The notes under the pieces were generated by a model that ran no database searches, was not told the DNA's origin, and worked only from the letters and a program-made list of their open reading frames with translations. The translations under genes and the position numbers were made by a program. From the NCBI GenBank assembly GCA_005791535.1, contig SXWH01000183.1:1-47558 (forward strand): 47,558 nucleotides of DNA, given 5' to 3'. Source of the stretch: Verrucomicrobiaceae bacterium. Its GTDB lineage: Bacteria; Verrucomicrobiota; Verrucomicrobiia; Chthoniobacterales; Chthoniobacteraceae. The stretch's first letter is position 1. Each line of letters opens with the position of its first letter. Positions 1 through 47,558 of this stretch are shown here, in pieces.

Positions 1-2907
1 GCTGCCGCACGGGCATGGTTCGTTACGTCCGACTTTCGGTTCCTCGCGGCGCACTGGCTCGGGCGCCGGTTCCGGCTGCTCCGCCGGTTCCGGCTCGGCC
101 GTCATTCCGCCACCGATTGAGCTTTCGTCCGGCGCGCTGAGGAACTGCGGCAGGTTCGCGAGGAACTGCTCGAACGCCATCACGTTTGATGTGCTTCGGA
201 AGAGGTTATGGAGCACCTCGTCCTTGATGTTGCCCATCAGCACCTCGAACATCTTGAAAGCCTCCTGCTTGTATTCGATGAGCGGGTCTTTCTGACCGTA
301 AGCACGGAGATACACGCCCTCGCGGAGGCCATCCATGCCGTAGAGATGCTCCTGCCAAAGCTTGTCGATCGCGGAGAGCATGATGTAGCGCTCAAGATTC
401 GTGATCGCTTCAGGAACCTCATGCTGGCTCTTGAGCTCGTACGATTTCTTCACGCGCTCGGAAATCAGCGCCGCCACTTCCTCCTCGGTTTTACCCTTCA
501 GCACTTCGGCATCGATGCCGATTGGGAATGTTGTATTTGCCCAAGCTGCCATCGACTCAAGCGCCGGCGGTTCGCCCTCCGGGAAAAATTCCGCAACCTT
601 CTCCGGAATGCGGTCATCGATTACGTCGTAGAGCAACACGCGCGGCGTTTCGCTATTAATGGCTTCATTGCGCAGACCGTAAACCACTTCGCGCTGACGG
701 TTCATCACATCGTCGAAGTCGAGCGTGCGTTTGCGGATGAGGTAGTTCCGCTGCTCGACCCGCTTTTGCGCGGTTTCCACGCTCTTGTTCAACCACGAAT
801 GCTCCAGCGCCTCGCCTTCCTGCATGCCGAAGCGCTCCATGAGCTTCGTCATACGCTCAGCGGCGCCGAAATTGCGCATCAGATCGTCCTCGAACGAAAC
901 GTAGAACCGCGAAAAACCGGGATCGCCCTGACGCGAGCAGCGTCCGCGGAGCTGGCGGTCGATACGGCGCGACTCGTGGCGCTCGGTCGCGAGCACATAG
1001 AGTCCGCCGAGTTCCGTCACGCTCTCGCCCAGTTTGATGTCCGTGCCTCGTCCCGCCATGTTGGTGGAAATCGTGACCGCGCCACGCTGGCCCGCGCGGG
1101 AGATGACTTCGGCCTCCTGCTGGTTATGACGCGCATTCAAAACGGTGTGCGGGATTTTCGCACGCTGGAGCATTTTGGAAACAAGCTCCGATGCTTCAAC
1201 GCTCGCAGTTCCGACGAGAATCGGCTGACCTTTCGCATGAGCCTCGGTGATTTCCTTCACCACAGCCGCGTACTTCTCGCGGCGCGTCTTGAAGATGAGG
1301 TCGTTGCCGTCCTTGCGAATGCACGGCTTGTTGGCAGGCACGACCGCGACGTCGAGTTTGTAAATGTCGTGGAACTCGTTTGCCTCGGTCTCGGCGGTTC
1401 CGGTCATACCGCTCAGGCGCCGGTAGAGACGGAAATAGTTCTGCACGGTGATCGTCGCGAGCGTCTGTGTCTCCTTGTCGATCTGCACACCTTCCTTCGC
1501 TTCCACGGCCTGATGAAGACCATCGCTCCAACGGCGGCCCGGCATCGTGCGGCCGGTGTTTTCGTCAACGATGACGACTTTGCCTTCGTGAACGATGTAA
1601 TGAACATCCTTCTCGTAAAGACAGTAGGCACGCAGAAGCTGCGAGATATTGTGAATGCGTTCGCTCTGGACGTTCGCGTGCTCCTGAGCCTTGGCCTTCT
1701 CGGCGACTTTCTCGGCTTCGGTGAGCTTCGTGTTCTGGTCGATTTCCGCGAAGTGCGTGATCAAGTCCGGCAGCACGAACGCTTCCGGCTCGCCAGGCGA
1801 CATAAATTGACGCCCCTGCTCCGTGAGGTCCGCCTCGTGAGCGCGCTGGTCGATGGTGAAGAACAGCTCCTCTTTCAGCTTCCACATCTCGAGCTTCTGC
1901 ACGTCGGTGTAAAACGACAGTTCCATCTTTTCGATGGCCTTCCGGCGCTCGGGATCTTCCATCGCGCGAAGGTAGCCTTTATTCAAAGGCTGTCCCCACT
2001 TCACCTTGCACATGATGCGAGCGGCCTCCTCGGTTTTACCGGCCTCGAAGAGCTGCATTGCCTCACTGGCGAGACGGTTGATGAGCATCGTCTGCTTTTT
2101 CACGATCTGCTCCACCATCGGCTTGTACTTATCAAACTGATGGGTCGACACCGTGACCGGTCCGCTGATGATCAGCGGCACGCGGGCTTCGTCGATAAGA
2201 ATGGAGTCCACCTCGTCCACAATCGCGAAGAAATGCCCGCGCTGAACCTGCTGGTCCTTGCTGGTCGCCATACCGTTGTCGCGCAGGTAGTCAAAGCCGA
2301 ACTCCGAGTTCATTCCGTAGCAAATATCGCAGTGATACTGGGCGCGGCGCTCGTCCGGATACTGGTCGTGCTGGATGATTCCAACAGTCAGACCGAGAAA
2401 CTTGTAAAGCTCACCCATCCATTCACCGTCGCGGCGGGCGAGGTAATCGTTCGTGGTAACGCAGTGCGCGCCGCGCCCGGTAAGTCCGTAAAGGAAAAGC
2501 GGGAGCGTGGCCACGAGCGTCTTTCCTTCACCGGTCGCCATTTCCGCGATCATGCCTTTCGACAGGCAAATACCGCCGATGAGTTGGGTGTCAAAATGCA
2601 CCATGTACCAAGACATCGGCTGTCCGCAGACGGTGAAGGTGTGCTTTCGCTCATTCAGGCGCCACGCGGCATTCTTCACCGCTGCAAAAGCCTCGGGGAT
2701 AAGTTTTGTGACGTACTCAACCTGTTCAACCCAAGGCTTGTCCTTCAACTCCGCTTTCCATCCGGCGACCTTCGCCCGAAGCTGGTCGTCACTCAGGGCA
2801 CGATACTCCACTTCCAACGCGTTGATTTTAGCGACCGTCGGGCGCAGGCTTTTCACCATCCGCGCGTTTTTATTTCCGAAAAGTTTTTTGAGAATCCAGC
2901 CGATCAT
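1..2907 (-). CDS. secA: SecA preprotein translocase ATPase, C-terminus cut by window edge
   Basis: Motor ATPase that drives unfolded preproteins through SecYEG at the inner membrane. Reading down from the ATG at 2907, the frame stays open for 969 codons to the window edge. Walker A (ATGEGKT) lies near residues 124-130, followed by the helicase core and a Pro/Glu-rich linker. The last residues, VGRNEPCPCGS, are the start of the C-terminal zinc-binding SEC-C motif, so only a few residues are missing. Between the IISGP segment and the VHYIVHEGK segment there is an insertion of well over 100 residues in NBD1 compared with E. coli SecA, as known from Bacteroidetes/PVC-type SecA. No clear Shine-Dalgarno precedes the ATG. 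A 904-codon open frame on the opposite strand is an antisense shadow. Confidence 0.97.
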   Translation of the reverse strand, partial: MIGWILKKLFGNKNARMVKSLRPTVAKINALEVEYRALSDDQLRAKVAGWKAELKDKPWVEQVEYVTKLIPEAFAAVKNAAWRLNERKHTFTVCGQPMSWYMVHFDTQLIGGICLSKGMIAEMATGEGKTLVATLPLFLYGLTGRGAHCVTTNDYLARRDGEWMGELYKFLGLTVGIIQHDQYPDERRAQYHCDICYGMNSEFGFDYLRDNGMATSKDQQVQRGHFFAIVDEVDSILIDEARVPLIISGPVTVSTHQFDKYKPMVEQIVKKQTMLINRLASEAMQLFEAGKTEEAARIMCKVKWGQPLNKGYLRAMEDPERRKAIEKMELSFYTDVQKLEMWKLKEELFFTIDQRAHEADLTEQGRQFMSPGEPEAFVLPDLITHFAEIDQNTKLTEAEKVAEKAKAQEHANVQSERIHNISQLLRAYCLYEKDVHYIVHEGKVVIVDENTGRTMPGRRWSDGLHQAVEAKEGVQIDKETQTLATITVQNYFRLYRRLSGMTGTAETEANEFHDIYKLDVAVVPANKPCIRKDGNDLIFKTRREKYAAVVKEITEAHAKGQPILVGTASVEASELVSKMLQRAKIPHTVLNARHNQQEAEVISRAGQRGAVTISTNMAGRGTDIKLGESVTELGGLYVLATERHESRRIDRQLRGRCSRQGDPGFSRFYVSFEDDLMRNFGAAERMTKLMERFGMQEGEALEHSWLNKSVETAQKRVEQRNYLIRKRTLDFDDVMNRQREVVYGLRNEAINSETPRVLLYDVIDDRIPEKVAEFFPEGEPPALESMAAWANTTFPIGIDAEVLKGKTEEEVAALISERVKKSYELKSQHEVPEAITNLERYIMLSAIDKLWQEHLYGMDGLREGVYLRAYGQKDPLIEYKQEAFKMFEVLMGNIKDEVLHNLFRSTSNVMAFEQFLANLPQFLSAPDESSIGGGMTAEPEPAEQPEPAPEPVRREEPKVGRNEPCPCGS

Positions 2908-3028
2908 TGTTGTGTAAAGTAGAGCAAAAGGGGCGGGACCCTAGCAGGCAGGCTGGGTGTGTCAATTCATCCACCGTCCCGAGTTCTCTGACATCGGTGA
3001 CACAATTCAGCAACCGAGCGCGCCGTCC

Positions 3029-4498
3029 CTATGCGAGCATCGCCTTGATAACATGCCCGTGAACATCCGTGAGTCGTCGCTCGATTCCGTTGTGGTAAAA
3101 CGACAGCCGCTCGTGATTCAACCCGAGCAAGTGCAGAATGGTCGCGTGGAAGTCGTAAACCGTCGCCTCGTCCTGCACGGCTTTGTATCCGAACTCATCC
3201 GTCGCGCCGTAGCTGAAGCCGGCTCTGACACCCGCACCCGCCATCCACGCGGTGAATCCACCGGGATTGTGGTCACGGCCGCTCGCGCCTTTTTGGAAAG
3301 TCGGCATCCGGCCGAACTCGGTGCACCACACGACCAGCGTGTCTTTCAAAAGTCCGCGCTGTTTGAGGTCGGTGAGCAGCGCTGCGGTCGGCTGGTCCAT
3401 TACTTCGCCGTGCTTCACGTATTGCTCGGCGAGAACTTTGTGGCCGTCCCAATTGCTCACGCCTTCGCCGCCGGTTTGGTATGCGCCGTTGAAGAGTTGC
3501 ACAAAGCGCACGCCCTTTTCGATAAGGCGTCGCGCAAGGATGCAGTTCTTCGCGTAAGCCGCCTTCGTCTTCTTCGTGCCGTCTCCGGTTTGGTCCGCGC
3601 CATACATTTTCAAAACGTGCGCGGGCTCCGTGGAGATATCCGCAACCTCCGGCACGGAAAGCTGCATGCGTGCGGCGAGTTCATAGCTGGAGATTCGCGC
3701 GGCGAGTTCGCTGTCGCCGGGGAACCGCTCCAAATGACGCCGGTTCAGCGCGATGATGAAATCGCGCGTCGCCTTGTCGGTCGCGGGAGAAAACGCCGAC
3801 GGACGGGAAAGATTCCGCAGCGGATTCGACGCATTGAAATCCGTGCCCTGAAACGCCGCGGGCAAAAAACCCGAGCCCCAGAAATTCCCGGCCGACTGCG
3901 GCGCACCGCGCGGATCGGGAATCGCGACATACGCAGGCAGCGTGTCGTTTTCGCTGCCGAGCGCATAAGTCGTCCACGATCCCATGCTCGGGAAGCCATC
4001 CAGCGTATAGCCGGTTCCCATGAAGTTTTCGCCCGGTCCGTGCGTGTTCGTTTTTCCGGTGAGCGAGTGAATGAAGCACATGTCGTCCACAAGCGCGCCG
4101 AGATTCGGCACGAGGTCCGAGACCATTTTGCCCGACTTTCCATAAAGGCGAAACTCCCATGGACTCTTTGTCAGATTGCCCTGCTCACCTTGAAACGTGA
4201 TGAGCTTTTCGCCACCCGGCATCGGCTGTCCGTGGCGTTTGATGAGCTCCGGCTTGTAGTCAAACGTATCCACCTGGCTCACTGCGCCCGAGCAAAAGAT
4301 CATCAGTACCCGCTTCGCCTTCGGCTCAAAATGAGGCGCGCGCGGTGCGTTCGGATTTGCGGGATTGATCTCCGGTCGAATCGGCCCACCCGCAGCCGCA
4401 AGCGCGCGGTCGCGCCCCAGCAAGTGCGCAAGCGCGATGCCGCCGATACCGGTGGCGGTGTGGGAGAGGAAACTGCGGCGGTTTAGAAATGGGTGCAT
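3029..4498 (-). CDS. DUF1501 family protein, Tat-exported
   Basis: A 489-residue member of the DUF1501 (sulfatase-like fold) family, which is very common in Planctomycetes and Verrucomicrobia. The N-terminus [15 protein letters not shown], followed by a hydrophobic stretch and an AAAGG segment, is a twin-arginine export signal, so the protein probably acts folded in the periplasm. Typical family segments are visible: [18 protein letters not shown], a central [10 protein letters not shown] motif and a C-terminal [12 protein letters not shown] segment. The family is normally encoded beside DUF1549/DUF1553 cytochromes, as here (4988-7741), and the pair is thought to work together in breakdown of complex substrates, though no biochemical reaction is established. 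The start lies 6 bases after the stop of the upstream lipoprotein gene, which suggests one transcript. Confidence 0.9.
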
Positions 4499-4504
4499 GG
4501 CTCT

Positions 4505-4909
4505 CTATGGGTATGCGTAAATTTGGCGACCGAGTTTGTCGAAAAAGACGATTGCATGAAAATCGCACTCAAAGCCGAAATGAACCGTGCGTGGCGCAGA
4601 CAGGAAGTGAGAGACCAATAGTTCCTCATCCCGCTTTGCGGTCCCCTCGTCGGCTGGCTTTCCAGTAGCAGCAAAAGCTAAGCGCAGTTGTTCAAGGGAA
4701 GTCACGGGCTCAGCTGACTCTGTAGCTGCCATCTTCCACTGCGAATAGGTCGATTGTGCCTCTTTCAATCCTTGGATTTTTCGCTCAAGCCCAGCCCATA
4801 TCTCGGGCATTGGATTGGTGATGGCATACGGTTGATTCTGAGGTTTTGCCGCGCACCCCACAATTGAGAACACCGCTACGATGGCATTTGCCTTGAGGAG
4901 CATCTTCAT
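4505..4909 (-). CDS. small predicted lipoprotein of unknown function
   Basis: I do not recognise the family. From the ATG at 4909 the product is 134 residues and begins MKMLLKANAIVAVFSIVGC, a basic start, a hydrophobic stretch and a lipobox-like IVGC, so it is probably lipidated and tethered in the envelope. A longer reading from the ATG at 4957 adds 16 residues that would precede the signal peptide and is less likely; neither start has a clear ribosome site. The mature part contains a Gln/Lys-rich helical stretch and then a compact C-terminal domain ending with RQIYAYP. The gene sits between the DUF1549/DUF1553 and DUF1501 genes, which are usually direct neighbours, with tight spacing on both sides (78 and 6 bases). 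Confidence 0.6.
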   Translation of the reverse strand: MKMLLKANAIVAVFSIVGCAAKPQNQPYAITNPMPEIWAGLERKIQGLKEAQSTYSQWKMAATESAEPVTSLEQLRLAFAATGKPADEGTAKRDEELLVSHFLSAPRTVHFGFECDFHAIVFFDKLGRQIYAYP

Positions 4910-4987
4910 AGAACGAGCGGCGCGATAACTGGCTACGCATGATTCAAACGCATTCATGGAGCAAAAGTAGTCGGGATAAGAGGAGCA

Positions 4988-7741
<2,754 letters not shown>

Positions 7742-8060
7742 GCCCACACAACCCCGGCCCCCGCCAAACCTTCGAACAAGAATACCCTCCATCCCATCAC
7801 GGAGGGAAAACTTCTCGTTTGGAGACAGATATTCCTCAAAACGAATCCGTCGCGATGCAAAACGCCGCAGGTTTTGCACGCAGATTACGTAGGAGTTCAT
7901 CGGCAGTTGAGGGGCTTGGGATTGAATGCTGCGGGACTCAGAATATGTCGTTTTCTTGTTCATGGCATACTGGGGTAATTTGCTGATTGCCGACAGTTTG
8001 TTTTCGTTTACGACGGTTTCGGAATCTCACATCTCAACTCCTGAACAATTCATACCGTCT
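7742..8060. other. divergent intergenic region
   Basis: This 319-base gap lies between the divergently transcribed cytochrome gene and the giant surface-protein operon, so it should carry promoters for both directions. I could not pick a -35/-10 pair with confidence. It is AT-richer than its surroundings toward the plus-strand gene, with several T-rich tracts at about 7955-8030. Upstream-extended frames enter it from both sides, but neither looks coding. Base composition flips here from C-rich to G-rich on the plus strand. Confidence 0.6.
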
Positions 8061-11000
8061 ATGAAAAGCCGTCGTATCCTTCTCACTTCGTGTGCTTCTT
8101 TAATCGCCGTGAGTGCATCGGCTCAGGTCATTCCCTCCGCCGGGATCACGCATGTGGACTCGCGGGGCTCGCTCGACGACGCGGCGGATCTTTCGTTTTC
8201 CGCGACGGCATTTGCGGATGGATTGATCGGCAACGGGGGCTTTGCGCCGACGCATACGGTGCCGAATGTGAACAACGGGACGTACGGGAATGCGTCGTCG
8301 TGGATCGGCGGGAGCTACATCGGGCTTTCGTGGGGCAATGCGGGGAAGACGATTCAGAGCATCGCGTTCGGGCGCGATAATACGGGCGTTTTCACGGACC
8401 GGACCGATGGAATTTATGCGCTGCAATATACGACGGCGGATTTGTCGGGCCTGGTGATTCCAAACACGGGCGCGACGGCGGGCGTGGTGGGTGCCGCGGC
8501 GGACGGGGCCGGCTGGGTGTCGGCGGGGACGGTGACGTTGACGGGCAGTCCGGGGCGCAATCGTTTTGATTTGCCGTTCGCGCTTTCGGGCGTGACGGGC
8601 TTGCGGCTGATCGCGCCGGGCGGTGCGGCGATTGATCAATTCGAAGTGTACAGCTCACGGCTGGCGGCGGGCACGAGGAGCGCGAATCTGGTGATTACGC
8701 CGAACGCGGGTTTCACGCTGGGCTGGGATGGGAATGACGGCGTGAATTTTTCCGCTGCGGACCCGGCGTTGGTCCCGGTGAATCTCGCAACGGGTGCTAC
8801 GGCGATTAGCTCGAGTGATCTGGGGCCGGAGTTGGGCATCCCGTTTCATCGCGCGCTGAATTTGAACGACGGATTTTATGGCAATAACAAGTCGTGGATC
8901 GCCGGGCAGGCGGACACGGTGGCACCGTTTGGCGGCGTGACTTTCAGCGGAGCGCGTCATGTGAGCGCGGTGGCGTGGGGGCGCGATAACGGGAACAATG
9001 TGGGTGATGCGCCGAACCAGCAGTTCACCGACCGGGCGACGGGGCTTTATACGCTGCAGAGCTTGAATCCAAACGACAACACGACGTGGGAAACGCTGGG
9101 GACGTTTTATTATCTGGGCAACGATGATGCGACGACGGGCGGCGGTTTCACATCGTGGTTGCGGCATCAGTTTTCCGTGGCGACGGCCGGCGGTGCGCTG
9201 CGTTCGGCAGGCATCCGTGTGATGGTTCCGCCGGGAGGTTTCGGGAGCAATGCGATCGATGAGCTGGAGGTGATCGGGACGACGATGACGTGGTCGAACG
9301 CTGCGGCGACCGGGAAGTGGAATTTGAACGGCGACGCGAATTTTACGGGCGCAGCAGAAGGGAAGTTTTTGGCGCAGGACGGTGTACTTTTTGGAAACGC
9401 GGGGGCGGGGACGGTGACGCTGGAAGGCACGTTGAACTCCGAGACGGTGACGGTGGATGCGGCGTCGAATTATACGTTCACCGGGACGGGTAGCATCACG
9501 GGAACATCGGGCCTTACGAAGCGAGGCGCGGGGACGCTGACTATCGGCGGGACGCACACATTTACAGGTCCGGTGAGCGTGGAGGGCGGGCTGCTGCGGT
9601 TGGCTTTTGCAGACCCAAATTCGCCGGCGTCGAACGTGGTGGGGAGCACGGCGTTGTCGATTGCGGGCGGAGCGCTGCATGTGCTGGGCGCGGCGGATTC
9701 TGCGAATTCGCAGCAGTTTTCGGGGACGACGTTGCGCGCGGGTGTGGCGGAGGTTTTTGCGACGAGGGGAGCCGGGGTGTCGAGTGTGGCGGTGAATCTC
9801 GGTGCAATCACGCGCGATGTCGGAGCGACGGCGACGTTCTTCCCGCCGGGCGGGACGAACTCGGCGACAAACGGAATCGCCACGAGCAGCGGCACAGCGG
9901 GAACGATCCTAACGGACGGCGGCGTGGCGTACGCGCTGGCATCAAGTAATCACAATTGGGCGGCAAAGTCTGCGGACGGGACGTTTATCACCGCGCTGAA
10001 TGTTGTGGGCGGATATACGGGCAGCACGGCTTCGACGCTGGCGGGAAATGCGGATGTCTCAAGCGGCGTGGATACTTCGCTGACCGCGGACACGAGCGTG
10101 ACGAGTCTGCGATTTGACCAAAACGAAGGCCGCGTGATTTCCATCGCGGGCGGGCAGACGCTGACGACCGGCGGCCTGCTCATCACGCCGTCCGTGGGAA
10201 CAGCGGGATCGGCAATCAACGGCGGCACGCTGCGCGGCCCGGCAGGCAAGGACCTCGTGGTTTTCCAAAACAGTCCGCAACCATTCACCATCGGCTCGGT
10301 GATCGCCGACAACACGAGCGCGACGGGGCTTACGAAAGCGGGGAGCGAACGTCTGGTGCTCACGGCGCAGAACAGCTTCACGGGGAATATTCAAATCAGC
10401 CAGGGCGCGCTGGAGCTGTCGGGCGGCAGCAACGGAACGCTGAGCGGAATCGGCGCAAACATCGCCGGCCGCACACTCACCGTGGCACCCGGTGCATCGC
10501 TGATTTCTGCAACGACAGACTCGGTGGATTTCTTTTCCACGACGCAGAACCTCGTCGCTTTCCGCATCGGCGGCACTTGGGAAAACAATCCCGCCAACAC
10601 CGCAGGCACGGGCTTTCAGCGTGTGGACAACCTCACACTCACCGGCGCGACCGTAAACGACCGCGGCCAGCACGGCGGCGGATACGGCGGCATTCTCGCA
10701 GCGGGGAATGTGACGATTTCCGGCAGCGCGCCGTCCACCTACAATCAACTCGGCGGAGGCGCGGGGCTCGGTGTTTTGGCGACGACTTTCAACGTCGAGA
10801 ACGTCACCGGCGACGCTGGCGCGGACTTTGTCGTGAACGGAAACATCCGGCAGTCACCGGTCGGGACGGGGAGCTTTGTGAAGCGCGGCGCGGGAACGAT
10901 GGTGCTCAATGGAACGATGCTGCAGGGGGGAGTCACGACCGTCCTCGGCGGAAAATTGAGTCGGCAAGGAACAACAACGAGCGCGCTGCCGGGCTTGTGG

Positions 11001-12809
11001 GTCGGCAACGGCGCAGTGTTCGCGGCGGAGGCCACCTCGGGAACCAACCGCAACGACGTGACCGGAGACATTACGCTCGCAGGCGGCACGCTCGCCGGGA
11101 ACTCCTACTTTGGCGACACTAACACGGGGCAGTTCTTCTTTTCCAGCGCAGTCGCGCGGAAGCTCTCCGTCCACGGCGACACACAGTCGGTGATTTCCGC
11201 CGACATGCACTTCGGCGGGACGCACACGATTGAAGTGGCGAACGGCGCGTCGGATGTTGACCTGCTCGTGACCGGGCGGCTCAGTCATCATCACTTAACC
11301 GCATGGGGCGGCATTTCCAAAACAGGCGCAGGCACGATGCATCTCGTCGGCTCGATGGATGGCACCAACGCCGCGGGAGTGAACGGCATCTTCGGACTCG
11401 GCGGCATTCAAATCAACGCAGGCACGCTCATGTTCTCCGGCAGCCTCGGCTACAGCGCATTCACGCCGGGAAACAAAGCGGGCTATTTTCTCGCCGATTT
11501 CGCCGGGAACTCGACGCTCAAGTGGGCTCCCGGAAACACGAACGACCCATCCGTAAACGGCAACCTCCGCATCCGCGACGGCGTCACCGCGACGCTCGAT
11601 ACGAATGGAAACGATGTGCTGCTTTCCGGGATATTCGCGACGAACGGAGGCGGCACCGGCGTATTGAAAAAGTCCGGCGCTGGAAAGCTGACCGTCACAG
11701 GCAATCAAACGCTGGCCGGCGGAACGATCGTAGAATCCGGCATGCTGCAAATCGGCAACGGCGGAGCTTCGGGCCGCCTGGGAAATATCGCAAACAGCGG
11801 CACCGTGATTTTCAACCGGTCGGATGATTACACCTACAACGGAGTCATCAGCGGCGCCGGCGGCGTGACGAACAACGGCTTCATCCTTCGCATCGCCAAC
11901 GCGCAGACCTACACCGGCCCGACGGTCGTGAACTCCGGGTTCTTCGTGCTGCCCACGGGCCTCGACAACGCCCTCGCTCCGCAAACCGTCGTTACCGTCG
12001 CGAGCGGTGCGAGTTTCGACATCTCCAGCCGCGCGCTCACCGTCGCCGGACTCAACGGCGGCGGCTCCGTTTACAGCTACAACACATCTAGCGGCGTCCT
12101 CACCTCCAACGTCGCCACGGGTGAAACGCACACCTTCTCCGGCTCGCTCGGCGGTCCATTCCCGAACTTCGCCTTCACAAAATCCGGCCCCGGCGCTCAG
12201 GTGCTCTCCGGCGCAAACACGCATACCGGCGCGACCACCGTCAATGGTGGCACGCTCGTGGTGAACGGCAGCATCTCCGGCAGCACGACCACCGTGGATG
12301 CAGGTGCCACACTCGCGGGAAGCGGCACGCTCGCAGCCGTGAACGTGCTCTCCGGCGGAACACTCGCGCCCGGAAACAGCCCCGGTGTTTTGACCACGGG
12401 CAATATCTCACTGAACAGCGGCTCGACGCTCTCGTTGGAAATCAACACCGCCACACCCGCGACCGGCTACGACCAACTCACTGTCGCCGGCTCAGTCGCC
12501 CTCGGCGGCACGCTTTCACTCTCCGGCTCCTACCTCACAACACCCGCGGTCACCGGCGATCTCTTCTTCGTCGTTATCAATGACGGTGCAGATGCAATCA
12601 GCGGAACGTTTGCCGGAGCACCGGACGGTGGCCATGTCTTTGCGCCGAATGGACAGGACTTCGTCATCAGCTATTTCGCCGATAGCGTGGGCGGAACATT
12701 CACCGGCGGCAACGATGTCGCCCTGATGGCTGTCCCCGAACCCGGAGCTGCGCTCTCGCTGCTCAGCGGCCTTGGCGTGCTCATCGCACTGCGCCGCCGG
12801 CGGCACTAA
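8061..12809 (+). CDS. giant PEP-CTERM surface protein with autotransporter-type repeats
   Basis: A 1582-residue exported protein. The start at 8061 gives a classical signal peptide (MKSRRILLTSCASLIAVSASA); the open frame reaches back to 7926 but that extension precedes the signal. Residues about 47-200 and 204-407 are two copies of a module with the landmarks APTHTVPNVNNG, SSWIG, FGRDN, FTDR and an IDQFEV or IDELEV end, resembling a galactose-binding/discoidin fold. Then come at least six passenger-associated beta-strand repeats marked by a KxGAGxL-like motif near residues 484, 756, 938, 1084, 1201 and 1371. The end is a PEP-CTERM sorting signal: VPEPGAALSLL, a hydrophobic helix and RRRRH. 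An exosortase elsewhere would be expected to process it. Likely role: cell-surface or extracellular matrix protein. Confidence 0.9.
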   Translation: MKSRRILLTSCASLIAVSASAQVIPSAGITHVDSRGSLDDAADLSFSATAFADGLIGNGGFAPTHTVPNVNNGTYGNASSWIGGSYIGLSWGNAGKTIQSIAFGRDNTGVFTDRTDGIYALQYTTADLSGLVIPNTGATAGVVGAAADGAGWVSAGTVTLTGSPGRNRFDLPFALSGVTGLRLIAPGGAAIDQFEVYSSRLAAGTRSANLVITPNAGFTLGWDGNDGVNFSAADPALVPVNLATGATAISSSDLGPELGIPFHRALNLNDGFYGNNKSWIAGQADTVAPFGGVTFSGARHVSAVAWGRDNGNNVGDAPNQQFTDRATGLYTLQSLNPNDNTTWETLGTFYYLGNDDATTGGGFTSWLRHQFSVATAGGALRSAGIRVMVPPGGFGSNAIDELEVIGTTMTWSNAAATGKWNLNGDANFTGAAEGKFLAQDGVLFGNAGAGTVTLEGTLNSETVTVDAASNYTFTGTGSITGTSGLTKRGAGTLTIGGTHTFTGPVSVEGGLLRLAFADPNSPASNVVGSTALSIAGGALHVLGAADSANSQQFSGTTLRAGVAEVFATRGAGVSSVAVNLGAITRDVGATATFFPPGGTNSATNGIATSSGTAGTILTDGGVAYALASSNHNWAAKSADGTFITALNVVGGYTGSTASTLAGNADVSSGVDTSLTADTSVTSLRFDQNEGRVISIAGGQTLTTGGLLITPSVGTAGSAINGGTLRGPAGKDLVVFQNSPQPFTIGSVIADNTSATGLTKAGSERLVLTAQNSFTGNIQISQGALELSGGSNGTLSGIGANIAGRTLTVAPGASLISATTDSVDFFSTTQNLVAFRIGGTWENNPANTAGTGFQRVDNLTLTGATVNDRGQHGGGYGGILAAGNVTISGSAPSTYNQLGGGAGLGVLATTFNVENVTGDAGADFVVNGNIRQSPVGTGSFVKRGAGTMVLNGTMLQGGVTTVLGGKLSRQGTTTSALPGLWVGNGAVFAAEATSGTNRNDVTGDITLAGGTLAGNSYFGDTNTGQFFFSSAVARKLSVHGDTQSVISADMHFGGTHTIEVANGASDVDLLVTGRLSHHHLTAWGGISKTGAGTMHLVGSMDGTNAAGVNGIFGLGGIQINAGTLMFSGSLGYSAFTPGNKAGYFLADFAGNSTLKWAPGNTNDPSVNGNLRIRDGVTATLDTNGNDVLLSGIFATNGGGTGVLKKSGAGKLTVTGNQTLAGGTIVESGMLQIGNGGASGRLGNIANSGTVIFNRSDDYTYNGVISGAGGVTNNGFILRIANAQTYTGPTVVNSGFFVLPTGLDNALAPQTVVTVASGASFDISSRALTVAGLNGGGSVYSYNTSSGVLTSNVATGETHTFSGSLGGPFPNFAFTKSGPGAQVLSGANTHTGATTVNGGTLVVNGSISGSTTTVDAGATLAGSGTLAAVNVLSGGTLAPGNSPGVLTTGNISLNSGSTLSLEINTATPATGYDQLTVAGSVALGGTLSLSGSYLTTPAVTGDLFFVVINDGADAISGTFAGAPDGGHVFAPNGQDFVISYFADSVGGTFTGGNDVALMAVPEPGAALSLLSGLGVLIALRRRRH

Positions 12810-12816
12810 CTTTCCA

Positions 12817-15800
12817 ATGAAAATCCTGAACTTCGCAGTCGTTGCGCTGCTGTCAATCCACACGGTTAATGCAGCGGACACGACGACCGTCTTTAACGAA
12901 GTAATGTATCACCCGCCCAGTGCTGCCGACGCGGAATGGATCGAACTTCACAACAAAATGTCGGTGAACATGGATCTCTCCGGGTGGGAGATTTCCGGCG
13001 GTGTAAATTTCACGTTCCCCAACGGAACGGTCATCCCGGCAGACGGGTATCTGGTGGTGTCATCAAATCCCGGAGCCATGCCGGGTGTGACCGCACTTGG
13101 ACCGTGGACGGGCTCTCTCAATAACGGTGGCGAGACCATCCGGCTGCGGGACCGAACGGGGCGCGTGATGGATGAACTAAGCTACAACGACAGCAGCACT
13201 TGGCCAATCGGAGCCGACGGCGGCGGCTTTACGCTCGCGCGCCGCGCAGGACATTTGTCGGGCACGCAACCGGATCATTGGGTGGCATCAGTCCGCCGTG
13301 GCGGAACTCCGGGCTCTGGAAATTTTGACGCGACGCTCGGTGCACCACAACCGGTATTCGGTCTCGGCGACGCCTGGCTTTACCACGGCACCAGCACAGG
13401 ACTTTCGAGCGGATGGGCGGCAACTTCCAACGTTGCCGGGACGGACGGATGGTTGTCCGGAAACGGAGTGCTCGCATTCGAGGAATCGCCTCTGCCCGCG
13501 CCGGTCGGCACGACGTTGCCGGCTCCGTCTTCGCATCCCACCGGCACCTACTACTTCCAGAAGCAGTTCAATTTCGTAGGCAATCCCTCGCTAACGAAAC
13601 TGACACTCCGGACTCTCACGGATGATGGCGCGGTCATTTATCTGAACGGCACCGAAGTCGCGCGGCAACGAATGGCATCCGGAACAGTTTCAGCCGCAAG
13701 CCGCGCCTCGAATGAGGTCGGAAATGCGGCGTTCGAAGACATCGTAATCCCGACCGCCGCGCTTTTGAACGGAACGAATACGCTGAGCGTCGAAGTGCAT
13801 CAACCAGGCACACCGGCTGGTCCCGGCACAGGCGGATTGACGCTGAGCGGACTCACGCTGACCGAGGTTGGAGGCGCCGGATTTACGACGAACTACTCAC
13901 GCCAACCGGGGGCCGTTGCATTCGCAAAAGACTTGATCGGCAATGGCTCGTTTGCGCCGACCCACACAATCCCGAATCTGAACAACGGGACCTTTGGCAA
14001 TTCCTCTTCGTGGATCGGAAACTCGGCAAATTCATTCTGCGGCGTGAGCTTCGGCGCGACCCCGGTGAGCGTGGGACGTGTGGCTTGGGGACGCGACAAT
14101 ACGCGCAACCTCACCGACCGCAGCAACGGGCTCTACACGCTGGAATACACAGCGCTGCCAAACCCTTCCGAATTCACTCCGCAGACTGGAAACCCAGCGA
14201 CCGGTTGGGCGACCATTGGGACCGCTTCCTATCCCTCCAACGGGCTTCCATACAGCCTTCGACACGCATTTTCATTCCCGCCGGTAACGGCGACCGGCAT
14301 CCGGCTTACCACGACGACGAACGGAACGTGCGTGGACGAACTCGAAGCCTCCTCGTCCGGCGGACCACTGTTTACGCTCATGTCCACGGGAGGCGCTGCC
14401 GATACTGCAGCGAACATGGCGACGACCGGAACCGCGTTCGCAAAGGATTTGATCGGGAATGGCTCACTTGCGCCGACGCATACGATTCCGAATCTGAACG
14501 ACGGGGTTTATGGAAACGCCAGTTCCTGGATTGGAAACACGGCGACTTCGTACTGCGGAATCGGCTTCGCGACACCCCGCCAGATTGGGCGCGTCGCATT
14601 CGGGCGGGACAATCTCGGCGCTTTTACCGATCGGACGCTCGGCGATTACACGATCCAATACACAACCGTTGCGAGCCCGAACCTAGCGACGCCCGAAGCA
14701 TCGTGGACGACCATCGGGGTGATCAACGTGAACGCTTCTCTGCCGCTTCCATCGCAGCGTCACGTGTTTGATTTCGCAGCGATCAACGCGACCGGCATTC
14801 GAATTCTCACTCCGGATGGAGCGTGCATCGATGAACTCGAACTCTACGGCACGCTCAATTCAGACATCGTGTGGGGTGCATCGCTTGAATCGCAGGAAGT
14901 GATTCCGCCGCCCGTTCCCCCATCGTTGCGAATCTCCGAAATCGCCGGCGCAGGCGCAGGAACATGGCGCATCGAACTCCAAAACCTCGGAGCCTCGCCC
15001 GTGAACATTGGCGGACTCATCCTCAGCGCCAGCGGACTTCCGGCCAGCTACACGATGCCGCCGCAGACTCTCGGAGCCGGTGACTTCCTTGTTCTGGATC
15101 AGGCCACGCTCGGATTTCGACCGCTGCTCGACGATCGCGTTTTTCTGATGACCGCCGGCAGCGCTGTGCTCGTCGATACCGCTGCGGTAAAGACGACGAC
15201 ACGGGCGCGCGATGGCCTGGGACGGATGCTTTCACCAACCGCCGATTCGTTTGGTGCTGCAAACGCATTCGCGCTGAACAGCGACGTCGTCATCAACGAA
15301 GTGATGTATCACGCGCCGCCAAACTCCGGCCCCGTTACGGACAATCCTGAGGAATGGATCGAACTCCACAATAAGAGCGCTGCGCCGGTGAGCATCGCAG
15401 GCTGGAAACTCGACGACGCAGTCTCGTTCACAATTCCAGCAGGAACAATAATCCCAGCGGGCAGCTATCTCGTTCTGGCAAAAGACGCAGCCGCGCTCGC
15501 TGCAAAATGGCCCGAACACAGCACCCGGATCATCGGTAACTTTTCCGGCACACTTTCCAATACGACCGATCGCATCGTGCTCGAGGATGCTGCGGGAAAT
15601 CCCGTGGACGAAGTCCGCTACTACACCGGTGGCGCATGGCCCGAGACGCCCGATGGCGGCGGCGCATCGCTGGAATTGCGCGACCCGCGCGCCGACAATT
15701 CGGCAGGGAGCGCGTGGGCGGCGAGCGATGAGAGCGGCGACACCGCGTGGCAGAATGTCAGCTACACGATGGTCGCCGGACAGGCTTTCGGGCAGACAGC

Positions 15801-18800
15801 GTTGTGGAATGAATTCCGCCTCGGCCTGCTCGATTCGGGCGAGTGCCTGGTGGACGATGTCAGCGTCGTTCGGGTGAGTAACAGCCAGCAACTCATTCAG
15901 GGCGGCGATTTCGAATCCCTCGCCACGAAATGGCGTGCGCTGGGAAACCACGGCACGAGCGCCATCGAGGCGGAACCCGGTGCGCCGTCGAACCATGTTC
16001 TCCGCCTCCGTTCCAGCGGTGCGTTCTCATGGAATCACAATCACATCGAAACATCGTTCGTTGCGAACACCGCGCTCATCGATGGCGAGAGCTACACAGT
16101 AAGCTTCCGGGCGCGCTGGCTGTCAGGCTCGAATCAACTCAACACGCGCGCCTATTACTCGCGCCTCGCGAAAACGACCGAGCTCACGATGGCTACACGC
16201 ATCGGCACCCCGGGCGCGGCGAATTCGCGGAGCATCGCGAATCTCGGCCCAACATTGACCGGCCTCACACATTCCCCGGTCATTCCCAACGCAGGCGAAG
16301 CCGTGACGGTCAGCGCCACTGCCACGGACCCGGATGGGATCGCGTCGCTCACTTTGCGCTACGCGCTCAATGGCGGCGCGACTTTTGCCAGCGTGCCGAT
16401 GACCGCGAACGGCGCGACCTACTCCGCGCAAATTCCCGGCCAGTCGGCAGCGACGATCGTTCAGTTTTACATCGAAGCTGCCGACGCCGCAGCCGCGACA
16501 TCCACGCTTCCCGCAGCCGGTGCGGCTTCGCGGGCGCTTTATCTCGTCAATGACGGAGCAGGCACCACCCTCGCCGCCCACGAGCTCCGCGTGATCATGC
16601 TTCCCGCCGACTCGACCAGCCTCCTCGCGCCGCTGAATCGCCTGAGCGACGCCCGCATCGGCGGCACGGCGGTGTATCGCCGGAACGAAGTCTTCTACGA
16701 CGTGGGCGTCCGCTTGCAGGGAACCGCCGCAGGCCGGATCCGGGATGGCGACGACTACGTCGGCTACGATGTGGGATTTGCCGCCGACCGCCTCTTCCGC
16801 GGACTGCACAACAATCTGAACATCGACCGCAGCGGACGCTCCCCCGTGATTCGCCAGCAGCATGAGATTTACGTGAAACACGCGTTTCACCGCGCGGGCG
16901 TCGCCTGCACCTATGACGACCTCGTCTATTTCATCTCGCCGAACGGGACACACACCGGCACCGCGATCCTTCAAATGGCCGGCTACGGCGGCGAGTTCGT
17001 GAAATCCGAGTTCGGCGGCGACGGAACGATCTTCAACATGGACGGCACCTACGAGCCGAGCACAACGACCAACGGCAACTTCGAGAGCCTCAAGAATCCC
17101 GTTCCTCTCGCACCACACGTCCAATCGGACTTTGCAAACTTCGGCAGCGATAAGGAGCAATACCGCGGCCAGCTCGAACCACGCGCCAACGGCCGGGCGG
17201 ATGATTTCTCCGGGCTCATCGCGTTCAGTCAGGCAATGGCGGACACCGGCCCGGGTTTCGCGACAAACATCGCCGCACGGATGGATGTGGATCAATGGAT
17301 GCGCTGCGCCGCGATTTATTCGCTATTCGGAATCGGCGACTGCTACATGACGAATGGCTTCCAGCATAACTTCCGCATTCACGTGCCGAGCGACGGACTC
17401 CGCGTGTCGGCTCTCGCGTGGGACATGGACTTTGTGCACAGCTTCGCGCTTAACAGTCCGCCAATCCTCGCTGGCGGCAACCTCCTCCGCGTCATCAATA
17501 CCGTGCCCGGCGCCCGCCACGCGTACTACGGCCATTTGCACGACCTCTGCCAGACGGTCTTCAATACCAGCTACATGCTGCCGTGGCTCTCGCACTACGG
17601 GAGCGTCGTTGGCCAGAACTACACTTCAAACGCCGTCTATATCGACGCGCGCCGCAGCCACATCCTCTCGCAACTCCCGGCAACGGTCGCCTTTTCGATA
17701 ACGACGAATGGCGGAGCCAACTTCAGCGTGAACGCGGCCAGCACGACGCTTGGAGGGAATGGCTGGATCAATGTTCGCGAAATCCGCCGCTCCGACACCA
17801 ACGCTGCGCTCGACCTTGTTTGGACCAGCGACACGGCGTGGACCGCCACAGTCGGTCTCAACTTCGGCGCGAACCCGATCACGCTCGTCGCATACGACGC
17901 AAACGGTGCGCAACTCGGCACCGCGGCTATCACGGTCACCAGCACGCTCACAGCGCCGAATCCGCGCGACCATCTCCGCATCACCGAGATTCACTACAAC
18001 CCCGCCGCTCCAGCCGGTGGCGAAACCGCTGTAAGCACCGACAAGGACGACTTCGAGTTTATCGAGCTTCGGAACTTCCACCCGACGCAAAACCTCGACA
18101 TCAGCCTTTGCAAATTCACATCGGGCGTGGACTTCACATTCCCCTCCCCGACAATCCTTGCGCCCGGCGAGTTCATCCACGTCGCGCGAAATGTCGCAGC
18201 GTTCAATGCGCGCTACGGTGCCGGCCCGCGCCGCACCGGACCTTACGGACCGCCGGATTCGCTCTCCAATGGCGGCGAGACCATCACGCTCGTGGACGCC
18301 ACCGGCGCGCTGATTCAGTCGCTCACCTACAACGACACATGGTATCCGCAAACCGACAACGGCGGCTACTCGCTCGTCGTCGTTGCGCCGGAGCTCCCTC
18401 TCGATCGAACCGTTGCATCGAGCTTCCGCGCCAGCACGGCCATCGGTGGGAATCCAGGTGCCTCGGATGCTGTCACATTCACCGGCACGCCGGGCGATGA
18501 TCTCGACGGCGACGGGCTCAGCGCATTCCTCGAACACGCGCTCGGCACCAGCGACGGTGTCCCAAACACCAGCGGCATTGCCGTGACCCGCGAGCTCGAC
18601 GGCTCACTCACGCTCACGTTCACATCGCGGCTGAACGCAGACGACGTCGTCCTCTCGCTCGAAACCGCGACCACACCCGGAGCATTCGTGCCCGCCGTGC
18701 CGATCGTCGTCAGCGCTGTTCAGAGCGGGACGACGCTCACCCAAACGTGGCGCGCAACTCCCCCGCCCGGCGCCGGGCAATTCCTCGTGCGGCTCAAGGC

Positions 18801-18813
18801 CACGGCGCGCTGA
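12817..18813 (+). CDS. giant secreted protein with lamin-tail and CotH kinase-like domains
   Basis: A 1998-residue exported protein starting 7 bases after the stop of the PEP-CTERM gene, so almost surely co-transcribed. The start at 12817 opens the signal peptide MKILNFAVVALLSIHTVNA. Lamin-tail domains lie at about 25-110 (FNEVMYHPP, EWIELHN), 826-960 (INEVMYHAPP, EWIELHN) and 1720-1850 (ITEIHYNP, FIELRN), with a weaker one near 700-800. Two copies of the same binding-like module as in the upstream gene lie at about 368-515 and 540-690. A CotH-like domain spans about 1255-1600 and keeps the WDMDFV motif (W at 1535), the metal-binding site in CotH kinases. A DLDGDGLS calcium-type motif precedes the C-terminal domain. 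No PEP-CTERM signal is present. CotH proteins phosphorylate surface proteins in other bacteria; whether the neighbour is a target is inference. Confidence 0.88.
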   Translation: MKILNFAVVALLSIHTVNAADTTTVFNEVMYHPPSAADAEWIELHNKMSVNMDLSGWEISGGVNFTFPNGTVIPADGYLVVSSNPGAMPGVTALGPWTGSLNNGGETIRLRDRTGRVMDELSYNDSSTWPIGADGGGFTLARRAGHLSGTQPDHWVASVRRGGTPGSGNFDATLGAPQPVFGLGDAWLYHGTSTGLSSGWAATSNVAGTDGWLSGNGVLAFEESPLPAPVGTTLPAPSSHPTGTYYFQKQFNFVGNPSLTKLTLRTLTDDGAVIYLNGTEVARQRMASGTVSAASRASNEVGNAAFEDIVIPTAALLNGTNTLSVEVHQPGTPAGPGTGGLTLSGLTLTEVGGAGFTTNYSRQPGAVAFAKDLIGNGSFAPTHTIPNLNNGTFGNSSSWIGNSANSFCGVSFGATPVSVGRVAWGRDNTRNLTDRSNGLYTLEYTALPNPSEFTPQTGNPATGWATIGTASYPSNGLPYSLRHAFSFPPVTATGIRLTTTTNGTCVDELEASSSGGPLFTLMSTGGAADTAANMATTGTAFAKDLIGNGSLAPTHTIPNLNDGVYGNASSWIGNTATSYCGIGFATPRQIGRVAFGRDNLGAFTDRTLGDYTIQYTTVASPNLATPEASWTTIGVINVNASLPLPSQRHVFDFAAINATGIRILTPDGACIDELELYGTLNSDIVWGASLESQEVIPPPVPPSLRISEIAGAGAGTWRIELQNLGASPVNIGGLILSASGLPASYTMPPQTLGAGDFLVLDQATLGFRPLLDDRVFLMTAGSAVLVDTAAVKTTTRARDGLGRMLSPTADSFGAANAFALNSDVVINEVMYHAPPNSGPVTDNPEEWIELHNKSAAPVSIAGWKLDDAVSFTIPAGTIIPAGSYLVLAKDAAALAAKWPEHSTRIIGNFSGTLSNTTDRIVLEDAAGNPVDEVRYYTGGAWPETPDGGGASLELRDPRADNSAGSAWAASDESGDTAWQNVSYTMVAGQAFGQTALWNEFRLGLLDSGECLVDDVSVVRVSNSQQLIQGGDFESLATKWRALGNHGTSAIEAEPGAPSNHVLRLRSSGAFSWNHNHIETSFVANTALIDGESYTVSFRARWLSGSNQLNTRAYYSRLAKTTELTMATRIGTPGAANSRSIANLGPTLTGLTHSPVIPNAGEAVTVSATATDPDGIASLTLRYALNGGATFASVPMTANGATYSAQIPGQSAATIVQFYIEAADAAAATSTLPAAGAASRALYLVNDGAGTTLAAHELRVIMLPADSTSLLAPLNRLSDARIGGTAVYRRNEVFYDVGVRLQGTAAGRIRDGDDYVGYDVGFAADRLFRGLHNNLNIDRSGRSPVIRQQHEIYVKHAFHRAGVACTYDDLVYFISPNGTHTGTAILQMAGYGGEFVKSEFGGDGTIFNMDGTYEPSTTTNGNFESLKNPVPLAPHVQSDFANFGSDKEQYRGQLEPRANGRADDFSGLIAFSQAMADTGPGFATNIAARMDVDQWMRCAAIYSLFGIGDCYMTNGFQHNFRIHVPSDGLRVSALAWDMDFVHSFALNSPPILAGGNLLRVINTVPGARHAYYGHLHDLCQTVFNTSYMLPWLSHYGSVVGQNYTSNAVYIDARRSHILSQLPATVAFSITTNGGANFSVNAASTTLGGNGWINVREIRRSDTNAALDLVWTSDTAWTATVGLNFGANPITLVAYDANGAQLGTAAITVTSTLTAPNPRDHLRITEIHYNPAAPAGGETAVSTDKDDFEFIELRNFHPTQNLDISLCKFTSGVDFTFPSPTILAPGEFIHVARNVAAFNARYGAGPRRTGPYGPPDSLSNGGETITLVDATGALIQSLTYNDTWYPQTDNGGYSLVVVAPELPLDRTVASSFRASTAIGGNPGASDAVTFTGTPGDDLDGDGLSAFLEHALGTSDGVPNTSGIAVTRELDGSLTLTFTSRLNADDVVLSLETATTPGAFVPAVPIVVSAVQSGTTLTQTWRATPPPGAGQFLVRLKATAR
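13921..14852 (+). repeat. tandem pair of module-encoding repeats, period 516 bases
   Basis: Two adjacent segments inside the CotH gene start with nearly the same bases (TTCGCAAAAG at 13921, TTCGCAAAGG at 14437), exactly 172 codons apart. Both encode the order AFAKDLIGNGS, APTHTIPNLN, SSWIGN, GRDN, TDR and C(V/I)DELE. A third recognisable DNA relative starts at about 8210 in the upstream gene. The pattern indicates duplication of one module within and between neighbouring genes. Confidence 0.8.
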
Positions 18814-18827
18814 GCGGGCCGGGCGCC

Positions 18828-20582
18828 TCAGCCCTGCTGCAACGTGCCCTGGAAAAGCTCCAGCACTTTGCGGATCTTCGGGTCGTCCTTAAAAATCTCC
18901 ATCGGGTCGCGATTATCCACGACCACCGGCGCGGGCACCACGCCTTCGCGAATCTCCAGCTTCACGCGCGTCGGCGCGCCCATGATGGCCGTGGCCACTT
19001 CGTCCATGAACTTCACGTGCGTATCCAGCATCTCCTTCGCGAACGACTGATCGGGCGGGAAGGCAATCGTCACCACTCCGCCTTCATTGCCCATCAACAC
19101 ACCGCCCTTCACGAGCCCCACAATCAAATTGCGGTCGCGTTTGATCGTATCGACAAACGCCTGCCAGAAATTCTCCACCGGCTTCGGCGCGGGCGCGACG
19201 GGCTTTGGCGGCTCGGGCTCGGGCTCGCGGACCACGGGCGGCTCCACCGCCTTTTCCACCACTGGCGCAGGCTCCGCTTTTGGCACGACAGGCGCAGCCT
19301 TGGGCGCGATCGGCTCCGGCTTCACAGCGACCGGCTCGGGCTTCGGGGCCGGCACCGGCGCTGGCTTCGCGACGGGCGCGGCGGGCGGAGTTGCGGCCCG
19401 TGGTGCAGGACGTGAAATCGGCGCGGCCACGGGCGGCGGGGGCGTCCCGCCGCGGAGCGCGGTCAGTGTGTCGAGCACCTCGGTGAGCGTTGCGCTTTGC
19501 AGCGTCTGGATTGCCCGGATCACCGCCACTTCAAAATGCATCTTCTTGTTCGGCGCCCACTTCATGCGGCCCTCCGCGCCGGCGAAGCCCTCGATCAAAT
19601 CCAGCAGCTTTTCCATCGGCGCGCGGTCCGCCTGCGCCTGAATCGTCGCAATCGTCTCCGGCATCAATTCCTCGCCGAGTCCCGCCGGGTCGGCTTTTAA
19701 AACGAGCAGATTCCGCAGGTGCGAGATCAAATCGCTCATCAGCCGCCCGAGGTCGCGCCCGGCCTCCGCGTGACCGTGCACCGCATGCAACGCCGAGGCG
19801 GCGTCGCCGTCGAGAATCGCATCCGTCAGCCCGAACACCGCCTCCGCGGCCGTGAAGCCGAACACGCTCAGCACATCCGCCTCCGTGATGTGGCTTCCGC
19901 AAAACGCCACGAGCTGATCCAGCATCGACTCCGCATCGCGCAGACCGCCCTCCGCCCCGCGCGCCACCGTCGCAGCCGCCGCCGGGTCGAGCGTGAAGCC
20001 CTCCTGCGATGCGATCCACAGCAGATGCCGCGCAATCGTCGCCGTCGGGATGCGCCGCAGGTCGAACCGCTGGCACCGGCTCAAAATCGTCGGCAGCACC
20101 TTCTGCACATCCGTCGTCGCCATCAAAAACTTCGCGTGCGGCGGCGGCTCCTCCAGCGTTTTCAGCAGCGCATTAAACGCCGCCGTCGTGAGCATGTGCA
20201 CCTCGTCGATGATGTAGATCTTGAACTTCCCGCGCGCCGGCGCAAACCGCACATTCTCCCGCAGCTCGCGCACCTGCTCCACGCCGTTGTTGCTCGCACC
20301 GTCGATCTCGATCACGTCCAGCGAACGCCCCTGCGCGATTTCCCTGCAAATATCATCCTCCGGGTCAAAATCCGCCCGCGGCCCGTCCGGCGCATTCAGC
20401 GCCATGGCAAAGATGCGCGCCGTGGAAGTCTTCCCCGTCCCGCGCGGCCCCACGAAGATGTAAGCGTGCGCGATACGATTCTGCTCGATGGCATTGCGCA
20501 GCGTCTGCGTGATGTGCTCCTGACCGAGGACATCATCAAATTTCTGCGGGCGATATTTGCGTGCGAAGACCGTGTAACTCAC
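18828..20582 (-). CDS. dnaX: DNA polymerase III subunit gamma/tau
   Basis: ATPase of the clamp loader that opens the sliding clamp and organises the replisome. From a GTG at 20582 (chosen because VSYTVFARKYRP is the usual family start) the product has 584 residues. Walker A GPRGTGKT is at 45-52 and the Walker B/DExx box IYIIDEVH at about 122-129; the SRCQRFDLRR sensor/arginine-finger segment follows. The zinc module that normally holds four cysteines between Walker A and the IEIDGASN segment is degenerate: residues 63-80 keep only one Cys (C79). A Pro/Ala/Lys/Glu-rich linker (about 365-455) leads to a tau-like C-terminal domain. I see no A-rich slippery site that would make a separate gamma. 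The gene converges with the CotH gene, 14 bases apart. Confidence 0.95.
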   Translation of the reverse strand: MSYTVFARKYRPQKFDDVLGQEHITQTLRNAIEQNRIAHAYIFVGPRGTGKTSTARIFAMALNAPDGPRADFDPEDDICREIAQGRSLDVIEIDGASNNGVEQVRELRENVRFAPARGKFKIYIIDEVHMLTTAAFNALLKTLEEPPPHAKFLMATTDVQKVLPTILSRCQRFDLRRIPTATIARHLLWIASQEGFTLDPAAAATVARGAEGGLRDAESMLDQLVAFCGSHITEADVLSVFGFTAAEAVFGLTDAILDGDAASALHAVHGHAEAGRDLGRLMSDLISHLRNLLVLKADPAGLGEELMPETIATIQAQADRAPMEKLLDLIEGFAGAEGRMKWAPNKKMHFEVAVIRAIQTLQSATLTEVLDTLTALRGGTPPPPVAAPISRPAPRAATPPAAPVAKPAPVPAPKPEPVAVKPEPIAPKAAPVVPKAEPAPVVEKAVEPPVVREPEPEPPKPVAPAPKPVENFWQAFVDTIKRDRNLIVGLVKGGVLMGNEGGVVTIAFPPDQSFAKEMLDTHVKFMDEVATAIMGAPTRVKLEIREGVVPAPVVVDNRDPMEIFKDDPKIRKVLELFQGTLQQG

Positions 20583-20770
20583 CCCGTGAGTTGAGCGACG
20601 CACCGCCTCCGCGACAACGGAAAAAACACCCGGCCCGGAATCACACCCGCCACGTCGAAGCCGTATCATCTTCCGGCCGCCGGACGGACGGTGTGCAAAT
20701 ATGCGCGCATCCTCCTTTCGCCATCCGGCCGGACCGGCGAATGAATTCGCAGCTTCCTTCGCGTTTCCGG

Positions 20771-21214
20771 CTACGGGCCGGCGATTTTTGCATCCGGAAG
20801 CGCCGCCTTCAGTGCATCAATGCTCTCCCGTGTCAGGCCCGTACAGCCCGTGAGGTCGACGTCCCTCAGCCCTTTGAACCCCGACAGCCCGGCCACGTTC
20901 CGCAGCCCCTTGCAGTCGCGCAGCCACAAGAACTCCAGCATGCGGAGATTCCTCACCGCCTCCAAATCCGCAAGCCTCTCGCAACCGCCGAATGAAATGC
21001 CCTCCAGTCGCGACTGCCCCGCGAGTGCGTCCACATTCGCAAGCTCCCTGCACCGCCCGAGAAACAAACGCTTTAACTTCGTCAAGCCATTGAGAGCTGA
21101 TAAATCCCGAACAGCATCGGCATCCAGGACCTGCAACGCTACCGGATTGAGCCGCTGCACCAGCTCCCGATTTTCCTCAAACTCCCTGCCCGTCGGAATG
21201 CGTACATAGGTCAC
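20771..21214 (-). CDS. leucine-rich-repeat protein, probably the C-terminal part of a split gene
   Basis: A 147-residue frame from a GTG at 21214 with about four leucine-rich repeats of the cysteine-containing kind (for example LKRLFLGRCRELANVDAL, LEFLWLRDCKGLRNVAGL and LRDVDLTGCTGLT). Such repeats form a curved protein-binding surface; the partner is unknown. The same frame continues upstream without interruption for 21 sense codons (IFDEVKNDWRAAF and beyond) until a TAG at 21278-21280, beyond which it continues as a signal-anchor peptide starting with ATG at 21433. The whole reading is therefore best explained as one membrane-anchored LRR protein of about 220 residues broken by an in-frame amber codon. 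If the GTG is used, the product would be cytoplasmic and lack its anchor. Confidence 0.6.
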   Translation of the reverse strand: MTYVRIPTGREFEENRELVQRLNPVALQVLDADAVRDLSALNGLTKLKRLFLGRCRELANVDALAGQSRLEGISFGGCERLADLEAVRNLRMLEFLWLRDCKGLRNVAGLSGFKGLRDVDLTGCTGLTRESIDALKAALPDAKIAGP

Positions 21215-21277
21215 CGCACCGTTCCACGTCTTGCTTCGAAAAGCCGCCCGCCAGTCGTTCTTAACCTCATCAAAAAT

Positions 21278-21433
21278 CTACACATGCGTCACTATCCACC
21301 CCAATTCCACCGCATGCCGAATCGCCAAACGTTGCGAGACCACGCGCCACACAGCCCACGCGAAAAGCAGGACAGTCGCGATAATCAACCAGCGGGCGAA
21401 ATACCGGCGTCGGCTTGGTTTGGAAGTAGTCAT
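21278..21433 (-). pseudogene. detached N-terminal anchor of the LRR gene
   Basis: An ATG at 21433 opens 51 codons ending in TAG. The peptide has a basic start (MTTSKPSRRRYFARW) and then one transmembrane segment (WLIIATVLLFAWAVWRVV, residues 15-32), followed by HAVELGWIVTHV. The TAG lies in the same frame as the LRR part downstream: 63 bases, or 21 codons, separate it from the GTG at 21214. A single base change at the TAG would restore a continuous anchored LRR protein. Alternative readings are a real nonsense mutation, read-through of UAG, or a sequencing error. Confidence 0.55.
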
Positions 21434-21551
21434 CGGCGATTTCACGATACCCTATGCATTCGGTTTGTCTCCGGTCACCATAGAAAACAACCCGGCCCTG
21501 CCGCGCCTCAGCAAACTTCAGCGCTCGAGAGGAACAAATGGACCGCAGACT

Positions 21552-22022
21552 TCAGTCGCCGAACTCAAAGACGCGAAGCGCAAAGTGGTTCCCAGTGGCA
21601 GGTGACGAGAGTTTCCGCTCCTTGCGCCAAGGTCGGTAAATGAACTCGCCGCGCCCTTGCATATTCCGACTGCGATTCTGCGTTCCTTTTGTGCACCGTT
21701 TATACCGCTTTGATGTTCCTATAGGCAACCGACGGAAAAGTGAGGCCGTCGAGCCGTCGGAAGACCCCGTCGAGTGGTCGGAATAAGGCACCGAAGCGTC
21801 AGACAAAGGCGTCGAGTCCTCAGAAGCGGGCAAAAAGTCGTCGGGATTACCCGAGAAGCCGTCTGAAGAGGGCATAAAGTGGTCCGGGATAGGGAAAAAG
21901 TAGTCAGGAGAGGCCGTGAAGTCGTCGGACATGCCCGTCAAGTCGTCCGACATGCCCATCAAGTCGTCTGGGATGCCCATAAAGTCGAAAGATTTGCGGG
22001 GGACATAACTGACGCGGAGCAC
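21552..22022 (-). CDS. possible heptapeptide-repeat ORF (doubtful)
   Basis: This 156-codon frame is the only one of the six that stays open across the entire 21-base repeat array. The array reads as about 11 heptapeptides of the form D-D/x-F/L/S-x-G/P-x-S/P (for example DDLTGMS, DDFLPAS, DHSTGSS). The third position is hydrophobic in the first seven units and Ser in the last four. The C-terminal third is basic and unremarkable. There is no signal peptide, no ribosome-binding site and no family I recognise. Either it is a small repetitive acidic protein or the frame is a by-product of a repeat whose period is a multiple of three. Confidence 0.22.
   Translation of the reverse strand: MLRVSYVPRKSFDFMGIPDDLMGMSDDLTGMSDDFTASPDYFFPIPDHFMPSSDGFSGNPDDFLPASEDSTPLSDASVPYSDHSTGSSDGSTASLFRRLPIGTSKRYKRCTKGTQNRSRNMQGRGEFIYRPWRKERKLSSPATGNHFALRVFEFGD
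21730..22002. repeat. array of 21-base degenerate tandem repeats, about 12 units
   Basis: Units are in perfect 21-base register with no insertion or deletion: starts at 21751, 21772, 21793, 21814, 21835, 21856, 21877, 21898, 21919, 21940 and 21961, with degenerate end units at 21730 and 21982. The best-preserved unit is AAGTCGTCNGACATGCCCRT plus one base; most units begin (A/G)AG(T/C)CGTC or a close variant. Conservation is highest at the 21919-21981 end and decays toward the other. The period equals seven codons and also two helical turns of B-DNA. It is not a CRISPR array: there are no spacers. Confidence 0.85.
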
Positions 22023-22418
22023 TTTACGAAGATAACAAAACTATCAGCGAGAAAAGTCGTATATCCTTCCGCCAGACCCTCAAGAGGAGTGAAACGGATG
22101 CGACCGACAGGGCTTCGACGCATAAAACGAGACTGTAAGGATACCTGTAGCTTCTCCAGGCGGGGTGCCGCGATGATTTGCACCACGCGCCGCAGGAAGC
22201 ACAGGCGGCACAGTCCCTTGAAACATCGTGTGCCCCTTCGGGTGCGTCCGCATTTTTCCACCATGGCAGGATTTCATCAGGGCCGGCGCGCGCAACATGG
22301 AGCACCGGTGCGGGCGAGGAGTTTCCGCTTCCCACGCCAGCCGCTTCGTGGAAAACGAATGGGCGCATCGCATGACAGACCCGCTTCTTCACTCAAAAAC
22401 ACAGCCCGTATTTTCACG

Positions 22419-25068
<2,650 letters not shown>

Positions 25069-25093
25069 TCCCGCCTGCTCTGGCAGTCGTGAG

Positions 25094-25990
25094 TTACTTC
25101 GCCGCGTCCGCCTTTGGCTGCTGCCTGGCGCGCGGTTTGATGTCCCACGCTGTGATCCATTTCTCGCCGGTGCGCTCGAAGCCCATCTTCACCATCCGCG
25201 CCTCCATGTCGGCGAGGTGCGCGGCTCCGTAGAAGATGCCGAGGTTCTTTTTTCCCGCAGCGAGTTGCTTCTCCAGAACGCCAAGCGCGACCTTGTTGCG
25301 CTCGGTCAGAATGACCGTCCCGCTGTCACCTTCGATTTTTTCGAGCAGTTTGTCCGCTCCCGCGAGACTCCGCGCCATCACGACTTTCAATCCACTCGAA
25401 TCACCGAGCAACGCCAGCAAAAGCTGACCGCCCTTCGGCTCCATCGATTTATCCGTGCCGAGTTCAAGCTGCGCACGGACCGCTTTTTGATAGAGCGTGA
25501 AGAACGACTCGCCCTTGTCCTTCTGCATCTTCTGGAATTGCTCCATGCTCACGTCCGCATGCACGAAATTCGCCGTGCGATAGTCGATGCCGTCGGTTTG
25601 ATACTGAAAGTTAAAGTAGCTCGAAAGGCTCGTCATCATCCCGCGCAGAAACTTGAAAGCCGGGTCGTTATCCTTCGCGGAAACCTCGTCCTTCTTTCCT
25701 TCCAGCTCCTCCTTGATGGACTGGCCATCGACGAGTTCGAACAGCAGCACCTCATACGTTTTGAAAAGCTCCGTGAGTTCCGCGTAGTAGGCCTTGTCCG
25801 CGATATGCACGGCTCCGATGAGGTCCACCTTCACATCGCCCTTCTTCATCGAGACCACGATGGTCTCCAGCTTGCCGGCCTTGTCGTCGCCCTGGTAGCG
25901 CACGTAATCGGACTTCGCCTCGTCCTTCGCAAACAGTGGCGAAGCGAAGATGCAGAAAGCGGATACTGCGGAGTAGAAGATCTTTCTCAT
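25094..25990 (-). CDS. exported TraB/GumN-like protein
   Basis: A 298-residue protein with a signal peptide (MRKIFYSAVSAFCIFASPLFA). Two segments resemble the conserved motifs of the TraB/GumN/Tiki family: IGAVHIADKAYYAELTELF followed by VLLFELVDG, and near the end IFYGAAHLADMEARMVKMGF. In Tiki proteins such GxxH motifs and acidic residues bind metal and give protease activity; in bacterial members the role is unknown. Many lysines suggest a soluble periplasmic domain. It converges with ligA (25 bases apart) and diverges from the glycosidase-like gene at 26094. No Shine-Dalgarno is visible. The family assignment is by motif resemblance only. Confidence 0.6.
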   Translation of the reverse strand: MRKIFYSAVSAFCIFASPLFAKDEAKSDYVRYQGDDKAGKLETIVVSMKKGDVKVDLIGAVHIADKAYYAELTELFKTYEVLLFELVDGQSIKEELEGKKDEVSAKDNDPAFKFLRGMMTSLSSYFNFQYQTDGIDYRTANFVHADVSMEQFQKMQKDKGESFFTLYQKAVRAQLELGTDKSMEPKGGQLLLALLGDSSGLKVVMARSLAGADKLLEKIEGDSGTVILTERNKVALGVLEKQLAAGKKNLGIFYGAAHLADMEARMVKMGFERTGEKWITAWDIKPRARQQPKADAAK

Positions 25991-26093
25991 GCAGTCCGTT
26001 TAAGCAGTCTCCGCGCCTCGTGGCCAGATTACATATCTGTACAGCTTTGCCTGTCGCCGCCGTGTGAGTATCCTGCTTCCATTTCTCATCCCG

Positions 26094-28088
26094 ATGCAAT
26101 TCGCCGCCGCAATCATCACCGCTTTGGCCATTCTGGTCGCGCCACTTTGCGCACAGTCTCCTGCGCCCGCACGGCGCTCGTCACCGCCAAGATTGCTGCT
26201 CGATACTCCGGACTCCTGGCGCGTGCAAAGCGGCACGTGGAAGCCCGCCGACGGCACCGTGACGGGCACTGCAGGCGAGACGCTTTCCGAATACGCCGCC
26301 GTGTCGGCGATGCCTTTGAAAGGCCGCTGGCTTTCGCTTCGTATGGAAATCTCCGGCGACTCCGCAAAGGCCGGGCTCTGGTTTGCGGGACTTCGCGATG
26401 ATAAATCCGAACTCGTCCGCCTCACTCTCGACACGACCTCGGGCAACATCACTAATGGACGCGGGCGCACCATCGCAACGCTTCCGGCCGGCACGCTCGG
26501 AAAGCCTGTCGATCTTCTCCTGAACTTCTCCGCCAACGCAATGCGCCTCCGCGTGAACAACGAGCAGGTCGCCGAACTCGCCATCACTTACGATGAACCG
26601 CACATCACACCGAGCCTGTTTGTCGAACGCGGCACCACTGTATTCAGCACCATGGTTCTCGGCATTGATGAAGCCGCGCCGCTGACTGCACCAGCTGCGC
26701 CGCCGAAGGTCATCGCCAAACCCATTGCGACTCTCGGTCTCAGCGCAGACTTCACGCCGGAGAAAATGACCGCCATCAAGGACGGATGGCGCGACTACTT
26801 CGGGATGCAGTCCGTGAGTGCCGCCGGGCCATGGAAGACAGTCCGGCAATTCGATGGCCCTGCGACTTCATTGCCCTCGAAGGCCCCCGCTGGCGGACAG
26901 GTGCTGGCCGGTCCGTTCAATGGCACGCCCGTTGAGATGGATCTTTCGTGGTTTCGCGATCCATTAAGGCGCACGTCGCTCGGGCTGGATCGGAATCTGC
27001 CCGTCATTCTCGGCGCTGATTTGACGGCGATTTACGTCGCACCCTGGCGCAGCATGCTTGGCAAGTTGCAGCAGGATCAAATCTGGGCTCTGATGAAACT
27101 CGCTTACGGCTCCGATCCGAAAACAGAAAAGCGCCTGCTTTTTCAATGGGGCGACGACATTAACAGCCAGCGCCTCGGCACGGACACGGACGCAAGAACC
27201 ATCAAGGCCACGCCGCGCAACGGACTCGGCTACGTTCGCAACTCGAATCAACCCGCCGACGCGGCATCATACGCGGAGAACTACTTTGCTCCGGCCGTTG
27301 AAGCGGTGCGGGCCGCATCCAGGAGCGTCTTCGGCGATGAGCGGAGCATTCCGGTTCTCATCGGCAGTTGTGCACGCGCAGGACTTGAGGCAAATCGCGA
27401 TTGGTTCCGTTCGGTACTCGAACACACGATTGAAGGGGAACTCGCGCCGACGCTGAAAGGCAGGAAGGTTATCGACCTCGTGGACTACCTCACAGTGAAC
27501 CACCCGTTTGCCGACGCGCCGGATACGAAGAGTCTGCAAGCGCTCTGGAACACCTACGGAAAGCGCGTCAAAGGTCTGTGGGTCACCGAGGAGTTTGGAA
27601 ATATCGGACACAGTCCCGCGCAGGTGATCAACCGTGCGGCGCTATTCCTCGAATGGGTTTCCGCGAACGACCTCGATTCGCAGCAGACCCGTCTGATTTG
27701 GAATTTCGCGAGCCGGAACGCATTCAAGGACGACTCCACGGAACTCGCGCGCCGGCTTGCCGAGACGATGACGGAAAATCTCCGATTTGCGATGGATACA
27801 AAGGACTTCGGCACGCTGTATCGCGTCGCGTCGGGCGAGAACAAACTCCTGCTGCTCTACACGCCTACTTCCGAGCGAAAACAAATGCGCGCAACGAAAA
27901 CCGGCGACATCTCCATTGAAGTCGGTGAAGACCGCGCGAAGGCCCCGTGGGTTGCCCGCTTCCTCGTAAATTCCTCCCGCCGCGCCGTCGACGAAGTAAT
28001 CCCGATTCGGAAGGAAGGCACGCGCCTCGTGATCACGCCGAATACGATCGGCATTGGCTCGTGGGCAATTCTGATCGAGACACCGTGA
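26094..28088 (+). CDS. secreted protein resembling a TIM-barrel glycoside hydrolase
   Basis: A 664-residue exported protein; the ATG at 26094 opens the signal peptide MQFAAAIITALAILVAPLCA, whereas the frame's earlier GTG (26064) adds ten residues before it. The N-terminal about 200 residues (WRVQSGTWKPADGTVTG, later LDTTSGN and GKPVDLLLNFSANAMRLRV) look like a concanavalin-type beta-sandwich of the DUF1080/LamG kind. A second part has the feel of a clan-A glycosidase: long alpha/beta alternation, NHPFADAP and then VKGLWVTEEFGNIGH, where an E at a strand end could be catalytic. The C-terminal about 100 residues look like a beta-sandwich. Substrate and family are not recognised. The 3' end overlaps the convergent gene at 28033 by 56 bases. 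Confidence 0.55.
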   Translation: MQFAAAIITALAILVAPLCAQSPAPARRSSPPRLLLDTPDSWRVQSGTWKPADGTVTGTAGETLSEYAAVSAMPLKGRWLSLRMEISGDSAKAGLWFAGLRDDKSELVRLTLDTTSGNITNGRGRTIATLPAGTLGKPVDLLLNFSANAMRLRVNNEQVAELAITYDEPHITPSLFVERGTTVFSTMVLGIDEAAPLTAPAAPPKVIAKPIATLGLSADFTPEKMTAIKDGWRDYFGMQSVSAAGPWKTVRQFDGPATSLPSKAPAGGQVLAGPFNGTPVEMDLSWFRDPLRRTSLGLDRNLPVILGADLTAIYVAPWRSMLGKLQQDQIWALMKLAYGSDPKTEKRLLFQWGDDINSQRLGTDTDARTIKATPRNGLGYVRNSNQPADAASYAENYFAPAVEAVRAASRSVFGDERSIPVLIGSCARAGLEANRDWFRSVLEHTIEGELAPTLKGRKVIDLVDYLTVNHPFADAPDTKSLQALWNTYGKRVKGLWVTEEFGNIGHSPAQVINRAALFLEWVSANDLDSQQTRLIWNFASRNAFKDDSTELARRLAETMTENLRFAMDTKDFGTLYRVASGENKLLLLYTPTSERKQMRATKTGDISIEVGEDRAKAPWVARFLVNSSRRAVDEVIPIRKEGTRLVITPNTIGIGSWAILIETP

Positions 28089-28410
28089 TGTAACCGCGAT
28101 CCCACGCCTGCCAGAGCACGAACAGCAAGAACGCCACGCAACCGATGGCGATGATCTTGAATACCGTCATCGCAACGGTGACCGCGAGTATCAGCCCGAG
28201 AATGATTCCCACGGCTGCCAGCAAAACCTGCCTCGCGCCGTAAACCCTCACCAACTCCTCCAGTCGTTCCGTGGAAGGATTCCCCTTCCCGCTCGTCCTC
28301 ACCTTGGCCGGACGTCCCGCTTCGGCGTGCGCCTTTTCCATCTCGTCTGCAGTTACAGCAATCCACGCTGTCATCGCGGCGAGCAGGATGACAAAAAACG
28401 CCTTCATCAT
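28033..28410 (-). CDS. small membrane protein of unknown function
   Basis: A 125-residue protein with an N-terminal hydrophobic stretch (MMKAFFVILLAAMTAWIAVTA), which may be a signal or anchor, a polar charged loop with KVRTSGKGNPSTERLEELV, and a long hydrophobic region (about residues 60-100) that probably forms two membrane helices. Its ATG overlaps the stop of the upstream SIS gene (ATGA-type 4-base overlap, 28407-28410), so it is translationally coupled to it. Its last 56 bases overlap the convergent glycosidase-like gene. I recognise no family. Confidence 0.55.
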   Translation of the reverse strand: MMKAFFVILLAAMTAWIAVTADEMEKAHAEAGRPAKVRTSGKGNPSTERLEELVRVYGARQVLLAAVGIILGLILAVTVAMTVFKIIAIGCVAFLLFVLWQAWDRGYITVSRSELPTSQCRSYSA

Positions 28411-29180
28411 AGCGCCTCGTAGAGTTTCGCAAGACGTCGCGCGTGCTCGTCGTAAGCGGATTCAAACAACGCAGTCGCCCGCTCCGCCCCGACCACGGCT
28501 CCAGCAGTGAGGACCTTTGGCGGATGCCCCGCCGCTGTGAGCCGCGCTGCGACCTCGGCTTTGATACAGTTCACGAGCGCGCATCCACCGAGCGTCGAAC
28601 CCGGTGCCACCGGCGTATCGAGCCCCGGCACCCGGATCATCGCATCACCAACCGGCGCGCCGGTATCGAGCACGATATCCGCGAAATCCTGCAGCTTCTT
28701 CCCGTCGCGATGCCGCGACACGCTCCCCTCGCTGTGCGCCTTTGAAATGATTACCACCACGCGCACGCCGCGCCGCTGAAACTCCTCCGCCATTTCCACC
28801 GGCACCACATTGCAACCGCTCGACGAAACCACGAGCGCAGAATCCTGCTTCGACAGCGCGAAGTTTCGCAGGATGCGCTCCGCGAGCCCGCTCACGTTTT
28901 CCAGGAACATCGCCTGCCGCTGCCCATTCGCTCCGACGACCAGATTGTGAAACGTCAGCGACAGTTCCACGATTGGATTAAATCCCGGGAACGAGCCGTA
29001 TCGCGGCCACATTTCCTCCACGAGGATGCGCGAGTGTCCGCTACCGAAAACATGCACCATCCGCCCCGCGAGAATCGTCTCTGCGAACATCGTCGCCGCC
29101 TGCTCGACGAGCGCGGACTGCCGTTCCACGGCATCAAGGATTTCGCGGGACCTGGCGATATATTCTGCGGCTGGTGTCAT
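28407..29180 (-). CDS. SIS domain sugar-phosphate-binding protein (UPF0309-like)
   Basis: A 257-residue protein with a single SIS domain, the fold of phosphosugar isomerases. Motifs include VHVFGSGHSRILVEEMWPR near residue 40 and ALVVSSSGCNVVPVEMAEEF near 115; Ser-rich loops in these motifs bind the sugar phosphate. The C-terminal CALVNCIKAEVAARLTAAG region is typical of the UPF0309 subgroup. The reaction is not known; likely substrates are N-acetylated or amino-sugar phosphates. The ATG at 29180 is preferred over an upstream GTG at 29231, whose extra residues are Arg/Gly-rich and unlike the family. It lies 60 bases after the pseudopilin-like gene and is coupled to the next small membrane protein. 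Confidence 0.82.
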   Translation of the reverse strand: MTPAAEYIARSREILDAVERQSALVEQAATMFAETILAGRMVHVFGSGHSRILVEEMWPRYGSFPGFNPIVELSLTFHNLVVGANGQRQAMFLENVSGLAERILRNFALSKQDSALVVSSSGCNVVPVEMAEEFQRRGVRVVVIISKAHSEGSVSRHRDGKKLQDFADIVLDTGAPVGDAMIRVPGLDTPVAPGSTLGGCALVNCIKAEVAARLTAAGHPPKVLTAGAVVGAERATALFESAYDEHARRLAKLYEAL

Positions 29181-29240
29181 CCCCGCAGAGCAATCACGAA
29201 CCCGGCCCGATTGTCCAACGCGGAAACGCACGCCGGCGAA

Positions 29241-29900
29241 TCACGGACGCTCAACGGCACCTGTCCATCGGACCTTGCCTTTGGCACTCTTGTCGTCGGA
29301 GAGTTCCTCGCACTTGACCTGCTCGACGTGGAAATCCGCGAACAGCACATTGATGAAACCCCTGTCTAGGTGCGTGCCAAACGCACTACCGCTGCCACCG
29401 GGGAAAATGCGGCAGTTCTGGTCTGCGAAAGCGTCGTCCTGCCAACGAATCGGTGAGCCGGGCGACTTCACGACCGCAGGCGTAGCGAAGATGACATCCT
29501 CCTTGACGTCCGCCCACTCATCCGGAGCCCGATCAAAAAGGTATCCATTGATTCCGTAACTTATCGGAATTCTCGCATTCCCGTCGTTCCCCGCGAGCGG
29601 TCGCGAATCAGTCACCCTATCAAACGGCGAACGAAACACAGTCCAACCTGCGATATACTTCCCTTGCGTAACCAGCGGCCACGTCTCACTTCGGGTCGAA
29701 GCACTTGTGAACATTGCGCCCGTGTCAGCCATGTACTGCGCCGATGCTTTTCCCAACTGCGCGAGATTGTTCATGCAACTCTGAGCAAGCGCTGCTTTCC
29801 GGGGAAAAATCCTTACCGGCAGCGCGAACACTCCGAGAATCACAATCACGGTGACAACACAAATCAACTCAACTCTTGTGATGGCGGCGTCATTTCGCAT
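29241..29900 (-). CDS. type II pseudopilin-like protein
   Basis: A 219-residue protein with a prepilin-like N-terminus: MRNDAAITRVELICVVTVIVI-type sequence in which E at +5 is kept, while the usual G/F at the cleavage site are A/I. A hydrophobic helix follows, then a soluble domain ending with INVLFADFHVEQVK, which matches the H-x9-DG type C-terminus of the DUF1559/pseudopilin families common in Planctomycetes and Verrucomicrobia, with DF replacing DG. Such proteins are probably assembled by or associated with type II secretion/pilus machinery. The frame extends upstream to 30230 but that part overlaps the GNAT gene and lacks protein character, so 29900 is used. Confidence 0.75.
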   Translation of the reverse strand: MRNDAAITRVELICVVTVIVILGVFALPVRIFPRKAALAQSCMNNLAQLGKASAQYMADTGAMFTSASTRSETWPLVTQGKYIAGWTVFRSPFDRVTDSRPLAGNDGNARIPISYGINGYLFDRAPDEWADVKEDVIFATPAVVKSPGSPIRWQDDAFADQNCRIFPGGSGSAFGTHLDRGFINVLFADFHVEQVKCEELSDDKSAKGKVRWTGAVERP

Positions 29901-29952
29901 GCCTTGACTGTAATCGAATCGTGCATTCACACACGTTGCGAACCCGTTAGAC

Positions 29953-30780
29953 TCAACTAGCCTCCGGCTTTCCGGGCTCCACCTCGGTCCACTTCGCAAC
30001 CAACTGCTCTCGCAAAGGCACTGTTTCACCAAAACAATGATTCGTGACATCGGCGTCCGCGAGCGAACCACGGCAGCGTTCGACGTCGGCATCGTTGAGA
30101 CACGAGAAATAGTTCCAAAACTCGCTCCCCGCTTCATCCGAAAACTTCCTGCCCGAGAACCCAAACCTCGCGTAAAAAGGCGCGGATGCGTCCACGGTTG
30201 CCATACATGGAATCCACGTTGCGCCGCCATCGGTCGGCAAAAGCGATAGTCGCCCGAGCAGCATTACGGTTCCAAACCCCTTTCCATGATAAGACGGGTG
30301 CACCATTCTATAAGTCAGAGACACCAAGTCCGGCCTTTCACGAATTCTGGCAATTCCTCCGCAGCCGCGCACGATTCCATCCACTTCGCACACTACGAAC
30401 AGCGTGCGCCCATCCCTCAGCTCCCCGCTAAACTCCTCAATATACTGCGCGCCTGTCGGGAAGCGTCCGGGCTCGTTCAGCCGGTAAATATCAACGCACG
30501 TATCAAAGTCTGCAGCGCAATACCTCCGAAGCCGGCATGCAGAGATCGGCGAAGTCCGCACCGGGATGCGAAAGCGACCGTCCTTCTCGAACGTCCATCC
30601 GCAGTTCGGGCATACATAATCTCCGCCTTCACGCCTCGCCAAAGTCCCGCACCGCCAACAGAGTGTCGGAGGTCTCCGCTTCGGCCAGTTCTCCCAGCAC
30701 AATGCAAGAATACCAAACAGCGCCATGGCTGGAATGATCCACAGCTCTCTGATATTCTCAGCGCTCGCGAGGAGATACAT
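29953..30780 (-). CDS. zinc ribbon-GNAT acetyltransferase fusion with membrane segment
   Basis: A 275-residue protein. Residues about 11-30 (RELWIIPAMALFGILALCW) are hydrophobic enough for a membrane helix. A zinc ribbon follows at about 41-61 (CWRCG...CPNCGW). The C-terminal domain is a GNAT fold: FDTCVDIYRLNEPGRFP, then FVVCEVDGIVRGCGGIARI and the acetyl-CoA-binding segment YHGKGFGTVMLLGRL, followed by PFYARFGFSGRKF. The substrate is unknown. It lies 30 bases after the purM stop, suggesting one transcript. The helix-ribbon-GNAT order is unusual to me; a shorter start at M19 would shorten the helix. Confidence 0.75.
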   Translation of the reverse strand: MYLLASAENIRELWIIPAMALFGILALCWENWPKRRPPTLCWRCGTLARREGGDYVCPNCGWTFEKDGRFRIPVRTSPISACRLRRYCAADFDTCVDIYRLNEPGRFPTGAQYIEEFSGELRDGRTLFVVCEVDGIVRGCGGIARIRERPDLVSLTYRMVHPSYHGKGFGTVMLLGRLSLLPTDGGATWIPCMATVDASAPFYARFGFSGRKFSDEAGSEFWNYFSCLNDADVERCRGSLADADVTNHCFGETVPLREQLVAKWTEVEPGKPEAS

Positions 30781-30810
30781 CGGCCGGACTTCTCAACTCC
30801 GACCTTCGTC

Positions 30811-31860
30811 CTACTTCAGCCGTACGATACCGGTGCCCTTCTCGATTTTCCCGATGACCTTCCCGCCGATGATCTTCGTCACGGCTTTCACGTCCTTTTC
30901 GGCGACGACGACGCACATGCCGATGCCCATGTTGAAGACCTGGTACATCTCCGTGTGGTCCACTTTTCCGCCGCGCTCGATGTGCTGGAAAATCGCAGGC
31001 ACCTTCCACGATGCCGTGTCGATGACTGCGTCCACGGTCTTCGGCAACACGCGCGGGAAATTATCCACAAGCCCGCCGCCGGTGATGTGCGCGAGTCCTT
31101 TCACCAAACCGTGCGGCACTTTCGCGAGCGCGGGCTGGTAGTTCTTGTGAACGCGCATCAACTCGTCGCCCACCGTTCCCGTCACGCCTTCGAGCTTGTC
31201 GGTCACCTTCAACTTCATGTCATCAAAGAGCACCTTGCGAGCGAGTGTGTAGCCGTTGGTGTGCAGTCCGTTTGAAGCGAGCCCGATCACCACGTCGCCC
31301 GCTTTAATCTTCGAGCCATCGATGCTCTTCGCCTTGTCCACTACGCCGATGATCGTCCCCACGAGATCGTATTCGCCGGGCGCATACATGCCGGGCATCT
31401 GCGCGGTCTCGCCGCCCACGATGGCGCACTTTGCGGCTTTGCAGGCTTTTGCAAAACCCTTCAGCAGCGCTTCGAAAACGACCGGCTCCAGCTTTGCCGC
31501 GCCGATGTAATCGAGAAAGAACAGCGGCTTCGCTCCGATGACCGCGATGTCGTTGATGCAATGATTCACGAGGCACTGCCCTACCGTGTCGTGCTTCCCG
31601 GTGGCAAACGCCAGCTTCAGCTTCGTGCCGACTCCGTCCACGGACGACACCAGCACCGGGTCCTTCATCCCTTTGAAATTCGGGCGGAACAGACCGCCGA
31701 ATCCGCCGATCTTTCCGAGCACCTCGGGTCCGTGCGTGCCTTTGACGAGCGCCTGGATTCCGCTCTTCACGCGGTTGCCGAGGTCCACATCCACGCCTGC
31801 CGCCGCGTATGCCTTTTTCTTTTGCTGAGTTCCCTTGTTGGTGCCGTTTTTGGATTTCAT
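30811..31860 (-). CDS. purM: phosphoribosylformylglycinamidine cyclo-ligase
   Basis: Fifth step of purine biosynthesis: ATP-dependent ring closure of FGAM to AIR in the cytoplasm. The 349-residue length fits the family. Visible motifs are AYAAAGVDVDLGN, SSVDGVGTKLKLA, HCINDIAVIGAKPLFFLDY, VGGETAQMPGMY and ITGGGLVDNFPRVLP. The ATG at 31860 is chosen because GAAGGATG stands at ribosome-binding distance upstream; an ATG at 31947 would add 29 basic residues. This is one of the few genes here with a good Shine-Dalgarno. Its start lies 84 bases downstream of the terminator at 31945-31980, so it probably has its own promoter. Confidence 0.96.
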   Translation of the reverse strand: MKSKNGTNKGTQQKKKAYAAAGVDVDLGNRVKSGIQALVKGTHGPEVLGKIGGFGGLFRPNFKGMKDPVLVSSVDGVGTKLKLAFATGKHDTVGQCLVNHCINDIAVIGAKPLFFLDYIGAAKLEPVVFEALLKGFAKACKAAKCAIVGGETAQMPGMYAPGEYDLVGTIIGVVDKAKSIDGSKIKAGDVVIGLASNGLHTNGYTLARKVLFDDMKLKVTDKLEGVTGTVGDELMRVHKNYQPALAKVPHGLVKGLAHITGGGLVDNFPRVLPKTVDAVIDTASWKVPAIFQHIERGGKVDHTEMYQVFNMGIGMCVVVAEKDVKAVTKIIGGKVIGKIEKGTGIVRLK

Positions 31861-31944
31861 CGAAGCATCCTTCTTCTTCGTTTCGACGCCGCGAGGCAAT
31901 CCGCTTCTTCGTTTTCGCCCAAATCCCCTCCCAAACCCATACAG

Positions 31945-31980
31945 CAAAAAGCCGCGACCACTTTCGTAGTCGCGGCTCTT
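31945..31980 (-). terminator. rho-independent terminator of the cupin gene
   Basis: On the minus strand an AGCCGCGAC/GTCGCGGCT stem (arms 31950-31958 and 31969-31977) with a 10-base loop is followed by a run of five T. It lies just downstream of the stop at 31998 and upstream of purM, so it ends the cupin transcript. The arms are flanked by A-rich sequence on one side and CTTT on the other, so it may also work weakly in the other direction. Confidence 0.85.
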
Positions 31981-31997
31981 TGTGAAATCCTTCCCGT

Positions 31998-33263
<1,266 letters not shown>

Positions 33264-33394
33264 GTGAGAAAAGAATGTTTCCGTGAACGCGGGCGTTGTG
33301 CCGATGCCCTCCGCCACGGTCAAGCGCTTCCGATGCCCCGGCCGTTTTCATCGCTAGACGCTCGGTCGAGAACGACGCTGCTTCAAAAGCAATC

Positions 33395-33455
33395 GCAGCC
33401 GTCCTCAACCAAAGATGCAGCCAGATACCGACGGCTGCAATAGCTTGAGCATTGC
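33395..33455. repeat. overlapping inverted repeats in a divergent intergenic region
   Basis: GCAGCCGTC (33395-33403) pairs with GACGGCTGC (33430-33438) across 26 bases, and TGCAAT (33436-33441) pairs with ATTGCA (33450-33455). The two hairpins share bases 33436-33438, so they exclude each other. They lie between the cupin gene and the plus-strand hydrolase, ending 27 bases before the latter's start. This could be an operator or a leader structure; no T-run follows, so it is not a simple terminator. Confidence 0.4.
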
Positions 33456-33482
33456 ACGGGATTCGCGGCAGGGTGCGGGGTG

Positions 33483-34619
33483 ATGCGGGATTTTGAAAAG
33501 ATTGGGGCGCTTTTTGCGGAGAACTTCAGCAGGTTTGGGGAGATGGGGGCTTCGTTGAGTGTCTGGAAGGATGGGGCCGAGGTGGTGTCGCTGGCGGGCG
33601 GGTGGTGCGACCGGCAGGAGTCGAGGCCGTGGACGGCGGGGACGCCGGTGCTGGTGTGGAGCGCGACGAAGGGGCCGGCGGCGGCGTGTGTGTTGCATGC
33701 GATGCAGGAGCATGGGCTGAATTTGGAAACGCGGGTGGCGGAGGTGTGGCCGGAGTTTGCGGCGGGGGGAAAGGCGGAGGTGACGCTGGGGCAGGCGTTG
33801 TCGCATCAGGCCGGGGTGCCTGTGCTGGAGCGGGTGGCGTCGGTTTTTGATCATGCGGAGGTGGCGGCGTCGATCGCGTCGCAGGCGGTGCATTGGGAAC
33901 GGGGCGCGGGGCACGGTTACGGGCCGCGGGTGTTTGGTTTTTTGCTGGATGAGCTGGTGCGGCGGATGGCGGGTGTGCCGCTGGGGGAATACTGGCGGCG
34001 GGTGTTTGGGGAGCCGCTGGGGCTGGAGTTTTGGATGGGGATTCCGGAGGAGGTGCAGGAGCGGGTGGCGTCGGTTTTTCCGGCGAAGTCTGCGCCGCCG
34101 AATGATCGGTTTTATACGGCGTTTGCGACGCCGGGGTCTTTTACGATCCGGGCGTTTGGGTCGCCGCAGGGGTTGCACGGGGTGGCGTCGCTGAACACGC
34201 GGGAGGCGCGGGCGGGGTCGTTTCCGGGGTTCGGGGGAATCGGGACGGCGCGGGGGCTGGGGAAGTTTTATGCGATGCTGGCGTGCGGCGGTGTGTGGGA
34301 GGGACGGCGGTTTTTTGAGCCGTGGGTGATGGACTGGATGACGACGACGCTGACGCAGGGCGAGGACCGGGTGTTGCTGATGGAGACGGCGTTTTCGGCG
34401 GGGTTCATGCGCGACCCGCAGGGTGCGGACGGGCGGAAGTTGCGCGCGCATTTCGGGCCGTCGGTGCTGGCGTTCGGGCATCCGGGCGCAGGCGGGAGTC
34501 TGGCATTTGCGGACCCGGAGAACGGTATGGGGTTTGCGTATGTGATGAATCAAATGGAGCCGGGGGTGCTGCCGGGGCCGAAGTCGCTGCGGCTGGTGGA
34601 TGCGGTGTACGGCGGGTAG
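33483..34619 (+). CDS. serine hydrolase of the beta-lactamase / penicillin-binding fold
   Basis: A 378-residue protein of the class C beta-lactamase/EstB-like family. The catalytic SxxK motif is in LVWSATKG near residue 61, a Tyr-containing motif is in GAGHGYGPRVFGFLLDELV near 145, and the conserved C-terminal part reads FGHPGAGGSLAFADPENGMG. There is no signal peptide, so it is probably a cytoplasmic esterase or peptidase rather than an antibiotic resistance enzyme. A GTG directly precedes the ATG and either may be used. The coding strand is extraordinarily G-rich (G29/C11 in 33901-33960 by hand count), unlike the genes on either side. The last 20 bases overlap the longest reading of the next gene. 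Confidence 0.88.
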   Translation: MRDFEKIGALFAENFSRFGEMGASLSVWKDGAEVVSLAGGWCDRQESRPWTAGTPVLVWSATKGPAAACVLHAMQEHGLNLETRVAEVWPEFAAGGKAEVTLGQALSHQAGVPVLERVASVFDHAEVAASIASQAVHWERGAGHGYGPRVFGFLLDELVRRMAGVPLGEYWRRVFGEPLGLEFWMGIPEEVQERVASVFPAKSAPPNDRFYTAFATPGSFTIRAFGSPQGLHGVASLNTREARAGSFPGFGGIGTARGLGKFYAMLACGGVWEGRRFFEPWVMDWMTTTLTQGEDRVLLMETAFSAGFMRDPQGADGRKLRAHFGPSVLAFGHPGAGGSLAFADPENGMGFAYVMNQMEPGVLPGPKSLRLVDAVYGG

Positions 34620-35934
34620 GTGCGATGGATTTTTGCGCACCCTTGCGCGATGCGCGGATGGCGTGCTATGCCTGCGGGCCTTGCGTTACCTCAAAGCATC
34701 CATCATCTGCGGCGTCATCGCCTTTCTCGTCTCGTCCGGGCTGTTCGGGCTGGGTGCATTCCGGGTGGCGGATGCGCGGCTCGCGGCGTTTGTCGGTGAA
34801 TCGTCGCCGCCGGAAATCGGGAAGGCGTTCCAGTATTTCCTGATGCTCGTGGGGGCGTTCGGGATCGCGTGGACGACGATCGATATCAGCCGCTTTCCGC
34901 TGAAATGCGCGGTGGCTTTCGTGGCGGTGGCGGAGTGTCTCATCGCGGTGTGGGTCGCGGCGATGTTCGATGTGTATTTCAGCCCGTTTGCGACGATCAC
35001 GGCGATGGTCGCGGCGTTTCTGTGCGGGTTGATTTACTCAAACACGGCGGCGGGACGGCGGAAGCAGGTGCTGCAGCAACTCATCGGCGAACGAGTTTCG
35101 CCGGCGACGTTCCCCGCGCTGCTGGATTGCGATGTGCCGCTGAAGTTTGAGGGCGAAGTGCGGGAGGCGACGGTGGTGATTTGCGAGGTTTTCAATCACG
35201 GCGAACTGATGCGCGAAATGCGCGTGGCGGACTATGTGGCGATGACGAATTCCTTTCTGCGGAACTCCGCGGATTTCCTCATCGCGCGGGGCGGCTACCT
35301 CGATGAGTGCGACGGTGAAAGCCTGCGCGTGGTCTTCGGCGCGCCGCTGCCGGATTCGACCCATGCGACCCGGGCGTGCAGCGCGGCGCTGGACCTCGCC
35401 GAGCACCTCGATGCGGTGAATCGCGAGTGCAAGGAAGTCTGGGGACACACGTTCGATTTCCGGATCGGGATCAATTCCGGCGAAATGGTCGTGGCCGCGT
35501 ACGGGGCGCGGCAGCTCGGGACGTTCAGCGTGGCGGGTGAACCGGTGGAATTCGCGCGGCGGCTGTGCACGGCGAACACGATTTACGGCTCGCGCATCCT
35601 CATCGGCGCACCCGCTTACAATGCGGCGGAGGGCACGGTAGAGGTTCGACCGATGGAGATGATTCAACGTTCCTCGGACGGCATGCAAAAGGAGGAAGTT
35701 TACGAACTGCTCGGCCGCGCCGGCGCTTTGCGCGAGCCCGATCAGCTACGCCGCGATCATTTCTGGAAAGGAATTGTCCACTTTCGCAGCCACCAATTTC
35801 CCGAAGCGCTGGCTGAGTTTCAAAAGGCGATCGAAGCCGCCGGCCCGGACGGTCCGAGCCAGTTTTACATCGCGCGGATTGCGGACATTCACACCGGAAA
35901 CGCCCCGCTCGACTGGGGCGGCCCGAAGCAATGA
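34600..35934 (+). CDS. membrane-bound adenylate/guanylate cyclase-like protein, altered active site
   Basis: Longest reading 444 residues; the first about 27 are Cys/Arg-rich and doubtful, and a TTG at 34681 (LRYLKASIICGVIAF) or a GTG at 34663 may be the true start. Several membrane helices span about residues 30-150. A class III cyclase domain follows (about 185-370) with GGYLDECDGESLRVVFGAP, FRIGINSGEMVV and SVAGEPVEFARRL. Compared with the family pattern, the two metal-binding Asp appear as Glu (VICEV near 195; DGES near 240) and the catalytic Asn of the VN-x-A-x-R motif appears as Glu (VEFARR), so it may not make cAMP. A TPR-like helical pair follows (about 395-425). The stop overlaps recR by 4 bases. 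Confidence 0.82.
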   Translation: MRCTAGRCDGFLRTLARCADGVLCLRALRYLKASIICGVIAFLVSSGLFGLGAFRVADARLAAFVGESSPPEIGKAFQYFLMLVGAFGIAWTTIDISRFPLKCAVAFVAVAECLIAVWVAAMFDVYFSPFATITAMVAAFLCGLIYSNTAAGRRKQVLQQLIGERVSPATFPALLDCDVPLKFEGEVREATVVICEVFNHGELMREMRVADYVAMTNSFLRNSADFLIARGGYLDECDGESLRVVFGAPLPDSTHATRACSAALDLAEHLDAVNRECKEVWGHTFDFRIGINSGEMVVAAYGARQLGTFSVAGEPVEFARRLCTANTIYGSRILIGAPAYNAAEGTVEVRPMEMIQRSSDGMQKEEVYELLGRAGALREPDQLRRDHFWKGIVHFRSHQFPEALAEFQKAIEAAGPDGPSQFYIARIADIHTGNAPLDWGGPKQ

Positions 35935-36536
35935 AGCAGACCAATTATCCACTGCCGATTCGCGTGCTCGTGGGAGAACTCAAACGCCTCCCGGGAATCG
36001 GTCCGCGCAGCGCAGAACGCATCGCGCTCTGGATGGTGCAAAGCCGCGATGCCCGTGCAGGTGACGTCGCCGCCGCGATCCAGACGGTGAACGAGCGCAT
36101 CAATCCCTGCAAATGCTGCGGCTTTTTCACGGAGACCGAGCTGTGCGAGTTTTGCGCCGATACGAGCCGCGACGCTGCGATCCTTTGCGTGGTGGAGCAG
36201 CCGACAGACGTGCTTCCCCTGGAGCGCACCGGGCGATTCCGCGGACGTTACCACGCGATCGGCGGCCGCATTTCCCCGCTCGATCACATCGGTCCCGAGC
36301 ATCTGCGAATTGGCGAATTGCTCAACCGCGTGCGCGACGAGAAGCCTCAGGAAATCATCCTCGCACTCGGCTCCGACGTGGAAGGCGAGGCCACGGCGAA
36401 TTACATCGCGGTATTGCTGCGCGAGTTTGGAGTGGGCGTGACGCGACTCGCCCAGGGCCTGCCCGCAGGCGGTGGTCTGGAGCACGCGGATGAACTGACA
36501 CTGAGCCGCGCGCTGTCGGGACGGACGAGGATTTAA
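35931..36536 (+). CDS. recR: recombination mediator RecR
   Basis: Works with RecF/RecO in loading RecA at gaps. The 201-residue length is standard. An HhH motif (LKRLPGIGPRSAERIALWM) comes first, then the C4 zinc finger (CKCCGFFTETELCEFC, about residues 59-74), then a Toprim domain (ILCVVEQPTDVLPLERTG, ILALGSDVEGEATANYI) and the C-terminal TRLAQGLPAGGGLEHADELT. The ATG overlaps the stop of the cyclase-like gene (ATGA at 35931-35934), indicating translational coupling with an otherwise unrelated gene. Confidence 0.97.
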   Translation: MKQTNYPLPIRVLVGELKRLPGIGPRSAERIALWMVQSRDARAGDVAAAIQTVNERINPCKCCGFFTETELCEFCADTSRDAAILCVVEQPTDVLPLERTGRFRGRYHAIGGRISPLDHIGPEHLRIGELLNRVRDEKPQEIILALGSDVEGEATANYIAVLLREFGVGVTRLAQGLPAGGGLEHADELTLSRALSGRTRI

Positions 36537-36599
36537 CCGCGCCTCCGGAGCCATTCCCCTTGCCCGCTCCGTAACCGACGCGCTACAACCCCCGCCGCT

Positions 36600-37415
36600 T
36601 TGACCACACCTGAAACACTCGTAGTAATCGCCGGAAACGGCACCTATCCGTTTGCGATGGTTCGCGGCGCCCGCAAGGCAGGCGTGAAGCGCGTGGTGGC
36701 GGTCGCATTTTCCGGCGAGACGAATGAGGCGCTGGCAAACGAGGTGGACGAGATCGCGTGGATTCGCGTCGGACAACTCGGGAAGATGCTCGCGTTTATT
36801 GAGAAGATCGGCGCTCAGCGCGGAGTGATGGCGGGGCAAATCGCGCCGAAGAATCTCTTCGACCTGCGCCCGGATTTCAAAACGCTCTTCCTGCTCGCAA
36901 AGCTCAAGCGCCGGAATGCTGAAACGATATTCGCAGCAATCGGCGAGGAGATGGAAAAGATCCGCTGTCCGCTCATCGATGCGACGACGTTCATGGACGA
37001 GCACATTTCCGGCGACGGCAATGTGGCCGGACCAAAAGTCAAGCCACGCACGGAGGATGACCTGCATTACGGATATCAAATTGCGAAGGAAGTAAGCCGC
37101 CTCGACATTGGACAAACCGTGCTCGTGAAAAACGGCACTGTGCTCGCGGTCGAGGGCTTCGAGGGGACAAACGAGTGCATCAAGCGCGGTGGCGCACTCG
37201 GGCGAGGCGACGCGGTGATGGTGAAGGTTTCGAAACCAGGGCAGGATTTACGTTTTGATGTTCCGGTGATTGGACCGGTGACGCTGGAATCGTGCGCGTC
37301 AGCGGGAGTCCGAGTAATCGGAATCGAAGCGGGCAAAACCATCATCCTCGAACGGGAACGCGTGAATGCACTCGCCGCGGAACTCAAAATATCGATCTTC
37401 GGACTCAAAGCATGA
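36600..37415 (+). CDS. lpxI: UDP-2,3-diacylglucosamine pyrophosphatase LpxI
   Basis: Hydrolyses UDP-2,3-diacylglucosamine to lipid X and UMP in lipid A synthesis, the alternative to LpxH. The 271 residues cover the family: an N-terminal Rossmann-like part (LVVIAGNGTYPFAMVRGARK), a GVMAGQIAPKNLFDLRPDFK segment and the catalytic C-terminal DUF1009 part (GQTVLVKNGTVLAVEGFEGT, then IKRGGALGRGDAVMVK). The start is a TTG at 36600; no ATG exists upstream of the GNG loop, so this start is needed for an intact N-terminus. It forms an operon with the oxidoreductase and lpxB through ATGA overlaps. Confidence 0.92.
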   Translation: MTTPETLVVIAGNGTYPFAMVRGARKAGVKRVVAVAFSGETNEALANEVDEIAWIRVGQLGKMLAFIEKIGAQRGVMAGQIAPKNLFDLRPDFKTLFLLAKLKRRNAETIFAAIGEEMEKIRCPLIDATTFMDEHISGDGNVAGPKVKPRTEDDLHYGYQIAKEVSRLDIGQTVLVKNGTVLAVEGFEGTNECIKRGGALGRGDAVMVKVSKPGQDLRFDVPVIGPVTLESCASAGVRVIGIEAGKTIILERERVNALAAELKISIFGLKA

Positions 37416-38428
37416 CGGATTCAGCGCAGACAATACGCCTCGGTGTCGTGGGCACGGGAAGCATGGGAAAGAACCACGCACGAATCTTCAGCGAGATGCC
37501 GAACGCGAAGTTCACCGCGATTCTCGATTCGCGCGAGGAGACAGCGCGGGAAATGTCGGGCAAATACGGCGCGCAACCGTTCAGCGACCTCGGCAGCTTC
37601 GCCGACGCAGTGGACGCGGTAACGATCGCCACTCCGACGGTGACTCATTTTGAAATCGCGAAAGCGCTGTTGGAGCGCGGCAAACACGTACTCGTGGAGA
37701 AGCCATTTACCGAGACGCCGGAGCAGGCACGCGAGCTGTGCGCGATTGCGCAGGAACGGAAGCTGGTGCTTCAGGTTGGGCACATCGAGCGCTTCAACCC
37801 CGTCATGTCGGCACTCGAAGGCCGGCTCACCGCGCCGCGTTTTATCGAAGCGACCCGCCTTTCGCCGTATCCCGGGCGCAGTCTCGATGTGGGCGTGGTG
37901 CTCGATGTGATGATTCACGATTTGGAAATCATCCTTCACCTCGTCCGTTCCGCGTGGGTGCAAGTGGATGCCGTCGGCGTCGCCATTTTGAGCAAACGCG
38001 AGGACATCGCGAACGTGCGCATCCGCTTTGAGAACGGCTGCGTCGCGAACATCACCGCGAGCCGGATCAGTCAGGAGAAGGTGCGGAAAATCCGGGTCTT
38101 CCAACCAGACGCGTACCTCTCGCTCGATTACCAGAAGCAGGATGGCTACTTGCTGCGCGTCGCTCGCGAAGGCGAGAAGGAGAGCACTTTCATCGGCAAG
38201 CTGCTCGGCGTGGCGGCGGGAAGCACCATCGTAACTGAGTTCGCCGGGAAGCGAATCGTCCGTGAGCCCGTCCCGATCGAGAAGGACGAACCGCTGAAGC
38301 GCGAACTCGTGAGCTTCGTGGAGTGTGCGCGGGCCGGTGCGCAGCCAAAGGTCACCGGTTACCAAGCCACTGCCGCGCTCGAACTCGCGCTCGAGATCAC
38401 ACGCAAAATCGAGGACGCGCAGTCATGA
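37412..38428 (+). CDS. Gfo/Idh/MocA family oxidoreductase in the lipid A operon
   Basis: A 338-residue NAD(P)-dependent sugar oxidoreductase. The N-terminal Rossmann motif is LGVVGTGSMGKNHARIF, followed by DAVTIATPTVTHFEIAK and the catalytic-lysine segment GKHVLVEKPFTETPEQA. The C-terminal domain begins LQVGHIERFNPVM and contains GVVLDVMIHDLEIILHLV, typical of the group acting on UDP-amino sugars. Both ends overlap by ATGA: the start with lpxI (37412-37415) and the stop with lpxB (38425-38428). Because it is embedded between two lipid A enzymes, a role in modifying the glucosamine of lipid A precursors, as known for GnnA, is plausible, but no GnnB-type transaminase lies in the window. Confidence 0.88.
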   Translation: MTDSAQTIRLGVVGTGSMGKNHARIFSEMPNAKFTAILDSREETAREMSGKYGAQPFSDLGSFADAVDAVTIATPTVTHFEIAKALLERGKHVLVEKPFTETPEQARELCAIAQERKLVLQVGHIERFNPVMSALEGRLTAPRFIEATRLSPYPGRSLDVGVVLDVMIHDLEIILHLVRSAWVQVDAVGVAILSKREDIANVRIRFENGCVANITASRISQEKVRKIRVFQPDAYLSLDYQKQDGYLLRVAREGEKESTFIGKLLGVAAGSTIVTEFAGKRIVREPVPIEKDEPLKRELVSFVECARAGAQPKVTGYQATAALELALEITRKIEDAQS

Positions 38429-39552
38429 GGATTTACGTCGTCGCCGGCGAAGCGAGTGGCGATTCGCGGGGCGTGGAATTGATGCGTTCCATCCGCGAAC
38501 GTGCACCCGATGTCGAGTTTCTCGGCGCCGGTGGAAAGGCGATGCGGGAGTTCGCCGGGCCGCATATTTTCGACTGGGCGGATGAAGCCGTGGTCGGCCT
38601 TTGGGACGTCCTCAAAAAATACGGCTACTTCAAATCGCAGCTCAACCGGATGCTCGCAGAAATCGTGAAAGAGAAGCCCGACGCGCTCATCACGATCGAC
38701 TACCCGGGCTTCAATCTCCGACTCGCGAAGGCCGCGAAGGCCGCGCTTCCGAAGCTGCGCTGCATCCAGTATATCTCGCCGCAGGTGTGGGCTTGGAAGC
38801 AGGACCGCATCCCAAAAATGGCGAAGTATCTCGACCTGATGCTGTGCCTCTTCCCCTTCGAAGTGCCGATGTATGAAGGCCTAGGGCTGAAGGCGATTTG
38901 CACGGGACATCCGTTGCTCGACACACTCGCCGAAGAAACAGCCAACGAAGTGCCCGAGCGGGACCCAAATCTCATCGCGCTTCTGCCGGGAAGTCGCAGC
39001 AAGGAAGTGCGCCGCATTTTTCCCGTGATGCTCGACGCCGCCGTACACCTCCGCAGTTCACGGCAGCGGATGCGTTTCACAGCAGCAGCCGCCAGTGAAC
39101 CACTGCGTGAGCAAATGCTGGATATCATGCGTCGGCGCGGAAAGGACGACAGCTTTTGTCCGGTTACCGTCGGCAATGCGCACACTCTGATGCGGACCGC
39201 CGGCGCGGGAATGGTGTGCAGCGGAACTGCGACTCTCGAGGCGACGTATTTCCGGCTGCCAATGGTCATTTTGTATAAGACCGCTTGGCTCACCTACGCC
39301 GTCGGCAAACGCGTGGTAAAGATTCCGTTCATCGGCCTGCCAAACGTGCTCGCGAATGCGATGATCGCGCCCGAGTTCATTCAGGACGCTGCGGAACCGC
39401 ACCACATCGCCAACGAACTGCTCCAGCTTTCCGAGCATCAGGGAACGCGTTCAATGCAGCAGGCAGCCTACGAAAAAGTGATCGCCAGCCTCGGCGATCG
39501 CGGAGCCGCAGATCGGGCCGCGACCGCAGTGCTCGAGTTGCTTCGCGGATAG
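38425..39552 (+). CDS. lpxB: lipid-A-disaccharide synthase LpxB
   Basis: Glycosyltransferase that joins UDP-2,3-diacylglucosamine and lipid X into the lipid A disaccharide at the inner membrane. The 375 residues carry the family motifs: MRIYVVAGEASGDSRGVELM at the start, FLGAGGKAM, TIDYPGFNLRLA, CIQYISPQVWAWKQDRIPKM, CTGHPLLDTLAE, IALLPGSRSKEVRRIFPVML and CSGTATLEATYFRLPMVILY. The start is fixed by the ATGA overlap with the oxidoreductase gene. It uses the product of the lpxI reaction, so the operon covers two consecutive steps. The gene converges with the quinone oxidoreductase, 5 bases apart. Confidence 0.97.
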   Translation: MRIYVVAGEASGDSRGVELMRSIRERAPDVEFLGAGGKAMREFAGPHIFDWADEAVVGLWDVLKKYGYFKSQLNRMLAEIVKEKPDALITIDYPGFNLRLAKAAKAALPKLRCIQYISPQVWAWKQDRIPKMAKYLDLMLCLFPFEVPMYEGLGLKAICTGHPLLDTLAEETANEVPERDPNLIALLPGSRSKEVRRIFPVMLDAAVHLRSSRQRMRFTAAAASEPLREQMLDIMRRRGKDDSFCPVTVGNAHTLMRTAGAGMVCSGTATLEATYFRLPMVILYKTAWLTYAVGKRVVKIPFIGLPNVLANAMIAPEFIQDAAEPHHIANELLQLSEHQGTRSMQQAAYEKVIASLGDRGAADRAATAVLELLRG

Positions 39553-39557
39553 GCTGC

Positions 39558-40532
39558 CTACGTCGTGCGGCAGGTAATAACCACCTTCCCTCGGTGTCCA
39601 GGCGCCATCACGGCCGCATGCGCAGCAGACGCTTCGGCGAGCGGGAAATCCGCACCGACCACCGGTGTGAGCGCGCCGCTTTCCAGACCGCCTTGGACCG
39701 CGGCGACCGCTTCCCGGATTTCCGCAGGCGTCGCGTTGAACAGCATCAGACCGCGGACATCGCATTCACGCTGCATAAAGATGCGTGGGCTCACTTCCAC
39801 ATTTCCCCGGGAACCCACGATGACGATGCACCCGCCGCGAGCAACGTGATTGAGATCGTTGGGAAGGTTCACGTTTGCGAGCATCTCAATGATCAGATCC
39901 ACGCCGTGGCCGTGGGTCCATTCACGCAGCGGCTCAAGGTATCCCTCCTTCGTGTGATCGAGAACGTGCGCGGCTCCGTGGGCTTCCAGTTCAGCCCGAC
40001 CAGCCGCTGTGCCACCGGTCGCAAAAACCCGCATTCCGGCCGCCCGCGCGAACTGGACCGCCGCGAGGCCGACGCCACCGGTCGCGCCGTGAATGAGCAC
40101 GGTTTTCCCCGGCTTCCCGTTTCCACGCTGAAAGAGAGCGCGATAGGCAGTCGCGTATGCGACGCCAATGGACGCGCCCTGTTGAAAAGTAAGCCGGTCC
40201 GGAAGCCGGTGAACCTGCGACGGCGCGCAAAGCGTCATCTCCGCATAAGCCCCGCCAAGGTTGCCACTGAGCCAGACGCGATCCCCGACGTTCAGTGCGC
40301 AAGAACCTGTGCACTCGATTCCCCGAATGATGCCCGCCGCGTCCAGGCCGGGCGTGTATGGGAGGTCCGGCAGGCGCGCATAGACGCCGCTGCGGATGTA
40401 CGTATCCACGGGATTCACACCCGCGGCCATGACTTCGACGAGGATTTGATCCATCGCCGGGACTGGATCGGGGACATCCGCAAGTTTCAACACTTCGGGC
40501 TCTCCAAACGAACTGACGCGAATTGCTTTCAT
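39558..40532 (-). CDS. NADPH:quinone oxidoreductase-type MDR dehydrogenase
   Basis: A 324-residue member of the medium-chain dehydrogenase/reductase superfamily, quinone-reductase branch. It has the N-terminal GroES-like fold (MKAIRVSSFGEPEVLKLADV, AAGVNPVDTYIRSG, YTPGLDAAGI) and a cofactor-binding domain with VLIHGATGGVGLAAVQFARA. No structural zinc cysteine cluster is seen, which supports the quinone-reductase branch rather than alcohol dehydrogenase. It probably reduces quinones or enones with NADPH in the cytoplasm. It starts 6 bases after the stop of the upstream methyltransferase gene, so both are likely on one transcript. Confidence 0.9.
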   Translation of the reverse strand: MKAIRVSSFGEPEVLKLADVPDPVPAMDQILVEVMAAGVNPVDTYIRSGVYARLPDLPYTPGLDAAGIIRGIECTGSCALNVGDRVWLSGNLGGAYAEMTLCAPSQVHRLPDRLTFQQGASIGVAYATAYRALFQRGNGKPGKTVLIHGATGGVGLAAVQFARAAGMRVFATGGTAAGRAELEAHGAAHVLDHTKEGYLEPLREWTHGHGVDLIIEMLANVNLPNDLNHVARGGCIVIVGSRGNVEVSPRIFMQRECDVRGLMLFNATPAEIREAVAAVQGGLESGALTPVVGADFPLAEASAAHAAVMAPGHRGKVVITCRTT

Positions 40533-40538
40533 GGCTGG

Positions 40539-41261
40539 TTACTTCTTGCGGAAAATAATGATGTGCTGCTGCGGAAGCTCCCTCCGCGTCTGGACGAATT
40601 CCATCTCCGGGTGGATTGCCATCTCTTTTTTCACCTGCGCCTCGCTCATTTTATGGACCTCCTTGATTGGCACATTCGGGTCCTCTGCGCGGTATTCCAC
40701 GAAGACGATGCGTCCGCCCTTTTTCAGCCCGGCGATCATCTTTCGAATCATCTCGTACGGAAACTCGAACTCGTGATAGACGTCGATCATGATCATCAGG
40801 TCGCAACTCTCCGGTTCGAGCTTCGGATCGGCCTCGGCACCGAGAACGGACTTCACGTTTTTGATCTGTTTCAGCCGCAGTTTGCGCTGCATCAAATCGA
40901 GCATCTCCTGCTGGATGTCGACGCCGTAAACCACGCCGCCCGGCTCGATTTTCCGAGCCATCCGCTCGGCGAAATATCCGGTCCCGCAGCCGATGTCCGC
41001 TACATTTTCCCCGGGTTTGAGATTCAGAGCTTCCAGCAGCAGGTCGGTGCGCTCCTCCTGCTCCCGCTCGGGACGCTCCAGCCATCCCGCCGCCTGGTGC
41101 CCCATGACGTGCGCAATTTCGCGCCCCATGAAAAATTTTCCGATCCCGTTCCGGCCATGCACCTCACGCTTTTCGTAAAGCGGATCTGGCGGACGCGGAA
41201 CTTCCTGCGCGACGGAGAAAGGGACAGCGACGAGAGCGAGTGCGGCGATGAATCGAACCAT
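40539..41261 (-). CDS. SAM-dependent methyltransferase with N-terminal export signal
   Basis: A 240-residue class I methyltransferase: motif I is VADIGCGTGYFAERMA, then GGVVYGVDIQQEMLD, and later LMIMIDVYHEFEFPYEMIR. The start at 41261 is supported by an AGAGG ribosome site; it opens a signal-peptide-like segment (MVRFIAALALVAVPFSVA), which is odd because SAM is not expected outside the cytoplasm. The segment after it (EVPRPPDPLYEKREVHGRNG, FMGREIAHVMGHQAAGWLE) is conserved-looking. The longest frame begins at 41639 but crosses the divergent neighbour and is rejected. The substrate is unknown. Confidence 0.82.
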   Translation of the reverse strand: MVRFIAALALVAVPFSVAQEVPRPPDPLYEKREVHGRNGIGKFFMGREIAHVMGHQAAGWLERPEREQEERTDLLLEALNLKPGENVADIGCGTGYFAERMARKIEPGGVVYGVDIQQEMLDLMQRKLRLKQIKNVKSVLGAEADPKLEPESCDLMIMIDVYHEFEFPYEMIRKMIAGLKKGGRIVFVEYRAEDPNVPIKEVHKMSEAQVKKEMAIHPEMEFVQTRRELPQQHIIIFRKK

Positions 41262-41387
41262 GCCTCTTTCAACACTGAAAACCGGCCCGTGGGTAGCGTA
41301 AAGTCCGCCAGGTCCGGCGGCGCAATACGTGCTTTCTTTCAGAACATTCAGTTGAACGTCTGCAACCTTGTGTTGTCTTCCTGACTT

Positions 41388-42146
41388 ATGCTCCACCGCA
41401 TCGCCGTCATTCTCATCATCGGTTTCTGGCTCGCCATGACGGGACTGCTCGTGGTCCGTGAGATGTATCCCGAAGCCACGCGGCTGAACGATATTCCCCT
41501 CGCCCACGTCGCACGCGTGATGTTCCAGCACGAGCAGTCGTCCGATTTGACCATTCGGGACAAGCAGCGCGAGGTCGGCTACTTCCACGTGCAGCCGCGC
41601 GTGAATAAGGAAACCGGCGGAAAGTACGTCGACTTTCACGGAAACCTGTCAGTGATGCTTCCGGGCGCCGGACGGCAGCGGATATCGTGGTCGGGATCCA
41701 ATGAACTCGATTCCACGCTGAGCACGAGGATTCTGCGACTGACGCTCGCAACCCACGAACCGATGCAGGACCTAAATCTAACGGTGGATGTTCCGCGAAA
41801 TATCGCTAACTACTCGCTCACCGCGCACAATATCGAACTCGAGAACGGCTCTTTCACCTTGGATAGAAAAGGCATGATCTCGCTGCTCGAACGCGCGGGA
41901 CTGCCAGTGGGATTGTTCGAGAGCATCGTTTCCAAACAGGCTTCGATGCCGGCACCGGAGGTCACTGCCCGGCAGGCGACGGTCAAAATGAACGGCGAGC
42001 AGGTATCCACATTCCTCGTGACGGCTTCAGTCGGTGGCCAGACCATCCTTGAAGGCCACGTGACCCAACTCGGGCAGTTGGTCAAAGCGCACTCCGTCAA
42101 TCTCGGATACAAGTTGATCCCCTACAATTCCAAGGAAACGGATTGA
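41388..42146 (+). CDS. single-pass membrane protein of unknown function
   Basis: A 252-residue protein with an N-terminal membrane anchor (HRIAVILIIGFWLAMTGLLVV) and a soluble, beta-rich remainder presumably on the periplasmic side. Features include KYVDFHGNLSVMLPGAGRQR, LNLTVDVPRNIANYSLTAHN and repeated amphipathic strands, reminiscent of membrane-anchored lipid- or glycan-binding domains; I recognise no family. It is divergent from the methyltransferase gene (126 bases between starts), and the next gene downstream has its own candidate promoter. No clear ribosome-binding site. Confidence 0.6.
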   Translation: MLHRIAVILIIGFWLAMTGLLVVREMYPEATRLNDIPLAHVARVMFQHEQSSDLTIRDKQREVGYFHVQPRVNKETGGKYVDFHGNLSVMLPGAGRQRISWSGSNELDSTLSTRILRLTLATHEPMQDLNLTVDVPRNIANYSLTAHNIELENGSFTLDRKGMISLLERAGLPVGLFESIVSKQASMPAPEVTARQATVKMNGEQVSTFLVTASVGGQTILEGHVTQLGQLVKAHSVNLGYKLIPYNSKETD

Positions 42147-42216
42147 AGCACACATCCGGGCACAATCGCCTCCTTAACGCACTCCACTGGCATTTTTCGT
42201 GAAGCCGACTAATCGC

Positions 42217-42244
42217 TTGGCACATATCTCCCGATTGCTAAACT
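42217..42244 (+). promoter_or_regulatory. candidate promoter of the small Cys-rich protein gene
   Basis: TTGGCA at 42217-42222 (5 of 6 to the -35 consensus) and TAAACT at 42239-42244 (4 of 6 to the -10 consensus) are separated by 16 bases. Transcription would start at about 42251, only a few bases before the ATG at 42254, so the message would be nearly leaderless, in line with the lack of a Shine-Dalgarno there. By-eye match only. Confidence 0.35.
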
Positions 42245-42253
42245 TGGCGCCCT

Positions 42254-42442
42254 ATGAACATCACTAAACTCGTTCTCGCGGGCATCTTCGCCCTCGTCAC
42301 CACCGCATCCTATGCAGAAACCTGCTGCGAAAAGGCGAAAGCCGCCGGCAAGGACTGCTCGCACCCCTGCTGCGTGAAGGCAAAGGCGGACGGCAAAGTC
42401 TGCGAGAAGTGCAACCCGCCGAAGGCGGAAGAGAAGAAGTAA
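42254..42442 (+). CDS. tiny exported Cys-rich protein with internal duplication
   Basis: A 62-residue protein with a signal peptide (MNITKLVLAGIFALVTTASYA) leaving a mature peptide of about 41 residues. The mature part holds seven cysteines (24, 25, 35, 39, 40, 50, 53) in two imperfect repeats of about 15 residues, each CC-x-KAKA-x-GK-x-C; the second adds a C-x2-C ending. The C-terminus is Lys/Glu-rich. The layout suggests metal binding or disulfide bonding in the periplasm; no function is established. A strong terminator follows immediately, and a candidate promoter lies just upstream, so it looks monocistronic and possibly well expressed. Confidence 0.75.
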   Translation: MNITKLVLAGIFALVTTASYAETCCEKAKAAGKDCSHPCCVKAKADGKVCEKCNPPKAEEKK

Positions 42443-42461
42443 TCGTTCTTCAATAATCACG

Positions 42462-42500
42462 AACAGGCCGGCCTCTTCAAAGGGGCCGGCCTGTTTGTTT
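42462..42500 (+). terminator. strong rho-independent terminator
   Basis: A perfect 12-base-pair stem, AACAGGCCGGCC (42462-42473) with GGCCGGCCTGTT (42484-42495), 10-base loop, is followed by TGTTTTT. It lies 20 bases past the stop of the small Cys-rich gene and ends its transcript. It sits 9 bases before the stop of the convergent methyltransferase gene, so it may also separate the two transcripts. Confidence 0.92.
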
Positions 42501-42508
42501 TTAAGCGC

Positions 42509-43495
42509 CTAGCGCGTGTTCATCCAGATCGTGCTGGCACCGTGACCGGGCGGAAAATCCGGCAGCGACGCCGAGCGGACGCATTCAACCGTGCGACGGT
42601 TCAGCTTTCCCGCGAAGCGCGCCATCCTCTCCAGCGCCGGCCAATCCAATTTGGTGCAGTTTGTCGAAAGCAATATCGCGCAACGCGGCGCAGCGACCTC
42701 AAGCGCAGCGTTGAGCAAATCCTCAAAATGCTGCTCGACCTGCCAGCGACGCCCCTTGTTTCCGCGGGAAAAAGTGGGCGGATCGAGGATGATGGCGTCA
42801 AATCGCTCGCCCCGTTTTGCAAGTCGGGGGATAAAATCGAGCACGTCGTCGGCAAAAAAGCGGTGCCCCTCGACAGGAAGTTGATTGAGGGAAAAGTTCT
42901 CGCGTCCGCGGTCGAGTGATTTTTTCGAAAGATCAACGCTCACCGTTTCGGCACCGGCCAGTGCCGCGACCACACTGAAGCTGCACGTGTAGGAGAACGT
43001 ATTGAGCAATCGTTTCGGAGCGAGCGTCCGGACATGCGCGCGGTTGGCCCTTTGGTCGAGAAAAAGCCCGTGACTGTAACCAGCCTCGAAGTCGATCTCA
43101 AACCTGACCCCAGCCTCGGATATAACCGTCTGCAGCGGCAGCGTCGCGTCCCCGGAAATCAGCGCCGGCGAGACACGCTCGTCGTTCTTGATTGGCAAAA
43201 AACGCCCGAACAACCGCCCTGGACGCCAACCGCTCTCGATACACCATTGCTCGAATCCCGCGCTGAAGTCCGCGAGTGCCGCGTCGTTCTTGTACGAAAT
43301 CATTGCATCGGAACCGAGGCGCTCGATCCATCCATCCGACCCTGACGCCACGCGATGCGCATTGGTGCCTGCTGCTTCAAAAGCGCGAAATTGAGGAACC
43401 TTGAGCCACGAGACAGGACGCGGAAAAGGACGGTTTGACTGGCGGTTCGCTAACTGTGGCTTCACGTGGAAAAGCCTCAGAACTGATTGCCACAC
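42509..43495 (-). CDS. RlmI-like class I SAM methyltransferase
   Basis: A 328-residue protein resembling the RlmI/RlmK (COG1092) group that methylates cytosine in 23S rRNA. Visible motifs: DFEAGYSHGLFLDQRANRAH, LLNTFSYTCSFSVVAALAGA (SAM motif I), a VDLSKKSLDRGRENFSLN segment (motif II) and LDPPTFSRGNKG (catalytic DPP loop). The usual PUA domain is absent or not recognisable, so the target is uncertain. The frame starts at a GTG (43495); the first about 28 residues are weak and a start nearer VSWLKVPQFRAF is possible. Divergent from the coiled-coil gene with only 53 bases between. Confidence 0.8.
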   Translation of the reverse strand: MWQSVLRLFHVKPQLANRQSNRPFPRPVSWLKVPQFRAFEAAGTNAHRVASGSDGWIERLGSDAMISYKNDAALADFSAGFEQWCIESGWRPGRLFGRFLPIKNDERVSPALISGDATLPLQTVISEAGVRFEIDFEAGYSHGLFLDQRANRAHVRTLAPKRLLNTFSYTCSFSVVAALAGAETVSVDLSKKSLDRGRENFSLNQLPVEGHRFFADDVLDFIPRLAKRGERFDAIILDPPTFSRGNKGRRWQVEQHFEDLLNAALEVAAPRCAILLSTNCTKLDWPALERMARFAGKLNRRTVECVRSASLPDFPPGHGASTIWMNTR

Positions 43496-43548
43496 GCCGG
43501 TAAATCAACTAGTTTCACGCCCCTTTCCTCAAAAAACGCCACATTTTT

Positions 43549-44850
43549 ATGCGCCGCACAATTGCCATCGTCTGCCTGCTCGCCGGTCTCGCCACCGCGC
43601 CGCTCGTCCCAGTCCGCGCCCAGGATTCCGGTGCGCAGGGCCAGTTTGTCGAAGCATTCCTCATCGTTCGTAAAGGAGAGGACGACGAGAAGAACGGCAA
43701 ACTTAAGGATGCGATGGTCAACTACCGCACCGCCGCAAACATGCTCACGCGAGTGAAGCAGACATGGCCAAACTGGCAGAAGGACATCGTAGAATTTCGG
43801 CTCAAGCGCACAATGGAGGCGATTGATCGTATCCAGGGCCAGATGGGCGTTGGCCCCGGCGGGGGCGGCGAAGTGCTTCCACCGATCGCACCCGCAACGG
43901 CACCCGCGGAAATTGGTCTTCCGCCCCTCGAACCAGTGGAAGGTGTCGCACTTCCTCCAATCGACAACAACCCGCCCGAGCCCCGCCAGCCCATTGGGAA
44001 GGGCACTAAGAAAACTGTGCCGCCCGTGAGTGCCGTTGGGGGACTCGATTTAATCCGCCAGCAAATTGCTGATCTTGAGAACCGCCTCCAGAGCACCCAG
44101 GAAGAACTCCGCGCAGAGAAGGCCAAAAGCCAGCAACTCACGCAGGAATTGGATAGCGCGATGACCGCGCGTAAGGCTGCTGAAACGGCTCAGAAAAAGG
44201 CGCAAGACCTCGCAGATCTATATCAGAAGAACGTTCTCGAAATCAAAAGCTCCGGAGACAAGAACTCCGCCCGGGTCAAGGAACTCGAGAGCCAGCTTGC
44301 CGACGCGAAGAAGCAGCGTGATTCCGCGCAGACCGAACTCGCTGCCGCGACCGAGCGAGAAGAGCAACTCACCTCCCGCGCGAAGGCACTCGCCGCACGC
44401 GCGCAGGAGGCAGCCGAACTCCCCGGCAAGATCAAGGGCCTTGAAGGTGTGATTGCCGCCGAGCGCAAGAAGAGTGAATCGCTCGCGGGACAGGTCACGA
44501 CATTGACAAAGGAACGCGACGAGGCCCGCACCGAAATTGCGAAGCTGAAGGATCTGAACAAACAGACCGACAAGCTCATGGCGGATAACGCGAACCTGCT
44601 GAAGAAACTCGGTGATGCCGAGAAACAGATTCTCAATTTCAAGGCTGACTCGGTCGAGAAGGAGCAGGCCATCGCAGCGCTGCAAAAGCAGGTAACGGAG
44701 TCGCAGAAGGCGCTGCTCGTTTCGAACGAGACCAGTTCGAAGCTCACCACCGAAGTGAGCGAACTCCAAAAAAGGTCGGCGACTACTCGAAGCAAATCCA
44801 GCAATTCAAAGCGGAGAAAACGGCAAGCGCTGAAGAGCAGCGCAAGATGA
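43549..44850 (+). CDS. exported coiled-coil protein, 5' part of a frameshifted gene
   Basis: A 433-residue frame with a signal peptide (MRRTIAIVCLLAGLATAPL through the VRAQ cleavage region), a short TPR-like helical region (RKGEDDEKNGKLKDAMVNYR), a Pro-rich linker and a coiled coil from about residue 165 to 407 (LIRQQIADLENRLQSTQEEL onward). After ELQK at about 408 the frame turns into a Ser/Arg/Lys-rich tail (RSATTRSKSSNSKRRKR) of a kind typical of an out-of-frame reading. The -1 frame continues the coiled coil instead (KVGDYSKQIQQFKAEK) straight into the TPR gene downstream. The break is at an A6 run, 44768-44773. The full product would be a periplasmic or envelope coiled-coil/TPR protein of about 800 residues. 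Confidence 0.72.
   Translation: MRRTIAIVCLLAGLATAPLVPVRAQDSGAQGQFVEAFLIVRKGEDDEKNGKLKDAMVNYRTAANMLTRVKQTWPNWQKDIVEFRLKRTMEAIDRIQGQMGVGPGGGGEVLPPIAPATAPAEIGLPPLEPVEGVALPPIDNNPPEPRQPIGKGTKKTVPPVSAVGGLDLIRQQIADLENRLQSTQEELRAEKAKSQQLTQELDSAMTARKAAETAQKKAQDLADLYQKNVLEIKSSGDKNSARVKELESQLADAKKQRDSAQTELAAATEREEQLTSRAKALAARAQEAAELPGKIKGLEGVIAAERKKSESLAGQVTTLTKERDEARTEIAKLKDLNKQTDKLMADNANLLKKLGDAEKQILNFKADSVEKEQAIAALQKQVTESQKALLVSNETSSKLTTEVSELQKRSATTRSKSSNSKRRKRQALKSSAR
44768..44773 (+). other. A6 tract at an apparent -1 frameshift
   Basis: Codons CAA AAA AGG in the upstream frame. One additional A, or a one-base backward slip on the AAA lysine codon, gives CAA AAA AAG GTC and joins the two coiled-coil halves. 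The sequence contains A AAA AAG, the heptamer used by E. coli dnaX, but its phase relative to the incoming frame differs by one. I did not find a clear downstream stem-loop by eye. Confidence 0.6.
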
Positions 44851-45977
44851 CCGAGGAAAACCGTCTGCTACAGGGAATCGTCATGCGCGTTTTGCAAGAG
44901 GATGCAAACCGCGCGCAGCGGAAAAAAATGATCCAGAAGGAAATGGATAAGCTCCAGATCGAATCGGACGTGCTTCTGAAGCAAATCGGCTTCCTCACAC
45001 AGCCTGTCATCAAACTCAGCTCCGAGGAGCGCCGTTTGTTTAAGAAACCGGAACTGACCGTGCAGGATCCGAACACGCTCGTCGCAGTTCTGCCAAGCAC
45101 CGCGCAAGAAGCCGCGCCAGCTGGAAATCCCGCAGCAACCGCGCCGGAGAATCCTGCTCCCGCCGCTGGAACGCCCGAGAAGACGAACGCTAACAATCCT
45201 CCGACGGAGCTTCCAAAACCGGAGATACCTGCAATTGCCAAACCGGCAACTCCGACTGAACCGAATAAGACCGAGATGGCAAAACTGACCAATCCGCCGC
45301 CATCGAAGATCGATGACCTCCCGAAGAAGGATCCCGTTGAAATCAAAACCGAGCCGGGAAAGACGGATTCCAAAACACCGGGAAGCTCACACGCAGTCGA
45401 GACGTCGGCGATTCCGAATCTTCCGGATGACGTCAAACCACTTGCGGAGCAGGCCAAAGCAGCCTTCGACCGCGAGAAATATCCGGACGCCGAGCGGCTC
45501 TACGACAAGGCTCTCCTACTCGTTCCGAACAATCTTTACCTGCTTTCAAATCGTGGCGTGGTTCAATTCCGTGCAGGAAAGTTGAAGCAGGCCGAGGACA
45601 GCCTCCGGAAGGCGCTCGCAATCGCTCCGGAGGACTCATTTTCATGGTGCACGCTCGGCATCGTTTACTACAGCCAGGAGAAATACGATGACGCCGTAAA
45701 CGCGCTCACGAAGTCCCTCGCGATCAACTCCAAGAATGCCACGGCGCACAATTACCTCGGCATCACGGCAGCTCAGAAAGGCTGGATGGAGGCAGCGCAA
45801 AAGGAACTCGAAACCGCCTTGCAGCTCGACGCCAAATACGCGGACGCATGGTTCAATCTCGCCGTGGTCATGGCCACAAAAACGCCCGCCAACAAGCCCG
45901 AGGCAAAGAAGGCGTATGACAAGGCCGTCGAACTAGGTGCCGCTCCTGATGCCGCCATGGAGGCACTCGTCAAGTAG
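44847..45977 (+). CDS. coiled-coil/TPR protein, 3' part of the frameshifted gene
   Basis: A 376-residue frame. It begins inside a coiled coil (EENRLLQGIVMRVLQEDANR, then QRKKMIQKEMDKLQIESD), has a long Pro/Lys/Thr-rich linker (about residues 85-190) and ends with four TPR units (about 200-370: DREKYPDAERLYDKALLLVP, GKLKQAEDSLRKALAIAP, EKYDDAVNALTKSLAIN, WMEAAQKELETALQLD). It has no signal peptide of its own. The ATG overlaps the upstream stop (ATGA, 44847-44850), so independent, coupled translation is possible, but the in-frame upstream sequence back to the A6 run also codes for coiled coil, which favours one gene. TPRs mediate protein-protein contacts. Confidence 0.78.
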   Translation: MTEENRLLQGIVMRVLQEDANRAQRKKMIQKEMDKLQIESDVLLKQIGFLTQPVIKLSSEERRLFKKPELTVQDPNTLVAVLPSTAQEAAPAGNPAATAPENPAPAAGTPEKTNANNPPTELPKPEIPAIAKPATPTEPNKTEMAKLTNPPPSKIDDLPKKDPVEIKTEPGKTDSKTPGSSHAVETSAIPNLPDDVKPLAEQAKAAFDREKYPDAERLYDKALLLVPNNLYLLSNRGVVQFRAGKLKQAEDSLRKALAIAPEDSFSWCTLGIVYYSQEKYDDAVNALTKSLAINSKNATAHNYLGITAAQKGWMEAAQKELETALQLDAKYADAWFNLAVVMATKTPANKPEAKKAYDKAVELGAAPDAAMEALVK

Positions 45978-45995
45978 CGGATTCGGGACGCGAAT

Positions 45996-46526
45996 TTGAA
46001 AAAGCTCCTCCTGCTGATCCTGCTCGCGTCCATCGGCGGTTTCATCTACTCGCCGTATAAATTGACCGAGGATTTTGCGACCGCGGTCGTAAATCGTGAT
46101 TTAACGACGCTCGCAGCGGCGACTGACACCCCGAAGTTCCGCGAGGCATTTAAAGCCGGTATTCGTGGAATGCTGTCCGACACTCTGCGCCAGCATCAAC
46201 CTTCGAACTACCCGCTGCAACGTGCGCGTTCCGAGTTGCTCGCCGCGATCGTTTTGCACGAAAAGCAAATCGACCTGCTCTTCACGGAGGAACAGACGGG
46301 ACGAATGTTCGACCTCATTCATACAAAAGAAGTCCGCAGCTCCTATCACTTCACGAACAAGGGCTGGAGAGGTCCGCTCACGTTTGTGGCCGTGGACAAC
46401 AACGACGGAACAAAGATGGTCTTCGAGTTTCAAGGACTCGCCGGATGGCGCCTTACCGGCTTCGACGTATCACGAAACGTTGCATCAACCCTCGTCGGTA
46501 ACCTCCTGCGGAGCAGCAGCCGCTAG
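45996..46526 (+). CDS. DUF2939-like membrane-anchored protein
   Basis: A 176-residue protein starting with a TTG at 45996 (MKKLLLLILLASIGGFIYSPY: basic start and one hydrophobic anchor). The soluble part begins YKLTEDFATAVVNRDLTTLA followed by DTPKFREAFKAGIRGML, which resembles DUF2939 proteins, where a membrane-anchored domain sits in the periplasm; the function of that family is unknown. The C-terminal half is a beta-rich domain (GPLTFVAVDNNDGTKMVFEF). It lies 18 bases after the TPR gene and converges with uppP (7 bases apart). Confidence 0.62.
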   Translation: MKKLLLLILLASIGGFIYSPYKLTEDFATAVVNRDLTTLAAATDTPKFREAFKAGIRGMLSDTLRQHQPSNYPLQRARSELLAAIVLHEKQIDLLFTEEQTGRMFDLIHTKEVRSSYHFTNKGWRGPLTFVAVDNNDGTKMVFEFQGLAGWRLTGFDVSRNVASTLVGNLLRSSSR

Positions 46527-46533
46527 CCCGGAT

Positions 46534-47349
46534 TCAATGCACGATGCCTGTTGCGTAAAGTGCGAGCAGCAACGCAGCGAGCGCGATCCGGTAAATTCCA
46601 AAACCCGTAAATGTGTGCGTACGCACGTACCCGAGCATCCATTTGACCGCAAGGATTGAGGAAATCGCGGCAACTACGCAGGCAACAACGAGCGGTCCCC
46701 ACAAAACCGGTTCCGGGTGGTTGACTAAATGCAGCGTCTTCAGCGCGCCCGCGGCAAGAAGCGTGGGCACACCGAGCAGAAATGAAAACTCCGTCGCAGG
46801 CCCGCGTCCGAGTCCGAGCATCAAAGCCGCGAGAATTGTCACGCCCGAGCGCGAAGTTCCTGGAAACGCGACGGCGCAAAGTTGCGCCGCACCGATCAAA
46901 AGCGCGAGCTTCCAGCTGATTTCAGTTACTTCCGGACGACCGCGAATCCATCGCTCCACCATAACAAAAAGCACGCCACCCACCGCCAGCGCCGCGGCGA
47001 TGGGTGCCACCGATTCCGGAAGCTCGAGCCCCGCCTTCTTCAGCGCGAGACCGCCAATTGCAGTAATTCCAAAGGCTGCGGCGAGCTTCAGGAAATAGTC
47101 CCGATAGGCCGGCTCACGCCAGCGTTTCAGCGTGGCCAAGCGGTCCTTGAAAAGCGGCAGCGCGGCGAGCACCGCTCCGCATTGGACGATTGCGTTAAAG
47201 AACTCGCCATTGAAAAACGCACCACCTTCGACTCGCTCCACACCAAGGAGGTGCTCCACAATCAAAAGGTGCCCGGTTGAGGAGACCGGTATGAACTCCG
47301 TGAGACCTTCGACAAGGCCCAGAACAATTGCGATAAGCCAAGTAGACAT
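46534..47349 (-). CDS. uppP: undecaprenyl-diphosphatase
   Basis: Integral membrane phosphatase (UppP/BacA type) that recycles undecaprenyl diphosphate to the carrier lipid used for peptidoglycan and other envelope glycans. The 271 residues show the two signature motifs: VEGLTEFIPVSSTGHLL near residues 13-29 and AFPGTSRSGVTILAALMLGL near 160-180, with several hydrophobic helices. Overexpression of this family gives bacitracin resistance in other bacteria. The ATG at 47349 has no Shine-Dalgarno. It starts 11 bases after the stop of the PII gene, suggesting co-transcription. Confidence 0.95.
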   Translation of the reverse strand: MSTWLIAIVLGLVEGLTEFIPVSSTGHLLIVEHLLGVERVEGGAFFNGEFFNAIVQCGAVLAALPLFKDRLATLKRWREPAYRDYFLKLAAAFGITAIGGLALKKAGLELPESVAPIAAALAVGGVLFVMVERWIRGRPEVTEISWKLALLIGAAQLCAVAFPGTSRSGVTILAALMLGLGRGPATEFSFLLGVPTLLAAGALKTLHLVNHPEPVLWGPLVVACVVAAISSILAVKWMLGYVRTHTFTGFGIYRIALAALLLALYATGIVH

Positions 47350-47360
47350 CTGCGGGTCGC

Positions 47361-47558
<198 letters not shown>

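Follow-up and report, generated by a model that had tools for sequence, protein, structure and literature searches.

An ordinary one-base indel as the probable cause of a split exported coiled-coil/TPR gene in a draft Verrucomicrobiaceae genome

Introduction

Near one end of a contig from a draft Verrucomicrobiaceae genome, two open reading frames (ORFs) overlap in different frames, raising the question of whether they represent two proteins, a short and a long product made by programmed frameshifting, or the two pieces of a single interrupted gene. The window, i.e., the whole stretch of DNA analyzed here (47,558 nucleotides), is the entire contig C157 of an assembly of 5.16 Mb in 294 contigs, with an estimated completeness of 86.6%. 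On its forward strand, an upstream ORF in frame 1 (43549-44850, 433 amino acids) is followed by a downstream ORF in frame 3 (44847-45977, 376 amino acids), and frame 3 is open in the 5' direction beyond 44760. The initial annotation suggested that slippage at an A6 run, if programmed, would yield two versions of the protein, a short exported coiled coil and a longer one that carries tetratricopeptide repeats (TPRs); as the alternative it proposed that the split reflects either a mutation of recent origin or an error in sequencing. Comparison with relatives makes it very probable that an ordinary one-base indel in one exported coiled-coil/TPR gene accounts for the arrangement, with no need to invoke programmed frameshifting.

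Results

Position of the frame break

The frame switch was sought with a three-periodic coding model that was trained on the source genome and took no homology input; it placed the switch at 44767, the log-likelihood support being 72 on the left and 75 on the right. When intact homologues were compared with the window by tblastn, two high-scoring segment pairs (HSPs) were obtained, one in frame +1 reaching 44775 and the other in frame +3 starting from 44769. Because the coding model and the HSPs both locate the break at the A run, the frame change is real in the assembly and beyond chance, and it falls where the initial annotation had put it, at the A6 run 44768-44773 (0-frame codons CTC, starting at 44764, then CAA AAA AGG TCG).

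The 5' part of the gene (43549..44775, frame 1) encodes a signal-peptide-like N terminus, a Pro-rich linker, and a long coiled coil; it matches residues 1 to approximately 410 of the intact homologues and is 59% identical to those of G002 and G007. These two genomes, the nearest relatives, were assembled from metagenomes and carry the labels Chthoniobacteraceae bacterium and Prosthecobacter debontii. The 3' part of the same gene (44772..45977, frame 3) encodes the end of the coiled coil, another Pro-rich linker, and a TPR domain (TPR_2, E = 1.5e-23 in a profile search) before the stop codon, and its identity to the same two homologues is about 75%. The Ser/Arg/Lys tail of the upstream ORF (44776..44850) is an out-of-frame extension and not a real domain, and the ATG at 44847..44849, which overlaps the out-of-frame TGA, resembles a start codon but corresponds to an internal Met.

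A SAM-dependent methyltransferase gene (PF10672; 42509..43495, reverse strand) lies divergently upstream and adjoins the gene in most relatives. The downstream neighbour encodes a DUF2939 protein (45996..46526, forward strand), an adjacency kept in G002 and G007, and a gene of the BacA/UppP family (undecaprenyl pyrophosphate phosphatase, PF02673) is found nearby at 46534-47349 on the reverse strand. Elsewhere, gene order is heavily scrambled among congeners, with adjacent segments of window positions 1-40000 mapping to many contigs of G002 and G007. This part of the window also carries, on the forward strand, a gene for a 1,627-residue protein with autotransporter-type PATR repeats (7926-12809) and an adjoining ORF whose 2,013-residue product combines a CotH kinase domain with three lamin-tail domains (12772-18813); both are very long.

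The gene is unbroken in relatives

A protein search returned matches in 55 of 57 relatives' genomes, many of the weaker ones being TPR-only. We read the junction DNA in the 20 closest relatives, 9 from the same genus and 11 from the same family. Both halves lie in one unbroken ORF of 541 to 992 amino acids in 19 of them (G006 and G012 are truncated N-terminally by a contig edge); the remaining one, G020, is a contig-edge fragment of 394 amino acids whose frame begins some 16 residues ahead of the junction and crosses it without a stop. The frame break is thus present in none of the 20 relatives, and the source genome is its sole carrier among the 21 compared.

Aligning the -1 fusion with the continuous ORFs of the homologues, as the initial annotation had proposed, left no gap at the junction, no residue being added or lost relative to any of the 20; the window reads ...SELQK|KVGDYSKQ... 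and both G002 and G007 read ...TELQK|KVGDYSKQ.... Conservation of the A6 run, which the annotation had also suggested looking for, was not seen. Same-genus codons at the site are CAA AAG AAA, CAG AAG AAG, or CAA AAG CAA, interrupting the run, and distant relatives have unrelated codons; an A7 run occurs in G004 only (CTC CAA AAA AAG GTG), where it is in frame.

Coding constraint across and beyond the junction

Among the 26 codons past the break, differences at -1-frame positions 1/2/3 number 3/2/12 against G002 and 2/2/13 against G007; since they concentrate at third positions, these codons evolve as coding sequence in the -1 frame. The earlier statement that about 25 codons of coiled coil precede ATG 44847 in that frame was correct. 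No conserved Ser/Arg/Lys tail was found in the same frame of the relatives, and in G002, G003, and G006 this frame meets a stop at its second codon. Separate proteins with a conserved Ser/Arg tail in homologues, named in the initial annotation as evidence against slippage, were accordingly not encountered. In the column of position 44847, Met is present in all nine congeners within a single ORF, so the ATG/TGA overlap is incidental.

For the downstream part, dN/dS is approximately 0.1 against G002 and G007, although dS is near saturation and these ratios are rough. Nonsynonymous divergence (pN) to the outgroup G009 is 0.354 before and 0.236 after the break for the window, and 0.360 and 0.269, respectively, for G002. 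Judged by these substitution measures, the window lineage is not accelerated relative to G002, and the downstream frame is intact and constrained, with no sign of decay; the change is therefore either very recent or non-biological.

Other frame breaks in the draft genome

We scanned 1.02 Mb of the source genome (81 contigs or contig pieces) for further frame breaks. A single further gene was confirmed as broken, which indicates a low background of isolated broken genes. It lies on contig C33 (L107, about 6535-8881, reverse strand) and encodes a Ser/Thr kinase that also has lectin and FGE-sulfatase domains. The FGE-sulfatase profile is matched at its positions 48-142 in one reading frame and at 160-254 in a different one; the break lies inside this domain and, it appears, away from any homopolymer. 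In those parts of the window contig for which G002 and G007 have homologues, no additional frameshifts were found.

The sample contains about 375 homopolymers of at least 6 bases, only one of them tied to a confirmed frame break. Homopolymer indels are therefore not common in this assembly, a mild argument against a systematic source of error.

Several candidates were rejected or left uncounted. Apparent switches at window position 22834, at 3084 in L061, and at 17772 in L064 are normal short gene overlaps, and the event at 12242 in L060 reflects two overlapping genes. In the larger scan, most events lie about 20 bases or less from a stop codon and represent gene boundaries. Also kept out of the count were L058/L147, repetitive and at a contig edge, and L057, where a Pro-repeat coincides with a gene boundary.

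Discussion

Because the gene is unbroken in all 20 relatives, an ordinary mutation or an assembly error, rather than a programmed event, is strongly favored. In this reading, a net loss of one base in the poly-A tract interrupts the exported coiled-coil/TPR gene in the assembly; the upstream frame then runs into a meaningless basic tail ending at 44850, and the true protein carries on in the -1 frame. The non-programmed alternative of the initial annotation is thus borne out by the full-length homologues and by the restriction of the break to one genome. As to the cause, the chances may be split roughly evenly between a sequencing or assembly indel in a draft genome and a very recent mutation by replication slippage. 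In a survey of 1,106 genomes, frameshifted singletons, which have full-length homologues but no cluster of relatives shifted in a similar way, were expected to be sequencing errors and not genuine indels (PMC3711429). If the mutation is real, the protein made would be an exported coiled coil that stops short and lacks its TPR domain, apart from traces arising by leakage or by re-initiation at the incidental ATGA.

A related possibility, which we consider improbable, is that the A6 run is real and recent and that low-level slippage by the ribosome or RNA polymerase supplies some full-length protein, the main product being the short exported coiled coil; such a rescued indel might be reversible by replication slippage.

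It is very unlikely that the run of six A's directs programmed -1 ribosomal frameshifting and so gives rise to two forms, the short exported coiled coil and the long coiled-coil/TPR protein. Such a mechanism would draw on the poly-A tract at the break, the open -1 frame, and an in-phase A_AAA tetramer, lysyl-tRNA being shift-prone in Escherichia coli (PMC4066793). However, the slippery site is absent from the relatives, whose genes encode the long form directly. The letters A AAA AAG are present at the run, but, as the initial annotation recognized, their phase is wrong for a -1 heptamer; CTC CAA AAA AGG offers no in-phase X_XXZ_ZZN, and the tetramer alone is in phase, A_AA.A being the weakest of the listed active hierarchy of tetramers in E. 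coli (PMC4066793). Of a genuine programmed site one would expect conservation and a length of at least a heptamer (PMC3711429). No clear stimulator was seen either: the fold of the 80 bases downstream is unremarkable, with a z score of -1.38 and 19 of 200 shuffles as good in a folding model without pseudoknots, and no GGAG, GAGG, or AGGA Shine-Dalgarno core was seen by eye in 44740-44767. The suggestion that slippage produces both forms is therefore unsupported, and the single unbroken homologues speak against it more directly than do the observations that the initial annotation had named for that purpose.

Transcriptional slippage at the A run, restoring part of the full-length message, is equally hard to credit. 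RNA polymerase insertions do happen at A/T runs (PMC5574713), but the run here is only 6 bases long, and slippage sites used in expression are usually 8 to 9 bases or longer (PMC3711429, PMC1088944); A/T runs of exactly 6 number about 285 in the 1.02 Mb sampled, and slippage at an A6 run would provide trace rescue at best. Least likely of all are two separate, translationally coupled genes joined by the ATGA overlap (44847-44850), which resembles coupled pairs elsewhere in the source genome, but the relatives have one ORF in all 20 cases with an internal Met at the ATG, and the coding frame changes about 75 nucleotides upstream of it.

With a one-base indel as the preferred reading, the locus is struck off the list of candidate programmed frameshifts, and 43549-45977 should be annotated as one interrupted gene and not as two proteins.

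Comparison with known systems is in keeping with this reading. The window site shares the poly-A letters A AAA AAG with the programmed -1 frameshift of E. coli dnaX but differs from it in phase, in showing neither an SD-like stimulator nor significant downstream structure, and in being unconserved in relatives. As for the intact protein, CpoB/YbgF-like proteins are periplasmic and combine a coiled coil with TPRs, and the order of export signal, coiled coil, and C-terminal TPRs is shared with the gene described here, a likeness that serves as a lead only. Unlike those proteins, the intact same-genus homologues are about 760 to 890 amino acids long with long Pro-rich linkers, and no family model names them, the matching models being generic TPR and coiled-coil ones; the intact family of exported coiled-coil/TPR proteins is widespread in the order and uncharacterized, which is nothing out of the ordinary. 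The closest counterpart of the break itself is category i of the GeneTack survey, singleton frameshifted genes (PMC3711429), in which, as here, the break occurs in a single genome and homologues span both sides as one protein; we see no notable difference between that category and the window gene, in which the indel would be either an error or a mutation.
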